64,000 nt of DNA from Nitrosospira multiformis. Its GTDB lineage: Bacteria > Pseudomonadota > Gammaproteobacteria > Burkholderiales > Nitrosomonadaceae. A program made the position numbers and the translations under genes. The stretch is from NCBI RefSeq assembly GCF_900103165.1, contig NZ_FNKY01000001.1, positions 1,612,001-1,676,000 of the forward strand, in the 5' to 3' direction. Below are positions 1-64,000 of this stretch, piece after piece. The first letter of the stretch is position 1, and the number at the start of each line of letters is the position of its first letter. The notes beneath the pieces are model-generated. The model had not been told where the DNA came from. It made no database searches and was given only the letters and a program-made list of their open reading frames with translations.

Positions 1-405
1 CATGTCGTCATGAACCCAAGAGCCGGGTTGCTAGGCGCCGCATACGAAGCGCAGCGCATGCTGCTAAAAAATGACTAGATTGTCGTCATGCTGCACTGCT
101 TGTTGTTGCGTAGAAATACTATGCCCCTCCTCGTGCCTTGTCTGACGTCAATCCAGGCATTTTTGACGTTTCGCATCTGTCATTGTTGATCTGAATCCAA
201 ACAAACTTTTGATATTATTAGCCCGATTTGCCATCAACTCGCGGCCGCCAGTAAATGGGTGCGTAGCGACCTGCCCAGAAGGTAAGGCAGATCACTCAGG
301 CTAGTCCCCGCCAGCAGGTACAAGTGCCAATGAGAGGTGCGCGGTTGGACATTTGGAGGGGCCGGATTAAGTGGATCGTTTTCCTGGATAGAAAATTGTC
401 AGCAG
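1..405. other. Stretch without a recognisable gene
   Basis: I see no convincing coding region here. The reading frame of greB stays open upstream to 337, but nothing before the ATG at 406 resembles the GreB family. The stretch presumably carries the greB promoter, which I cannot place. Confidence 0.4.
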
Positions 406-1023
406 ATGAATAAAGCATTTATAAAAGAACCAGAATCGGGCGACGGCCTGGATGAAGACGAGGCCATTGACCGATCACCTCCTATACCTGCGGGTAGCAA
501 AAACTACATCACGCCGGGTGGTCATGGGCGGTTGATGGATGAATTTCTATGGCTGATGAACAAGGAGCGCCCTCAAGTGACGGCGACGGTGTCGTGGGCC
601 GCCGGGAATGGCGATCGTTCGGAGAATGGCGATTATATCTATGGCAAAAAGCGTCTGCGCGAAATCGATCGGCGTATTCGTTTTCTGACCCGGCGCCTGG
701 ATGTGGCTGAAGTCGTGGACCCCACCGCACCGAGGGAAGATGACGAGCGAATTTTCTTCGGTGCTACGGTCACATTCACCAATCAGAAAGGCGAAGAAAA
801 AACGGTATCCATTGTGGGTGTTGACGAGATTGACACCTCAAAAGGCTACATAAGCTGGATTTCACCGATGGCGCGTGCGTTGATCAAGGCGCGGGAAGGC
901 GATGTGGTGACGCTGCACGCACCGGGCGGGGTTGAAGAACTGGAAATTCTGGAGGTCAAATACCAGACTATTCCCATGGAATTATTCGGTCAGCGGATCG
1001 ACGCAGGAAATGAGGAGATGTAG
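406..1023 (+). CDS. greB: Transcription elongation factor GreB
   Basis: GreB binds in the secondary channel of RNA polymerase and stimulates cleavage of the backtracked transcript. After a short acidic N-terminal extension, the protein has the typical N-terminal coiled coil starting at NYITPGGHGRL, with the acidic tip region (GDRSENGDYIYGKKRLREID) and then the FKBP-like C-terminal half (FFGATVTFTNQKGEE, GYISWISPMARALIKAREGD). I chose the ATG at 406 because the open frame upstream of it has no family resemblance. The product is about 205 residues, somewhat longer than the usual 160 because of the N-terminal extension. The gene stands alone; an inverted repeat follows five bases after its stop. 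Confidence 0.9.
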   Translation: MNKAFIKEPESGDGLDEDEAIDRSPPIPAGSKNYITPGGHGRLMDEFLWLMNKERPQVTATVSWAAGNGDRSENGDYIYGKKRLREIDRRIRFLTRRLDVAEVVDPTAPREDDERIFFGATVTFTNQKGEEKTVSIVGVDEIDTSKGYISWISPMARALIKAREGDVVTLHAPGGVEELEILEVKYQTIPMELFGQRIDAGNEEM

Positions 1024-1027
1024 AAAT

Positions 1028-1134
1028 GTAGAGTGCAATAAGCGAAGCGCATTGCACCGTACGAGAATCCATGAAATACCGCGACTATTGCCAGTTTCAT
1101 ACGGCGCAATGCGCTTCGCTTATTGCCGCCCTAC
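1028..1134. repeat. Inverted pair of a dispersed 35-bp repeat
   Basis: Two copies of one unit face each other at 1028-1062 and 1099-1134. The shared core reads GCAATAAGCGAAGCGCATTG on one arm and its complement on the other. The outer ends are GTAG and CTAC. A third copy lies at 5857-5891. The pair could fold into a long hairpin and may also end greB transcripts. Confidence 0.75.
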
Positions 1135-1211
1135 TTTTTATGTTTGTTGACAGATATAGCAAGCCAGCAACGCTTCTGTGAGGGATTATTCAGATATACC
1201 CTTGATTGACG

Positions 1212-2036
1212 ATGAAATCTCTCACTTCCCGCGATAATCCATTCTTCAGACAACTCATCAAGCTGGAAGATTCCGTCCGGCAACGTAGAGCAGTTGGCCT
1301 GACGCTGCTTGACGGTATTCATCTGATCAGCGCTTATCGTCTTGCGCTAGGTCCGCCGAAAACCCTTATCGTGAGCGAATCGGGTTGCGAGAACATGGAG
1401 ATAAAACGTTTGCTGGCGGAGCGGGGAGTGGACGTGGACTTGGTTGTGCTGAGCGATGTATTGTTCCGTGAGGCCTCCCCGGTAAAAACACCCACCGGCA
1501 TCATGGCGCTGATATCCATCCCTCCCGCCGCAACTATACCCGTGCATAAGGATGGAAAGGGTGAAAGGGGCGAACCTTTTTGCGTGCTGCTCGAAGCCAT
1601 GCAAGACCCCGGAAATTTGGGTTCCATCCTGCGTTCCGCCGCCGCTGCGGGCGCAAGCGACGTCTATCTCTCTGATGGTTGCGCCGATGCCTGGTCGCCC
1701 AAAACGCTGCGTGCCGCCATGGGCGCACATTTTCTGCTGCGCATACACGAACGGTCCGATCTGGTCGAAGTGGCGCGGGCGTTCAACGGCAAGGTCATTG
1801 CAACCACCTTGAAAGCTAGAATAAGCCTTTATCAGACCCAATTAACCGGCTCGATCGCGTTCGTGTTCGGCAACGAGGGTGCGGGGCTGTCGGATGCGGT
1901 GCTGCGAGCCACCAGCGAACAAATCAACATTCCCATGCTCGGAGGCACGGAATCATTGAATGCGGCTGCTGCGGCGGCGGTATGTTTTTTCGAGAGGGTG
2001 AGGCAGATGAAGAAAATTCCAAGATCTGTGTTTTAG
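1212..2036 (+). CDS. TrmH/SpoU-family RNA methyltransferase
   Basis: Predicted S-adenosylmethionine-dependent 2'-O-ribose methyltransferase acting on rRNA or tRNA. An N-terminal substrate-binding region (about residues 1-100) precedes the SPOUT domain, which shows all three family motifs: DPGNLGSILRSAAAAG, then FGNEGAGLS, then the knot-forming IPMLGGTESLNAAAAAAV near the C-terminus. The in-frame TTG at 1206 is an alternative start, but the ATG at 1212 is more likely. The exact RNA target cannot be told from sequence. It sits alone between the repeat pair and the accessory island. Confidence 0.85.
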   Translation: MKSLTSRDNPFFRQLIKLEDSVRQRRAVGLTLLDGIHLISAYRLALGPPKTLIVSESGCENMEIKRLLAERGVDVDLVVLSDVLFREASPVKTPTGIMALISIPPAATIPVHKDGKGERGEPFCVLLEAMQDPGNLGSILRSAAAAGASDVYLSDGCADAWSPKTLRAAMGAHFLLRIHERSDLVEVARAFNGKVIATTLKARISLYQTQLTGSIAFVFGNEGAGLSDAVLRATSEQINIPMLGGTESLNAAAAAAVCFFERVRQMKKIPRSVF

Positions 2037-2249
2037 ATCGCTTGACTTAAGAATTTCGGATTGAGTTGCTCTTTCATTGCCGATGCTGATGATCAGCCAC
2101 TGATCGGGTCGCACTAAGTGTAAAATTGACACATGACATTGTAGCATCGGGCTCAATAATGGCGAGCGAAGTCTTAATGCTATTGTGTCCTTTGTCTGAT
2201 AAATAACGATAATCTTTCCGATCGTTCATTAAATTGAAGTAGGACCATA

Positions 2250-2476
2250 TTGAAACAGAATCAAGATAATTTTGCCGAGTCAATTCCGACTGATGACGCG
2301 CACGGCACACCTCGTTCACGAAAACTTACTCAAGAAAAAATTGAATGGGGACTTACTAATAAACGCGCATCAATTCGATACGATTATGCTGGGCGCAAAA
2401 GCTATACGCCCACGTCAGAACAATTGGAACGAGGGCTTGCTGATAAAGATAGTCAGGTTCGATGGAGATTTGCTAC
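2250..2476 (+). pseudogene. 5' part of a 28-residue-repeat / alpha-CTD gene, cut by an IS
   Basis: This is the first part of a gene that resumes at 3645. It starts with TTG at 2250 behind an AGGA motif (2241-2244). After a polar N-terminus it encodes repeat 1 (KIEWGLTNKRASIRYDYAGR) and most of repeat 2 (QLERGLADKDSQVRWRFAT). The insertion sequence enters at the TA at 2477-2478. Removing the IS together with one TA joins the ACT codon at 2475 to AGG-GAC and restores an open frame of 514 codons. As it stands this piece would give a short product that stops inside the IS end. Confidence 0.75.
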
Positions 2477-2478
2477 TA

Positions 2479-3642
2479 GTGTAGTGAGTTAGAAATTCGT
2501 TGAATTATTTTGTGTGCTGGCTGTCTCCCAGATATTGGGTTCGAGACAGCGAGGACGAGATGGCAGGCAGACCGAGAGCGAAGCTGGTGTTGAACGAAGC
2601 TGAACAAGAACAATTGCATGCCTGGGCACGGCGGCGCAAAACGGCGCAAGCGCTGGCCTTGCGTTCGCGCATTGTTCTGGAATGTGCCGGTGGGGCGGAG
2701 AATCAGGAAGTTGCGCTCAAGCTTGCGGTGACGCGGCAGACGGTGTCGAAATGGCGCGGACGCTTTGTGCAAATGCGATTGGATGGTTTGCTGGACGCCC
2801 CCCGCTCGGGAGCGCCGCGCACGATTGATGATGCGCGTGTCGATGCCGTGATCGCCAAGACCCTGGAAGAGCAACCGTCGAATGCCACGCACTGGAGCAC
2901 GCGCACCATGGCGCGCGAAGCCAAGCTGTCGCAAACGGCGATCAGCCGTATCTGGCGTGCCTTCGGCTTGCAACCGCATCGACAAGAAACCTTCAAGCTC
3001 TCCACCGACCCCCTGTTTGTCGAAAAGACTCGTGACATCGTTGGACTGTATATCGATCCGCCGGTCAAGGCCATGGTGCTGTGCGTCGATGAGAAGAGCC
3101 AGATACAGGCGCTGGACCGGACCCAGCCTATCCTGCCGCTGGCCCCCGGCATCGCAGAACGGCGCACGCACGACTACCAGCGCCATGGCACAACTACCTT
3201 GTTTGCCGCGCTCGATATTGCTACCGGCGAGGTCATCGGACAGTTGCACCGGCGGCATCGCAGCAGCGAGTTCCTGAAATTCTTACGTATGATCGAGGCA
3301 TCGGTTCCGAGTGACCTGGACATTCATCTGGTGATGGATAACTATGGAACGCACAAGACACCCGCCATCCGCAACTGGTTCGCCCGTCATCCGCGTTTCC
3401 ATGTACATTTCACGCCGACCTCCGCCTCGTGGCTCAACCAGGTCGAGCGCTGGTTCGCCACTCTGACCGAAAAACAAATTCGCCGTGGAACCCATCGTTC
3501 GACCCGTCAATTGGAGGATGCCATTCGCCATTACCTCAAACTCAATAACGCCGGTCCAAAACCCTTTGTCTGGACCAAATCCGCCGATGACATCATTGCC
3601 AGCATCGAACGCTTTTGTCTGCGAACTTCTAACTCAGGACAC
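2479..3642 (+). mobile_element. IS630-type insertion sequence, complete
   Basis: The element is 1164 bp long and flanked by TA on both sides (2477-2478 and 3643-3644), the target duplication expected for IS630/mariner-type elements. Its ends are inverted repeats: GTGTAGTGAGTTAGAAATTC on the left against the complement of GAACTTCTAACTCAGGACAC on the right, three differences in 20. It encodes one full-length DDE transposase and looks intact, so it may still be mobile. It lies inside the second repeat of the alpha-CTD gene. Confidence 0.9.
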
Positions 3643-3645
3643 TAG
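2560..3645 (+). CDS. IS630-family DDE transposase
   Basis: The N-terminal half is a helix-turn-helix region that would bind the ends ([27 protein letters not shown]). The C-terminal half is the catalytic domain, with the DDE residues in [21 protein letters not shown] and [14 protein letters not shown] chose the ATG at 2560 (preceded by GAGGACG); the frame is open up to 2500. The stop codon TAG at 3643-3645 is formed by the target-site TA plus one host G, so the reading frame ends exactly at the element border. No frameshift is visible. Confidence 0.92.
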
Positions 3646-4960
3646 GGACGATTTGACACCAAAGCAGATCAGAAATGGGTTTACTCATAAGAATTATTCG
3701 GTTAGAGCCATCTTTGCCAAGCGCGAGGATTGCACATTTACACCAAAGCAAATCGAACGCGGACTTGCTGATGAGAAGAGTTGGGTTAGACAGGCATTTG
3801 CTGAACGTGACGATTACACCCCTACCAAAGCACAAATAGAGCGAGGATTAAGTGATAAATGCAACTCTGTTATACGGGCATTTGTCGGGCGCATCGGTTA
3901 TAAGCTTACGCGTAAACAAATGGAGCGGGGGCTTACTGATCAGGATAGTGAGGTTAGACAGATTTTTGCTGGGTACGTGACCAAGCTTTCTAAACAGAAC
4001 AGATACTTGCTCACAGCGGAGCAAATCGAACGTGGGCTTATTGATGGAAACAGTGGGGTTAGAAAGGCATTTGCTGAACGTGACGATTACATACCTACAC
4101 CTCAACAAATAGAACGCGGACTTACCGACAAGAGCGCTGACGTCAAGCGGGCATTTGCTGGCCGAAGCGATTACACGCTGACGCCAGAACAAATTGAACG
4201 TGGTCTTATTGATGGACGCAGTGGAGTTAGACAAGCATTTGCTGAACGTAACGATTACACACCTACCCCTCAACAAATAGAACGCGGACTTACTGACAAA
4301 ACCTTTGACGTTAGGTGGGTATTTGCCGGACGAAGCGATTACACGCTGACACCAATGCAAATCGAACGTGGAATTACTGATGAGTACGTTCGGATTAGAC
4401 GTCGAATAATTCGACGTAGTGATTGCACATTTACAGGAGAACAAATCAAACGAGGACTGACTGATGAGTATAGTAGCATCAGAAAGGCATTTGCTGAACG
4501 CAACAACAGTGTGCCCACGCTTGAACAAATAGAACGCGGCCTGAGTGATGAGGTCGCCCAGATCAGAGAGAACTTCGCAAAGCGCGCAGACTACACGCTC
4601 ACACCTGAGCAGATAGAGCGCGGTCTTCTTGACGGAAATAATGAGGTTAGACAAGCATTTGCTAAACGCGGCGACTATATATTTACCCCCGAGCAGGTAG
4701 AACGCGGTCTAGCTGATGAAGACAGTGTGGTGAGAGAAATATTTGCTGAACGTATTCCTATAATGGAGCATTTGGTAGATGTGCTAACTGTGCGTTCCGC
4801 CAATTGCCTTCACGCAGAAGGTATTCATTACATTGGAGATCTGATTCAGTACACCGAGAACTATCTGCTGCACATCCCGAACTTCAGTCGAAAATCGTTG
4901 CTCGAAATTAGAGAGATTCTCGCCGCGCACGGTTTATCGCTAGGCATGGCCTCTAGGTAG
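3645..4960 (+). pseudogene. 3' part of the 28-residue-repeat protein ending in an RNA polymerase alpha-CTD-like domain
   Basis: Continues the gene interrupted at 2477. With the 5' piece it makes fifteen tandem repeats of about 28 residues (consensus [20 protein letters not shown] then AxRxDYT), which should form an alpha-helical solenoid of the HEAT/LRV kind. The last 60 residues differ: [20 protein letters not shown], then [15 protein letters not shown] and GLSLGM. These match the C-terminal domain of RNA polymerase alpha closely, and they keep the positions equivalent to E. coli R265, N268, C269, K298, S299 and E302 that contact UP-element DNA. The frame is also open from an ATG at 3485 inside the IS, so a chimeric 491-residue product is possible. 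The segment is A+T-richer than its surroundings. Three bases separate it from the DUF2971 gene. Confidence 0.82.
4010..4345 (+). repeat. 168-bp higher-order tandem duplication within the repeat gene
   Basis: Repeats 7+8 (4010-4177) and 9+10 (4178-4345) form two consecutive 56-residue blocks that resemble each other more than they resemble the other repeats ([16 protein letters not shown] / [16 protein letters not shown], then [13 protein letters not shown] in both). This indicates a recent in-frame duplication and suggests that repeat number can vary. Confidence 0.75.
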
Positions 4961-4980
4961 AGGTGACAGGTTTTATTCAT

Positions 4981-5793
4981 ATGGATTCAGATACTCTTTA
5001 CCATTATTGTTCAGTTGATACCTTTGACAGTATTCTTAAAAAAAAAGAAATCTGGCTAAGTAACACAAGATTTATGAATGACTTACAAGAAGGTAGATAT
5101 ATTCATGAACTGATTCGTCAGGGTGTTAAGGATGATGATGAGTTTGTGAACTTTGCGACAAATTACAAGCGAATATATGGCGAAGCTTATGTAGCATGTT
5201 TTTCAGAAAATGGAGACTTGTTGAGCCTATGGGAAAGATATGCGAATGCTTGCAGAGGGTTTGCTATTGGTTTTGACAAGGCACTGCTAGAGGAATTGCT
5301 CGCTCAAATAACATCGGATGAACCAGATGAACACGATTCTAGTGAAGGTATTAATCTCATAAAAATAAACTATTCAAAAGATGTAGCTGATCTTTACGGA
5401 AAACTAAAGAAAAGCTACCCAAGTATGTTTAAAAAGGTGCCTAAACACAGTCTTACGATGGAAAGCTTTAGAAACGAGGATTTCGGGAAAACACTCTGGA
5501 TATATAAACATCCATTCTTTGATCAGGAACTTGAACATCGAATTATCTATTTACCCGACAAATTTAAAGAATCAAATCGAGACATCCTGGGTAATAAGGT
5601 ATCCAGACTAACCTGTGATGGTATTTGCGATCACTTTCCACTAAGATTTTCAACAGTTGAGAATATAGTCGTCCGGGTTGTTATCGGACCTTTAAACAAA
5701 GCCGGAAAGTCGGTTATAGAAGGCTATTTAAAAAACATTGGATCTTCAATCGCTGAAGTAACTTATTCCGATGGGTGTGGGGTGATTAAGTAG
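4981..5793 (+). CDS. DUF2971 family protein
   Basis: Soluble protein of about 270 residues with the landmarks of DUF2971: an N-terminal LYHYCSVDTFDSIL, then IWLSNTRFMNDLQEG, CFSENGDLLSLWERYANACR and GFAIGFDKALLEEL. The biochemical activity of the family is not established to my knowledge. I use the ATG at 4981 (ACAGG at 4966-4970); a GTG at 4963 would add six residues and begin three bases after the preceding stop. Either way it lies tightly behind the repeat/alpha-CTD gene on the same strand with similarly low G+C. The two look like an imported co-transcribed pair. Confidence 0.8.
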   Translation: MDSDTLYHYCSVDTFDSILKKKEIWLSNTRFMNDLQEGRYIHELIRQGVKDDDEFVNFATNYKRIYGEAYVACFSENGDLLSLWERYANACRGFAIGFDKALLEELLAQITSDEPDEHDSSEGINLIKINYSKDVADLYGKLKKSYPSMFKKVPKHSLTMESFRNEDFGKTLWIYKHPFFDQELEHRIIYLPDKFKESNRDILGNKVSRLTCDGICDHFPLRFSTVENIVVRVVIGPLNKAGKSVIEGYLKNIGSSIAEVTYSDGCGVIK

Positions 5794-5856
5794 TCGTAAT
5801 GTTGGATCGCCTACTCACTTCAAAATAGCAGGTTACACTTAATATGACGATTGACA

Positions 5857-5891
5857 TACGGCACAATGCGCTTCGCTTATTGATGCCCTAC
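5857..5891. repeat. Third copy of the 35-bp dispersed repeat
   Basis: The sequence from TACGGCACAATGCG to GCCCTAC matches the right arm of the pair at 1028-1134. Its end supplies the stop codon of the MBL-fold gene on the minus strand (5888-5890). It marks the right border of the accessory stretch. Confidence 0.7.
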
Positions 5892-6898
5892 GGTTTATAT
5901 TCAACCCCCCCCATCTGATCCAGCCAGTGTTCCAGTCCCTGGGCATTTAGTCCGACATCTAGACTTAACAGATCACGAATTTCATCGTGTGGCAGTTTGC
6001 AGCCATGCGCGATGATCCGCTGTAACAACAGCGTTCCAAGTTCTTCCACCAATGCCGCATGCCTGTCGGGGACGTCGCGCAGCTTCCTGGCTATCGTTGC
6101 ATGGGCATCGATCAGATCATGCATCTCCCCGGCATGGCGTGGCAAGTGGCCGATGCGGCCGTAGTGGGTCAGGAAGGCGTAGGCTGGATCATAACTCATG
6201 ATGCGCTCGATCGAAGCATGGGCGGCCACGGGATCGAACTGCACCGGTGTGGTGGTGGGAAAGACGAATTCCATTCCGTCCACGTCAAATTCGCGATAAG
6301 AAAGGCCAAATGTATCGCCGGTAAAAAATGACTGGTTTTTTTTATCGAAGATACAGTAGTGATGGCGCGCATGGCCCGGCGTATCCAGGAACAGTAATGG
6401 CCTGCCATTAAAGTCCAGAGTGAAGCCATCTGGTGCTTCGACTATGCGGCTTGCATCCACCGGGCGAATCACGCCATACATGCGTTTGAATTCCGCTTCG
6501 CCATAAACTGTCATTGCGCTGGCGACGAGCCGGGCGGGATCAGCCATATGCCGCGCGCCGCGCGGATGCACCACCAGTTTCGCACGGGGAAAACTGTGCA
6601 TGAATTCACCCGCGCCGCCGGCATGGTCGAGATGTATGTGAGTAACGAATACATAGGCCACATCCTCAGGGGCAAGATTTTTTTTTCGCAATACTTCCAT
6701 CACGCCGGCAACGGAAGATGAAGTTCCCGTATCCACCAGCGCCGCTCTACTGCCCTCGACGATCAGGTGAATCGCAGCGAGCCCTGGCCGCAAGTAGTCC
6801 GCATCGATAGCGCTGACACCGTTGTCATAATCGGTGATGCGGGGCAAGGCGGAGGGCGTGGCAAGCGTCTTCGCCCCATGAGACAAATTGTTGTGCAT
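5888..6898 (-). CDS. MBL-fold metallo-hydrolase
   Basis: Metallo-beta-lactamase-fold hydrolase of 336 residues. The metal site is intact: THIHLDHAGG (HxHxDH) near residue 90, a later histidine in DTPGHARHH, and the aspartate in FFTGDTFGL. The C-terminal 90 residues form a helical extension. The substrate cannot be inferred; glyoxalase-II-like and lactonase-like enzymes share this layout. It lies 25 bp beyond the end of acs on the same strand and could be read from the same transcript. Its stop codon lies in the repeat at 5857-5891. Confidence 0.82.
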   Translation of the reverse strand: MHNNLSHGAKTLATPSALPRITDYDNGVSAIDADYLRPGLAAIHLIVEGSRAALVDTGTSSSVAGVMEVLRKKNLAPEDVAYVFVTHIHLDHAGGAGEFMHSFPRAKLVVHPRGARHMADPARLVASAMTVYGEAEFKRMYGVIRPVDASRIVEAPDGFTLDFNGRPLLFLDTPGHARHHYCIFDKKNQSFFTGDTFGLSYREFDVDGMEFVFPTTTPVQFDPVAAHASIERIMSYDPAYAFLTHYGRIGHLPRHAGEMHDLIDAHATIARKLRDVPDRHAALVEELGTLLLQRIIAHGCKLPHDEIRDLLSLDVGLNAQGLEHWLDQMGGVEYKP

Positions 6899-6923
6899 AG
6901 GAGAATGAGGTGTAATGCGCGAA

Positions 6924-8891
<1,968 letters not shown>

Positions 8892-8930
8892 GGGGTGCTC
8901 CGGTAAGTATTTTCTGGAAAAGAGGTATAT

Positions 8931-9098
8931 TTAACCCGAATGCTTCATAAATTGACGCGTATCTCGCTGGTCTTTTGTCTCGCATGGAAATTTTGTTCAG
9001 TCGGGCGTATGAATAACTACACCACTCTTTCACAGAATCTCCCTGAAAAACAAAATACTGCTCAATCATCACACGAATTTATGAAACATCTGGGTTAA
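8931..9098. mobile_element. 168-bp MITE-like element, copy 1
   Basis: The terminal inverted repeats run from TTAACCCGAATGCTTCATAA to TTATGAAACATCTGGGTTAA (20 of 23 positions pair). A second copy of nearly the same length is at 40742-40908. No transposase is encoded. On the plus strand both copies hold an open frame of 29 codons (here 9009-9098) starting MNNYTTLSQNLP and ending at the element's own TAA. Confidence 0.85.
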
Positions 9099-9353
9099 AA
9101 TTGTATCATTCATATTGGCCAGATGAATCTGCTTCCAGAGCGGTTATGGAAGAAACCTTGAGTAGCAAGTTATAATAGGGTGTGCGTCCGCGATTGATCT
9201 GGCATCCCGGGAGCCGAAGACGTATAAGCGGAAATAAATCCTCAATTGCTTGACAGAACCTCCGCTGAAAGAAGCCGCGTTAACGGCTGTAACCGAGCGC
9301 TGCCGTCAAGTTTTATAATTCGCCGGGCATCTATTTCATTAATTCTAAATTTT

Positions 9354-9362
9354 TGCTAAAAT
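9354..9362 (+). promoter_or_regulatory. Possible extended -10 of the rimP-nusA leader promoter
   Basis: TGCTAAAAT reads as an extended -10 element (TGn-TAAAAT). The -35 at the expected distance is weak. A transcript from here would begin just before the hairpin at 9376-9400. Confidence 0.35.
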
Positions 9363-9375
9363 GGCAAAAATATTT

Positions 9376-9400
9376 ATGGGCTCTTTCAGCCCATTTTTTG
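9376..9400 (+). terminator. Intrinsic-terminator hairpin in the rimP leader
   Basis: TGGGCT - CTTTC - AGCCCA followed by TTTTTTG, 25 bp before the rimP start. No gene ends just upstream, so it is either the end of an unrecognised short RNA or an attenuator of the nusA operon. Confidence 0.6.
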
Positions 9401-9424
9401 TTTGTGCGGGGACTATAGAGGTTG

Positions 9425-9853
9425 ATGGATCTGCATGAATTGCTCGATTCAACTTTGACCGGGCTGGGTTATGAGCTGGTTGACGTCGAACGGTCGGCGC
9501 GCGGCAAGCTGATACGGGTGTTTATCGACAAGCCCAACGGTGTCAGTGTGGATGACTGCGTTGCGGTCAGTAATCATTTGAGCCGGTTGCTTGCGGTTGA
9601 AAACATTGACTACGACCGGCTGGAGATATCATCGCCCGGGTTGGACAGGCCGCTGAAGAAAGTAGCCGATTTTATCCGTTTTGCGGGAGAGTCGGCCAAG
9701 TTGAGGCTGCGTGTGGCGCTAGAGGGTCAGAGGAATTTTGTCGGGATTCTGCGTGAAGTGAACGATGGCGTATTAAAACTGGAAGTCGATGGGAAAATGC
9801 TGGATCTTGAGTTGAATAATCTTGAGAAAGCCCGTCTGATACCAAAATTGTAA
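9425..9853 (+). CDS. rimP: Ribosome maturation factor RimP
   Basis: RimP assists late 30S subunit assembly. The product is about 142 residues and has the family signatures GYELVDVE near the N-terminus, [19 protein letters not shown], and [15 protein letters not shown], followed by a small C-terminal SH3-like domain. An in-frame TTG lies three bases upstream (9422); GAGG at 9419-9422 suits the ATG. It is the first gene of the conserved rimP-nusA-infB-rbfA-truB order. Confidence 0.93.
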
Positions 9854-9881
9854 TTTTCCCGAGAATTTGGCTGGAGGTAAC

Positions 9882-11372
9882 ATGAGCCGCGAGGTTTTAC
9901 TGCTGGTAGATGCGTTGGCGCGCGAAAAAAATGTCGAAAAGGACATCGTTTTTGCCGCACTTGAATTGGCGTTGGCGTCTGCTACAAAAAAGCGTTTTCA
10001 GGAAGATGCCGATGTGCGCGTATCGATAGATCAACAGACAGGTGATTACCAGTCTTTGCGCCGCTGGCAGGTAGTAGCCGACGATACCGTCGAGGATCCG
10101 GCACGTCAGATTGCGCTGAATGAGGCATTGCAGCGCGATTCGGAAATCAAGCTGGAAGAATTCGTTGAGGAAGTGCTGGAGCCGGTGGAATTCGGGCGCA
10201 TCGGCGCCCAGGCGGCCAAGCAGGTGATATTTCAGAAAATACGCGATGCCGAGCGCGAGCAGATTCTGAACGACTTCCTCGAGCGTAAAGAATATATGGT
10301 GACCGGTACCATCAAGCGCATGGAACGCGGCAACGCCATCATCGAATCCGGCAGAGTTGAGGCGGCGTTGCCCCGCGACCAGATGATTCCCAAGGAAAAC
10401 CTGCGGGTTGGTGATCGTGTGCGCGCTTATTTATACAAGATTGATCGTACCGCCCGGGGCCCGCAACTGGTGTTGTCAAGAATTGCACCGGAGTTTCTGA
10501 TAAAGCTGTTCGAACTGGAAGTGCCGGAGATTGAGGAAGGTCTGCTGGAGATAAAAGTCGCGGCGAGAGATCCGGGTTCGCGCGCCAAGATTGCGGTAAA
10601 GTCCAATGATCAACGCGTTGATCCGATCGGTACCTGCGTCGGTATGCGTGGCTCCAGAGTGCAGGCTGTCACCGGCGAATTGGCGGGGGAACGGGTGGAC
10701 ATCATTCTGTGGTCTGACGACCCGGCCACGTTCGTGATCAATGCGCTGGCGCCGGCAGAAATCAGCAGCATCCTGGTGGATGAAGAAAAGCATAGTATGG
10801 ACATCGTGGTGGATGAAGATAACCTCGCCCAGGCTATTGGCCGCGGTGGACAAAATGTCCGGCTTGCATCCGAGTTGACCGGATGGGAGCTCAACATCAT
10901 GACGATGGAAGAGTCACAGGCAAAAAATGAAGAGGAATTTTCCGTCGTTCGCCGGCTCTTCATGGAAAAACTTGATGTGGATGAAGAGGTGGCGGACATT
11001 CTGGTGCAGGAAGGTTTTACTACCCTTGAAGAAGTCGCCTACGTCCCGCTCAGCGAAATGCTGGAAATCGAATCATTTGACGAGCAGACCGTCAATGAAC
11101 TTCGTACCCGGGCTCGCAATGCTCTTTTGACCGAGGCTATCGTCAGTGAGGAAAAAGTCGAGCATATCGCAGAAGATCTGCTGTCACTGGCAGGCATGGA
11201 CAGCCAGACCGCGCGTAAATTGGCGGCCAAAGGCGTGAATACGCAGGAAGATCTGGCTGATCTGGCTGTGGATGACCTGGTGGAAATGGTCGAGATGGAT
11301 GCCGAACGTGCCAAGCAATTGATCATGGCTGCGCGCGCACCATGGTTCGCCGCTTCGCCGGATAAAGTATAG
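9882..11372 (+). CDS. nusA: Transcription termination/antitermination factor NusA
   Basis: NusA binds RNA polymerase and nascent RNA and modulates pausing, termination and antitermination. The domains run in the usual order: N-terminal polymerase-binding domain ([19 protein letters not shown]), S1 domain (about 135-200, [17 protein letters not shown]), two KH domains ([14 protein letters not shown] and [15 protein letters not shown]), and two C-terminal acidic helix-hairpin-helix repeats (from about 365 and 440), as in E. coli. GGAGG at 9873-9877 fixes the ATG at 9882. Confidence 0.97.
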
Positions 11373-11390
11373 CGTTATTAAAGGTTATCA

Positions 11391-14009
11391 ATGTCTCAAA
11401 TGAGTGTAGAGCAATTCGCTAGTGAACTGGGCGTGCTTCCAGCCGTGCTGCTGGAGCAGCTCCAGGCTGCTGGTGTCAGTAAAAAAATGACCGCGGATAG
11501 CCTGACCGAGCAGGATAAAAGTCAGCTTCTCGATTATTTGCGTAAAATTCATGGCGCCCAGGAGGAGAAAGGCAAGATCAGCCTGCCCCGGCGGCAGACT
11601 TCTGAAATCAAGAAATCGGATAGCACCGGCAAAGCTCGCAGCATTCAAGTGGAGGTTCGCAAGAAACGCGTGGTTGTGAAAGGCGATTTGAGCGACAGAG
11701 CAGCTGTCGCGAGCAAGCCGGCCGAACCCGCCCCATTACCTGTTCCGTCCGCGCCCGCACCGGTTTCCACGTCGGTGATAGATGCCGCACAACAGGCGCT
11801 GCGTCAGGAGGAAGCAAGAAAACAGGCCGAGCTGATCGCACGGCAGACAGCCGAACTCAGGGAGAAGAAACAGCGTCAGAAGGCTGCGGTCGCTGATCTC
11901 AAGGAACCCGAACCGGTTGCCGCCCCCGCCGCCCCTGCGGAAGTGCCCGCCGCCACCGCTGCCGCTCCATCCGTGATTCAGGCCGAAGGGGAGGCTCCGC
12001 AGCCGCAGCCTGCGCCAACAGAAGGTACCTTGCATAAACCGGTGGTCAAGCCGGAAGACAAGGCAGCCAAAGCTGAAAAGAAAAAGAAACAGACCAAACA
12101 AGTCGTCTGGAAAGACGAAAGAGTTGAGAAGCGCGGGCTTAAGACACGCGGCGATTTATCCGGCGGCAAGGGGTGGCGTACACGCAGGGATAAGCACAGT
12201 AAATCTTCCACCGAAGATGTGGCCGCTCATAGTTTTTCCGCGCCGACAGAGCCTGTTGTGCATGAAGTGATGGTACCCGAGACGATTTCCGTCGGGGCTC
12301 TGGCTCAGAAAATGTCGATCAAGGCCGCAGAAGTTATCAAGACTCTGATGAAAATGGGAAATATGGTTACCATCAATCAGATGCTGGATCAAGAAACTGC
12401 CATGATCGTAGTGGAAGAATTGGGCCACATTGCCAAGTATGCGGCATTGGATAGCCCGGAAGCCTTTCTGGCGGATACCGAATCACCCGCCACCGAACTG
12501 AAAACAGAGCCGCGTGCACCGGTGGTTACAGTAATGGGGCATGTCGATCACGGTAAAACTTCGTTACTGGATTACATCCGCCGTACTCGCGTGGCAAGCG
12601 GCGAAGCAGGCGGCATCACTCAACACATCGGTGCCTATCACGTGGAAACCGAAAGGGGCATGGTCACCTTTCTCGATACGCCCGGTCATGAGGCTTTTAC
12701 GGCCATGCGTGCGCGCGGTGCTAAAGTCACCGATCTCGTTGTATTGGTCGTGGCGGCGGATGACGGCGTAATGCCACAGACAATCGAGGCAATCCATCAC
12801 GCCAAGGCCGCCAAGGTGCCAATCGTGGTGGCCGTCACCAAGATAGATAAACCGGAGGCCAATTCCGAGCGCATCAGGCAGGAGTTGGTGACGCAGGAAG
12901 TGGTTCCGGACGACTGGGGTGGCGATACTATGTTCGTTGAGCTTTCAGCCAAGACTGGTGAAGGCATCGACGCGCTTCTGGAAAGCGTGCTGCTCCAGGC
13001 TGAAGTGCTGGAGCTCCAGGCGGCCAAGGATGCGCCCGCCAGAGGGATTGTTATCGAATCGCGCCTGGATAAAGGGCGCGGCCCGGTGGCAACAATATTG
13101 GTGCAATCCGGAACTTTGAAGCGCGGCGATATACTGCTGGCAGGTGCGGTATTTGGCCGGGTGCGAGCCATGCTTGACGAAAATGGCAAGCCGGTGGAGC
13201 AGGCTGGACCTTCCATCCCGGTGGAGATTCAAGGGTTGTCTGAAGTGCCCGTGGCCGGAGAGGTGGTTGTGGCGTTGACCGACGAGCGCAAGGCGCGTGA
13301 AATCGCGCTGTTCCGTCAAGGCAAGTTCCGCGACGTAAAGCTTGCCAGACAGCAGGCTGCCAAACTGGAGAACGTATTCGATCAGAAAGGCGAGGTCAAA
13401 GTTCTTGCGCTCATCATCAAGGCCGACGTGCAGGGTTCCTATGAGGCGCTGACACACGCCCTGCAGAAACTTTCGACCGACGAGGTCAGGGTAAACATCA
13501 TTCATAGTGCCGTAGGAGCGATTACCGAATCCGATATTAATCTGGCGCTGGCTTCCAAGGCTGTTGTCATTGGTTTCAATAGCCGCGCGGATACGGTTGC
13601 GCGCAAGCTCATCGGCTCTACCGGCGTGGATGTGCGTTACTACAGCATCATTTACGAGGCGGTGGACGAAATCAAGGCAGCGCTGTCAGGTATGATGGCG
13701 CCCGATCGCAAGGAAAATATCACGGGTCTGGTGGAAATTCGCGAGGTGTTCCGCATTTCCAAAGTGGGCGCCGTAGCGGGTTGCTATGTGCTGGACGGTA
13801 TCATCAAGAGAGGTTCGCTGGTACGGTTGTTACGCAATGGCGAGGTTATTCACACCGGTGAACTGGATTCCCTCAAGCGTTTCAAGGACGATGTGAAAGA
13901 GGTTAGAGCGAGCTTCGAATGCGGCCTGTCGATCAAAAACTTTAACGATATCCAGATAGGCGACCAGGTGGAAACCTACGAAATCGTCGAAGTCGCGCGC
14001 AGCCTGTAA
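11391..14009 (+). CDS. infB: Translation initiation factor IF-2
   Basis: Large GTPase that places initiator tRNA on the 30S subunit and promotes subunit joining. The 872 residues comprise an IF2 N-terminal domain, a long charged Ala/Pro/Lys-rich linker (about 90-290), a second IF2_N domain, the G domain ([16 protein letters not shown]) and C-terminal domains II-IV. The G4 motif reads TKID ([12 protein letters not shown]) rather than the usual NKID, a variant other GTPases tolerate. Eighteen bases separate it from nusA. Confidence 0.97.
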
Positions 14010-14042
14010 TGCAAGGACTGTGCTCGCTCGGGTGGGTATTCC

Positions 14043-14423
14043 ATGCCTAAGGATTATTCCCGCACACTGCGCATTGCAGACCAGATTCAGCGTGAGCTGG
14101 CCGACCTGATTCACAACGAACTCAAGGACCCGCGTATCGGCATGATTACCTTGACGGGGGTTGAGGTAACTCACGATTATGCTCATGCCAAGGTTTTCTA
14201 TACTACGCTGCGCAGCGAAAACGATAATTTTCTCACCAGCCATGGACTGGAGCACGCCGCTGGATTTCTGCGCAGCCATCTGTCTCATCGATTGAAGCTG
14301 CGGGTAATACCGCAGCTTCATTTCATCTATGACGAGTCGATCGAGCGCGGGATGAAATTGTCACAACTTATCGATGAGGCGGTGGCTCAGGAAGGTTCGG
14401 AAAAAGAGACAGATGGACCATAA
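14043..14423 (+). CDS. rbfA: Ribosome-binding factor A
   Basis: RbfA is a KH-fold protein needed for 16S rRNA 5'-end maturation. Recognised by RTLRIADQIQRELADLIHNE, KDPRIGMITLTGVEVTHDYAHAKV in two parts, and RLKLRVIPQLHFIYDESIERG at the end of the fold. The length of 126 residues is normal. It stands between infB and truB as in most proteobacteria. Confidence 0.95.
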   Translation: MPKDYSRTLRIADQIQRELADLIHNELKDPRIGMITLTGVEVTHDYAHAKVFYTTLRSENDNFLTSHGLEHAAGFLRSHLSHRLKLRVIPQLHFIYDESIERGMKLSQLIDEAVAQEGSEKETDGP

Positions 14424-14459
14424 TTTCCGCTTGCCCGCGTTCGACGCCCACATCGCATA

Positions 14460-15422
14460 TTGAGCCCTCGGTTGTTAAATCCTGGGGCCGGACAGTTCAA
14501 ACGCATCAAACGTAAAATCAGCGGCGTTCTGCTGCTTGATAAGCCTTCCCGTATTTCCTCCAACCAGGCGTTGCAAATCGCCAAGCGTATTTTTACGGCA
14601 AGCAAGGCCGGTCATACCGGTACGCTCGATCCCCTGGCAACGGGATTGTTGCCGATCTGCTTTGGTGAGGCTACCAAGTTCTCGTCGGCGTTGCTGGGTG
14701 CGGACAAGACGTATGAAGCCACGTTGAGATTGGGCTATATCAGTACGACCGGCGATGCCGAGGGTGAAGTTTCGGCATGCAATGTGCCATCTCGAAATAT
14801 GCAGCTAACGCTGTCGCAGGTTGAGACGGTACTCCAAAGCTTTATCGGCTCAATTATGCAGGTGCCCCCGATGTACAGCGCCTTGAAGCACCGGGGGAAG
14901 CCCTTGTATGCCTACGCGAGAGCGGGTGTGGAAATCGAGCGGCAAGCGCGAGAAGTCATCATTTATGATTTGTATGTGGAGGCATTGGCGGGCGAGAAAA
15001 TGGGCATCGTAGTCAAGTGCAGTACAGGCACTTACGTCCGCACGCTGGCTGAAGACATCGGCAAGGCGCTGGGATGCGGCGGGGCCTATCTTACCGCTCT
15101 GCGCCGCAGCGTTATGGATGGATTCGATCTGTCGCAGGCCTATACACTGGATGCGCTTGAAACAATGCCGCTGGCGCAACGAGACGCCTGCCTGCACCCG
15201 ACGGACGGTCTTTTACATGATTTTCCCGCCGTCACGCTGGACGGCGCAACCGTGGTATCTTTACTGCAGGGGCAAGTGGTTAAAGCCGGTTTCTCCATGA
15301 GCGGTCTGCCGGAAGGAGCAAAAATTCGACTGTACGATCAGGGAAAGCACTTTCTCGGCTTGGGAGAGGTGACTACTCAGGGGGAAATAGCGCCGAGAAG
15401 GCTGGTAGGTTATACGGAATGA
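14460..15422 (+). CDS. truB: tRNA pseudouridine-55 synthase TruB
   Basis: Makes pseudouridine 55 in the T loop of tRNAs. The catalytic motif GHTGTLDPLATGLLPICFGEATK contains the essential aspartate; further motifs are KTYEATLRLGY, QVPPMYSALKHRGKPLYAYAR and GTYVRTLAEDIG. The frame has no early ATG. I take the TTG at 14460, which adds a short tail before the family start region KRIKRKISGVLLLDKP, so the exact start is uncertain. Last gene of the nusA operon. Confidence 0.93.
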   Translation: MSPRLLNPGAGQFKRIKRKISGVLLLDKPSRISSNQALQIAKRIFTASKAGHTGTLDPLATGLLPICFGEATKFSSALLGADKTYEATLRLGYISTTGDAEGEVSACNVPSRNMQLTLSQVETVLQSFIGSIMQVPPMYSALKHRGKPLYAYARAGVEIERQAREVIIYDLYVEALAGEKMGIVVKCSTGTYVRTLAEDIGKALGCGGAYLTALRRSVMDGFDLSQAYTLDALETMPLAQRDACLHPTDGLLHDFPAVTLDGATVVSLLQGQVVKAGFSMSGLPEGAKIRLYDQGKHFLGLGEVTTQGEIAPRRLVGYTE

Positions 15423-15432
15423 GCTTTATGAA

Positions 15433-15669
15433 CCTAAGTCCGGCAGTTGACCGCTCATTTAATAGATCAGTGTTTTGATTAATAACAATATTTCGTATTA
15501 TTTCACGCTCACCTTCTGGGTCAGTCCGCTACAGGGCAGATTGCACGGTTTTTACGGCGCATGGCAGTGTTGCAACTCCTTGGATGGAATGACCATTCCG
15601 CGTCGTTGCGCCTTGCCCTGCACCCCAAAAACCGCACACTCCGCCTCGTCCAACCGCCGGATTTAGGAT
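15433..15669. repeat. 237-bp element with inverted ends and nested internal hairpins
   Basis: The left end CCTAAGTCCGGCAGTTGACC is complementary to the right end CCAACCGCCGGATTTAGG. Inside are further inverted segments (a GGTTTTTACGG / CCAAAAACCGC pair and GGAATGACCATTCC). Elements with the same termini occur at 48263-48382. The right end overlaps the stop codon of the receiver-PAS gene. No coding capacity. Confidence 0.65.
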
Positions 15670-16505
15670 GAATTTTGCTTCTCACGCATGCTTTCGGTGA
15701 CATCCTTGCCAATTCCACGATAGCCGGTGAAACGGCCGGATGAATCGAACATCGGTTCGCCGCTGACCATCAGATATTGTCGTGAGCCATCGGATTTGGT
15801 GCGGCTGTAGACAAAATCAAGGAAGGGGCGCCGTGCTGCGATGTTTGCCTTGAATACCGCATAGTCGGCCTCATCCCAGCGGGCCTTGTTGTTTCCTTGA
15901 GGTTCACCCAGTAAGGCATCAACGGTAATGCCGAGCATTTCGAGGGCTGGACCATACACCTTGGTGAAACGCCCGTTCTCGTCCTGCTCCCAATACCAGT
16001 CGGAGGCCAGCTCGGTCAGGCGGCGAAAGCGCGCCTCGCTCTCGCGCAATTCCGCGGTTCGCTCAGCCACGGTCTGTTCCAGCCGCTTGTTGTAATTCTC
16101 GAGTTTTTTGTATAACAGGCGCACTTCCAGCATGTTGTGGATGCGTGTCTGGACTTCGACCAGATCGAACGGCTTGCTGACGAAATCTTTTGCACCGGCT
16201 TGCAGCGCCTGCAGCTTATGGCCCGGCTGGGCGGTGATCACGAGTACCGGAAGGTAGCCATCCGGTTCTATTGCCTTCAAACCTTCGAGCACCTGGAAGC
16301 CATCCATGCCGGGCATTTGCAGATCGAGCAGAATCAGATCATAGCGGTTCTGGCGATAGAGCGGGCAAACCTCGTAGGGGTCCATGGTCGAGGTAGTATG
16401 GGTATAACCGGCGTCGCTCAGCATCTGTTCAAGCAGCCGGACATTGACATCCTTATCATCAACAATCAGGATGCTGGCGTTAAGAATGTCAGGTTTGCTA
16501 ATCAT
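15663..16505 (-). CDS. Response regulator with receiver and PAS domains (copy 1)
   Basis: 280 residues. An N-terminal receiver domain (ILIVDDKDVNVRLLEQ, phospho-acceptor Asp in LILLDLQMPGMDGFQVLE, conserved Lys in FVSKPFDLVE) leads through a coiled coil (about 130-165) to a PAS domain ending in YRGIGKDVTES. The protein stops right after the PAS fold, where such proteins usually continue into a GGDEF, EAL or kinase domain, so it may be a truncated sensor. It is almost identical to the gene at 17919-18782. Its last codons lie at the border of the inverted-repeat element. Confidence 0.85.
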   Translation of the reverse strand: MISKPDILNASILIVDDKDVNVRLLEQMLSDAGYTHTTSTMDPYEVCPLYRQNRYDLILLDLQMPGMDGFQVLEGLKAIEPDGYLPVLVITAQPGHKLQALQAGAKDFVSKPFDLVEVQTRIHNMLEVRLLYKKLENYNKRLEQTVAERTAELRESEARFRRLTELASDWYWEQDENGRFTKVYGPALEMLGITVDALLGEPQGNNKARWDEADYAVFKANIAARRPFLDFVYSRTKSDGSRQYLMVSGEPMFDSSGRFTGYRGIGKDVTESMREKQNSS

Positions 16506-16767
16506 TATTTTGTCCGTTATTGATAATTAATCCATATCTTGTAACGCTGCCCAAGATACCCTATTGGCACTAAGGATAATAGGTAAATTGGTTATTATTC
16601 TATCTGCCCGAACCGGTACTCACATCATATCTCCTTCATTATAAGAAACAATGGCACTTTGGTATACCTGTTGGAGAACGTTCTTTGAAGATTGGCGGCT
16701 GGGAAGTGCTAAATCGGTGCGCACATTACACTTGAGCGGGCAGCATACAAAAATTAAATCAAAGAGA

Positions 16768-17703
16768 TTAATTGGTACGCTCCGAAATGCGATAAGTGTT
16801 TTTGCTCGCTTGTTTGGCATCCAGCAAAGCAATATCCGCATTTTTTAGAAGGGTCTTCACATCTTCGCCATTATGGGGATACAGACCGATGCCCGCGCTG
16901 GCGGTCATGTTAACGTTGCTGCCTTGAACACTGTAGGGTTGCGACAATGCCCTGATTATTTTTTCTGCCGCAAGCGCCACGCCATCGCCGCTGGTGATAT
17001 AGGGCATAGCGATCACGAATTCATCACCTCCAAGCCGTGCTACCGTATCTTCCTGCCGCACGGTAGCTACCAGGCGTGCGGCAACCAGCTTCAAAACCAG
17101 ATCGCCGCCATCGTGGCCCAGATTATTGTTGATCTCCTTGAATCCATCCAAATCCAGATATACGACTGCCATGATGCCGTTATTTCTTTTTGCGTGAATG
17201 ATGGCATGGGAGACTCTTTCGACCAGAAGCCGCCGGTTGGCAAGCCCGGTCAGCGGGTCATGCAGTGCCATGAATTCCTGAGTTTTGGCATAATGACGCG
17301 CCTTTTGATGCAACAGACGCACTTCTAATAGATTGTGAACGCGTGCAAGCACTTCGGCCACATCAAATGGCTTACTGACGAAATCCTTAGCGCCGGATTG
17401 GAGCGCACGCAGCTTATAGTCCGGATTGGCGGTAACCACCAGGACGGAGAGATATCCGTCCATCTCGATTTCCTTCAATGCTTCAAGCACCTGAAAGCCA
17501 TCCATGCCCGGCATTTTCAGGTCGAGCAGAATCAGATCATAATGGTTCTGACGGTGTAGTTCATAGACTTTGTGCGGATCCATCACTGAAGCCACAGACG
17601 TGTAATTGGCTGTGGCCAGCACGCTCTCCAGCAACTGAATATTTGATTCCTGATCATCGACAATCAGGATTTTGGCGCCGCGAATGTCGCTCTCACTGAT
17701 CAT
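16768..17703 (-). CDS. Response regulator with GGDEF domain (diguanylate cyclase)
   Basis: Receiver domain (ILIVDDQESNIQLLES; Asp in LILLDLKMPGMDGFQ; FVSKPFDVAE), a short helical linker, and a GGDEF domain from about residue 150 (HDPLTGLANRRLL). The active site RLGGDEFVIAMP is intact. RQED lies five residues before GGDEF, the position of the allosteric RxxD inhibitory site. It is thus a predicted phosphorylation-controlled, product-inhibited c-di-GMP synthase. It lies between the two near-identical receiver-PAS genes, whose receivers resemble its own, so the three genes probably arose by duplication. Confidence 0.9.
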   Translation of the reverse strand: MISESDIRGAKILIVDDQESNIQLLESVLATANYTSVASVMDPHKVYELHRQNHYDLILLDLKMPGMDGFQVLEALKEIEMDGYLSVLVVTANPDYKLRALQSGAKDFVSKPFDVAEVLARVHNLLEVRLLHQKARHYAKTQEFMALHDPLTGLANRRLLVERVSHAIIHAKRNNGIMAVVYLDLDGFKEINNNLGHDGGDLVLKLVAARLVATVRQEDTVARLGGDEFVIAMPYITSGDGVALAAEKIIRALSQPYSVQGSNVNMTASAGIGLYPHNGEDVKTLLKNADIALLDAKQASKNTYRISERTN

Positions 17704-17918
17704 CCTAACCCCGTAGCGGACCCACCATGAAGGTGAAGATAAACTGGTTCAAAATGTCTCTGAGGATCATAACGCTGGACTGAAAAATAATCGATCGGGC
17801 CGTATTCTGGAATCATATTATTTCGATATCCATTTTTAATCAGCCATTCGTTTTATCAGGTTATTCGGGTTGTTGGGGTTCTGTAGCTGCTTTGTTGATT
17901 TGATGGGGTACGTAACCA

Positions 17919-18782
17919 TTATGTAACCATACTGAACCGGCGTACTCGGTTAACCGGCCGTATACTTTCGGTGACATCCTTGCCAATTCCACGATAGCCG
18001 GTGAAACGGCCGGATGAATCGAACATCGGTTCGCCGCTGACCATCAGATATTGTCGTGAGCCATCGGATTTGGTGCGGCTGTAGACAAAATCAAGGAAGG
18101 GGCGCCGTGCTGCGATGTTTGCCTTGAGTACCGCGTAGTCAGACTCATCCCAGCGTGCCTTGTTGCTTCCTTGAGGTTCACCCAGTAATGCATCGACGGT
18201 AATGCCGAACATTTCGAGGGCCGGACCATACACCTTGGTGAAATGCCCGTTCTCGTCCTGCTCCCAATACCAGTCGGAGGCCAACTCGGTCAGGCGGCGA
18301 AAGCGCGCCTCGCTCGTTCGCAGTTCCGTGGTTCGCTCAGCCACGGTCTGTTCCAGTTGCTTGTTGTAATTTTCGAGTTTTTTGTATAACAGGCGCACTT
18401 CCAGCATGTTGTGGATGCGTGTCTGGACTTCGACCAGATCGAACGGCTTGCTGACGAAATCTTTTGCACCGGCTTGCAGTGCCTGCAGCTTATGGCCCGG
18501 CTGGGCGGTGATTACGAGTACCGGAAGGTAGCCATCCGGTTCTATTGCCTTCAAACCTTCGAGCACCTGGAAGCCATCCATGCCGGGCATTTGCAGATCG
18601 AGCAGAATCAGATCATAACGGTTCTGGCGATAGAGCGGGCAAACCTCGTAGGGATCCATGGTCGAGGTGGTATGGGTATAACCGGCATCACCTAATACTT
18701 GCTCAAGCAGCCGGACATTGACATCCTTATCATCGACAATCAGGATGCTGGCGTTAAAAATATCGGATTTGCTAATCATCAT
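17919..18782 (-). CDS. Response regulator with receiver and PAS domains (copy 2)
   Basis: Same architecture and nearly the same sequence as the gene at 15663-16505 from the N-terminus to YRGIGKDVTES. Beyond that point the sequences diverge and this copy ends in an unrelated tail (IRPVNRVRRFSMVT). Differences are scattered and mostly silent or conservative. The start is ATG at 18782 or at 18779. The gene could phosphorelay with, or titrate, the same partner as copy 1. Confidence 0.85.
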   Translation of the reverse strand: MMISKSDIFNASILIVDDKDVNVRLLEQVLGDAGYTHTTSTMDPYEVCPLYRQNRYDLILLDLQMPGMDGFQVLEGLKAIEPDGYLPVLVITAQPGHKLQALQAGAKDFVSKPFDLVEVQTRIHNMLEVRLLYKKLENYNKQLEQTVAERTTELRTSEARFRRLTELASDWYWEQDENGHFTKVYGPALEMFGITVDALLGEPQGSNKARWDESDYAVLKANIAARRPFLDFVYSRTKSDGSRQYLMVSGEPMFDSSGRFTGYRGIGKDVTESIRPVNRVRRFSMVT

Positions 18783-19305
18783 ACCTGTCAGTGAACAGCG
18801 CTTGAACGAAGACGCTAAATTGTAATGCTGCCGTTATTCCGGAAGATACTCTGTGCGCTAACTCTCATAAGAAAATAGAAAATGATTTCATTTAGAAAGA
18901 ACATTGACGTTCTTCGGAACAATGATGGCCTGAGTGGAGTAATGCAGCCAGATTTCGTCATGGTTGCGGGAAATAATTTCGGGCTCGCGAGGAGATTACG
19001 CAGGATTTAGCTGCCTGTAACGCACGGCACGACCGCGCCGTAGCCGGGGAATGCTTAATGAAAAGATAGCTAAGTTGATAAGTGCGCGGTTTTTAGCTAA
19101 ACAATCGATGTCTGACAGTCTGTCGGATCTAAAGGAAATCGGCCGGAAAAGTGTCTGGCTGGATCATATCTCGCTTTTTTAACCAGTGGAATAACTACCG
19201 GAGCCTTAAAATTGCCATAATCTGTCCTCACTGAATCGCTTTTCCGCTTCGATTCCTCAAATCCGGCAGGCTGCTAGCCGTTGTGACTGATGGGGATAAT
19301 AAGAT
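18783..19305. other. Intergenic stretch without recognised feature
   Basis: About 520 bp between the receiver-PAS gene and the tRNA promoter. I see no credible coding frame or RNA gene. It must hold the promoter of the minus-strand regulator genes. Confidence 0.4.
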
Positions 19306-19335
19306 TTGACCTTGATAAATCGGGTTTGCTATAAT
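19306..19335 (+). promoter_or_regulatory. Promoter of the initiator tRNA gene
   Basis: TTGACC at 19306-19311, 18 bp spacer, TATAAT at 19330-19335, followed 15 bp later by the tRNA. The match to the sigma-70 consensus is very good. Confidence 0.8.
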
Positions 19336-19349
19336 AGCCCTCCTCCTGA

Positions 19350-19426
<77 letters not shown>

Positions 19427-19442
19427 ATATAATCAAGCATTT

Positions 19443-19469
19443 AGCCCAACTTGGAAGTTGGGCTTTTTG
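19443..19469 (+). terminator. Intrinsic terminator of the tRNA-fMet gene
   Basis: AGCCCAACTT - GG - AAGTTGGGCT followed by a run of T; ten perfect base pairs. Confidence 0.9.
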
Positions 19470-19645
19470 TTTTTCTATTATCTGTAAGCATTAATCAGTT
19501 TTCAAGGACTATCCCCAAGCGAGGAAAAACAGCAAACAGAAATATCCTCGGATACTCTCGGATTAGGGCGGGGGAGGTGGCTTACGGAGCTGCGAAGGTG
19601 GTAGGGTGCGTGCTATATTAATCGTCTGATGGTTAGGGAATTAAT

Positions 19646-20155
19646 ATGGAAAAGAGTAAGTTTGAATTGTCGGTTGAGCTCATCAAGGCGCTTGCGTGGC
19701 CTGCTATTGTTGGGGTACTTCTATTTTCATTCTGGGCTCCGCTACAAAAGACAGCCAATATTTTACCGAGCCTTGTTGATCGCTCCGAAACGATTAGCAT
19801 TGCTGGGATGTCCCTGAAAGTAAGCCAGAAGTTACGAGCCCCTCCAGAAATTCAAGCCAAACTCCAAGCGCTTTCGCCAGTCGCCATCGGGCAGCTATTA
19901 CGTAACGATACCATGTTGTATAACGATTTGGAGGGGAAGAGAGCTTACACGAGGGATTACGCGGAATTATTATCCCTTGGGCTTATGGATGATCATGCAG
20001 ATGAAACTGGAAAATTCATGGGAATAGTCGAATTATCTCACTCGGGCAAGCAAGCCCAGACTTTCTTGCTCTCTGTCATAGACGAATTTATAAAAGAGCT
20101 GGACGTGATAAAAGGTCCTGAAACGGACATTGATAATTCCAAGATTACTCGATAA
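19646..20155 (+). CDS. Hypothetical membrane-anchored protein
   Basis: I do not recognise a family. The 169 residues start with a short charged segment and one hydrophobic span (ALAWPAIVGVLLFSFWAPL, about 15-35). A soluble, mostly helical part with charged stretches follows (LQALSPVAIGQLLRND, YTRDYAELLSLGLMDD). This suggests an inner-membrane anchor with a soluble domain. The gene is isolated, lies directly behind the tRNA gene in a stretch with other accessory traces, and could be cargo of a former integrated element. Confidence 0.6.
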   Translation: MEKSKFELSVELIKALAWPAIVGVLLFSFWAPLQKTANILPSLVDRSETISIAGMSLKVSQKLRAPPEIQAKLQALSPVAIGQLLRNDTMLYNDLEGKRAYTRDYAELLSLGLMDDHADETGKFMGIVELSHSGKQAQTFLLSVIDEFIKELDVIKGPETDIDNSKITR

Positions 20156-20319
20156 GAAGCTGTCGCGAAGAAGTAAAAACCCGCCGAAGCGGGTGCGATA
20201 GACCACGTCGAATTAAAATCTAGTCTCCCGCAATCTTTATGATGAAATTTCATATTCTCCGCACGAAAGTCGCTCTCGTTATCTTCTTTCTCTACAGCTA
20301 TTTCGGTAAGTTCTGACAT
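20038..20319 (-). CDS. Doubtful small minus-strand frame with a strong ribosome-binding site
   Basis: GGAGGG lies three bases before an ATG at 20319 (MSELTEIAVEKEDNESDFRA). After about 45 codons the frame enters an intrinsic-terminator hairpin (20174-20194) and then runs antisense through the preceding plus-strand gene. I read it as the 5' remnant of a small gene, not as a functional one. Confidence 0.2.
   Translation of the reverse strand: MSELTEIAVEKEDNESDFRAENMKFHHKDCGRLDFNSTWSIAPASAGFYFFATASYRVILELSMSVSGPFITSSSFINSSMTESKKVWACLPE
20174..20194 (-). terminator. Intrinsic terminator, minus strand
   Basis: On the minus strand ACCCGC - TTCG - GCGGGT is followed by TTTTTAC. It would end transcripts arriving from the right. 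There is no T run in the plus direction. Confidence 0.55.
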
Positions 20320-20355
20320 ATACCCTCCGTTGACAAAAAGCCTGTATTGCATCAA

Positions 20356-20671
20356 CCGAAATACTACTCATTGCTGAGCTTCATATCAATATCGACCAAA
20401 GTCCAATAGATAACTGCAGATTTTCGAAATATAAATATCACTGCTTGGCCTCTCTTTCTTTTCGTGTCTCTCGGTGAACCGTAACGCGCGCGGGCAACTC
20501 AGAAAGTAGGTAAATGCCTATGACTAATAGTCAGAAAAAGACCCCTGAAGGTTATCAGTGGGTTTGCAGAGCTTGAATTACATGATGCTCTTTGACATGT
20601 TCTGGCCGAAACTTCTGACCCCATGAGCGAGAGTGCGGTCTATTGCAGGTAATTTAATCGGGCTCGTAATT
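20356..20671. other. Intergenic stretch without recognised gene
   Basis: About 315 bp. A very short frame at 20521 (MTNSQKKTPEGYQWVCRA) resembles the start of a small accessory protein but stops after 18 codons. Nothing else is supportable. Confidence 0.3.
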
Positions 20672-20697
20672 GAAAAACGGGAACCTTGGTTCCCGTT
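20672..20697 (-). terminator. Terminator of the PEP-CTERM gene
   Basis: On the minus strand AACGGGAACC - AA - GGTTCCCGTT is followed by TTTC. It lies 27 bp beyond the stop of the gene at 20724. Confidence 0.8.
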
Positions 20698-20723
20698 CCG
20701 GAAGCGTTTCTTCCTTAATCAAT

Positions 20724-21533
20724 TCATGGAAGCTTTCTGCGACGGCTTATTGCACCTATCAGCCCAAGGCCTGCCAGTAGCATGGCATAGGTTTCCGGCT
20801 CGGGTACAATGCCGGTATATATGAAGTCATCCATGGCAACGAGATCAGCAACATTACCGGTGCCCAAAGGGGTGCCATCATTAACCCCTGCACCAAGTGC
20901 CGTATTTCCGCTGGTGATCCGGACATGCGAAATGAGGGTCCTACCGAAACCAAATGATACTCCCAGGAATGACAAGCTCTCCGAGCCCACTATGCCAACG
21001 GGCACAGCGAAAACCCCGAGCGAGTTATTGGCGGCATCGAAATACTCCATCGTCGTTGAATTTGTCAGATCGACATCCGTAAATACTGCGCCGAAGCCCC
21101 CAACAAGTCCTCGAGAGCCGGGTTCGCCAAACGAAACGTCCACAATATTGCTACCCACGCCTGTAAAAAGGCGTTGCGAACTGAAAACACCAAAAGTCGA
21201 TGAGTAGGTGGGATTGGTATTATCGAATTCAACAGGGGCTACTCCGTTATTCGCACTCACCTGAAAACCTGCCCCGGGCGTCGAAAGCTTCACGCCATTA
21301 AAGAAATTTGCCGGCAGGTTATTCGGGACCGAAAAGCTATCTGGTACGCCATCCCAATTTATTTCGGATATGCCGTCGCCCCCCAAATCGGCACGAAATT
21401 GATCGCGAACACCGGTTATTGACGCAGGCGTAGCATCGCCCCCTATCGAACGGACAAGGGGAGAGCTTGCCGCAAGCGATGAGAACCCTAACGATGTTAC
21501 CGACAAAGCACCTAAAATTAACTTCATTCTCAT
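20724..21533 (-). CDS. PEP-CTERM sorting-domain protein
   Basis: Exported protein of 269 residues: a signal peptide (MRMKLILGALSVTSLGFSSL), a Gly/Asn/Ser-rich beta-type middle, and a C-terminal sorting tail with VPEPETYAMLL, a hydrophobic helix (AGLGLIGAI) and a basic end (SRRRKLP). Such proteins are processed by an exosortase and go to the cell surface or exopolysaccharide matrix; no exosortase gene lies in this window. GAGGAG precedes the start with good spacing. The function of the middle part is unknown. Confidence 0.88.
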   Translation of the reverse strand: MRMKLILGALSVTSLGFSSLAASSPLVRSIGGDATPASITGVRDQFRADLGGDGISEINWDGVPDSFSVPNNLPANFFNGVKLSTPGAGFQVSANNGVAPVEFDNTNPTYSSTFGVFSSQRLFTGVGSNIVDVSFGEPGSRGLVGGFGAVFTDVDLTNSTTMEYFDAANNSLGVFAVPVGIVGSESLSFLGVSFGFGRTLISHVRITSGNTALGAGVNDGTPLGTGNVADLVAMDDFIYTGIVPEPETYAMLLAGLGLIGAISRRRKLP

Positions 21534-21787
21534 TTTCTTATCTCCTCGATTTATGGATTCCTATGATCCGCTTAGTATCAGTATCGGTGCGGCAATCCGA
21601 TATACGACTCGCTCGTTAGATAGAAAGTGCCGACAGCGGCCAATTCAACATGGTAGCTGGTTTTTATGAATTTTAAATTAATAGTTCATTACATTGGATT
21701 AAGGCTAAATTGGTGTTTTTGGCTCCTGCCTCTGCTAGGGCTAATCACAGCATTATCTTGAGAGCCCCTATCCATGCGGACTAGGGC

Positions 21788-21823
21788 AGGTTCAAATTCT
21801 GCCAAAACAACCAATATAATCAA
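21788..21823 (+). repeat. Partial copy of the tRNA-fMet 3' end and its flank
   Basis: Thirty-one of 36 positions match 19401-19436, i.e. the T arm, acceptor 3' strand, CCA and ten bases beyond (AGGTTCAAAT at the start, CAACCAATATAATCAA at the end). The rest of the tRNA is absent. A hairpin (AATGGCTTGTAAGCCATT) follows. The arrangement resembles an attachment-site duplication left by an element integrated in the tRNA gene. Confidence 0.65.
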
Positions 21824-21892
21824 TGGCTTGTAAGCCATTTGTTTTGTGAGCCCAGAATGGGGCGTACTCTTCAATCGCTGCACTATGTCAAT

Positions 21893-22009
21893 TTACATTC
21901 GCTGCTGACACGCCAGCCGGTACAGAACATGGCGTTGATCCAGTAGCTGCTCCAGGCGCAGGCGGAACAGGCCATCACAGGTATTTGACTCTTGCTTTTT
22001 CGGCTTCAT
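21893..22009 (-). pseudogene. N-terminal remnant of an IS5-type transposase
   Basis: 38 codons, MKPKKQESNTCDGLFRLRLE and onward, resemble the first residues of IS5-group transposases (MKPKK..., DLFRxRLDQ). The frame then meets a stop and no further transposase sequence follows. This is a relic showing past insertion here. Confidence 0.5.
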
Positions 22010-22124
22010 GAACTCACCAGAAATCAGGGGAAAATAACCCCAATTCCGGCAAATTCTGCATCTGTTGTATACCCATGGATCCCAATATTGACGTGAGTTA
22101 TATGGGTATTTCAGGGAAGACTAA

Positions 22125-23762
22125 TTAGAAGGCTATTTGATACTGCAATACAAATTGACCTTTGCTGGAGGTTCTCAGTATTTCACCTGAGCTGGTAGTG
22201 TTAAATATGGGTCTGTTCTGATAATCAAAAGTAATTTTGCTGGTGTGTCCTTTTATAAGCCAATTGATTCCGACGTTAAAAACATTCATTCGGTTGTCCA
22301 GGCGTTCATAATTGGCGCTCATCAGCGAGACATAGGGCATCAACTGGCCATTATTCGAACCGAGTAAATCCTTGCCCATTAGATATCCAAGCTGGCCATA
22401 CCAGACATCTCCCGTGCCAAACATGGGGAAGGCATTGCCCGGACCATTGAAACTTCCTCCCATTGGACTCGTATCGCTGGCAGGATTCATTGCACCATTG
22501 TTGCGAATATAACCCGGGCCATAGTCCAGATTAAAATATCCAAGGTATGCGGAGATAGCCGTTTCCTTTATCCGATCAACCGGTGCATCCAGATAGGCAG
22601 CAACCGACCAGAAGTTAATGTCATGAAGTCTTAGGTTATCCGCAGTGCCCGTCGAGGTCGCATTCTTTTGCGTGATGAAACCTGCTTCGAGATTCAACAC
22701 GCTCTTCTTTCCAAGATAGGTTCCTTGCATAAAAGTATTAGTCATTGGTTCCGTATCCCAGAAATTCCAAACAAAGAATCCCTGGTATTGTTTTGTATGG
22801 TTATTTGCAAAAGTTGCGTTATCTGGAGAGAGGGGAGCGAGGGGCTGACCGGTAGTCGATATGGAGAAAGGATCGCTTGCGATCACACGGTAATTGAATT
22901 TACCCACTTGCCCCCTTAAATAGAGGCTCAGTTTCCGGCTAAAAAGGTCAGTCTGGTCTACCGTGGCTTGGGCAAAAATAGGAAGATCCATTGTCATGCT
23001 TGTCGCAGCGCTTGGATTACTAAACCGGGAAAGCCCGTTGGCTATGGTAAGTCCGCCCCCTAGAATGGCTTGATGACCTTCTGTCAGCCGCAATTCACCA
23101 AAAGCATCATGAAAGTAGGCTGCGATATGTCTATTGCCATTCATTTGAGACAAGAAGTTGAAATTATTCATCCCGTACTGGGTATAAAAATATACGCGAT
23201 CAGTAAGTTGGCCCTGGAGGACAAGGCGGGTCCGGCGAAGACCGATATCGGTTGTATCGTCTACCGGTTTGTCGAGCACTAATGATCCTGGATTATTTTG
23301 TTCATACCGAAGCCATGTTTGATTTAACAGCCCGAACTTGATGTATTGACTCCCATCCTCGTTCAAATTGAATTTAAAAGGATCTCTCTCCTTCCAGTTT
23401 GCATAGCCAAATCCCCTTGGGGATTCGCCGGTCTTTTGATTACCTGGTATCGATACTGCTGCCTGTTTGCTTTCCTGGCTTTGTTTGAGTGAGGTACCGT
23501 TATCTGTGGTGGGGGTTCCGCTTGAAGCTGCAGGGGACGTCTGTTGCGCAGGAGTATCTGCGATCTTCTGAAAAGATCCCATGCGAACTCGACCTGCGCC
23601 CGGTTCCGAATAAATTTGCTTGGTTTGGGTATCGACATATAAATCGATGGCTACCTCTTGAAGGGATCCACCGGCAGAATTTGCGGGTTCCTTGCTATTC
23701 GCATTATGAGAGGATAGGGCCATGAAGAGAAGAAACAAAACTAGCGAAAGATTTAATTTCAT
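22125..23762 (-). CDS. Outer-membrane porin, OprO/OprP-like
   Basis: 545 residues: a signal peptide (MKLNLSLVLFLLFMALSSHNANS), a low-complexity Ser/Thr/Gln-rich periplasmic stretch (to about 125), then a beta-barrel with many alternating hydrophobic strands (YIKFGLLNQTWLRYEQ, RLVLQGQLTDRVYFYTQYG) and the terminal phenylalanine typical of outer-membrane proteins (FVLQYQIAF). The layout fits phosphate-selective-porin-like channels, but solute specificity cannot be read. A single-gene unit. Confidence 0.8.
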   Translation of the reverse strand: MKLNLSLVLFLLFMALSSHNANSKEPANSAGGSLQEVAIDLYVDTQTKQIYSEPGAGRVRMGSFQKIADTPAQQTSPAASSGTPTTDNGTSLKQSQESKQAAVSIPGNQKTGESPRGFGYANWKERDPFKFNLNEDGSQYIKFGLLNQTWLRYEQNNPGSLVLDKPVDDTTDIGLRRTRLVLQGQLTDRVYFYTQYGMNNFNFLSQMNGNRHIAAYFHDAFGELRLTEGHQAILGGGLTIANGLSRFSNPSAATSMTMDLPIFAQATVDQTDLFSRKLSLYLRGQVGKFNYRVIASDPFSISTTGQPLAPLSPDNATFANNHTKQYQGFFVWNFWDTEPMTNTFMQGTYLGKKSVLNLEAGFITQKNATSTGTADNLRLHDINFWSVAAYLDAPVDRIKETAISAYLGYFNLDYGPGYIRNNGAMNPASDTSPMGGSFNGPGNAFPMFGTGDVWYGQLGYLMGKDLLGSNNGQLMPYVSLMSANYERLDNRMNVFNVGINWLIKGHTSKITFDYQNRPIFNTTSSGEILRTSSKGQFVLQYQIAF

Positions 23763-24187
23763 GAAACGGCCTTGGAAAAAAGAGAGAGCGATAATATCTA
23801 AACGGTATAATGCATGTGAATATTATCCGCGTACTATTCTTGATAGTTAAACAATAAAAATTCATTTGTTTATCTCTTTTAAAGGTAGCTGAAACAAACC
23901 CATATATCATTCTAACAATATGATTATTATTAATATTTTAATAAATTAAAGGCGAGCGAATTTTATCACAGATGTATATTTTGTTGATTATCCATTTCAT
24001 GACGTATAAGTATAATACAAGGCTGATTAATCAAGACGTGTCGCCAGAGAATCTAATATGGCTTCACAGAATGTGCCTTAAGACAACGGGTAGTTGAAAC
24101 ATAAAATGTAATTTCTAATTATTAATCTATAAAAGGCCTCCTTATACCGAAACGAATGGTTAAAACAGTATGTTGATTACCAAACTA
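23763..24187. other. A+T-rich spacer upstream of the porin gene
   Basis: About 425 bp, strongly A+T-rich, without a coding frame. It must carry the porin promoter; many TATAAT-like matches make its position ambiguous. Confidence 0.4.
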
Positions 24188-24475
24188 TCATTGAGCCAAG
24201 TCGCGCAGATATATCCAGGGATAAATTCCGCGATCATGTCCGTCATTGAAAATAAATTGCACGCCATACGTTCCGGCGGGATGAATCCCGCTAATACGCA
24301 GCTGGGGCGATACCATGCCAGTCACTTTTCCTTGCAAGCGATGTGACTTGCAGTGCGCACACTGACACTGGGTACGTAAAAAAGCGTGAGTGAAAAGTTG
24401 CCGTTTGCCGTCATTCCACAGAATCTCCAGCGTGCCATTTGGAACATCGCTGGAAATGGTTTTGACCTGCATCAC
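24188..24475 (-). CDS. DUF971 family protein
   Basis: 95-residue single-domain protein of the DUF971 family (the fold also found at the N-terminus of gamma-butyrobetaine hydroxylase). Visible are LEILWNDGKRQLFTHAFLR, the CQCAHC cysteine cluster that may bind zinc, and GIYPWIYLRDL at the C-terminus. It overlaps the end of the HEAT-repeat gene by four bases and is the last gene of the operon. Confidence 0.8.
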   Translation of the reverse strand: MMQVKTISSDVPNGTLEILWNDGKRQLFTHAFLRTQCQCAHCKSHRLQGKVTGMVSPQLRISGIHPAGTYGVQFIFNDGHDRGIYPWIYLRDLAQ

Positions 24476-25485
24476 AAATCCGTCCTCGATCTTTCACGTG
24501 CATGCCTTGCTGCCTCGCGATCGGTTGCCTGGATTTGGGCAATGGAAAGCCGGACGGATTTGCGTACTTCCGGATCCGGGTCGGTTTCAATTTGCTCAAG
24601 CGCAGGTAGAGCGCCCGCAAAGCCTATCTCTCCCAGCGCCAGGGCTGCTTCCTTGCGTAAATTGCTGATCTGGTGGTTTAGTGTTTCGATCAGCGCGGGC
24701 ACTGATCGAGGATCCCGAAGGCGGCCGAGTGCACGCGCTGCACATAACCGGACTTGCCAATAGCTGTCGTTTAAGGCGCCAATCAATTGTTCGACAGCAT
24801 TCTTCAATTGAAGCTTGCCAATAGTCGCTGCAGCTTCTTCACGCACTTGCCACGCCGAATCGGATAAGGCGCTCAATACTGCAGTCAATGTCACATCCCC
24901 GGATTCAAATCCTATAGCGCCTATGGCGGCTCGCCGTACTTCGGCTTCAGGATCGTTCGCGGCGAGGATGGCTAAAGCGGGCAGTGCATGCGGCTGTTTC
25001 AGATAACCAAGTACCGCCACCGCCTCTCGTCTAACCGTCGCATCTTCATCAGTCAGCGCAGTCAGCGCCGGCTCGAAACTATTCATAACTCGTAGTTCAC
25101 GCAGTGCGCGAAATAGTGCCGCACGTACGGATGCCTCAGGGTTTATCAGGTGAGGAAATATGACCCGTGCCGATTCCTGGTTTTTAAGGTCATGCAGGCT
25201 GTGCGCAGCGGCTTGTCTGACGGAAGGATCGGGATCATCCAAAACGGCTATCAATGCAGCAATGCTCATGTTATTTTCAAAGGCCTCAAGTGCCTTAGCC
25301 GCCTCGGCACGAACCGCAGCCACGGGGTCCCGTAAACTGGCAATGATAAGGGGGACATGATCCTCGCCTTCAAAATCGGTGATGTCCAGCAACGCGATGC
25401 GGCGCACTTCGCTATCAGCCGCGTTTAATCGCATCTGAATATCCTGTAGTTCCGGGTTATCTAGGGGATTCATATTCTCTCGCAT
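24472..25485 (-). CDS. HEAT-repeat protein
   Basis: About 337 residues made almost wholly of roughly 31-residue HEAT/PBS-lyase-type repeats (AALIAVLDDPDPSVRQAAAH, ALTALTDEDATVRREAVAVL, QLIGALNDSYWQVRLCAARA). No catalytic domain. Such proteins act as scaffolds or maturation factors. The start is ATG 25485 or 25473; upstream the frame overlaps the ABC ATPase. Its fixed place between the ABC genes and DUF971 suggests a role in handling the operon's product. Confidence 0.8.
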   Translation of the reverse strand: MRENMNPLDNPELQDIQMRLNAADSEVRRIALLDITDFEGEDHVPLIIASLRDPVAAVRAEAAKALEAFENNMSIAALIAVLDDPDPSVRQAAAHSLHDLKNQESARVIFPHLINPEASVRAALFRALRELRVMNSFEPALTALTDEDATVRREAVAVLGYLKQPHALPALAILAANDPEAEVRRAAIGAIGFESGDVTLTAVLSALSDSAWQVREEAAATIGKLQLKNAVEQLIGALNDSYWQVRLCAARALGRLRDPRSVPALIETLNHQISNLRKEAALALGEIGFAGALPALEQIETDPDPEVRKSVRLSIAQIQATDREAARHARERSRTDL

Positions 25486-25498
25486 GAAAATACTGGTA

Positions 25499-26338
25499 TC
25501 AGGAGATCGCTCCCAGGGGAGTAAGGCGTTGCAACGGAAAGTCGGCACTTTGCGTATGCAACAATTCAAGGCAATGACGCTTGAGTTGAATGAAACGATC
25601 TGACGTTAGCAATTCGGGCTTGCGCGGGCGCACAAATTCAAGAACAGTTTGCTCGATGATCCGGCCGGGGCGAGGGCTCATTACCAGTATTCGGTCAGCC
25701 AGGAACAGCGCCTCGTCAATGTCATGCGTGATGAATACAATAGTGGTTTTGATGCTTTCCCATACGTCCAGCAGCAGTTGTTGCATCATCATGCGTGTTT
25801 GCGCATCGAGCGCACCGAAAGGTTCATCCATCAACATTACCTTCGGATGATTAATCAGTACTCGCGCGATCTCGACTCGCTGCTGCATTCCACCTGACAA
25901 CTGGAAAGGATAGTGTTGCTCGAATCCAGCAAGCCCCACGAGTTCCAATAGCTCAGCTGCGCGTTTATGACGTTCAGCACGCAATATCCCTTTCATTTTG
26001 AGACCGAAAGCAACATTGTCTATGACTGTTTTCCATGGAAACAGCGTGTGTTGCTGAAATACCAAACCGCGTTCTGGATGCGGACCATTGAGCGGTAACG
26101 CATCAACGTGAATACTGCCGCTACTGGCTTGCAAATGGCCGGCGAGCGCGCCAAGCAGCGTCGATTTGCCGCAGCCGGAAGGGCCCAGCAGACAAATAAA
26201 CTCCCCGGGCTTGATTGAAATCGACATGTTTTGAACAGCCTCAAACGCATGTTCGCCAGAGCCCAACCGGATATAGAGGTTCTTAATTTCTATATGGCCC
26301 TGTACACCTGGAGAGGAATGATTTGCGACCGGATTCAT
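25499..26338 (-). CDS. ABC transporter ATP-binding protein, TauB/SsuB-like
   Basis: ATPase of a nitrate/sulfonate/taurine-type importer. Walker A LGPSGCGKSTLLGALAG, Q loop in LVFQQHTLFPW, signature LSGGMQQRVEIARVL, Walker B VMLMDEPFGALDAQT, switch histidine in VFITHDIDEAL. 279 residues; the C-terminal 30 follow the family. It overlaps the permease gene by four bases. Substrate class is inferred from the family only. Confidence 0.9.
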   Translation of the reverse strand: MNPVANHSSPGVQGHIEIKNLYIRLGSGEHAFEAVQNMSISIKPGEFICLLGPSGCGKSTLLGALAGHLQASSGSIHVDALPLNGPHPERGLVFQQHTLFPWKTVIDNVAFGLKMKGILRAERHKRAAELLELVGLAGFEQHYPFQLSGGMQQRVEIARVLINHPKVMLMDEPFGALDAQTRMMMQQLLLDVWESIKTTIVFITHDIDEALFLADRILVMSPRPGRIIEQTVLEFVRPRKPELLTSDRFIQLKRHCLELLHTQSADFPLQRLTPLGAIS

Positions 26339-27171
26339 GATTTTTTTATTTCGGAAGCATGCCAGGGCATCAACATATTTCCCAGTTTCTTAACCAATAC
26401 GCTGCTTCCCATGCCCAGTAAACCGATCAGCAACATGCCGACCACTATGTCTGCATAATTCTGGATCGTATAAGAAGCCCAGGTGTAGTAACCAATGCCG
26501 AATTGGCCTGCTATCATTTCGGCTGTTACGAGACAAAACCAAGCCGTCCCCATGCCGATGGATAACCCGGTAAATATGCCGGGCGCCGCCGCGGGCAAAA
26601 TTACTTCGGTAAATACCGCGCACCGGCCACTTCCAAGACTGCGAGCGGATGCAATCAGTCTTGCATCCACCGCTTCAACGCCATGGACAGTACTCAGTAA
26701 AATTGGAAACAGTGCACCGGTAAAAGTAATGAATATCATCGATAATTCAGAAGACGGAAACATAAGAATCGATAGTGGAATCCAGGCTACTGCAGGGATG
26801 GGTCTTAGCATTTCCAGAGGTGGAAGCAAAGTATCTTCCGCAAAACGTGAACGGCCAATCATTAATCCTAGTCCGATGCCAACGACCGCAGCCCCGAGAA
26901 AACCGCTAAAAACGCGCGACATGCTGGCTGTCAGGTGAGATAGCATTTTCTGGGATTCAAGCAATTCCCAGGCAGCCGCCAACACTTCCTCAGGAGATGG
27001 CACATTGTGAAAAGTTATTACCCCCAGATCTAAATGTCTGGTGGAGGCCAGATGCCATAACAGAACGCAAATGGCAATTGATGAAACGCGCCGTAGCCTA
27101 TGGCCAGCTTCGCGTCGATTGGGATCCATTCTTTCAGCAGGAACGGAGTCAGCTTCAGTGATGCTACCCAT
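26335..27171 (-). CDS. ABC transporter permease, TauC/SsuC-like
   Basis: 278 residues with about six membrane spans. The cytoplasmic coupling loop is recognisable in EAVDARLIASARSLGSGRCA and the helix after it. An N-terminal Arg-rich segment precedes the first span (SSIAICVLLWHLAS). It should pair with the ATPase that overlaps its end and the binding protein 12 bp upstream. Confidence 0.88.
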   Translation of the reverse strand: MGSITEADSVPAERMDPNRREAGHRLRRVSSIAICVLLWHLASTRHLDLGVITFHNVPSPEEVLAAAWELLESQKMLSHLTASMSRVFSGFLGAAVVGIGLGLMIGRSRFAEDTLLPPLEMLRPIPAVAWIPLSILMFPSSELSMIFITFTGALFPILLSTVHGVEAVDARLIASARSLGSGRCAVFTEVILPAAAPGIFTGLSIGMGTAWFCLVTAEMIAGQFGIGYYTWASYTIQNYADIVVGMLLIGLLGMGSSVLVKKLGNMLMPWHASEIKKS

Positions 27172-27183
27172 GAGTGTGCTCCT

Positions 27184-28641
27184 TTATCTGGTAGTTCCAG
27201 GCGCAAGGGTCGATTTGGCGAGAGGCCCGGCGATCCCAAATGCACCGACCGTCATGACGTTTTTTGCAGCACCAAAATTAAGCACCTTGCCTCCGTTGGC
27301 CCGAACCCAGGCGTCCGCATCGTTTTTGAGTAAGAACCCATTCACCACATTGGTGCCGTGAACAAACCAGGCGTCGTGAGCGAGCAACTTGATGCCGCTA
27401 TTGCTATCCTGAACATATACTACCCGGATCTGCTTACCTGCTTTTTCGAGTGCGTTCAGATCGGCAAACGCGGATTCGGGTGACGCGTAGTGACGTACCA
27501 GCGGTTCACCTTTAACCCAGATTTGTGCGGCGCGTTTGCTGTCGATGACAGGTTTTCCGGTATGGGCATCTTTCGTGGCAAGCGGTAGCTGGGCATAATT
27601 TTTCAGCTGTGCTTCATAATCGAGTCCGGCATGTCTGAAAGCGGCGCGGATATATTGATCGTCAATGAATTTCTCTATATCCAGGTCCGCTGCGGTGCGT
27701 TTCATCAACCGCAAGGTCTCAATTGAAGTCTTTACCGCCTTCCGGTATTCCGGTTTCCAGGTGAAGTCACGTGTTTGCAGCCCGAGAGGGCCATGAAACA
27801 GATAAATGACTTCGGCCTCGATGCCGGTCACTTTGGAGATAAGTTCGCTATATCTCTCCGGTTCCGCCGCAAGCAGCCTATCTGCTTCGATTGCTGCGCG
27901 CAGGAATGCGACGACGACTTCGGGATGTTTTCTCGCATATTCAGCATCTACCAGGGTGCCATGCATGGTTGGCGCGTTGGCTTGCGATCCGTCATAGACT
28001 TTTCTGGCAAAACCCCGATAAGGGTACAGTTCGGCAAAAGGCACAAAATCGGCATGCGCATCGATCTTATTGGCTTGGAGCGCTGAGCCCGCAATTTCCG
28101 GCGACTGCGTGATGATCGTTACATCCTTATCCGGATCCCATCCCTGTTGCGCGACTGCTCGAAGCAGCATGCCATGTGAGGTTGAAGCAAATGGGACTGA
28201 AATAGTCTTGCCTTTCAACTCAGCCAGAGACTGGACAGGAGAGGATTTGGGCACCACGATGCCGTTGCCACTGCCCGTGATGCTGCCGGACAGGACGCTA
28301 ATAAAAATGCTCTGTTTGCCCGCCTTTTGAAATGCAACGCCATTGAACGAACCTGGGAAATCGGCCATCGAGCCAATATCGAGCTTTCCGGCTACCATTT
28401 CATTAGTTAACGGGGCACCGGAGGTAAAGTTTTTCCACTGGATATCGTATTGGGTATCCTTGTATTTGCCGTCGTGAGGCAAATACTTTTCAAGGAGCTT
28501 CAATTCACGGATCAGTGTGCCCCCGGCGGCACAATTTATGGTGGTATCTTGAGTGCCGATAGCGATGCGGAGAATTTCGGCGTGGACCGAACTTGCGAAT
28601 ATGATGCTTAACCCAAAACTGATCAGCCGCTGCAATTTCAT
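27184..28641 (-). CDS. ABC substrate-binding protein fused to a NosL-like domain
   Basis: 485 residues, about 150 more than usual for this binding-protein class. A signal peptide (MKLQRLISFGLSIIFASSVHA) precedes a NMT1/SsuA-type periplasmic binding domain to about residue 335 (IAIGTQDTTINCAAGG, LAELKGKTISVPFASTSHGM). The remainder resembles NosL, the copper-binding accessory protein: AAQIWVKGEPLVRHYASPES, IRVVYVQDSNSG, HDAWFVHGTNVVNGFLLKND, WVRANGGKVLNF. The cysteine ligand typical of lipoprotein NosL is not seen in the attached domain. The fusion hints that the imported ligand is a metal complex or is handled with a metal. Confidence 0.85.
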   Translation of the reverse strand: MKLQRLISFGLSIIFASSVHAEILRIAIGTQDTTINCAAGGTLIRELKLLEKYLPHDGKYKDTQYDIQWKNFTSGAPLTNEMVAGKLDIGSMADFPGSFNGVAFQKAGKQSIFISVLSGSITGSGNGIVVPKSSPVQSLAELKGKTISVPFASTSHGMLLRAVAQQGWDPDKDVTIITQSPEIAGSALQANKIDAHADFVPFAELYPYRGFARKVYDGSQANAPTMHGTLVDAEYARKHPEVVVAFLRAAIEADRLLAAEPERYSELISKVTGIEAEVIYLFHGPLGLQTRDFTWKPEYRKAVKTSIETLRLMKRTAADLDIEKFIDDQYIRAAFRHAGLDYEAQLKNYAQLPLATKDAHTGKPVIDSKRAAQIWVKGEPLVRHYASPESAFADLNALEKAGKQIRVVYVQDSNSGIKLLAHDAWFVHGTNVVNGFLLKNDADAWVRANGGKVLNFGAAKNVMTVGAFGIAGPLAKSTLAPGTTR

Positions 28642-28721
28642 ATTTCCCCTCCAGAATTATTGACTTCACTCCGTAGCACAATGTTTTGCTACTGGCGAGA
28701 TACGAATGAAAGAGATTTAAG

Positions 28722-28789
28722 ACTTCGCGCCTTGCCTCCACATTTTTTGTGTAGCAACGCGGGTGCGAAATAAGTGTTAACAGGCCCTA
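28722..28789. repeat. Partial copy (right end) of the 272-bp inverted-repeat element
   Basis: From CTTCGCGCCTTGCCTCC to GTGTTAACAGGCCCTAG it matches the right end of the element at 32957-33228 with few changes. The left half is missing. It lies between the binding-protein and ferredoxin genes and supplies the latter's stop codon. Confidence 0.75.
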
Positions 28790-29020
28790 GCGAAGTAGAT
28801 ACGGAATATCGACCGTCACCGCACCGGTGGGGCAATCCTTTTCACACGGCATGCAATACCAGCATTCGTCAAATTTCATATAAGCCTTTCCCTTGGTAAA
28901 ATCGATCGCCAGCACGTCGAGAGGGCAGACATCTACGCATACAGTGCAACCTTTGTCCGCGATGCATAACTCTTCATCGATCCGTACGGGAAGACTGGCA
29001 GGAATAAAAGCGGTTGGCAT
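28787..29020 (-). CDS. AprB-like 2x[4Fe-4S] ferredoxin
   Basis: 77-residue ferredoxin with two cysteine clusters (CIADKGCTVCVDVCPLDVLA and CWYCMPCEKDCPTGAVTV). KAYMKFDECWYCMPCEKDCP resembles the N-terminal ferredoxin part of the beta subunit of adenylylsulfate reductase (KAYNREPDMCWECYSCVKMC), but the C-terminal tail of AprB is absent. Eleven bases separate it from the flavoprotein gene, its likely electron-transfer partner. The stop codon lies in a repeat fragment. Confidence 0.85.
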   Translation of the reverse strand: MPTAFIPASLPVRIDEELCIADKGCTVCVDVCPLDVLAIDFTKGKAYMKFDECWYCMPCEKDCPTGAVTVDIPYLLR

Positions 29021-29031
29021 AGTCTTTCTCC

Positions 29032-30789
29032 TTAAATCGCGGCGGTGCGCGCTTCTGTTATTTTCTCGGTGGAAGCATTCTTTTGGATACGCATCCCCTG
29101 ATACGCAGCTTTCTCATGTTCATCCAGATCGATGATATAAGGCTCTATAGGGCGCTTAAAACACATCATCTTGTCGTTAATCTTTTTCAGTTGAACATGC
29201 ACAAACCACTCGTGGTCGTCCCGATCGGGATAATCGATGCGGTTGTGATAAAGACCCCATCGGCTCTCGGTTCGATACAGAGATGCGCGCGCCGCCATTT
29301 CAGCGCAGTCGCGGATAGCATGCACCTCTAGCGCACGCATCAGTTCATGGGGATCACGCGCCCACAACATGTCGAGATCGCCTCTAATTTCTTCGAATCG
29401 GGCCAGCCCAATTTCCATCTTGCGGGTAACTTTGGGAGGCTGCAGGTAGTCATTGACCATGCGCCGCAATTTGTATTCAACCTGCGATGGCGGCAGCCCA
29501 TCGCTACGCAACAAGGGAGCTTGCACTCTTGCGTATTCCGTTTCCATTTGCGTTTGGTCGACGTCTGCAAGGGGCGCACTGGCGCAATAGCGGGCCGCGC
29601 TTTCGCCTGCGATTTTTCCGTAGACAAAGGCTCCCAGCATGTAATTATGCGGCACGCATGCCAGATCGCCGGCGGCATATAATCCTGGAACCGTGGTTTC
29701 TCCATGTTCGTTGATCCAGACTCCTGATGCGGAATGGCCGCTGCATAGACCGATTTCCGAAATATGCATTTCAACCATTTGTTTGCGGTAATCGGTTCCA
29801 CGCCCCTCATGAAAACGGCCACGGCTCGGCCGCTCATTGGTATGCAGAATAGTTTCGATGGCACTAATGGTTTCGTCCGCGAGATGGTTCAACTTTAAGA
29901 ATACCGGTCCATCGCCCCCTTCCAGTTCACGATAGAACTCCATCATCATTTGTCCGCTCCAGTAATCGCATTCGATAAAGCGCTCACCTTTGCTGTTAGT
30001 GGTATAACCGCCCATTGGACCCGTGACATAAGCACAAGCGGGGCCGTTGTAATCCTTGATCAAAGGGTTTATCTGAAAGCATTCGATACCACTCAGTTCT
30101 GCTCCGGCGTGATAGGCCATGCTGTACCCATCCCCTGCATTGGTCGGATTCTCATAAGTGCCGAACAGATAACCTGATGCGGGTAGACCCAGTCGCCCCG
30201 CCGCGCCGGTGCAAAGAATTACTGCCTTGGCGCGAATGATATGAAATATGCCGGTGCGGCAATCGAATGCCATTGCGCCGGCAACACGTCCGTCGGTTGC
30301 CATCAACAAACGCGTGGCCACCAGGCGATTGGTAATACCAACGCGGGTGCGCTTCAACCGTCTGTACAACACTCTTTTAATATCATGACCTTCCGGCATG
30401 GGCAGTACATACGTTCCCATGTGATGCACTTTGCGCATTGCATAATCACCCGTCTCATCCTTTTCAAATTTCACTCCCCACCGATCCAGTTCTTCAATCA
30501 TGGAAAAGCTGTTTTGCGCATAGGCCATTACAGTTTTCTGGTTAACGATCCCGTCATTGGCGATCGTGATTTCCTTCACGTACTGTTCCGGCGTGGCGTG
30601 GCCCGGGACCACCGCGTTGTTCAAGCCATCCATACCCATAGAGATAGCGCCGCTACGCTTCACGTTGGCTTTTTCCAGCAGTAATACATGCAACGCCGGA
30701 TTGGCCTCCTTGGCCTTGACTGCTGCCATGGGACCAGCGGTGCCGCCTCCAATGATCAATACGTCTACCGTGTGAGTTTGAGATTGCAT
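29032..30789 (-). CDS. AprA-like FAD oxidoreductase (fumarate reductase/succinate dehydrogenase flavoprotein family)
   Basis: 585 residues. An N-terminal FAD-binding Rossmann motif (VDVLIIGGGTAGPMAAVKAKE) is followed by the adenine-side loop AISMGMDGLNNAV, AVILCTGAAGRLG, the capping domain and GLYAAGDLACVPHNYMLGAFVYGKIAG before the helical C-terminal domain. Paired with the small ferredoxin it resembles an AprBA-type pair, but it is not the canonical dissimilatory APS reductase context (no sat, no apr membrane genes). First structural gene after the GntR regulator. I infer oxidation or reduction of the compound brought in by the ABC transporter. Confidence 0.82.
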   Translation of the reverse strand: MQSQTHTVDVLIIGGGTAGPMAAVKAKEANPALHVLLLEKANVKRSGAISMGMDGLNNAVVPGHATPEQYVKEITIANDGIVNQKTVMAYAQNSFSMIEELDRWGVKFEKDETGDYAMRKVHHMGTYVLPMPEGHDIKRVLYRRLKRTRVGITNRLVATRLLMATDGRVAGAMAFDCRTGIFHIIRAKAVILCTGAAGRLGLPASGYLFGTYENPTNAGDGYSMAYHAGAELSGIECFQINPLIKDYNGPACAYVTGPMGGYTTNSKGERFIECDYWSGQMMMEFYRELEGGDGPVFLKLNHLADETISAIETILHTNERPSRGRFHEGRGTDYRKQMVEMHISEIGLCSGHSASGVWINEHGETTVPGLYAAGDLACVPHNYMLGAFVYGKIAGESAARYCASAPLADVDQTQMETEYARVQAPLLRSDGLPPSQVEYKLRRMVNDYLQPPKVTRKMEIGLARFEEIRGDLDMLWARDPHELMRALEVHAIRDCAEMAARASLYRTESRWGLYHNRIDYPDRDDHEWFVHVQLKKINDKMMCFKRPIEPYIIDLDEHEKAAYQGMRIQKNASTEKITEARTAAI

Positions 30790-30846
30790 GAATAGCCTGG
30801 TTTGAGATCAATGTATCCAGAGAGATTGCGCCTGAGGTAGGAGAAG

Positions 30847-31647
30847 CTACGGCAACGGATCGCCGGCCTGGTTCTGGGGCACGGCAGTCGCATCGACTGC
30901 GCGCCGCGCGATTTGCAAGCGATATTGAAATGCGTCTCCGCGAAAATAAAGGTATTCAAAATCCAGCGGCTTACCCGCCGCGGTATGGGTAAGCCGTTCC
31001 ATACGCAATACAGCTGAGCCTTCTTCTATCTTTAACTGATGAGCCAAGTCATCGTCAGCCAGCATTGCGTCAATCTGCAGATCCGCATATCCCAATGCGA
31101 TGCCAAAATCATTTTCAAGCACCAGGAATATATCGCGCGTGGGAAGATCGAAGCTCCGCAAACGTTCGCCAATATCCTCCATCAGGTAAGTGACCTCCAT
31201 TGATAGGGGTTCACGGTTGAGATAGCGTACGCGCCTGATTTCACTTACAGGTGTACCGGTTTCCAGCTTCAGTTTCTTTGCGACGATGGCCGAAGCGGGA
31301 ACTGACTTATGGCTGATCACTTTGTTGTAAATCTCATAACCCATACGCAACATTGCCTCGGCAAATCCCTCCAGTTGCGTCAATTGCTGAAAAGCCTTGG
31401 GTTTGGCGACAAACGTTCCTTTGCCGGGAATTCTGAAAATCAGTCCTTCATTTTGCAGGTCACTCAAAGCCTGTCGAACAGTGATTCGGCTTACATCGAA
31501 TAAGGTGCTCATCTCGCTCTCCGATGGCAATTTATGGTGTGGCTTATATGTGCCTTCCAGAATCCGTTCCCTTAAGATATCTTTAATCTGCGTATATAAG
31601 GGAAGCGGTGACGGCACGAGGGTTAAAGAACTTATCAATGGTTTCAC
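30847..31647 (-). CDS. GntR-family regulator (HutC/UTRA type)
   Basis: 266 residues: an N-terminal winged helix (LYTQIKDILRERILEGTYKP; KLPSESEMSTLFDVSRITVR) and a C-terminal UTRA ligand-binding domain (about 100-245, ending LDFEYLYFRGDAFQYRLQIA). It heads the operon on the same strand, 57 bp before the flavoprotein gene, and is the natural candidate for its ligand-responsive control. Confidence 0.88.
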   Translation of the reverse strand: MKPLISSLTLVPSPLPLYTQIKDILRERILEGTYKPHHKLPSESEMSTLFDVSRITVRQALSDLQNEGLIFRIPGKGTFVAKPKAFQQLTQLEGFAEAMLRMGYEIYNKVISHKSVPASAIVAKKLKLETGTPVSEIRRVRYLNREPLSMEVTYLMEDIGERLRSFDLPTRDIFLVLENDFGIALGYADLQIDAMLADDDLAHQLKIEEGSAVLRMERLTHTAAGKPLDFEYLYFRGDAFQYRLQIARRAVDATAVPQNQAGDPLP

Positions 31648-31979
31648 CTATTAATATAACTTGTCATTACAGGTAATACTGCGTTGCTACAGGTATAGTA
31701 GTGTCGGAGCAAACAGATTGAAACCAAGATAAAGTGATTTAGTTATTACTAAAATAGATATTGATAGTCCGACTACTTTCGTGAACTGTCCCATTCGGGC
31801 AGCTTGAGGGCCATGAGCTCCGCATGGACTGGAGGAGGCCCGCAACTGATTCTGGTGGGTGGCATGGCGGGACGAAACCGCATGCAAGAAAGGTTCGTCA
31901 TTTTTTTCCTGGTTTTATCGGCATCAGAAAAAAAATTCCGAGGGTTCGGGCGTACAACCCTGGCTAATCCCGACTGCGC
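31648..31979. other. Intergenic stretch, no gene seen
   Basis: About 330 bp ahead of the GntR gene. It should hold the operon promoter and operators, but I cannot name an unambiguous GntR half-site. The short frames here have no family look. Confidence 0.35.
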
Positions 31980-32801
31980 TTACGGGTCGATGTGACGCGT
32001 CGTGATTCCCTCGATTCTTTGTGCCAGCGTAGCGGCCGATAACTCGCCAATACGGCGATCGACCAGCGCACCCTTTGCATCAAAGAACAACGTTGTTGGC
32101 AACCCTTGAGAATTGGTCTGGCTGCTGAGTTCGAGGCGAGAATCGAGCAACACGTTATCAAGGATGAGTCCTTCCCGATCCAGAAACTTCTGAATCACAT
32201 CGGCCGATTCACCCTGATTGGCAAAGATGAAGACCACATCTGGACTATTCTTTTGCGCATCCCGCAGTACCGGCATTTCCCGTATACAAGGCGGACACCA
32301 TGTTGCCCACAGGTTGACCACCATAGGCTTGCCGGCCAATGAGCCAAACTGGACAGCACTGCCATCAAGGCGAACCAGCTCTGCTTGCGGCATCTGCACT
32401 GGAACGGCAAAGACTGCCGCCGCCGCCACCACGCCAACTGCCCAGGCGGCTCCTCCCGTCAATGCCGATAGCAGCAGGGTGCGCCTCCCTTCCCGTACGT
32501 GCCATGCATACCCGATGATGCCGGTCGCTGCAGCCAGAATGCCCGCTGCCGGTGAGAATCCGCCATCAAGGATATTCAGAATGCTCCATGGCGCGCTCTT
32601 GTACATATCGAAATAGGCAATCACGAAGACAAGTCTCGCCGCTACCAGGGAAGTAATGAAAACTCTCCAAAGAAGCGGCTCGACATCAATATTTCGCGGT
32701 CGCCCTATCCGTTTGGCGACGAACGAGCCGATCAGCATTGCACCCAGCAACAGTAAAAAATTGATGTGAAACGCAACCAGTCCGATATTGACTGAGCTCA
32801 T
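31980..32801 (-). CDS. Membrane protein with C-terminal TlpA-like thioredoxin domain
   Basis: 273 residues. The first 135 contain about four membrane spans (FHINFLLLLGAMLIGSFVA, VFITSLVAARLVFVIAYF, AAGILAAATGIIGYAW, AVGVVAAAAVFAV) and resemble the membrane part of prolipoprotein diacylglyceryl transferase-like proteins. The rest is a periplasmic thioredoxin fold with the redox motif NLWATWCPPCIREMP and the cis-proline loop GLPTTLFFDAKG. It is a predicted membrane-bound disulfide reductase, possibly for cytochrome c or cofactor maturation. Confidence 0.82.
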   Translation of the reverse strand: MSSVNIGLVAFHINFLLLLGAMLIGSFVAKRIGRPRNIDVEPLLWRVFITSLVAARLVFVIAYFDMYKSAPWSILNILDGGFSPAAGILAAATGIIGYAWHVREGRRTLLLSALTGGAAWAVGVVAAAAVFAVPVQMPQAELVRLDGSAVQFGSLAGKPMVVNLWATWCPPCIREMPVLRDAQKNSPDVVFIFANQGESADVIQKFLDREGLILDNVLLDSRLELSSQTNSQGLPTTLFFDAKGALVDRRIGELSAATLAQRIEGITTRHIDP

Positions 32802-32896
32802 TAAGTGCCTCGGTTATTGAAAACGGGTGCCGAAGGGCATTTCGTCATTGGTATACAATTCCTCGTCAGGTGCGACACGCAGCATTCGAAGTTTTT

Positions 32897-32953
32897 ATAA
32901 TGTTGCGCCGCAAATTCGGCTGGCGTGAAATTGCCCAAGGAACTGTGCGGTCG
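32897..32953 (-). pseudogene. C-terminal remnant of an IS3-family transposase
   Basis: The minus strand encodes RPHSSLGNFTPAEFAAQHY, the hallmark C-terminal segment of IS3-group OrfB transposases. Nothing of the catalytic core remains; three bases upstream the inverted-repeat element at 32957 begins, so the element, or an event at its border, removed the rest. Confidence 0.7.
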
Positions 32954-32956
32954 CTA

Positions 32957-33228
32957 TTAGGGCCTATTAACACTTATTTTGCACCCGCGACGGCGACTGA
33001 TTTCATCCAGTACGAGGCATGAGCCGCGCGGCGGAGCAGGCCTCCGTAAGCGGCGAGTAACGAAGGGCTGGATGAAATCCGTCCCGTCCCTTCGGGTTGC
33101 TACACAAAAAACGCGGATGCCGCGTTGCAAAGCTTGGCCATAGACCCGCTATGGCCTGCGCTTCGCGTCTTGCCTCCGCATTTTTTGTGTAGCAACGCGG
33201 GTGCGAAATAAGTGTTAATAGGCCCTAA
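32957..33228. mobile_element. 272-bp non-coding element with 33-bp terminal inverted repeats
   Basis: The ends TTAGGGCCTATTAACACTTA and TAAGTGTTAATAGGCCCTAA continue inward as perfect complements for 33 bp with one mismatch. Inside, GATTTCATCCAG pairs with CTGGATGAAATC and TTGCTACACAAAAAACGCGG pairs with CCGCATTTTTTGTGTAGCAA, so the whole element could fold into a multi-branched hairpin. A right-end fragment is at 28722-28789. No protein is encoded; presumably a MITE moved by a transposase elsewhere. Confidence 0.85.
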
Positions 33229-33584
33229 TTGTAATCCTATCGCCATGCTTCGATAAGAACGTGTGCTTTATGCAAGAGGATGCTGACTGGCGCCCTGGTG
33301 GGTGCACAGGTGGGGGTTGAGGGGTTTCCTTGATGGTCTTGAAAACGGAGAGGAATTGCTGGCGCTGGCCAAAAAAATCGGGACTCAGCCTTAACTAGGC
33401 TACTCTTATGACTATGGCAGTAGACGCGGGCGCCGACTCCGTGCACAATGACACAATTGATGGGTAGTGCAAATCATCGCCGTAGTCCTAAATTCTATCA
33501 AGTATAGATAATTGATTATTATAGATATAACGTTTCATTGTGAGTTTCTGGTTATTACTGGCTGAAACTATTTTAACTTTTTAT
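33229..33584. other. Intergenic stretch without recognised gene
   Basis: About 355 bp between the MITE-like element and the SRP RNA gene. I see nothing supportable beyond the presumed ffs promoter just before 33585. Confidence 0.35.
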
Positions 33585-33681
33585 GGCGGGCCTCCCCGCA
33601 TTGCATAGTAGTGAACCTGGTCAGGTCCGGAAGGAAGCAGCCACAGCTATTTTCTGCAAGTGCCGGGGGTCAGGCTCGCCA
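33585..33681 (+). ncRNA. ffs: Signal recognition particle 4.5S RNA
   Basis: The ends pair (GGCGGGCCT with AGGCTCGCC), and the apical domain has the conserved internal loops GGTCAGGTCCGGAAGGAAGC and CAGCC with the GGAA tetraloop. The length of about 97 nt suits the small bacterial type. It precedes dnaX, a common arrangement. A T run follows at 33686. Confidence 0.93.
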
Positions 33682-33834
33682 CCCGTTTTTATTTGGATAG
33701 GTAGTCAGAGCGGAGCCGGCATTTGCGATGTCGGCTCCGCTCTACCCTTGGGCCGTCCGCGGAACGAATTCAAGTTCCCGGCCAGTCTGCAATAAACTTT
33801 TCTATCGCCCCTCGGTTATTACTTTCCCGCTATC

Positions 33835-35511
33835 GTGCCGACTCAAGTCCTTGCCCGCAAATGGCGCCCCAGGAGTTTTGCCGAACTGACCGGACAAGAT
33901 CATGTGGTCAGGGCGCTTACCAACGCGCTTGAACAAAAAAGGCTGCACCATGCCTACCTGTTTACCGGCACACGCGGCATCGGCAAAACCACTATCGCAC
34001 GCATTCTGGCCAAGGCGCTTAATTGCCAGACCGGGATTACGTCCACGCCTTGCGGCATTTGTTCCGCCTGTACTGAAATAGACAGTGGGCGTTTCGTCGA
34101 TTTGATCGAGATGGACGCCGCCTCCAATACGCAAGTGGACAAGATGCGCGAATTGCTGGAAAACGCGCTTTATGCTCCCACCAGTGCCCGCTACAAGATT
34201 TACATCATTGATGAAGTACACATGCTCTCCAAGTCGGCTTTCAATGCCATGCTGAAAACCCTGGAAGAGCCGCCGGAACATGTCAAGTTTGTTCTCGCCA
34301 CGACCGATCCGCAGAAGATTCCTGTCACCGTTTTGTCGCGCTGCCTGCAATTCAACCTGAAACAGATCCCGTTACCATTGATTGCCGCCCACCTCAAGCA
34401 TGTGCTTGAACAGGAAAAGATAAGCTGCGACGCCACATCGTTACAGTTGCTGGCGCGGTCTGCGCAGGGCAGCATGCGTGATGCCTTGAGTATCCTGGAT
34501 CAGGCGATCGCCTTTGGTGAGGGAAGAATCGAAGAAGCCGGGGTGCGGGACATGCTGGGTGCTATCGATCAGGGCTATCTCTATGACTTGCTGGATGCCC
34601 TGTCGCAGAAAGATGGCGTCAAGATACTGGCGGTAGCGGATGCGATGGAAACCCGTAGTTTGTCGTTTGATGCGGCTTTGCAGGATCTGGCGACGTTACT
34701 GCACCGGCTTGCTCTGGCACAAATTGTGCCGGTGGCTATCGGCGAAGATACCCCGGAGCGTGAGCGAATTTTCACGTTGGCGAAGACGTTCACACCCGAA
34801 GATATTCAGCTGTTTTATCAGATTGTCATACATGGCCGCTCCGATCTGGCTCAGGCGCCGGATGAGTATGCGGGTTTCACCATGACATTGATGCGGCTGC
34901 TGGCATTCATGCCGGAGGGCATGCCGAAGACTACAGGACCCAAGCATGATAAAGAGATAAAACAGCCTTTGTCTTCAATTTCAAAGATTACAGAAGCATC
35001 AGAAATATCGGAAACGAGAAAAACAACAGAAGTATCTAGCACAGCAGAAACAGTAAAAGAAGCAAAAACAGCCGAAACAACCGAAACAACCGAAACAACA
35101 ACGGTTAGACCTGAATCAACCGTGAGTTTGTTTGGCAGTGACTGGATGGTGGTAGCAAACCAGTTAAAGTTGAGCGGCATGGCGAAAGAGCTGGCTCAGA
35201 ATTGCGAGATCAAAAATGTTTCCCCGAACGAGATCGAATTTTGTGTACCGGAGACGCATAAGCAACTGCTTCAGAAGACCTATCAGGACAGGATGCAAAC
35301 AGCCGTCAGAGAGCATTTAGGTAAGCCCGTCCGGCTAAAATTCTCAGTTGGGATCAGCACAGGAAAGAGTCCCGCGGAGCTGGAAAATCGTGAAAAACAG
35401 CAGAAGCAGTTGCAGGCTATCACGGCCATCGAAACAGACCCGTTTGTGCGAGAGCTGGTGGAAAATTTCGATGCAAAACTGATCGTTTCTTCGATCAAAC
35501 CCATTCAATAG
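33835..35511 (+). CDS. dnaX: DNA polymerase III subunit gamma/tau
   Basis: Clamp-loader ATPase of the replicase. The 558 residues contain Walker A GTRGIGKTTIARIL, the zinc-binding cysteines CQTGITSTPCGICSAC, Walker B YIIDEVHMLS, and the SRC sensor in VLSRCLQF. Domain III and a shortened tau-specific region follow, with a Thr/Glu-rich linker (about 380-425). I see no AAAAAAG slippery site of the E. coli type, so a separate gamma form by frameshifting is not apparent. Start GTG at 33835. Confidence 0.95.
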   Translation: MPTQVLARKWRPRSFAELTGQDHVVRALTNALEQKRLHHAYLFTGTRGIGKTTIARILAKALNCQTGITSTPCGICSACTEIDSGRFVDLIEMDAASNTQVDKMRELLENALYAPTSARYKIYIIDEVHMLSKSAFNAMLKTLEEPPEHVKFVLATTDPQKIPVTVLSRCLQFNLKQIPLPLIAAHLKHVLEQEKISCDATSLQLLARSAQGSMRDALSILDQAIAFGEGRIEEAGVRDMLGAIDQGYLYDLLDALSQKDGVKILAVADAMETRSLSFDAALQDLATLLHRLALAQIVPVAIGEDTPERERIFTLAKTFTPEDIQLFYQIVIHGRSDLAQAPDEYAGFTMTLMRLLAFMPEGMPKTTGPKHDKEIKQPLSSISKITEASEISETRKTTEVSSTAETVKEAKTAETTETTETTTVRPESTVSLFGSDWMVVANQLKLSGMAKELAQNCEIKNVSPNEIEFCVPETHKQLLQKTYQDRMQTAVREHLGKPVRLKFSVGISTGKSPAELENREKQQKQLQAITAIETDPFVRELVENFDAKLIVSSIKPIQ

Positions 35512-35523
35512 CGGAGGTAAAAA

Positions 35524-35850
35524 ATGATGAAAGGTGGCTTGGGCAATTTTATGAAGCAGGCTCAGCAAATGCAGGAGAACATGAAAAATATGCAGGAGAA
35601 ATTGGCCTCGATCGAAGTTGAAGGCCAATCCGGTGCCGGCATGGTCAAGGTGGTGATGACCTGTCGTTATGATGTCAAGCGCGTGGCTATCGACGACAGC
35701 CTGATTGGCGACGATAAGGACATGCTCGAGGATCTGATCGCCGCCGCGGTAAACGATGCGGTGCGGCGGGTGGAATCTACCACGCAGGAAAAAATGGCTG
35801 GCTTGACTTCCGGAATGGCTCTGCCGCCGGGGATGAAATTGCCGTTTTAA
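35524..35850 (+). CDS. YbaB/EbfC-family nucleoid-associated protein
   Basis: 108-residue DNA-binding protein with the Met/Gln-rich N-terminal coiled coil ([20 protein letters not shown]) and the family core [20 protein letters not shown] and [19 protein letters not shown] ends seven bases before its start. Twelve bases behind dnaX and followed by recR, the conserved order. Confidence 0.95.
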
Positions 35851-35960
35851 TTTGCGGAAGATGAGATCGGATGGATCAGATATTGGAATGCGTGCGCCGC
35901 TTCGTGAAGAAGTAGCCGCCATTCTCATGTTGCAATGCTCTCCCTCCCGCTTTATTTACA

Positions 35961-36557
35961 ATGAAAACGCCAACCAGTCTAGAAGATTTGATCGAATCGT
36001 TACGTTGCCTGCCCGGCGTGGGTCCCAGGTCGGCGCAACGCATGGCCTATCATCTGTTGCAACGGGATCATGCCGGCGCACAGCGGCTTGCCAATTCGCT
36101 TGCCTATGCGCTGGAACATATCAGGCATTGCGAGAAATGCAACAACTTTACTGAAGAAATCGTATGCGAGTTGTGCCGTTCCGAACGGCGTGATGCCACA
36201 TTGCTATGCGTGGTGGAGATGCCGGCTGATCTGCTGATGATGGAGCAGGCACACTGTTATAAGGGGATGTATTTCGTGCTGATGGGCAGACTGTCACCTT
36301 TGGATGGCATCGGCCCCAGGGAAATTCATCTTGACCGGTTGCTGAAGCGGGCTCAGGATGGGCTGGTGCGGGAAATTGTACTCGCCACCAATTTTACCGT
36401 GGAAGGCGAGGCGACCGCTCACTATATCGGCGAGCTTCTGCACGGCAAGGGGGTGAAGGTTACCCGGATTGCGCGCGGATTGCCGGTGGGTGGAGAGCTG
36501 GAGCACGTGGATAGCGGCACATTGGCACAGGCTGTGATCGAGCGCAGAGAAATTTAA
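35961..36557 (+). CDS. recR: Recombination protein RecR
   Basis: RecR acts with RecF and RecO to load RecA at gaps. The 198 residues show the helix-hairpin-helix ([20 protein letters not shown]), the C4 zinc motif ([16 protein letters not shown]), and the Toprim domain ([42 protein letters not shown]). Third gene of the dnaX-ybaB-recR group. Confidence 0.96.
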
Positions 36558-36631
36558 CGGTGGGCGTGAGCATGTGCTTAGTTTTTTTGAAGCAGGGAGA
36601 AGTTCTGCATGGTTTTAAAGGTGAGCTATAG

Positions 36632-37453
36632 ATGAAAGCGAGGCCGATCAGGCCGATAAAGAAAAAGGATTCTCCATCCGGTAGCGCTGACGCCAGTTCT
36701 ATGTCCACATCGGTATCCGCGCCGGTTACGCACAAACTCCATAAGCTGCTGGCGCAAGCGGGGTTGGGATCGCGGCGCGAGATGGAGGAACTGATTGCTG
36801 CCGGCGGGGCAACTATTAATGGAAAAGTGGCGGGAATCGGTGACCGGGCGGGGCCGGACGATATCGTGCGGGTAGGGAAGCGCACCATTCACTTCAAATC
36901 CGATGACCGCCTGCCCAGGGTTGTGCTTTACCATAAACCGGAGGGCGAGATTGTCAGTCATGATGATCCCGAGGGCCGGCCGTCAGTATTCGACAAGCTG
37001 CCGCAATTACGATCGTCTAAATGGATATCCATCGGCAGGCTTGACTACAATACCAGCGGGCTACTGATTTTTACGACCGACGGAGAATTGGCTAACCGGC
37101 TGATGCATCCCCGGTTCGAAGTCGAGCGTGAATATGCGGTAAGAATCATGGGGCGCCTGACTCCGGAAGTGGCGACACTGTTGACGACGGGCATTGAACT
37201 GGAAGATGGCCTGGCGAAATTCGATCACTTGTCGGATCAGGGCGGCGAGGGGTCCAATCACTGGTACCGGGTGATATTGAAGGAAGGCAGGAACCGTGAA
37301 GTGCGCCGCATGTTTGAAACGGTGGGAATGACGGTGAGCCGTTTGATGCGGGTACGCTTTGGCCCGATTAATTTGCCGCCGCGCCTGAAACGCGGAAAAT
37401 GGATGGAGCTGGATGAGACCGAGACAAGGCGTTTGTTGGCGCTGGTGCCCTAA
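36632..37453 (+). CDS. rluB: 23S rRNA pseudouridine-2605 synthase RluB-like
   Basis: RsuA/RluB/RluE-type pseudouridine synthase. A basic N-terminal tail (to about 32) precedes an S4 RNA-binding domain (KLHKLLAQAGLGSRREMEEL) and the catalytic domain with the active aspartate in SIGRLDYNTSGLLIFTTDGE and the downstream LKEGRNREVRRMFE. RluB is the closest fit by length and the C-terminal motif; RluE or RsuA cannot be fully excluded. Confidence 0.85.
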   Translation: MKARPIRPIKKKDSPSGSADASSMSTSVSAPVTHKLHKLLAQAGLGSRREMEELIAAGGATINGKVAGIGDRAGPDDIVRVGKRTIHFKSDDRLPRVVLYHKPEGEIVSHDDPEGRPSVFDKLPQLRSSKWISIGRLDYNTSGLLIFTTDGELANRLMHPRFEVEREYAVRIMGRLTPEVATLLTTGIELEDGLAKFDHLSDQGGEGSNHWYRVILKEGRNREVRRMFETVGMTVSRLMRVRFGPINLPPRLKRGKWMELDETETRRLLALVP

Positions 37454-37481
37454 TTATTCAGCAAGTAAGTACCACAAATCT

Positions 37482-37569
37482 CGTCATTCCGGACTTGGTC
37501 CGGAATCCGGTCCAGACCAATAATGACGTACTTCGCACGCTGCCGGATACTACCTTCGGAAGGTATGAC
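37482..37569. repeat. REP-like pair of palindromes
   Basis: Two small palindromic units in opposite orientation: GTCATTCCGGACTTGGTCCG with GAATCC, and CCGGATACTACCTTCGGAAG with GTATGAC. The ends follow the widespread GTCATTCC...GGAATCC / GGATTCC...GGAATGAC pattern. A similar pair lies at 38554-38640, on the other side of prmB. Confidence 0.65.
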
Positions 37570-37583
37570 GCCTGTATTGTTTG

Positions 37584-38480
37584 CTATTGGGGAAGCTGAT
37601 CGCGTTTCAGCAGGAAAACAAATTCATCACCTGCGCTGGTTTCAAGCCAGGTGAAGGGGGTCTGGCAGAATTCCTGTTCCAACGCCTCTCGGTTATGACC
37701 AATTTCGACAACCAGCACGCCCTGCTCAGTTAAATAGTCGGCTGCTTCGCGCAGTATTGCACGGGCTGCCTCCAGACCGTCTTCGCCGCTTGCCAGGGCA
37801 GTACGTGGTTCATGCCGATACTCTTTGGGAAGCGCCGACATTGATTCAGCACTGACATAAGGCGGATTGCTGATAATGAGATCGTAGCGGCGTCCGTGCA
37901 GACCTGCAAACAAGTCGGATTGCATAAGGTTGACGCGATGCTCCAGGTTGTAATCCGTTACGTTCTTCTGTGCGACATCCAGCGCCTCACGTGAAATATC
38001 CGTGGCGTCTATGGCGGCATTTCCAAAAGCATGTGCCAGCAACACTGCAAGGCATCCCGATCCGGTGCAGAGATCCAGCGCGGCATGGATTTCATCGGGG
38101 TTTTCTATCCATGGCGCGAGCTGCTCGTGCAGCAACTCGGCAATAAAGGAACGCGGTACGATTACGCGTTCATCCACGTAAAAGCTGAAATCTCCCAGCC
38201 AGGCTTCATGGGTGAGATAAGCGGCAGGAATTTTTTCTACCGCGCGTCGCTCGATTATATGCAGTGCCTGTTCCAGTTCCGTTGTGGTGAGACGCGCTTC
38301 CAGAAACGGCTCCAGCCGGTCGAGCGGAAGATGGAGTGTGTGGAGAATGAGATAGGCAGCCTCATCGTACGCCGAGGCTGAACCATGGCCGAAATAAAGA
38401 CCGGCCTCGTTAAAGCGGCTTACCGCGAAGCGTAGCAGATCGCGTAGCGTTTGGAGCTGGGTCTTGGCTTCAATATACAT
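37584..38480 (-). CDS. prmB: Ribosomal protein L3 glutamine methyltransferase
   Basis: S-adenosylmethionine-dependent N5-glutamine methyltransferase. AdoMet motif ALDLCTGSGCLAVLLA, catalytic NPPY in LIISNPPYVSAES, and the HemK-family N-terminal helical domain (AAYLILHTLHLPLDRLEPFL). RVIVPRSFIAELL and EYRHEPRTALASGEDGLEAA fit PrmB better than PrmC. 298 residues. The gene stands alone between two REP-like pairs. Confidence 0.92.
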   Translation of the reverse strand: MYIEAKTQLQTLRDLLRFAVSRFNEAGLYFGHGSASAYDEAAYLILHTLHLPLDRLEPFLEARLTTTELEQALHIIERRAVEKIPAAYLTHEAWLGDFSFYVDERVIVPRSFIAELLHEQLAPWIENPDEIHAALDLCTGSGCLAVLLAHAFGNAAIDATDISREALDVAQKNVTDYNLEHRVNLMQSDLFAGLHGRRYDLIISNPPYVSAESMSALPKEYRHEPRTALASGEDGLEAARAILREAADYLTEQGVLVVEIGHNREALEQEFCQTPFTWLETSAGDEFVFLLKRDQLPQ

Positions 38481-38553
38481 AGGGACACCTTCACTTTCAG
38501 ATTGCTACGATTCAGGTGCCTGCTTATTGCTCCGGCGAGCAAATAGTATAAGC

Positions 38554-38640
38554 GTCATACTGACGGAAGCCAGTATCCAGCGGCATGCAAGGCACGCGAT
38601 GGTTGGTGTGGGCTGGATTCCCGATTAAGCCCGGAATGAC
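38554..38640. repeat. REP-like pair of palindromes, second copy
   Basis: GTCATACTGACGGAAGCCAG with TATCCAG at the left and CTGGATTCCCGATTAAGCCC with GGAATGAC at the right form an inverted pair 87 bp long, the same type as at 37482-37569. Confidence 0.65.
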
Positions 38641-38729
38641 AAATTCATGGTATTTTCTCGCCGGCAATCAGGAACCTCCGAATAAATTATCAACAGAGCA
38701 TTCTATGGAGATTTATTCAGAGACTTCTA

Positions 38730-40714
<1,985 letters not shown>

Positions 40715-40741
40715 GGTTTTCCTTTATTTTTTCTGAGATAT

Positions 40742-40908
40742 TTAACCCGAATGTTTCATAAATTCGCGCGCCCTCGCTGGCCTTTTGTTTCGTAGGGAAA
40801 TTTTGTTCAGTCGGGTGTATGAATAACTACACCACTCTTTCACAGAATCTCCCTACAAAACAATATCCTGCGCAATCATCACGCGAATTTATGAAACATC
40901 CGGGCTAA
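40742..40908. mobile_element. 167-bp MITE-like element, copy 2
   Basis: Same element as at 8931-9098: the ends TTAACCCGAATGTTTCATAA and TTATGAAACATCCGGGCTAA pair over about 27 bp with two mismatches, and the interior is highly similar, including the 29-codon frame MNNYTTLSQNLPTKQYPAQS. Both copies have the same orientation relative to the downstream minus-strand gene (acs, dapD). Confidence 0.85.
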
Positions 40909-40941
40909 GATGTTTTTGATATTCAAATTTTTCGGTGCACG

Positions 40942-42135
40942 CTATAAACAAGACATCAGCATTTTTATCCGGCTGGCCGCTTCAATACATTCCGTCAGCG
41001 GTGCGACCAGGGCAATACGCACGAAATTTTCACCAGGGTTAATCCCATGCGCGTGCCGTGCCAGATAACTGCCCGGTAATACCGTTACATTATAATCTTG
41101 ATATAGCTTGCGGGTGAACTCGACATCGCTAACCGGCGTTTTTACCCACAGATAAAATGCCGCGTCCGGTTTGGATATTTGCATGGTACCCGCCAGCAAT
41201 TCGGTGACCGTTGTGAATTTCTCCTGATACAAGCGGCGGTTCTCGATCACATGGGATTCGTCATTCCAGGCCGCCTCACTCGCTGCCTGTACCGCGGGGT
41301 TCATCGCGCTGCCATGGTAAGTGCGATAGAGCAGAAATTTTTCCAGCACCGCCGCATCTCCCGCTACAAAACCTGAGCGCATACCCGGCACATTGGACCG
41401 TTTCGACAAGCTGCTGAATACCATCAGCCGTGGAAAGCCGCTACGGCCGAGATGATGGGCGGCTTCCAGGGCGCCGAGCGGGGGCACGGCTTCATCGAAA
41501 TAGATTTCGGAGTAGCACTCGTCCGCGGCGATGATGAATCCATGCCGGTCGGAAAGCTCGAATAATCGCCGCCACTCATCCATCGACATCACTCTGCCAG
41601 TAGGATTGCCGGGTGAGCAGACGTATGCCAGTTGCGTACGGAACCAGATATCATCCGGTAATTGTGCATAGTCAAGCGCGAAATCATTCTCCGGCAACGT
41701 GTTCAAGAAATAGGGTGTGGCACCGGCCAGCAAAGCAGCGCCTTCATATATCTGGTAAAACGGATTTGGGCATACTACCGCCGCGTTTGAAAGAGATGAA
41801 TCAACCACCGACTGGGCAGCGGAAAACAGCGCTTCGCGGCTGCCGTTAACGGGAATGATCTCTGTTTCTGGATTTATCGCAGGCAAGCGGTAACGCCGCA
41901 TCAGCCAGGCGGCAATACTCGCACGCAGCGATCTGGTTCCAAGCGTTGTGGGATAATGCGCCAGACCAGAGAGGTTATCCGTCAGGGCCTGGCGGATGAA
42001 ATCAGGCGTTGCATGTTTGGGCTCGCCGATATGCAGGCTAATGGGTGTGAACGCCCGGCTGGGCGTGATTCCCTCGAACAGCTTGTGAAGCTTCTGAAAG
42101 GGGTAGGGTTGCAGGCGGTTGAGATTGGGATTCAA
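40942..42135 (-). CDS. dapC: Succinyldiaminopimelate aminotransferase
   Basis: Class I/II PLP-dependent aminotransferase of lysine synthesis. It shows the substrate loop PISLHIGEPKHATPDFIRQA, CSPGNPTGRVMS, the aspartate in IIAADECYSEIYFD and the PLP lysine in VFSSLSKRSNVPGMRSGFV. I prefer the TTG at 42135 because NPNLNRLQPYPFQKLHKLF is where the family begins; an ATG at 42234 would add 33 unrelated residues and overlap the divergent transporter gene. The neighbourhood of dapD and dapE supports the assignment over other aminotransferases. Confidence 0.88.
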   Translation of the reverse strand: MNPNLNRLQPYPFQKLHKLFEGITPSRAFTPISLHIGEPKHATPDFIRQALTDNLSGLAHYPTTLGTRSLRASIAAWLMRRYRLPAINPETEIIPVNGSREALFSAAQSVVDSSLSNAAVVCPNPFYQIYEGAALLAGATPYFLNTLPENDFALDYAQLPDDIWFRTQLAYVCSPGNPTGRVMSMDEWRRLFELSDRHGFIIAADECYSEIYFDEAVPPLGALEAAHHLGRSGFPRLMVFSSLSKRSNVPGMRSGFVAGDAAVLEKFLLYRTYHGSAMNPAVQAASEAAWNDESHVIENRRLYQEKFTTVTELLAGTMQISKPDAAFYLWVKTPVSDVEFTRKLYQDYNVTVLPGSYLARHAHGINPGENFVRIALVAPLTECIEAASRIKMLMSCL

Positions 42136-42223
42136 TTTTATAAAGGAGGCAACCTGCGACCGTAGGCAGTCATTTTCAGGATGGAATCTCTTGATCGGAG
42201 CAGAATTATAAAGGGCTGATGGC

Positions 42224-43123
42224 TTGCTGACCAAGCAAAATAATCAAAACAAACAAAACCTTTTGCCGGTAACGGCGCTACTCGGTGGCGCTATTATCTG
42301 GGGGCTGCTCTGGTATCCCTACCGGGTACTGGAACAAGCCGAGATAAGTGGTTCAATCGCAACGGCGATTACTTATTTTATTGCCTTGCTGCTGGGATTG
42401 GTGTCGTTCCGGAAAGATTTGCGAATGTCGCATATTGCCGGCGGTGAACCCTATCTGTTGTTAGGGATCGCGCTATTTGCGGGCTGGACCAATCTCGCTT
42501 ATGTGCTCGGCGTGATCCATGGCGAAGTCATGCGGGTGCTGTTGTTATTTTATCTCGCTCCGCTTTGGACCATTGTGTTTTCGCGCCTTTTGCTGAAAGA
42601 GAAATTAAGTCTGCATGGCTATCTGGTGATCATTGTTTCGCTGGCTGGCGCGATAACCATGCTGTGGGAACCGGAAAGTGGTTCCTTGCTGCCTTCATCC
42701 TACGGCGACTGGATGGGGTTGTCAGCCGGTTTCATGTTTGCGCTCTTGAATGTACTGAGCCGCAAAGACCAGTATCACAATGTTCAATCGAAATCCGTGG
42801 CAGTGTGGATGGGTGTCACCCTGACAGGATTCATTTACAGCCTGTTCTTGCCTGACTTATCCGTTCTGAGCAGTATTTCCATGGATTCGTATCTGCTACT
42901 GTTCGGATTGGGGATCATAGTGTTTGTGCTGAGTGTGGTCGTGCAATATGGTGTCACGCATGTTCCCGCGAATCGGGCTATCATCATTATGCTATTCGAA
43001 TTGGTGGTCGCGGCGGTGGCGGCGTATTTTCTGACTGATGAGGCCATGACGCTCAAGAGCTGGATGGGTGGTGCGCTGATTGTCTCGGCCAGTCTGTTTT
43101 CCGCAAGGATGAATCGGGAGTAG
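42224..43123 (+). CDS. EamA/DMT-family transporter
   Basis: 299 residues with about ten hydrophobic spans in two EamA halves (ALLGGAIIWGLLWYPYRVLE at the start, LLFGLGIIVFVLSVVVQYGV and PANRAIIIMLFELVVAAVAA in the second). Predicted inner-membrane metabolite exporter of unknown substrate. TTG start at 42224; no better in-frame start exists upstream. Divergent from dapC. Confidence 0.85.
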   Translation: MLTKQNNQNKQNLLPVTALLGGAIIWGLLWYPYRVLEQAEISGSIATAITYFIALLLGLVSFRKDLRMSHIAGGEPYLLLGIALFAGWTNLAYVLGVIHGEVMRVLLLFYLAPLWTIVFSRLLLKEKLSLHGYLVIIVSLAGAITMLWEPESGSLLPSSYGDWMGLSAGFMFALLNVLSRKDQYHNVQSKSVAVWMGVTLTGFIYSLFLPDLSVLSSISMDSYLLLFGLGIIVFVLSVVVQYGVTHVPANRAIIIMLFELVVAAVAAYFLTDEAMTLKSWMGGALIVSASLFSARMNRE

Positions 43124-43208
43124 CGTTGTCTCTTTCTTATAGTTGTCTTTGGCGGCATCGGCGCCATTGCCATTGTGGCACCTGCAAATCCCAACGAGGG
43201 GGATGAAT

Positions 43209-44159
43209 ATGGGGCACCACGTAGTTTTTCTGGAGCGCGATTCGATCAAGGCGCAGGTACGACGGCCGAGTTTCGAGCATACTTACGAAGAATACGCCCA
43301 CACAGCATTTGATCAGATCGTGCCGCGTCTGCGCCATGCGACAGTGGCAATGATCAATAAAGTACAGCTGAGCGATGAAACCCTTGCGGAATTGCCCAAG
43401 CTGAAAATGATCGCGGTGACGGCGACCGGGTATGACGGCATCGATATTGCGGCTTGCCGCAGCCGCGGTATCGCGGTGGCGAATATTCGCAATTATGCGA
43501 TTCATACTGTTCCGGAGCACGTGTTCGCGCTGGTACTGGCGTTACGCAGGAATTTATTGGCGTACCGGCAGGAGATTGAGCAGGGCGCCTGGCAGCAATC
43601 GGAGCAATTCTGCCTATTCACGCATCGTATCGCCGAGTTGTCCGGCTCCACCATGGGTATCGTTGGTGACGGCGCCATTGGACAGGGAACGGCTGCCATC
43701 GCGCGTGGCTTCGGCATGCATGTACTGTTTGCCTATCATCCTTCACCCAAGAAAAAAGAGGTGGTACTCACGCCGTTCGACCAGGTGCTTGCGGAGTCGG
43801 ACGTACTCTCGCTGCACTGTCCGTTGACCTCTGCAACGCGAGATCTTATTGGTATCAATGAACTGAGCAAGATGAAGCGCAGCGCGCTGCTGATCAATAC
43901 CGCGCGCGGCGGACTGGTTGATGAGGCAGCACTGGTTCAGGCACTGGATAAAGGCCTGATTGCCGGAGCGGGTTTTGACGTGCTGACTGTCGAGCCGCCA
44001 AAGAATGGCAATCCGTTACTCGATCTGCGCCGTCCCAACTTCATTCTGACGCCGCATGTGGCATGGGCATCAGATCAAGCAATGCAGTCTCTTGCCGATC
44101 AACTGATCAATAATATTGAAGCCTGGGTGGCTGGCAGGCCGCAGAACCTGGTCACTTGA
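43209..44159 (+). CDS. D-2-hydroxyacid dehydrogenase (hydroxypyruvate/glycerate type)
   Basis: NAD(P)-dependent D-isomer 2-hydroxyacid dehydrogenase. The substrate domain VTATGYDGIDIAACRSRGI is followed by the nucleotide-binding GIVGDGAIGQGTAAIARGFG, which has a Gly-Asp where most members have Gly-x-Gly, then LINTARGGLVDEAALVQAL (catalytic Arg), AGFDVLTVEPP (Glu) and TPHVAWAS (His). ATG 43209 has GAGGGGG six bases before it; 43203 is an alternative. Substrate may be hydroxypyruvate, but that is not decided by sequence. Confidence 0.86.
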   Translation: MGHHVVFLERDSIKAQVRRPSFEHTYEEYAHTAFDQIVPRLRHATVAMINKVQLSDETLAELPKLKMIAVTATGYDGIDIAACRSRGIAVANIRNYAIHTVPEHVFALVLALRRNLLAYRQEIEQGAWQQSEQFCLFTHRIAELSGSTMGIVGDGAIGQGTAAIARGFGMHVLFAYHPSPKKKEVVLTPFDQVLAESDVLSLHCPLTSATRDLIGINELSKMKRSALLINTARGGLVDEAALVQALDKGLIAGAGFDVLTVEPPKNGNPLLDLRRPNFILTPHVAWASDQAMQSLADQLINNIEAWVAGRPQNLVT

Positions 44160-44375
44160 GCGATGGGTCTGGTCCGGTGATTCAGGGATGAAGCCCGTCT
44201 GCTTCAGCCGTTCTAAACACTGTCCATGTACCGGGTATTTATCCAATAGGCGTCCAGTAAGTCCTGTTGACAAGCTAAGGACCCTCCGATAGTCTCCTAC
44301 AGTTTGGTTAGCCTGATATTAAGGTGAGGGCAGCTGGAATTCATCCGCTATACCCCCTCAGGCAGGCTGGAATCC

Positions 44376-44405
44376 TTGATCAATTTGATTGTCACTATGT
44401 TATAT
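44376..44405 (+). promoter_or_regulatory. Possible promoter of the rubrerythrin gene
   Basis: TTGATC at 44376-44381 and TTATAT at 44400-44405 with an 18-bp spacer, 15 bp ahead of the ATG. GAGGAGAG at 44409-44416 is a strong ribosome-binding site. Confidence 0.4.
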
Positions 44406-44419
44406 AAGAGGAGAGCATC

Positions 44420-44839
44420 ATGGAACTTAAAGGATCAAAAACTGAAGAGAATCTAAAAGCAGCTTTTGCCGGGGAATCTCAGGCCAATCGCCGTTATCTC
44501 TATTTTGCGGCCAAAGCGGACGTGGAAGGTCAGAATGATGTGGCGGCGGTATTCCGTTCCACCGCTGAAGGAGAAACCGGTCATGCTCATGGTCATCTGG
44601 AATATCTGGAAACCTGTGGGGACCCGGCTACGGGTCTGCCTTTCGGCCCGTCGCGCGACAATCTGAAAACGGCCATCGCCGGCGAAACCCATGAATACAC
44701 CGACATGTATCCGGGTATGGCCAAATCCGCGCGGGATGAGGGCTTTGATGAAATCGGCGATTGGTTCGAGACGTTGGCCAAGGCTGAACGCTCTCATGCC
44801 AACCGCTTTCAGAAAGCTCTGGATAATCTGGCCGATTAG
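44420..44839 (+). CDS. Rubrerythrin (di-iron domain only)
   Basis: 139-residue ferritin-like di-iron protein, a peroxide-reducing stress protein. Ligand motifs: [50 protein letters not shown] and [16 protein letters not shown]. The C-terminal rubredoxin domain of classical rubrerythrin is missing, as in many short relatives. It opens the run rubrerythrin / Fe-S protein / DUF3501 / CNP1-like. Confidence 0.9.
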
Positions 44840-44939
44840 GTAAGCGTTATAAAAAACGGATAGACCGGATAGCAATCGATCCGGTTGGTCCGCTTTATTC
44901 TGCAATTTCTTTAATTCTTTTATCTATTTCCATTTTGCC

Positions 44940-46268
44940 ATGACCACTCGTGAAGGCAGTCTGGAGCCTCCGAAGCGGCATCCGCTCGACTGGGTAAATT
45001 CGGATTTTTATGATGAGCCGAAGCTATTTCAGGAGATGGAGCGCGTCTTCGACATCTGTCATGGCTGCCGCCGTTGCGTCAATCTATGCACGGCTTTTCC
45101 ACGACTGTTCGATCTTATCGATGACGGGACTACCGGCGAATTGGATGGGGTGGAAAAACAGAACCTCTGGGAAGTGGTGGATCGCTGTTATCTTTGCGAT
45201 ATGTGTTTCATGACGAAGTGTCCCTATGTGCCTCCTCATCCATGGAATATTGATTTTCCGCACCTGATGCTGCGAGCCAAAGCGGTCAAGTATAAAAAAG
45301 GGGAAACCGGTTTCCGTGATAAATTGCTTTCCAGTACTGATCTCATGGGTAAGCTGGCCAGCATTCCAGTAGTGGCCCAGACGGTAAACGCCGTTAACAA
45401 GACGCCTGCCGCCCGCAAGTTGATGGATAGCATGCTGGGTATTCACGCCGAACGGGTACTGCCCGATTACGACAGCCACAAATTTCGTAAGAATGCCAGG
45501 GTCAATTCCTCTCATGAAGTTCGCAATGGTGCCAGGACATCGGGAAAGGTGGCGATTTATGCTACCTGCTACGTGAATTACAATGAACCTGGCATTGGAC
45601 ACGATTTATTGAAAATACTCGAGCACAACGAGATTCCGGCATGTCTGGTGGAAAAAGAGGTTTGTTGCGGCATGCCAAAGCTGGAACTGGGTGATCTGGA
45701 TGCGGTGAATGAGCTCAAAAAAGTGAATATTCCCCACCTGGTAAAACTGGCGAAGGAAGGTTATGCGATACTCGCAGCCGTGCCTTCGTGCACACTGATG
45801 TACAAGCAGGAATTGCCGCTCATGTTTCCCGAGGATGACGACGTGCAAGCAGTAGCGGCAGCCATGTTCGATCCGTTCGAGTACCTGATGCTGCGTAATC
45901 GGGACGGTCTGCTGAAAACCGATTTCAAGCAGCCATTGGGGAATGTTTCCTACCATATCCCCTGCCATTTACGGGTGCAGAATGTCGGGCAGAAGACGAA
46001 GGACATGCTGCAAATGATTCCCGGAACCAAGGTGAGCGTGGTGGAGCGTTGCTCCGGTCATGATGGCACGTGGGGAGTCAAAAGCGAGCACTTCGCCGAT
46101 TCCATGAAGATCGGCAAGCCGGTGTTCAAGCAGATGGCCGCACCCGGCCCCGATTACATTAGTTCCGACTGTGCCATCGCCGGGCGCCATATTCAGCAGG
46201 GTATGGGTGAGAACAGGGCGCAGAAGCAGCACCCATTGACGCTGATACGGATCGCTTACGGACTCTGA
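44940..46268 (+). CDS. Fe-S protein with two CCG domains (GlpC/HdrD-like)
   Basis: 442 residues. The N-terminal half holds two [4Fe-4S] motifs (CHGCRRCVNLCTAFP; CYLCDMCFMTKCPYVPPHP). The C-terminal half has two cysteine-rich CCG-type domains (YATCYVNYNEPGIG / CLVEKEVCCGMPKLELGD; YHIPCHLRVQNVG / ERCSGHDGTWGVK). The layout is that of GlpC and heterodisulfide-reductase-type electron carriers, but no glpA/glpB is near. Together with rubrerythrin it may deliver electrons for peroxide reduction. Confidence 0.85.
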   Translation: MTTREGSLEPPKRHPLDWVNSDFYDEPKLFQEMERVFDICHGCRRCVNLCTAFPRLFDLIDDGTTGELDGVEKQNLWEVVDRCYLCDMCFMTKCPYVPPHPWNIDFPHLMLRAKAVKYKKGETGFRDKLLSSTDLMGKLASIPVVAQTVNAVNKTPAARKLMDSMLGIHAERVLPDYDSHKFRKNARVNSSHEVRNGARTSGKVAIYATCYVNYNEPGIGHDLLKILEHNEIPACLVEKEVCCGMPKLELGDLDAVNELKKVNIPHLVKLAKEGYAILAAVPSCTLMYKQELPLMFPEDDDVQAVAAAMFDPFEYLMLRNRDGLLKTDFKQPLGNVSYHIPCHLRVQNVGQKTKDMLQMIPGTKVSVVERCSGHDGTWGVKSEHFADSMKIGKPVFKQMAAPGPDYISSDCAIAGRHIQQGMGENRAQKQHPLTLIRIAYGL

Positions 46269-46355
46269 ACAGGTCATGACTGAACGGCTCAACTCCAGGC
46301 GGCATATTTATCCATAACCATTCTTGTTACGCCAATTCGGAACTATCTATCAATC

Positions 46356-46955
46356 ATGCCTCAAATTACCCGCGATAGCCTGATGACACTGGAAGCCTAT
46401 GCCAAAGCGCGGCAGGAATTCCGCGCCAAGGTGATGGCGCACAAAAAAAACCGCAAAGTTTATCTGGGCGAAAACGTGACGCTCATTTTCGAGGATGAGT
46501 TGACCATACGGTATCAGATCCAGGAAATGTTGCGGGTAGAGAAGATTTTTGAGGAAGAGGGCATACTCGACGAATTGGATGCGTACGGCCCCCTGGTTCC
46601 TGACGGCGGCAACTGGAAAGCTACCATGATGATTGAATATCCAGATCCGGTCGAGCGCGCTGCCAGACTGGCGGAATTGACGGGTATCGAGGATAGAGTA
46701 TGGGTAAGGGTACATGACCATGACCCGGTTTACGCCATCGCCGATGAGGATCTCGAGCGGGAAAACGCGGAAAAAACCTCCTCGGTGCATTTTTTGCGTT
46801 TTGAGCTGGGCAACGGGATGATAAAGGCATTGCGCCAGGGTGCCCCTTTGAGCATGGGCATCGCCCATCCCGCGTATGAGGTTCCAGCTAAACCGGTAAC
46901 AGGAACGGTGCGCGACGCTTTAATCAATGATTTGACCGCGGATTTGGCTACATGA
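46356..46955 (+). CDS. DUF3501 family protein
   Basis: 199 residues, soluble; matches the DUF3501 family (LMTLEAYAKARQEFRAKVMA, LIFEDELTIRYQIQEMLRVE, HFLRFELGNGMIKALRQGAP). Function unknown. This family commonly accompanies the rubrerythrin / Fe-S pair that precedes it here. Its stop overlaps the next start by four bases. Confidence 0.82.
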   Translation: MPQITRDSLMTLEAYAKARQEFRAKVMAHKKNRKVYLGENVTLIFEDELTIRYQIQEMLRVEKIFEEEGILDELDAYGPLVPDGGNWKATMMIEYPDPVERAARLAELTGIEDRVWVRVHDHDPVYAIADEDLERENAEKTSSVHFLRFELGNGMIKALRQGAPLSMGIAHPAYEVPAKPVTGTVRDALINDLTADLAT

Positions 46956-47473
46956 TGAAAAAATTCCTGACGTTGTTATGCTTTCTGCCGATTGCGGCTG
47001 ATGCCCAGCAAAATAAATTCGAGTATGAATTTGATCATGAAAAACCCTGGATCGAACTCCAGACACAATTGCCGAGCTATCCCCAGCCGGAAAACATGCT
47101 GCAATTTGATGCTGGTCCGGCCAGTAACAACCTTCATTACGTCGATGCCTCCTCCATTGCGGTAGGAGAGGATAGCGTAGTGCGCTATAGCCTTGTGGTC
47201 AAATCGCCCTCAGGGGCGATGAACGTGAGTTATGAGGGAATACGCTGCCAGACTGCAGAGAAAAGAACTTATGCCTACGGCCGCAGCGATAATACCTGGA
47301 GCCGGGCAAGGCTGTCTAAATGGGCTGACCTGGAAAATATTGCCCAGAATTACGCCCAGCGGGCACTCTACCGGTATTACTTCTGCCCCCTCGGAATCCA
47401 TATGGTGAAAGATGCGGAGGAGGCTATCAGTGCGTTGAAAGCTGGGATCCACCCGCGCGCCGTGCGTTACTGA
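46952..47473 (+). CDS. CNP1-like exported protein
   Basis: 173 residues with a signal peptide (MMKKFLTLLCFLPIAADA). The mature part resembles the CNP1-like family of betaproteobacteria (YVDASSIAVGEDSVVRYSLV, SGAMNVSYEGIRCQT, ARLSKWADLENIAQNYAQRA). Periplasmic, role unknown. The ATGA overlap with DUF3501 indicates translational coupling. Confidence 0.82.
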   Translation: MMKKFLTLLCFLPIAADAQQNKFEYEFDHEKPWIELQTQLPSYPQPENMLQFDAGPASNNLHYVDASSIAVGEDSVVRYSLVVKSPSGAMNVSYEGIRCQTAEKRTYAYGRSDNTWSRARLSKWADLENIAQNYAQRALYRYYFCPLGIHMVKDAEEAISALKAGIHPRAVRY

Positions 47474-47514
47474 GTCCCTATCGTGCGGATTAACCAGTAA
47501 GGTCAAAAAGTGCG

Positions 47515-48264
47515 CTATCCCTGGGGACTATCCGTCATATGCCGGCAGTATTTCTGCAGATTCTCCGGTAAATCATCGGGGCAGACACCGCACTGCCGGT
47601 TTCCCGGCACGGCATAATCCATAAACGTCGGATATGGCAATTTGAGACTTGCCATGATCTCCCTAAACTCTTCCAAAGTGCGGTGAGTTCCCAACCGGGG
47701 GTTGCGTTTTTTTTCTTGTGCAATGGAGGAAACCCGCCGGTCGTTATAGTCATGGGCCGGATATACCAGACAGTCATCCGGTAACGAAAACAGCTTTTCC
47801 TTCACGCTTTTATATAATGCGTCCATATCGCCGTTCTGGAAATCGGTACGCCCGCACCCTTCAATCAGGAGGGCATCGCCGGTAAAGACCCTGTTACCGC
47901 ATTGGTAAGCAAAGTGCCCGTCGGTATGCCCAGGCGTATGTAACGGTTGCAATGCAATGCCTCCTACCTGCAACGATTTGCCTTCTTCAATACCAAAATC
48001 TGTGCAGGATAGCCGGTCGAAAGCTGGTACGGCGATTTTGCTGCCTACCTGCTTTTTCAGTTCAAGTGCGGCGGTGATGTGGTCCGCGTGAATATGCGTT
48101 TCAACGCTATAGGCTAAACTCAGTCCGAGGCGGCTGAGTTCAGCCAGATCACGATCCATGGACACAATCACCGGATCAATCAACACGGCCTGCCCGGTTT
48201 CCTCGCAGCCGAGCAGGTATGTGAAGGTGCTGGACAAAGGCTCGAACAATTGCCGGAATATCAT
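47515..48264 (-). CDS. ETHE1-like MBL-fold hydrolase / persulfide dioxygenase
   Basis: 249 residues with an intact metal site: ETHIHADHITAA, LHTPGHTDGHFAY, FTGDALLIEGCGRTDFQNGD and YPAHDYNDRRVSSIAQEKKR. The GRTDFQ-GD motif is characteristic of ETHE1 persulfide dioxygenases. The C-terminus has an extra CGVCPDDL segment. The DUF442 protein encoded upstream on the same strand is often linked to such hydrolases. Confidence 0.85.
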   Translation of the reverse strand: MIFRQLFEPLSSTFTYLLGCEETGQAVLIDPVIVSMDRDLAELSRLGLSLAYSVETHIHADHITAALELKKQVGSKIAVPAFDRLSCTDFGIEEGKSLQVGGIALQPLHTPGHTDGHFAYQCGNRVFTGDALLIEGCGRTDFQNGDMDALYKSVKEKLFSLPDDCLVYPAHDYNDRRVSSIAQEKKRNPRLGTHRTLEEFREIMASLKLPYPTFMDYAVPGNRQCGVCPDDLPENLQKYCRHMTDSPQG

Positions 48265-48382
48265 TCTAAATCCGGCAGCTGCAGCGAATTCACCAAGAAG
48301 GTGAAGGTCAAGTAGGATACACAGTCTTTGTGGATCATGATGTTAAACTAAAAAGCGAGCGGTCAACCGCCGGATTTAGGAT
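48263..48382. repeat. 120-bp inverted-repeat element, relative of 15433-15669
   Basis: ATTCTAAATCCGGC at the left and GCCGGATTTAGGAT at the right are inverted. The right end with GAGCGGTCAACCGCC equals the complement of the left end of the element at 15433. The interior is different and shorter. Confidence 0.6.
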
Positions 48383-48418
48383 CGTGGCATTACAGACTAG
48401 GCTGAATCGAAGAGCGTA

Positions 48419-48751
48419 TTACCGTGATCGTTCGTAGAGGATCTTTGAACGAATCCCCAGCCGGCAATAGCCCATGGTCGGGCCAGGTAAATTGGCGATC
48501 ACTGTCTTGAAAGTGGCAACGTTCGTATCGTTTATTTGACCGGGCACGACCGGCAGGTAGGCAAATTCCAGCCCCAATTTCTTCGCTGTCTCTTCAAGAA
48601 GATTGTGATCCGGATGAATACCGCCATCCTCGCTATCGGGCCGGTTACAAATTATGCTTTTGAATCCCGCTGCTTTAATATCAGGTAAGTCCTCCAGGTC
48701 GATTTGCGGGCTGGTCGAGAAATTGGCGTCAAGTCTGGTGAGCGATTTCAT
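48419..48751 (-). CDS. TIGR01244/DUF442 phosphatase- or sulfurtransferase-like protein
   Basis: 110 residues with the fold of dual-specificity-phosphatase-like DUF442 proteins: LDANFSTSPQIDLEDLPDIK, FKSIICNRPDSEDG, FAYLPVVPGQIN, and the cysteine loop GYCRLGIRSKILYER that corresponds to the Cys-x5-Arg active site. Read with the ETHE1-like gene it may take part in sulfide or persulfide metabolism; the two are 150 bp apart with an inverted-repeat element between. Confidence 0.78.
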   Translation of the reverse strand: MKSLTRLDANFSTSPQIDLEDLPDIKAAGFKSIICNRPDSEDGGIHPDHNLLEETAKKLGLEFAYLPVVPGQINDTNVATFKTVIANLPGPTMGYCRLGIRSKILYERSR

Positions 48752-48781
48752 AGAGCATCCTTCGAAGAGTATTGATTCATA

Positions 48782-49900
48782 CTATAGCAGAACCAGATTG
48801 TTCCTATGAATGAGTTCCGGTTCTCCCACATATCCCAGGATGGATTCGATTTCGTTACTGGCCCGCCGCAGGATTCTCCGTGTTTCAGCCGCGTTATAAT
48901 TAACCAGCCCACGGGCGATTTCCCTGCCAGCCGGATCAAGACAACCCACCACCTCACCACGCTCGAAATCACCATGAACATCCGTCACACCTATCGATAA
49001 AAGACTTTTGCCGCTACCCATGAGTGCTTTTACCGCTCCTTCGTCCAGTATGACGTTCCCGCGCATTTGCAGGTGATCGGCGAGCCATTGCTTGCGCGCC
49101 GCCAATGTCATGGTTTCCGCCAGCAATTGCGTGCCGATGGCTTTTCCTTCAGCGAGAAGAAGCAGGACGCCGGTTTCGTGCCCGGACGCGATGACGGTGT
49201 GGGCACCGCTGCGCGCCGCACGTTTTGCGGCTATTACTTTGGTCAGCATGCCACCGCGGCCTATGGCGCTGCCAGCTCCGCCCGCCATGGCTTCGATTGC
49301 CGGGTCTCCGGCGCGAGCTTCCTCTACCAGTATGGCTTTCGCATCCTTACGCGGGTCGGCAGTGAATAACCCACCCTGGTCGGTGAGAATCACCAATACG
49401 TCAGCTTCGATCAGGTTGGTTACCAATGCGGCAAGTGTATCGTTATCACCAAAACGGATTTCGTCGGTCGCTACGGTGTCATTTTCGTTAATGACAGGAA
49501 TGACGTTCAGGCTTAGCAGCGTAATCAGAGTCGAACGAGCATTCAAGTATCGCTTGCGGTCCGACAAATCCTCATGCGTGAGCAACACTTGAGCTGCCTG
49601 TATATTGTGCTTGCGGAAACAGGATTCATACGCCTGTACCAGGCCCATCTGTCCGACGGCGGCGGCAGCCTGCAACTCGTGCAGCGCGTGAGGGCGTTTC
49701 TTCCAGTTCAGACGCTGCATGCCTTCCGCGATCGCGCCGGAAGAAACCAGCACGACTTCCTTGCCCATTTCTTTGAGCTTGGCGATCTGCTCCGCCCAGC
49801 GCGCGAGCGCGGCATGGTCGAGCCCCTGTCCCTGGTTGGTGACAAGGCTGCTGCCGACTTTAACAACGATGCGCCGCGACTGTTTTACAATGGATTGCAT
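48782..49900 (-). CDS. proB: Glutamate 5-kinase
   Basis: First step of proline synthesis. Amino-acid-kinase domain ([70 protein letters not shown]) followed by a C-terminal PUA domain from about 275 ([36 protein letters not shown]). 372 residues, full length. Isolated; proA is not beside it here. Confidence 0.96.
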
Positions 49901-50134
49901 GCCTGGTTTTGCCTGTTTTTTTCGCGAGGAACAGTTAATTCCTTACAGATTTGAGCTGACAATAAGAACTGCTGGAGGAATTGAATGTAAGCGCAAGTAT
50001 AATCTTTGCCAAGCGCTTTATAAAGATAGCGTCAGCGCACTGGTCACGCTGACTTGCAGGCGAGCAGCCTGCTATATTGCTGCTTACTTGACGACATGAA
50101 ACACGGATTTCGCCAGCTGATCAGGCAGTCTGAA

Positions 50135-53100
50135 TCAGGATTTCTCTACAATGGCATAACAGACCGGTGTCAGTATGAGGCTGGCAGTCATGCCAATCAT
50201 CAGGCCAACAGTCAAAGAAAGCGTCATCGGGACCAGAAACTGGGCCTGCTCGCTGGTTTCCAGCAGGATGGGAAGAAAACCGACGAAATTAGTCAGGAAG
50301 GCCAGCAAGATCGGACGAAAGCGCGCCGTACAGGCTTCGAGAATCAGGTTTGCAGTGGGCTCATCGGAATCCCCTCTCTTGTGAACATAGTCCAGCAGGA
50401 CCAGACTGTCATTCACCACCACGCCGCTTGCGGCTATCATGCCAACCAGCGACTCCATGGACACCGTGAAGCCAAGCAGCCAGTGCGCCCATACCGCGCC
50501 ACTCCAGGCGACGGGGGCACCGAGCAAAAAGATGAGCGGCTTTACATAAGACTGGAACGGAATTGCAATCAAGGCGTAAATTACCGTCAAAGCAATCGCA
50601 GTCAGGAATAGCAGGGTTTGGGCGGTTTCTTCCTGCTCCTGGCGCTCTTCACCGATGTTGACATCCAGTCCAGGGAACTGTTGTTTTAATTGCAATATTT
50701 CTTCCGCCGCCAAGCCATTATGGACGGCATTGACGTCTGTCACGTCGGGATCGATCTGGGCTTGAATTTTCAGGATGCGCTGTCGATCCTGGCGGATCAG
50801 CAAGGACTGGCCGGCCACCACGTCGATCTCCGCCAATGTTCCCAAAGGTGCTTGTGCCCCATTTGGCAGCCGTATGGGAAGACTTTGCATGTCATGCAAA
50901 GATTCTCTCTCGCTGCGAGGCAGACGCACTATTACTTTGACCTCGTTGCGCCCTCTTTGGAGCCGATGCACTTCATCACCGTGATACGCATGCCGCATTT
51001 GTTCCGCGACGTCTTCCAGCCGAAGCCCCAGGTGCTCGGCCTCCGGTTTCAAGCGTAGGCGAACTTCTGGTTTACCCGGTTCGGCGGAATCCACTACATC
51101 GTATACGCCGGGATATCCCGCCAGTTTTTGCTTGAATTGAGCAGCCGCCACGGCAAGAGTCGCGGGATCAGGATGCCCTAAATCAAACTCAATATCGTAG
51201 GGGAGATCACCTTCCTTATAAAGGAATTCAATCTTGGCGCGGCCTATGTCACCAATGCGTTTGCGCCACTCGCGGATGAAATCCTCCACAACAATATGCT
51301 TTCGTCCCGCGGGCGATAATTCGGTCCAGAAACCAGCCTCATGCTCCGTGATGATTGTTTCCACGCCGACAATGACACTTTCCTGCATATCAGGGTCACG
51401 AATTCTGGCTTCTTTGTCCAGTTCGCTTTGAACTTCCATTAACGCACGTTCCACTTTTTCCGCGATCCGGCGGGTTTCACTATAGGGAAGATCTTTGGGC
51501 AATTTCAGTGTGACCCAGAAGCTGTCCTTCGTAACGTCGGCTTGCAAAGAAAGCCGAACATAACCTCCCGCCACCAATGCGCTAGCCAGCATCATCAGCA
51601 CGGCGAACGCAGCAACAGTAAGATATCGCCAGGCGAGGGCTTTTTTCAGCAATGGGCCATAAACCCTATGGATAAAACGCTGCAAACCTTGATTCAGGGC
51701 GGTCCGTACCCGCAGCAGAGGGGTGTACGATGCATTCGGTTTGGAGGGGACTGCGAGATGGGAAGGTAAAATCAGCAGCGCTTCAATGAGTGAAAACACC
51801 AAAGTCAGGATCATCACCACACAAATTGGCTTCATCATCTGACCCGCCCAGCCCGGCAAAAATAAACCAGGTAGAAAGGCAACAAGGACGATCATGACTG
51901 CGATGATAACCGGCAGTGAAACCTCGCGGGCTCCGGATATGGCGGCTTCCAGATAGGCAAGATTCCTCATGGCTCCTGCCATGAGCGGCTGTCCGGTGCC
52001 GGACCCTGGCGAACCGGCGGCATCCGCAGCCTCCTGCTTGGCGTATATGGATTCGCCTATGATAATGGCATCATCCACCAGAATTCCCATGGCTAGAAGA
52101 AAGCCGAACAGGGATAACATATTAAGTGATACGTCCAGCGCCGGCATCAACCAGAAAGCGCCAAAAATCGAAGTGAGTATCCCGATACCCGCCCAGATCG
52201 CCACTTTAAGCTGGAGAAATAAAGTGAGTATCAGGCAAACCAGAACAAAGCCGGTTAGGCCATCTTCAAGCAATGTTCCGATTCGCTCCTCGTAAGCTTG
52301 CGAGTCATCCCACCAGGTAATCAGTCCCACCCCTTGCGGCAGCTGAGTTTTCATTTCCGCCACATAAGCTTTAACCCGGCGCGCTACCGCAACGCTATCC
52401 TTTTCAGCATGGATCTCCCAGCCCTGCGCTGTTTCTCCGTTGTGATGCCACTCCGACAGACGCTCCTCCAGACCGTCCTTGATCACCGCGACGTCGCGAA
52501 GCAGCACGCGACTGCCATCCGAATTGGTTCGCACCACCAGATTCCCGACCGAGACGTCATCCTGGGCTCTGCCTTTGACCCGAAGTAATAGTTCGCCCAT
52601 CGGATTTTTTATTACGCCGCCGGGCAAGTCCACCGAAGCACGCCGAATGGTTTCGGTTACTTCATTCAGGGATACGCGGAACTGACGCAGCCGCTCGGAA
52701 GAAACCTCGATAGCGATCTCGTAAGGCAGATCGTAATAGTTATGTGCGCGGGTTACGCCGGGTATCTGCGACAGATCACCCTGGATGCGGTCGCTCAGGC
52801 GCTTGAGCGTAAGTGCGTCCGTAGGGCCGTGTAACGCCACCCAGATAACGCCATCGTCGCCGATGCGGTTGCCCGGCAGCACCTCAATTTTTTCCAGTCC
52901 TTTCGGCAGGCGCTGTATGGCTTGCACCCGTCCCTGCACAGCATTCATTACCTGATTCTTGTCATAGTTCGGTAAGACCATTACCTTGACGAGGCACTCC
53001 CCTTCGATGATCGCCGTCTTAAGCTGTTTTACTCCGGATAAACTGTAGATTGCTTCTTCGATGCGTATACAAACCGATTCCTCGAGTTCCAGGGGGCCCG

Positions 53101-53290
53101 CGCCGGGATAGATCGCTCGGACTTCGATTTGATGAGGCATAAACCGGGGGAATACCTCCTTGTCCATCAGAAGCAGACTACCAGCACCACCGAAGAGAAT
53201 CAGCAGCATCAGCAAATTGGCGGCAATGGGATTGGCGGCAAACCACGCGATCAAGCCAGAGGGGAGTGAAGCACCGAGCATTGGCCTCAC
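50135..53290 (-). CDS. RND efflux pump, inner-membrane transporter
   Basis: 1051 residues of the AcrB/HAE1 type: a first membrane helix (AANPIAANLLMLLILFGGAG), a large periplasmic domain, a block of membrane helices with the proton-relay aspartates in MGILVDDAIIIGE, then a second periplasmic and membrane half (MIAASGVVVNDSLVLLDYVH). It works with the membrane-fusion and outer-membrane genes that precede it in transcription order. The substrate is not predictable. Confidence 0.92.
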   Translation of the reverse strand: MRPMLGASLPSGLIAWFAANPIAANLLMLLILFGGAGSLLLMDKEVFPRFMPHQIEVRAIYPGAGPLELEESVCIRIEEAIYSLSGVKQLKTAIIEGECLVKVMVLPNYDKNQVMNAVQGRVQAIQRLPKGLEKIEVLPGNRIGDDGVIWVALHGPTDALTLKRLSDRIQGDLSQIPGVTRAHNYYDLPYEIAIEVSSERLRQFRVSLNEVTETIRRASVDLPGGVIKNPMGELLLRVKGRAQDDVSVGNLVVRTNSDGSRVLLRDVAVIKDGLEERLSEWHHNGETAQGWEIHAEKDSVAVARRVKAYVAEMKTQLPQGVGLITWWDDSQAYEERIGTLLEDGLTGFVLVCLILTLFLQLKVAIWAGIGILTSIFGAFWLMPALDVSLNMLSLFGFLLAMGILVDDAIIIGESIYAKQEAADAAGSPGSGTGQPLMAGAMRNLAYLEAAISGAREVSLPVIIAVMIVLVAFLPGLFLPGWAGQMMKPICVVMILTLVFSLIEALLILPSHLAVPSKPNASYTPLLRVRTALNQGLQRFIHRVYGPLLKKALAWRYLTVAAFAVLMMLASALVAGGYVRLSLQADVTKDSFWVTLKLPKDLPYSETRRIAEKVERALMEVQSELDKEARIRDPDMQESVIVGVETIITEHEAGFWTELSPAGRKHIVVEDFIREWRKRIGDIGRAKIEFLYKEGDLPYDIEFDLGHPDPATLAVAAAQFKQKLAGYPGVYDVVDSAEPGKPEVRLRLKPEAEHLGLRLEDVAEQMRHAYHGDEVHRLQRGRNEVKVIVRLPRSERESLHDMQSLPIRLPNGAQAPLGTLAEIDVVAGQSLLIRQDRQRILKIQAQIDPDVTDVNAVHNGLAAEEILQLKQQFPGLDVNIGEERQEQEETAQTLLFLTAIALTVIYALIAIPFQSYVKPLIFLLGAPVAWSGAVWAHWLLGFTVSMESLVGMIAASGVVVNDSLVLLDYVHKRGDSDEPTANLILEACTARFRPILLAFLTNFVGFLPILLETSEQAQFLVPMTLSLTVGLMIGMTASLILTPVCYAIVEKS

Positions 53291-53348
53291 TTGATTCCTT
53301 CCTTAACTGAAAGTGAAAAGCATCTGACAGAAGGAAAAAAACAAAACT

Positions 53349-54581
53349 TCACGGTGTTGCGTCCGGCATGGAAGTGTCCAATACGGGTGTATCAGATTTC
53401 TGCCCAGGCGCTACGATCTCGGTCCTGACTTTCATACCCTCCACCGGAATCTGGATTCCGGAGATCACTACTCGATCTCCCGCATTCAGACCTCCCTTGA
53501 CAAGGACTCGATCAGGCTCACTACGCAATATGTTCATGCGGCGAATGTGCAGGTGGTCTTTTTCGTCAACCAGCAATGCTTCATGAGAGGCGTTTACTGT
53601 GCCAGCCGGCAGTATGAATACATCGGTTTGTTCTCGTCCCTCAATTTCAGCCTTCACGAACAATCCGGGCATAAGCGGCGGCTGGTCCAATTTAACGGCA
53701 TAAGGATCTTTTACCTCAGCCACGGCGTGGAGAAGGCCGGTTTCTTCATCCAGGGCGCCTTCGGCTTGGACGATGCGGCCTTCCCAATGCCGGAGGGCGC
53801 CTGCGAATTCTGTACTTAAAATTACTTTAGGACCTGTTTCCTGTTTGCTATTGCGGTGATCCAGCAGCACATCGAGATAAGCAAACTGATCGGTGGCCAA
53901 AGGCAGGCGTACCTGCACGACGTCAATCGCATATAGCCGGGCGAGTTTTTCGCCTAGTTGAACATACTGCCCGAGACCGATGTGCTTCTCCCGCACCCTT
54001 CCGGCAAATGGTGCGCGCCACTCGCATCGGCTACGTTGTAAATGAGCCTTGGTCAGATCGGCTTGCGCTGCTTTCAATTTGGCGCGGGCTTCCGCCAGTT
54101 GCGGTTCGCGCAGAGTCAGGGCCGATGGCTGTCCTTCACCAAGGGAATGCCACTCATTGCGCGCCTGCTCCGACTGGGCTTCCTCCATCATCACCTGCCG
54201 TTCAGCTTCGGCAATCCGGGCACGTGCTTGGGCGATTGCATAGTCGTAATCACGCGGATCTATGGTGACCAGTATATCGCCGGCTTCGAAGAATCCTCCC
54301 GCGACAAGGCTGGGATGGAGCCGGATTATCTGACCCGCTACCTCTGGCACCAGATCGATCTCCGTGCGGGGCACGACGACACCCTGGGAGTGAATGTTCA
54401 GTTTGACGGTCTGCGGCTCGACCTGGATTACCTGCACCAGCGGTACTTCGTTTTCCGATATTTGCGATTTTAATGGTGGCCGATGGACGACAATCGCCCA
54501 GGAAATACTGATGCCAGCGAGTACAACAAGGATGGGAGCGATAATTTTCAGCATGCCTTTACGTTTTGAATTTTTCAGCAT
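53349..54581 (-). CDS. RND efflux pump, membrane-fusion protein
   Basis: About 410 residues. Start at ATG 54581 before MLKNSKRKGMLKIIAPILVV, an N-terminal membrane anchor; the frame upstream has no family look. HlyD-type lipoyl/hairpin region (SQGVVVPRTEIDLVPEVAGQ; AQARARIAEAERQVMMEEAQ; GRVREKHIGLGQYVQLGEKL) and beta-barrel. It bridges the transporter to the outer-membrane channel. 58 bp separate it from the transporter gene. Confidence 0.9.
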   Translation of the reverse strand: MLKNSKRKGMLKIIAPILVVLAGISISWAIVVHRPPLKSQISENEVPLVQVIQVEPQTVKLNIHSQGVVVPRTEIDLVPEVAGQIIRLHPSLVAGGFFEAGDILVTIDPRDYDYAIAQARARIAEAERQVMMEEAQSEQARNEWHSLGEGQPSALTLREPQLAEARAKLKAAQADLTKAHLQRSRCEWRAPFAGRVREKHIGLGQYVQLGEKLARLYAIDVVQVRLPLATDQFAYLDVLLDHRNSKQETGPKVILSTEFAGALRHWEGRIVQAEGALDEETGLLHAVAEVKDPYAVKLDQPPLMPGLFVKAEIEGREQTDVFILPAGTVNASHEALLVDEKDHLHIRRMNILRSEPDRVLVKGGLNAGDRVVISGIQIPVEGMKVRTEIVAPGQKSDTPVLDTSMPDATP

Positions 54582-54726
54582 GCTTATAGTGACCCTCTGG
54601 ACAAGTCTTTCTTGGAACGCGTTTCCAGGCTTCCAGGCCATTGTGCTTTCCAGGTATGCCGCGATGTCAGGCTACCGGTAAAAGGAGTCGACCATTCCGG
54701 AACCTTACTCAGAGGTTCCTTGATTT

Positions 54727-56103
54727 TCAAACGCCACCTCCCAATGCCAGATAAAGGTTGATTCGATTGGTGAGTAACTGGCGTTTGACAGAGAGATGAG
54801 CGCTTTGTGCATTCAATGTGCTGCGATAGCTATCCAGCAGTGTCAGAATTTCAATAATGCCAAGCTGATAAGAATAGATAGCCAATTTTCGGCTCGCTTC
54901 CGTTTGTTCGACGGCATGCCGTAGCGCTTTTTCTTGTTCACGCAACCACTCATCCGTGGCCAGCACCTGTTCTACTTCGCGAAAAGCATTGAGTGCCGTG
55001 CTCTTGTATAGATTGACAGCTTCCTCCGCGCGTGCCTCGTTCAGATGGATCTCTCCGCGAATACGTCCGCCGGTGAATAGTGGCTGCAGCATTCCGATCA
55101 CCACATTCCAGGCAAGGGAGCGAGGATCAACCAGATCGGTTAGGGCTGTACTGCGCGTGCCTCCTGCCGCAGTTAGGACAATTCTCGGTAGCAATAGTTT
55201 TTTCGAGCTTTCCACGCGGGAGTCGGCAGCCAGCAGGCGATTGAAAGCCGCAATGAGATCGGGCCGCCGCTCGAGCAATTCGGAAGGCAATCCGGAAGGA
55301 AGGCCGGGCGGAGGTTCCGGAAGGGTGGAAGCTTCAGTCAGGCGTCCTGCGGGATAACGTCCAAGCAGCACTTCCAACCGGCGGATGACTATCTGGATCT
55401 GATTGCGAGCTCCAGTAAGTTCCGACTCAGCGGTGGCGAGGTCGGTGAGCGCAAGGCGCAAGTCCAGGGCATTCGTTATGCCACGTGCAAAGCGTCCACG
55501 TACCAGCTGGACAATCGTACGGCGATCTCTGACCGATTGCTCGGCTACCTCGGACTGAAGCCTGGCCTCGGCCAGGTCGAAATAGCTTTGCGCAATTCGT
55601 GCTGCCAGGGATAACCGTGCACCATGCAGGTCAGCTGCGATCGCATCGGCGTCCCGAATCGCTGCCTGCCTGAAGTCGCGAATGCGGCCCCATACATCCA
55701 GCTCCCAGTTCAGACTGAATATGGCTTCGAATACACTGAATTTTGCCGACCCAAATCCTTGCTCGCGAATTTGTGCTCGCTGGTGATCCGGATTAAAAAA
55801 TACTTGAGGCCAGAGTAAAGAGCCATCGATTCGCGCCTGGGCTATGGCCGCGTTTACCCGGGTGGCTGCCGCTTTCAGGTCATAGTTGTCAGCCAGCGCG
55901 CTATGCACCAGTGCGCTCAAATCAGGGTCGCCAAACGTTTCCACCCAATGTTCCGGCGCCGGTTGGCCGGATTCACCGGTCCCGCTCCAGTGGGCTGGTA
56001 TTTTAGCTCCAGCATCATCGGTACGCCGCTCCGGCGCTGTTTTGCAACCGCCAATACTTAGCAGGAAAATTGAGAGAATGGTTAGCCCAAGGATCTTTGG
56101 CAT
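54727..56103 (-). CDS. RND efflux pump, outer-membrane lipoprotein (NodT/OprM type)
   Basis: About 458 residues. The start at ATG 56103 gives a lipoprotein signal (ILSIFLLSIGGC, lipobox Cys). Two outer-membrane-efflux repeats follow with long coiled coils (DLKAAATRVNAAIAQARIDG; ALDLRLALTDLATAESELTG; EARAEEAVNLYKSTALNAFR). First gene of the three-gene efflux operon. Confidence 0.92.
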   Translation of the reverse strand: MPKILGLTILSIFLLSIGGCKTAPERRTDDAGAKIPAHWSGTGESGQPAPEHWVETFGDPDLSALVHSALADNYDLKAAATRVNAAIAQARIDGSLLWPQVFFNPDHQRAQIREQGFGSAKFSVFEAIFSLNWELDVWGRIRDFRQAAIRDADAIAADLHGARLSLAARIAQSYFDLAEARLQSEVAEQSVRDRRTIVQLVRGRFARGITNALDLRLALTDLATAESELTGARNQIQIVIRRLEVLLGRYPAGRLTEASTLPEPPPGLPSGLPSELLERRPDLIAAFNRLLAADSRVESSKKLLLPRIVLTAAGGTRSTALTDLVDPRSLAWNVVIGMLQPLFTGGRIRGEIHLNEARAEEAVNLYKSTALNAFREVEQVLATDEWLREQEKALRHAVEQTEASRKLAIYSYQLGIIEILTLLDSYRSTLNAQSAHLSVKRQLLTNRINLYLALGGGV

Positions 56104-56385
56104 GTGTTTTCGCCAGATTGAGAGGCCAATTGGTAGCAGGAGTCCAGGGAAGCCTATAGCGGCTAAATTGCCGTGACAAAAATATATAGACGAATCTGCT
56201 ATCGTCTTACAACAAATTTTGTCTGATTTTTCTGGCACCGTAGATGTAGCTGTTCCATGCAGCAATCGTGGGATTCTGTTCCTATTTATGGGGGGAGCAA
56301 AAGATAACCCTGTAAATACAAATTTTTTGATAAGGGTCGGTATCAGCTAAGTGGAACAAACAATTATTATATAGCATTATCTCAT

Positions 56386-56412
56386 GTATGATAATAAGAA
56401 CAATTCTCGTTA
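56386..56412 (+). promoter_or_regulatory. Fur-box-like site, copy A
   Basis: GATAATAAGAACAATTCTCG within a T/A-rich context resembles the GATAATGATAATCATTATC consensus. The identical core recurs at 58819-58845 before the ECF sigma gene. 20 bp upstream of the frame at 56433. Confidence 0.7.
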
Positions 56413-56432
56413 GTGTTTGTGAAGGGGGCTAA

Positions 56433-56696
56433 ATGGTTCTGGATCGCTTCTCAGGCGCAGCTGTGCGGGATTACGTTGAATACCATAATCGTGCGCGCAT
56501 GAAGGATAGTCGAATTTCTATTTCAGGATTACCGGAACGGCAGGTAATTGAACGTCAAGCCATCAATGCTTCTTCCTATGGCGTGCAGTCGGGATCCGTT
56601 TATTTATTCGTCTATTATGTCACCCGCATGGCACTTGATCCGGCGTTCTATTTTTTCGTCAATCCTGCGAGTATTATGTACGCGGATTATCAATAA
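56433..56696 (+). pseudogene. Decayed copy of the ECF sigma gene 5' region, with a small open frame
   Basis: The Fur-like site, the ribosome-binding region (GGGGGCTAAATG here, GGGGGTGTTAAATG at 58863) and the first codons parallel those of the sigma gene at 58874. About 30 bases further, GGCGCAGCTGTGCGGGATTA aligns with GGCGCAACTGCGGCGGGTTG of the sigma gene in a different frame. The frame now open gives 87 residues that resemble nothing I know. I read it as a degraded duplicate; a small expressed protein cannot be excluded. Confidence 0.4.
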
Positions 56697-56704
56697 GGAG
56701 ATCC

Positions 56705-58522
56705 ATGAACACGCAAGAATATATGTCAAGGTTTAAACGTTTTTACTGGATTACCTTGACGGCATTGTTGGTAGCGGCATCGATCAGGCCTGGTTTTGCG
56801 GATGAGGCGCTGAGCAGAAGGGACAGGCAGACAGGCTTCCTGGTTGTGGCAGAGGATCGCGGCTTTATCGGCAATGAAGAAATTATCGATGAGTTCCAGT
56901 TATTTGCAAAGACACGCAATGCCTCGTTGATTTTTGTCACCGATGAGCGTACCGGGAAATACCTCAGGAACAGCCTGGATAGGCTGCTGAAGAAAGGGGC
57001 TGAGCGCATCGTGGTAATTCCCCTGTTCATTTCCGCGGCGGCGCCGCGCTATGAGCTCGTCCATCAGTTGCTGGAACGCGAGAAGCTCGATGTACCCGTT
57101 TCCTACACGCGTCCTTATGGCGAGAGTTACTTTGCGGTTGAGGATCTGGCGGATAAATTCCGTACCATCCCGCAACCGGCGGATACGAATCTGATCGTTG
57201 TCGGTTATGGGGCGGTCGATAGCGACAGCGAGCGGAAGATGCAGGCGGACTGGAAGCGTATTGCTGAGAAAGCCGCTGCCGGGTTCGGCTTTGCATCCAT
57301 CAATATATTGATCGGGCATGATAAAAAGAAAAAAGATGATGATGCAGTAGCGCGCACCGAAAAATTAACGCGGGAGCTGGCTGACGCCGTGAATGGGGAT
57401 GGTGATGGCGGCCGCAAGACTGTCGTGATACCGTTTCATCTCGGTCCCAAGCTCGACAGCATGATGTCGTTCGATGCGAGACTTCAGCAACTGTTGCCTC
57501 CCGGCACTAAATTTCTGGCCGATGGTGGTTCGGAAGTTCGCGCGGATGCCAACTCGGCTACCATAAATTTGGCCACCTGGCTGCAACGTGAAGCCAATCA
57601 AAGTCAACCGCTTGCCAGGGAAGACGTCGGTGTTGTCATCCTGTCCCATGGCTCCGACTTCAATTGGAACGAGACCATGCGCGAGGCGGTCCAGCCGTTG
57701 ATGAAGCAGTATAAAATCGAGTTCGTATTCTCCATGGCGGATCAGCCAACTATTGAACGCGCGCTCCGCAAGCTGGAGCAGCGCGGCGCAAAAGCGGCGG
57801 TAATCGTGCGCGTATTTGCCATGGAAAGCAGTTTCCGCAAGCCTGTCGAACGTATGATCGGACTGGATATCGAAGGTGTGGCGCAGGACACCGCAGATGT
57901 CCATGCTGGGTATGGTCATAGTCATGGACATGGGGCAGCCCCCTCCGTTCCGGCACCTCGTATTCGCACCAGCCTGCCCATTCAGACGGTGGGCGGCCTG
58001 GGTGCCAGCCCCTTGTTTGCCGCCGCGCTGCTTGAACGGGCACGCACACTCTCCAAAAATCCCGCTCGCGACACGGTAATTCTGATCGCGCACGGTTCCG
58101 GCAGCGACCACCAGAACGAGCTGTGGACCCAGGCGCTGGAAGATATGGCGGAGCAGATGCGCAAGAGTGGTGGAAAGGAGTTCCATGCAATCCGGGTGGC
58201 CACCTGGCGTGAAGACTGGCCCGACAAGCGCGCACCGTGGGTGGACAAAATACGTGCAATGGTTGAGGACGCAAAAACGGAAGGGGGAAAAGCGATCGTC
58301 ATCCCCGCGCGAACCACCGGGCAAGGCCCTGAAGACAAATTTCTTTCCGGGCTTGAATATGATCTGGGTAGCGGCTTTGCACCGCATCCGATGTTTGTTC
58401 AATGGGTAGATGAGCAAGTCAGGGTGGGGCTGGCACGATTCGCTGATATTCGCCGTACCGGTATGACCACGGTGGAGGCGAAGAGTCATTCTCCCTATCC
58501 GGAAAAATGGTTATGGTGGTAA
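56705..58522 (+). CDS. Exported protein with three CbiX/SirB-like chelatase domains
   Basis: 605 residues. An N-terminal signal or anchor (FYWITLTALLVAASIRPGFA) precedes three related alpha/beta units: about 43-200 (FLVVAEDRGFIGNEEIIDEF, where the usual His is lost), 308-405 (VVILSHGSDFNWNETMREAV, His kept) and 463-590 (TVILIAHGSGSDHQNELWTQ, His kept). A His-rich linker (HAGYGHSHGHG) lies before the third. CbiX-type enzymes insert Co or Fe into sirohydrochlorin in the cytosol, so an exported triple-domain version is unusual. AAGGAG precedes the ATG. The flanking Fur-like sites suggest a role in metal handling. Confidence 0.8.
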   Translation: MNTQEYMSRFKRFYWITLTALLVAASIRPGFADEALSRRDRQTGFLVVAEDRGFIGNEEIIDEFQLFAKTRNASLIFVTDERTGKYLRNSLDRLLKKGAERIVVIPLFISAAAPRYELVHQLLEREKLDVPVSYTRPYGESYFAVEDLADKFRTIPQPADTNLIVVGYGAVDSDSERKMQADWKRIAEKAAAGFGFASINILIGHDKKKKDDDAVARTEKLTRELADAVNGDGDGGRKTVVIPFHLGPKLDSMMSFDARLQQLLPPGTKFLADGGSEVRADANSATINLATWLQREANQSQPLAREDVGVVILSHGSDFNWNETMREAVQPLMKQYKIEFVFSMADQPTIERALRKLEQRGAKAAVIVRVFAMESSFRKPVERMIGLDIEGVAQDTADVHAGYGHSHGHGAAPSVPAPRIRTSLPIQTVGGLGASPLFAAALLERARTLSKNPARDTVILIAHGSGSDHQNELWTQALEDMAEQMRKSGGKEFHAIRVATWREDWPDKRAPWVDKIRAMVEDAKTEGGKAIVIPARTTGQGPEDKFLSGLEYDLGSGFAPHPMFVQWVDEQVRVGLARFADIRRTGMTTVEAKSHSPYPEKWLWW

Positions 58523-58627
58523 GTGCCGCTGGAAACAGGTGTTGGAAAACAGGGGCGGGCAGGCCGGGTTGAGTCAGCCTGCATTCGCTTCCCTACATGG
58601 CTTCCCAGGCCTGTAGATCAAGTCATT

Positions 58628-58654
58628 ATAAAATGAGAATCATTTTGCGATAAT
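58628..58654 (+). promoter_or_regulatory. Fur-like site downstream of the CbiX-like gene
   Basis: ATAAAATGAGAATCATTTTG is a partial inverted repeat around GAGAATC, similar to Fur operators. It lies about 245 bp before the ECF sigma gene. Confidence 0.45.
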
Positions 58655-58818
58655 GCGGTGGATAAAAAGGAGAATGGGAACCCGGCAGTCAACCCCATGC
58701 TTCCTTTCTTCCCTCCATCCGATATTAAATACATATATTATAATCAGTATCTTATACGAACTATATGCCGCAATGAGCATCATTGCAATTTACTTCTATT
58801 GTAAAAACCTTTTCCTTG

Positions 58819-58845
58819 TATGATAATAAGAACAATTCTCGTTAT
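58819..58845 (+). promoter_or_regulatory. Fur-box-like site of the ECF sigma gene, copy B
   Basis: GATAATAAGAACAATTCTCG, identical to copy A at 56386-56412, 28 bp before the sigma-factor start. It implies iron-repressed expression. Confidence 0.72.
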
Positions 58846-58873
58846 TGTTTATAAGTGAAACAGGGGGTGTTAA

Positions 58874-59386
58874 ATGCTTCCGGACCAGCAGTCTGCTGAT
58901 TTAAGTACAGTTTTTGTCGCTCATCTGGCGCAACTGCGGCGGGTTGCATTGAATATCGTGCGTAATCCCGAGCGAGCAGAGGACATTGTGCAGGATGCTT
59001 ATATCAAGGCAACCGAAGCGGCGGACATACTAAATATCAAACAACCATTAGCATATCTGCTTCAAATGGTGCGAAATCTCGCGATCGATCGTCATCGGCG
59101 GACTGCGTTTGAGACAGGGCTTTTTGAAAGCGAGGAAGAAGGGCTGCACGTTCCTGCCCTGATAGGAGCGCCAGAGGCGACTGCGATCAGCCGGCAGCAT
59201 CTGACGCTGATTGCACACGCTTTATCGGAGCTCCCTGAACGGACGAGACAGGTTTTTGAACTCCATCGCCTCGACGGGCATACGCACTGCGCAATTGCTT
59301 CCAAGCTGGATATCTCGACTTCTCTGGTGAATATCCTGATCCATGATGCAATGGATCATTGCCGGGCCGCGCTTCGATCCATCTGA
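58874..59386 (+). CDS. ECF sigma factor, FecI-like
   Basis: 170 residues with sigma-70 region 2 (LRRVALNIVRNPERAEDIVQDAYIKA; YLLQMVRNLAIDRHRR) and region 4 (ALSELPERTRQVFELHRLDG; IASKLDISTSLVNILIHDAM). This is the FecI/PvdS type that controls siderophore synthesis or uptake genes. GGGGGTG lies ahead of the ATG. The partial FecR-type gene follows, then the Fur-controlled peptide-synthesis genes. Confidence 0.93.
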   Translation: MLPDQQSADLSTVFVAHLAQLRRVALNIVRNPERAEDIVQDAYIKATEAADILNIKQPLAYLLQMVRNLAIDRHRRTAFETGLFESEEEGLHVPALIGAPEATAISRQHLTLIAHALSELPERTRQVFELHRLDGHTHCAIASKLDISTSLVNILIHDAMDHCRAALRSI

Positions 59387-59514
59387 TCTCATTTCTCCGT
59401 CGATAAATTCTCAATGTCAGTTACAATCACCTTGTATGGTTAATAGTCAATTTAGACTAAACCAGGAAGATTCCAGGCATCTATATAGATCGATCTGGTC
59501 ACAAGGTGAACCTT

Positions 59515-59721
59515 ATGGCAAATTCACGCCATGACGATATTGTCTGGCAAACCGCGGTCGAGTGGATCATACGCAAACATGAGTCGCCATTGGACAGTGT
59601 TGCTGAGGATGAATTGATCGCCTGGCTGGAAAAGGATCCTGTCAATCGCGCGGCTTATGAGGAAGCTTCCCATGTGTGGCGGTTGACGGGTCTGGTTCCA
59701 CGCTCTGATGAACCTGAATAA
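59515..59721 (+). CDS. Stand-alone FecR N-terminal (DUF4880) domain
   Basis: 68 residues matching only the N-terminal cytoplasmic part of FecR-type anti-sigma factors: TAVEWIIRKHES, DELIAWLEKDPVNRAAYEEA and HVWRLTG. The membrane span and periplasmic FecR domain are absent and a clean terminator follows, so it is either a truncated or a minimal anti-/pro-sigma factor. ATG 59515 has AGGTGA at 59505-59510; a GTG at 59506 is possible. Confidence 0.75.
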   Translation: MANSRHDDIVWQTAVEWIIRKHESPLDSVAEDELIAWLEKDPVNRAAYEEASHVWRLTGLVPRSDEPE

Positions 59722-59728
59722 ACAGGAT

Positions 59729-59750
59729 CAGGGGCCGAAGCCCCCTTTTA
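59729..59750 (+). terminator. Intrinsic terminator after the sigma/FecR-like pair
   Basis: GGGGC - CGAA - GCCCC followed by CTTTTA. It lies between two convergent genes. Confidence 0.75.
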
Positions 59751-59761
59751 CCTACTCAAAC

Positions 59762-60481
59762 TTAACGTTCGATAAAAGCTTTCCTGCGGCGAGCCATCGC
59801 ACCCACCAGGCCTAAGCCGGCCAATAACATGGCGTAGGTTTCTGGTTCAGGTACCACGGAAACGCCCGACAGTCTGATACGGTAGTCCTCATTGAGAGTC
59901 ACCACATCACCCGGAGCGACAGGCGCCCATCCTGTTAAAGGTGAAGCGCCACCAGGACCGGAAGCACCGATAACTGATGTAAAGGGAGCGCTGGTATTAG
60001 GAGCGATATAATGGTCGGGAGTGGTGCCATTGCCACTGGTAGGGGTGGTGTCAAGACCAAATATCGCCAAATAGTACCAGCCTGGTGCCTGAGGGCCGAG
60101 GAGGCTGCCGGCGGGTAATCCCGCATTGGAATCACCGAGGCGTGCATCGTCATTTCCATATACTCCGAAACCGCCTTGATTAAAAAGTGCGAGAACCGAA
60201 TCAAAGTTACCGGAGACAGAGGTTACGGACGCAGAGAAGATGGTGGGATCGGAAATGAAGATCTTGTACAGATCGACATCTGCATTGGTCGAAACAGCAC
60301 CCCTGATATTTCTCAGGGGACCATTGCCGAGGGGCTCTTGTGCCGTGCCAAGCAATTGACCCGCATCGCCTGCTTCCTGCCAGTTAACCGCATGTGCCGG
60401 GTTGACAAGCAGCGATAATGTTAACAGGGATGCTGTGACGCCCGCTTTCTTGAAGAAGTTGCTATTAAGTTTTGAGTCCAT
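59762..60481 (-). CDS. PEP-CTERM sorting-domain protein
   Basis: About 239 residues. GGAGGG and suitable spacing mark the ATG at 60481. Signal peptide (FFKKAGVTASLLTLSLLVNP), a beta-type domain with a pre-peptidase-like pattern (DVDLYKIFISDPTIFSASVT; FDSVLALFNQGGFGVYGNDD) and the sorting tail VPEPETYAMLLAGLGLVGAM with basic RRRKAF. Exported and presumably released or anchored by an exosortase encoded elsewhere. Convergent to the ECF/FecR-like genes. Confidence 0.88.
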   Translation of the reverse strand: MDSKLNSNFFKKAGVTASLLTLSLLVNPAHAVNWQEAGDAGQLLGTAQEPLGNGPLRNIRGAVSTNADVDLYKIFISDPTIFSASVTSVSGNFDSVLALFNQGGFGVYGNDDARLGDSNAGLPAGSLLGPQAPGWYYLAIFGLDTTPTSGNGTTPDHYIAPNTSAPFTSVIGASGPGGASPLTGWAPVAPGDVVTLNEDYRIRLSGVSVVPEPETYAMLLAGLGLVGAMARRRKAFIER

Positions 60482-60830
60482 TAAATTACCCTCCATATTT
60501 AACTATAAAAATTTCTAAAAATTATTATTAACTTATTGCCAGAACAAATCATCGCAATAACCGCGTCGTCTCTGAAAATTTCACCCCCATTGTCAAGTTA
60601 TTAAAAATACCCATGACTCTTTTGAAGCTGGCCACAATGTGGCTGCGCGCTATTTCGTTCGTGGCAGTCTTTCCCATCAACTGCATCGCTTATCCATAAG
60701 AACCAGCGAGCCTTTGCTCTTCTTGTCTCCCGCTATTCGGACAGCGGGAGTGCGGTCGTCGAAGATATTCTGATCTCCAATACGTAACTCTATTTACTCT
60801 AACGCAGTGGCATTAATGATATCGTAGTTA

Positions 60831-60860
60831 ATAATGATAACGATTGTCATTATCGTTAAT
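60831..60860 (+). promoter_or_regulatory. Fur box upstream of the peptide-synthesis cluster
   Basis: AATGATAACGATTGTCATTA with TCGTTAAT is a near-ideal Fur operator, about 125 bp before mbtH. The rest of the 60482-60985 spacer holds a hairpin (TCCCGCTATTCGGACAGCGGGA split at 60726-60747) and no gene. Confidence 0.82.
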
Positions 60861-60985
60861 ATTGAGGAACAAGCAAGTTTTTTTTCTTTGTACTTTCCTC
60901 GTCCTGATTCGTCTAGGTGAATAAGAAGCATTCTGATCTACTGGATCGGGAATTTATCTGTAGTTATCAAATTCAGGAATCCGTT

Positions 60986-61216
60986 ATGACAAGTTGTTTT
61001 GATCGTGAAGACGGGATATTTCGCGTCCTGATTAATCACGAAGAGCAGTATTCAATCTGGCCGGAATGGAAAGCCATACCGGGTGGCTGGCGTGACACGG
61101 AAATAGCCGGTGACAAAAAAACCTGTCTGGAATATATCGAAAGAGTCTGGACCGACATGCGGCCTTTGAGTCTACGGCGCTTCATGGACGAACAGGCATC
61201 GGGAGCGGGCCAGTAA
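60986..61216 (+). CDS. MbtH-like protein
   Basis: 76 residues; small chaperone and activator of NRPS adenylation domains. It has all the family hallmarks: [20 protein letters not shown] and [17 protein letters not shown] 60986 with AGGA at 60974-60977; the frame is open further up, but only this start gives a normal MbtH. Its stop and the next start overlap (TAATG). Confidence 0.93.
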
Positions 61217-61962
61217 TGCCGGCACCGTTGACACTATTCAGTTTGCCTTGTGCAGGCGCCAGTGCAGCCATGTACTTACGCTGGCGGCGCAGGCTGCCCT
61301 CATGGGTGAGGGTGCAGCCGATCGAGTTGCCTGGTCGCGGAGAACGTCTGCATGAAACGCCCGAGAAGACTTTTGATGCGCTGGCTGCACGCTTATGTGA
61401 TGAGCTTGCAATGAATCCATCGCAGCGATATGCCCTCTTCGGGCATAGCATGGGGGCCTTGCTGGCTTACCGGGTTGCCCATTGTCTGCGTGCGAGAATG
61501 CGGCCCTTGCCGGTGGCCTTATTGGTATCCGCGTGTGCTGCACCCTCGCAGCAGGATTGGAAACGTTATGCTGACAAGGATAGCGACGCATCTCTCATAG
61601 CTGAACTTCGCAAGCAGGATGGGACACCGGAAGAGGTGTTCGGGAATCCTGAGCTACTGTCCATGACGCTGGGTTTGCTGGGTGCGGATTATCGTATTTG
61701 CGCGAGCTTCCGCTATCAGAAATTTCCGCCGCTGCCGCTCCCTATCCATATTTTTAGCGGGCGCGCGGATGAGATTGACGTGTCCAAACTCGAGGCATGG
61801 CGACTTGAAAGTGCCGCGAATTGCTCCCTGGATTGGTTCGAGGGCGGTCATTTCTTTCCCCGGTTGCATGAAGAGGCATTTCTTTCCACTCTGGCGCAAC
61901 GTCTGGCGGGAGATGCCGCCCAGTTATCCGATGTCCCCCATGCAGCGCTTGCCTCTTCCTGA
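61216..61962 (+). CDS. Type II thioesterase of a peptide/polyketide synthase cluster
   Basis: 248-residue alpha/beta hydrolase that clears mis-primed carrier domains. Catalytic triad: Ser in YALFGHSMGALLAYR, Asp in IFSGRADEIDVSK, His in WFEGGHFFPRLHE; N-terminal LFSLPCAGASAAMYLRW is typical. It overlaps mbtH by one base and the transferase gene by about 30. Confidence 0.92.
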   Translation: MPAPLTLFSLPCAGASAAMYLRWRRRLPSWVRVQPIELPGRGERLHETPEKTFDALAARLCDELAMNPSQRYALFGHSMGALLAYRVAHCLRARMRPLPVALLVSACAAPSQQDWKRYADKDSDASLIAELRKQDGTPEEVFGNPELLSMTLGLLGADYRICASFRYQKFPPLPLPIHIFSGRADEIDVSKLEAWRLESAANCSLDWFEGGHFFPRLHEEAFLSTLAQRLAGDAAQLSDVPHAALASS

Positions 61963-62632
61963 AACTGTTCCTTCCGGCGTTGAAGTCTGGTTACTTAAAA
62001 TGAATCTGCAGACGCCGGTATCGGATTCGGATCTGGTTCTGCTAAGCGAGGACGAACTTGCCTACGCATCACGGTTTCGCAGGCATGAAGACCAGGTACG
62101 TTCAGTCACAACGCGGGCGGCTTTGCGGCGAATACTGGGTTCGCGGCTCGAGTTACCGCCGGACACGCTGAGGTTTATTGCAAATCACCATGGCAAGCCT
62201 TTTCTACAGGATGATGCTGGAATCGAGTTTAACGTCTCGCATGCCGGTTACTTTGCTCTGATTGCGCTTTCGACAGGCGGACAGGTTGGCGTGGATATTG
62301 AATCACGCGATCACGAGATCGATGTAAAAAGTCTGGGTGCCTATGTTTTTTCGCCATTGGAACGTAAGTCCGGATTAAAGACAGATGAAGACTTTATTAA
62401 GCACTGGGTTGCAAAAGAATCGGTGTTGAAAGCCCTGGGTGAGGGAATTTCCGAGCATTTGCAGGCTATTTCCATTCTGCCAGGTGAGGGGGAATGCTAC
62501 CGCATCGAACACGAGCGTCCCGAGTGGTCGGGCATAAAAGCATGGTCCATTAAGGCGCCTGATGGTTACGCCGCGGCACTGGCGGTTAAAAATGATGCAG
62601 CGTTTTCTGCGCTAAAGACATTCCAATCGTAG
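61931..62632 (+). CDS. 4'-phosphopantetheinyl transferase, Sfp type
   Basis: About 233 residues. It activates carrier proteins by attaching phosphopantetheine. Motifs: FNVSHAGYFALIAL, GVDIESRDHEID and HWVAKESVLKALGEG (W-x3-KES-x3-K). The starts ATG 61931 and 61940 are both possible inside the end of the thioesterase gene; coupling by overlap is likely. The frame is open further upstream only as a shadow of the thioesterase. Confidence 0.92.
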   Translation: MSPMQRLPLPETVPSGVEVWLLKMNLQTPVSDSDLVLLSEDELAYASRFRRHEDQVRSVTTRAALRRILGSRLELPPDTLRFIANHHGKPFLQDDAGIEFNVSHAGYFALIALSTGGQVGVDIESRDHEIDVKSLGAYVFSPLERKSGLKTDEDFIKHWVAKESVLKALGEGISEHLQAISILPGEGECYRIEHERPEWSGIKAWSIKAPDGYAAALAVKNDAAFSALKTFQS

Positions 62633-62746
62633 CCGGTTGCGGCCATAGATATCACCCCCGCATTTCCTGAAATACAGAGTAATCGGTATCGATTTCCATA
62701 TAAATTTTGATTGTTCGCCAGTTGTGACGACTTACAGGGATTCTCC

Positions 62747-64000
62747 ATGAATGCAAGGTTGATTTCGCATCGCAGTTATCCGGTAAACATGGTTACGCAT
62801 CTACTGGCGCTTGCATCGACGCGTCCAAATGATACCGCGCTGATTGTGGTGCGCCCGGAGAATTCACAGAGTGGTGCAGCTGTTGATACAAAAATCAGTT
62901 ATAGAGCACTGGATCGGCATGTCCGCGCACTGGCTGCCATCCTTCAGGAGCGCTTTGCAGCAGGGGAACGGGCGTTGCTCTTGCTGGATAACGACGAGCA
63001 TTATGTCATTGGCTTCTTTGCCTGCCTGTATGCCGGCTTGATCGCCGTACCCGTTTTTCCGCCCGAATCGACACGTGAGCGGCATCTGGCAAGATTGCTT
63101 GCGATCGCTACCGATGCGAAGGCATGTTGCGTGCTCACCACGAGCGAGATTCTGCCTCTGATCGGTAGCGCGGAGCAATTTGCCCAAGTCTCAATGGTCG
63201 CGGTAGATGCGGTGAAACCCGATGAGGCTTTCGCCTGGCATCCGCATGTTCCCCGAGATGACGACATTGCCTTCCTGCAATACACCTCCGGATCGACTTC
63301 CATGCCAAAAGGGGTGATGGTCAGTCACGGCAATCTGATGGCGAATGCGAGAGCGCTTGAGGAGGGCATGTCGATGAATGCGGAGGACATATGGCTGAGC
63401 TGGCTACCTCTCTACCACGACATGGGTTTGATTGGAGGGTTATTGCAGCCTGTTTATCGGGGCATACCTGCCATACTGATGACGCCCAGGTTTTTTATCG
63501 AACGGCCCGTGCGTTGGCTGGAAGCGATCTCGCGTCATCGCGCCACTGTCAGCGGTGCACCGGATTTTGCTTTTCGGCTATGTGTGGAACGAGTCAGGGA
63601 CGCGCAGATGCGGGAACTCGATTTGTCGAGTTGGCGCATTGCTTTCTCGGGCGCGGAGCCGGTACGGTATGACACGACGAGTGCGTTTATTGAACGGTTT
63701 GCGCCAGTGGGATTTGCGGCAAATGCTATTTATCCCTGTTATGGTCTGGCTGAGGCGACGCTCTTTGTCACCGGCGGTACGCGCGGGGATGGCATGGAAG
63801 CCCACCATTTCTCAGCCGAGATGCTGGCCCAAGGCAATGCCGAAGTAGTGGAGCATGGGACGCCCCTCGTGGCCTGCGGCATGCCGGTATCACATCACGC
63901 GATAAGGATCGTCGAGCCGGAAACGCTGGACCCGTTGACGGATGGCAGCATCGGCGAAATCTGGACAAATGGCCCAAGCCTCGCCTGCGGCTACTGGCAA
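62747..64000 (+). CDS. Fatty-acyl-AMP ligase / loading module of an NRPS (partial, runs off the window)
   Basis: 418 codons are open to the last base. The adenylate-forming domain shows QYTSGSTSMPKGVMVSHGNL, WLSWLPLYHDMGLIGGLLQP, FSGAEPVRYDTTSAFIERFA and YPCYGLAEATLFVTGG, the pattern of FAAL enzymes that load acyl chains onto an acyl carrier protein. It may be a single ligase or the N-terminus of a PvdL-like synthetase; the missing 3' part would tell. It follows the MbtH, thioesterase and Sfp genes on the same strand. Confidence 0.9.
   Translation, partial: MNARLISHRSYPVNMVTHLLALASTRPNDTALIVVRPENSQSGAAVDTKISYRALDRHVRALAAILQERFAAGERALLLLDNDEHYVIGFFACLYAGLIAVPVFPPESTRERHLARLLAIATDAKACCVLTTSEILPLIGSAEQFAQVSMVAVDAVKPDEAFAWHPHVPRDDDIAFLQYTSGSTSMPKGVMVSHGNLMANARALEEGMSMNAEDIWLSWLPLYHDMGLIGGLLQPVYRGIPAILMTPRFFIERPVRWLEAISRHRATVSGAPDFAFRLCVERVRDAQMRELDLSSWRIAFSGAEPVRYDTTSAFIERFAPVGFAANAIYPCYGLAEATLFVTGGTRGDGMEAHHFSAEMLAQGNAEVVEHGTPLVACGMPVSHHAIRIVEPETLDPLTDGSIGEIWTNGPSLACGYWQ

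Follow-up and report, generated by a model that had tools for sequence, protein, structure and literature searches.

A gene of Nitrosospira multiformis, here called gene 1, encodes a long solenoid of helical repeats that ends in the C-terminal domain of the RNA polymerase alpha subunit (alpha-CTD), and this architecture of its product is firm. The gene lies in the window, that is, the whole 64,000-nucleotide stretch of DNA that was analysed, immediately upstream of a gene for a DUF2971 protein, and it is interrupted by an IS630-type insertion. Reuse of the alpha-CTD outside the polymerase is not new; its solenoid partner is, which makes the protein a new combination of known modules. The alpha-CTD is the hub through which bacterial RNA polymerase responds to activators and to the DNA upstream, and its placement on a long solenoid, beside a defence-candidate gene, would suit either promoter tethering or the baiting of phages that take over transcription. 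Our preferred reading, possible rather than probable, is that of a horizontally acquired two-gene cassette in which the alpha-CTD would tether a protein-binding solenoid to DNA and act with the DUF2971 protein, the cassette being now interrupted.

The larger part of gene 1, the C piece, is a single open frame on the forward strand at window 3647-4957, in which 13 helical repeats (3647-4768) precede the alpha-CTD. The repeats are of 28 residues each, with one exception of 35 residues, and the last of them leads directly into the tail. The alpha-CTD covers 55 residues at 4784-4948 (L262 to M316 in E. coli numbering), and the gene ends three residues further on, with its stop codon at 4958-4960. 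The match to PF03118 that the earlier note had proposed to look for in the C-terminal residues is indeed significant, with 61.7 bits and an E-value of 5.5e-17 against a cut-off of 23.8; in a PF03118 search of the genome itself, the match lies at window 4784-4924 and reaches 65.2 bits. Upstream of the insertion, the N piece (2250-2489, forward strand) consists of about 25 leading residues, the first repeat and the beginning of the next one; the element, which the frame enters from about position 2479, truncates this second repeat. The phases of the two pieces agree across the element, and with its 1166 bases omitted they amount to 15 repeats and 514 codons, by arithmetic only and with no letters joined. 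Both the 514-residue length and the fifteen repeats of the earlier note are thus recovered, the latter as 13 repeats in the C piece and two in the N piece, of which one has 35 residues instead of 28.

A repeat table of 13 rows was compiled from 12 repeats of the C piece, leaving out the 35-residue one, and one row of the N piece that is one residue out of register. In 12 of these 13 rows, columns T1, Q4, G8 and R23 are fixed, while columns 13, 15 and 24 are the most variable. A TALE-like reading of the motif 'LTPEQ' was dropped on the basis of repeat length and pattern. Scans for promoters and terminators gave nothing above shuffled sequences, and Rfam at the gathering threshold gave no match in window 1-9000.

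The interrupting element occupies 2479-3644 on the forward strand (1166 bases, including one TA copy), with a transposase frame at 2500-3645 that matches DDE_3 with 73.6 bits and HTH_32 with 56.1 bits. TA is present at both of its ends, and 21 of the first 30 bases pair as inverted repeats. It therefore carries the DDE transposase, the terminal TA and the inverted repeats that are features of the IS630 family. The genome holds three copies of the element with 100% identity over 1160 bases, and the insertion into gene 1 is probably recent because these copies are identical. Since the gene is interrupted, the full-length protein is not made from one frame in this strain.

The fold of the solenoid was predicted with AF2 from the C piece aligned to eight relatives of its repeats, an alignment that contains no other alpha-CTD. 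The mean pLDDT of the model is 88.1, with ten-residue blocks between 82 and 98 up to residue 370, and two short helices are predicted in each repeat. The tail scores 48-64 with this same alignment lacking other alpha-CTDs, and its alpha-CTD fold is assigned from sequence identity. Among the top 24 Foldseek matches listed from the PDB, one designed repeat protein excepted, the solenoid is mainly matched by PP2A HEAT scaffolds, which superpose poorly at an rmsd of 8.3-13.7. A better fit is obtained with 1LRV, the structure of a leucine-rich repeat variant (LRV) protein, which gives an E-value of 4.5e-5, a TM-score of 0.67 by target length and an rmsd of 4.1, and several phage proteins named 'Leucine rich repeat variant' match the solenoid in a viral structure library. 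With the HEAT profile PF02985, the protein as a whole scores 41.8 bits, but no single stretch of it passes the cut-off of 23.5, and Pfam LRV yields no row for the gene product at E-values up to 1. As modelled, the solenoid is LRV/HEAT-like. In particular, it shares with 1LRV stacked helical repeats and 21% identity over 248 columns, whereas its repeats have another consensus and no Pfam LRV match. LRV proteins carry an iron-sulphur cluster, for which cysteine is missing from the N piece.

The tail is closely related to RpoA. Its best relatives among solved structures in a phmmer search are alpha subunits (E-value 3.3e-19, residues 356-434), and the alignment to them suggests that RpoA-like sequence starts right after the last repeat. 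Over the 55 residues, identity to the RpoA of the same genome is 71%, and it reaches 76% with an RpoA from a different family within the order. The term 'mimic' used in the earlier note is therefore too strong, as the tail is homologous to the alpha-CTD and other proteins outside RpoA possess one. The product itself is not an RpoA: the equivalog model TIGR02027 gives 56.1 bits, below its cut-off of 227.8, with profile positions 243-297 alone matched, so that both the N-terminal domain and the whole-protein score of an RpoA are missing. It differs from the polymerase subunit in lacking the alpha N-terminal domain and in the fused solenoid, with about 10 residues between solenoid and domain, and the tail itself in the change G296S, in the absence of E261 and R317 and in ending three residues past M316. 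In comparison with six RpoA genes, the tail shows 25-55% identity at third codon positions and 87-91% at second ones; dN is 0.19-0.23, while dS is 1.03 in one comparison and saturated (not computable) in five. These values point to a divergence that is old and constrained on average, an average in which constraint on RpoA and constraint on the tail are not distinguished. A recent capture from the rpoA of the same genome is ruled out by an identity of 36% at third codon positions.

The tail was also compared with 47 further alpha-CTDs, of which 35 are distinct; they are mostly from RpoA, including that of the same genome, with a few non-RpoA or unusual ones such as L090 and L091 retained. Conservation among them reaches 95% or more at 20 positions; the tail keeps 19 of these and has lost G296. 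Seven of its residues, H271, Y284, Y288, H291, S296, L301 and R304, are absent from all 47, and K271H, R284Y and K291H are basic losses that occur in none of them. Lysine and arginine together count 4 in the tail versus 8 in the domain of the genome's own RpoA, and the net charge is -1 versus +2. We take R265, N268, C269, N294, G296, K298, S299 and E302, in E. coli numbering, to be the positions by which the alpha-CTD contacts DNA. Seven of these eight are kept (R265, N268, C269, N294, K298, S299 and E302), which is not clearly above what 71% overall identity predicts, and the eighth, G296, is a serine. E261 stands opposite a gap in both alignments, R317 is replaced by alanine and position 288 is a tyrosine; E261, 288 and 317 are presumably places at which alpha contacts sigma or CRP. 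DNA contact by the tail is plausible, to judge by its residues, because almost all contact positions are kept; the basic residues are halved, however, and this loss together with G296S weakens the case for DNA binding. The earlier statement that the UP-element contacts are retained thus holds apart from G296, with the reduction in basic residues to be set against it. R265 and N268 are given as DNA-contact residues in a published source (PMC11434276).

Domains of this kind outside RpoA are found elsewhere. PF03118 is present in 385 of 398 genomes of the phylum, and besides the genome under study, 17 of them have more than one match, as counted by eye. The extra matches inspected include two SNF2-type proteins, small proteins of 157-204 residues and extra rpoA-like genes. 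In one SNF2-type protein (G270, L092 823-5760), Pfam places an alpha-CTD together with a ROS/MucR domain; in the other (G359, L090 6201-10718), the SNF2 type was recognised by eye, and its reading frame shares sequence with the end of an rpoA-like gene. Small proteins with an alpha-CTD occur at L091, L097 and L100. Alpha-CTD-like segments also occur in a protein of Ruegeria phage vB_RpoS-V16 annotated as HTH-domain or pyrophosphatase (L149 1150-2262) and at the C-terminus of a 133-residue frame in a viral contig (L145 351-749). The phage matches MT839982 and MT836419 were rejected as fusions, since they look RpoA-like. These non-RpoA proteins (L092, L090, L091, L097, L100, L145 and L149) share with gene 1 the reuse of the alpha-CTD and differ from it in having no repeats of the gene 1 kind; such repeats are absent from the 1136 ORFs of 17 loci with extra or phage alpha-CTDs, some of them RpoA-like.

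The repeats, in turn, have relatives in which the alpha-CTD is missing. A pattern scan with the repeat alignment over one genome per species (84,980 species) returned 17 loci: ten from Gallionellales/Nitrosomonadales, three contigs of one Acidithiobacillus ferrivorans genome, two from Sulfuritalea, one from Burkholderiales (L040) and one from an alphaproteobacterial MAG. All 17 carry such repeats, in frames of 84-578 residues. The proteins have the same repeat at 49-63% identity, with lengths of 116-118 residues in Gallionellales/Nitrosomonadales and 578 residues in L040, but no alpha-CTD occurs in any ORF there. Indeed, an alpha-CTD profile found none in the 1846 ORFs of these loci, two stretches of genome G142 and one of G820; in a generous control, as the profile includes the window tail, the window gene was found at 1.6e-37. 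In seven of the ten Gallionellales/Nitrosomonadales loci (L032, L034, L036, L037, L039, L041 and L047), a four-repeat protein of 116-118 residues lies between chorismate synthase-like and quinone oxidoreductase-like genes, as judged by eye.

Among 399 genomes of the order, a repeat profile matched the genome itself, G142 and, weakly (30.9 bits), G820. G142 has four repeats together with Sel1, while G820 was discarded as a weak candidate in whose stretch the 28-residue profile finds no repeats. A search with the C piece in 199 relatives did not find the same layout, and besides the genome itself, G064 and G142 alone gave more than one match, yet G064 has a single PF03118 match. Nor was the layout found with the repeats in 398 genomes of the phylum, where G545 was set aside as a low-complexity repetitive protein. 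The same layout was also sought in genome contigs, viral contigs, plasmids and phages, and none was found (for plasmids and phages, among the matches listed). These searches are samples that depend on similar repeats or on exact short patterns and may miss near relatives. Searches of the open-access literature brought up no description of a solenoid joined to an alpha-CTD. The partial searches made thus yield no second example, in agreement with the earlier note, which knew of no such protein; the homologues with the same order of repeats and domain that it had hoped to compare were not found and, because of this, there is no conserved link to DUF2971.

The genome comprises 3.5 Mb in two contigs and is 99.9% complete; its three matches to the AMO family, all with the same score, make it very likely that the organism is an ammonia oxidiser. 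As assigned by eye, the neighbouring genes encode a greB-like protein (337-1023), a TrmH-type methyltransferase (1206-2036), a protein with a metallo-beta-lactamase fold (MBL, 5888-6898) and an acetyl-CoA synthetase (6924-8891), and the slot between trmH and the MBL gene (2037-5887) holds gene 1 and the DUF2971 gene. The MBL and acetyl-CoA synthetase genes adjoin in all 22 congeners. In 15 of the 22, trmH lies at most 250 bases from the MBL gene, with the slot short or empty; the distance is about 530 bases in L117 and larger in three (G021, G004 and G005), and three others (L105, L113 and L119) show no trmH within the sequence examined. GC content is 0.40 in the spacer at 2037-2249, 0.43-0.48 in gene 1, 0.365 in the DUF2971 gene and 0.53-0.56 in the four flanking genes. 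The two-gene slot looks like horizontally acquired cargo, a foreign origin being suggested by the deviating GC and the variable slot. No repeat or alpha-CTD gene was found in the stretches of G021, G014, G004 and G005.

What the slot carries differs between species of the genus, as seen in the window and in L125, L127 and L128 (G021, G004 and G005, respectively): by eye, a sensor kinase and response regulator in G021, an OmpA-like lipoprotein in G004 and about 6.5 kb of sequence that includes a DNA methylase-like gene in G005. A short repeat around caatgcgcttcgcttattg, also noticed by eye, occurs at window 1030-1130 and at about 5855-5895, flanking the block from trmH to the DUF2971 gene, and the latter copy has 29- and 41-base matches in L106 and L113.

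The DUF2971 gene (4981-5793, forward strand, 270 residues) starts 20 bases past the stop codon of gene 1, with an alternative GTG start at 4963. It matches PF11185 with 29.5 bits (cut-off 22), phrog_1762 with an E-value of 1.2e-24 and, over residues 50-109 only, the PADLOC defence-candidate model PDC-S31 (best E-value 8.8e-10), so that a link to defence is suggested by one profile library. The conserved positions HY, ND..E, W..Y and E..R are common to it and seven relatives, and an ADP-ribosyltransferase fold would be a guess from the HY...E pattern. A single-sequence AF2 model has a mean pLDDT of 35.3, and a PDB sequence search gave just one row at chance level (E-value 0.81). The relatives share the PF11185 match with the cassette but not the adjoining gene: no repeat or alpha-CTD gene is present in the 575 ORFs of their seven stretches. 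One of these relatives is another DUF2971 gene in the genome under study (G000:C1:2603063-2603635; L135 4773-5657), with no such gene in the 10.5 kb examined.

From the architecture, the homology, the pattern of kept residues, the deviating composition, the variable slot and the identical IS copies, the following role can be proposed for the cassette. Gene 1 would supply a long LRV/HEAT-like solenoid as a protein-binding scaffold, fused to an alpha-CTD of RpoA origin. The alpha-CTD would hold this solenoid on A/T-rich DNA via the minor-groove contacts that it keeps. There the solenoid would bind a partner, which may be the DUF2971 protein or part of the transcription machinery, and in this way the pair of solenoid and DUF2971 protein might act, or be regulated, at promoters. 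It is DNA binding, partner binding and a joint function with DUF2971 that we infer here. The retained contact residues, the cassette arrangement and the long divergence under constraint speak for this proposal, whereas G296S, the halving of basic residues and the failure of the searches to reveal a conserved partner speak against it.

The alternative with the next best claim, though an unlikely one, is that the alpha-CTD is a folded end cap or protein-interaction module whose fold is kept for stability or for a partner and makes no DNA contact. The loss of basic residues, G296S and the negative net charge would fit it, as would the alpha-CTD-like segments of SNF2-type, phage and small proteins, which indicate that the domain is reused in varied settings; it does not readily explain why R265, N268, C269, N294, K298, S299 and E302 were kept while other positions changed. 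An extra alpha-CTD could also displace that of the polymerase from UP elements or activators, a competition that the earlier note had raised. The kept DNA-contact residues agree with its DNA side, which is plausible, while the tail lacks E261 and R317, contact points of alpha, and is less likely to compete for sigma or activators; with Y288 and half the basic residues gone in addition, we regard displacement as a whole as rather improbable.

About as improbable is a role as guard, in which the alpha-CTD would serve as bait: phage factors that attack alpha at Arg265, by modifying or seizing it, would act on the bait, and the solenoid would signal to, release or activate a DUF2971 effector. T4 Alt and ModA are reported to modify Arg265 of alpha (PMC2988021), and in another host alpha is reported to be cleaved as a result of phage Rac (PMC7552054); a bait role is therefore conceivable. 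The Alt/ModA target R265 is kept, the DUF2971 protein partly matches a defence-candidate model, and the cassette is AT-rich and sits in a variable slot. Against this, R265 would also be preserved by DNA binding, and the searches revealed no homologous pair; in the stretches examined, neither the second DUF2971 gene of the genome nor any of six other relatives has such a neighbour, and the DUF2971 model is of low confidence. Finally, the end of an rpoA gene might have been joined to a repeat gene by assembly error, the case that the earlier note had named against itself, or the fusion might be a chance event in a dead gene. The layout is indeed known from one genome only and the gene is interrupted; nevertheless, the repeats and the domain share one open frame on a 3.47 Mb contig, and the genome's own rpoA is a separate, intact gene at C1:3.085 Mb with 65% DNA identity over the domain and the low third-position identity given above. 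A chimera is unlikely because the true rpoA lies elsewhere, and an artefact of either kind is highly improbable. The tethering cassette remains the reading that we prefer.

Elsewhere in the window, two near-alike response-regulator/PAS-like proteins (15663-16505 and 17919-18782), as judged by eye, lie around a third regulator with a GGDEF-like part.
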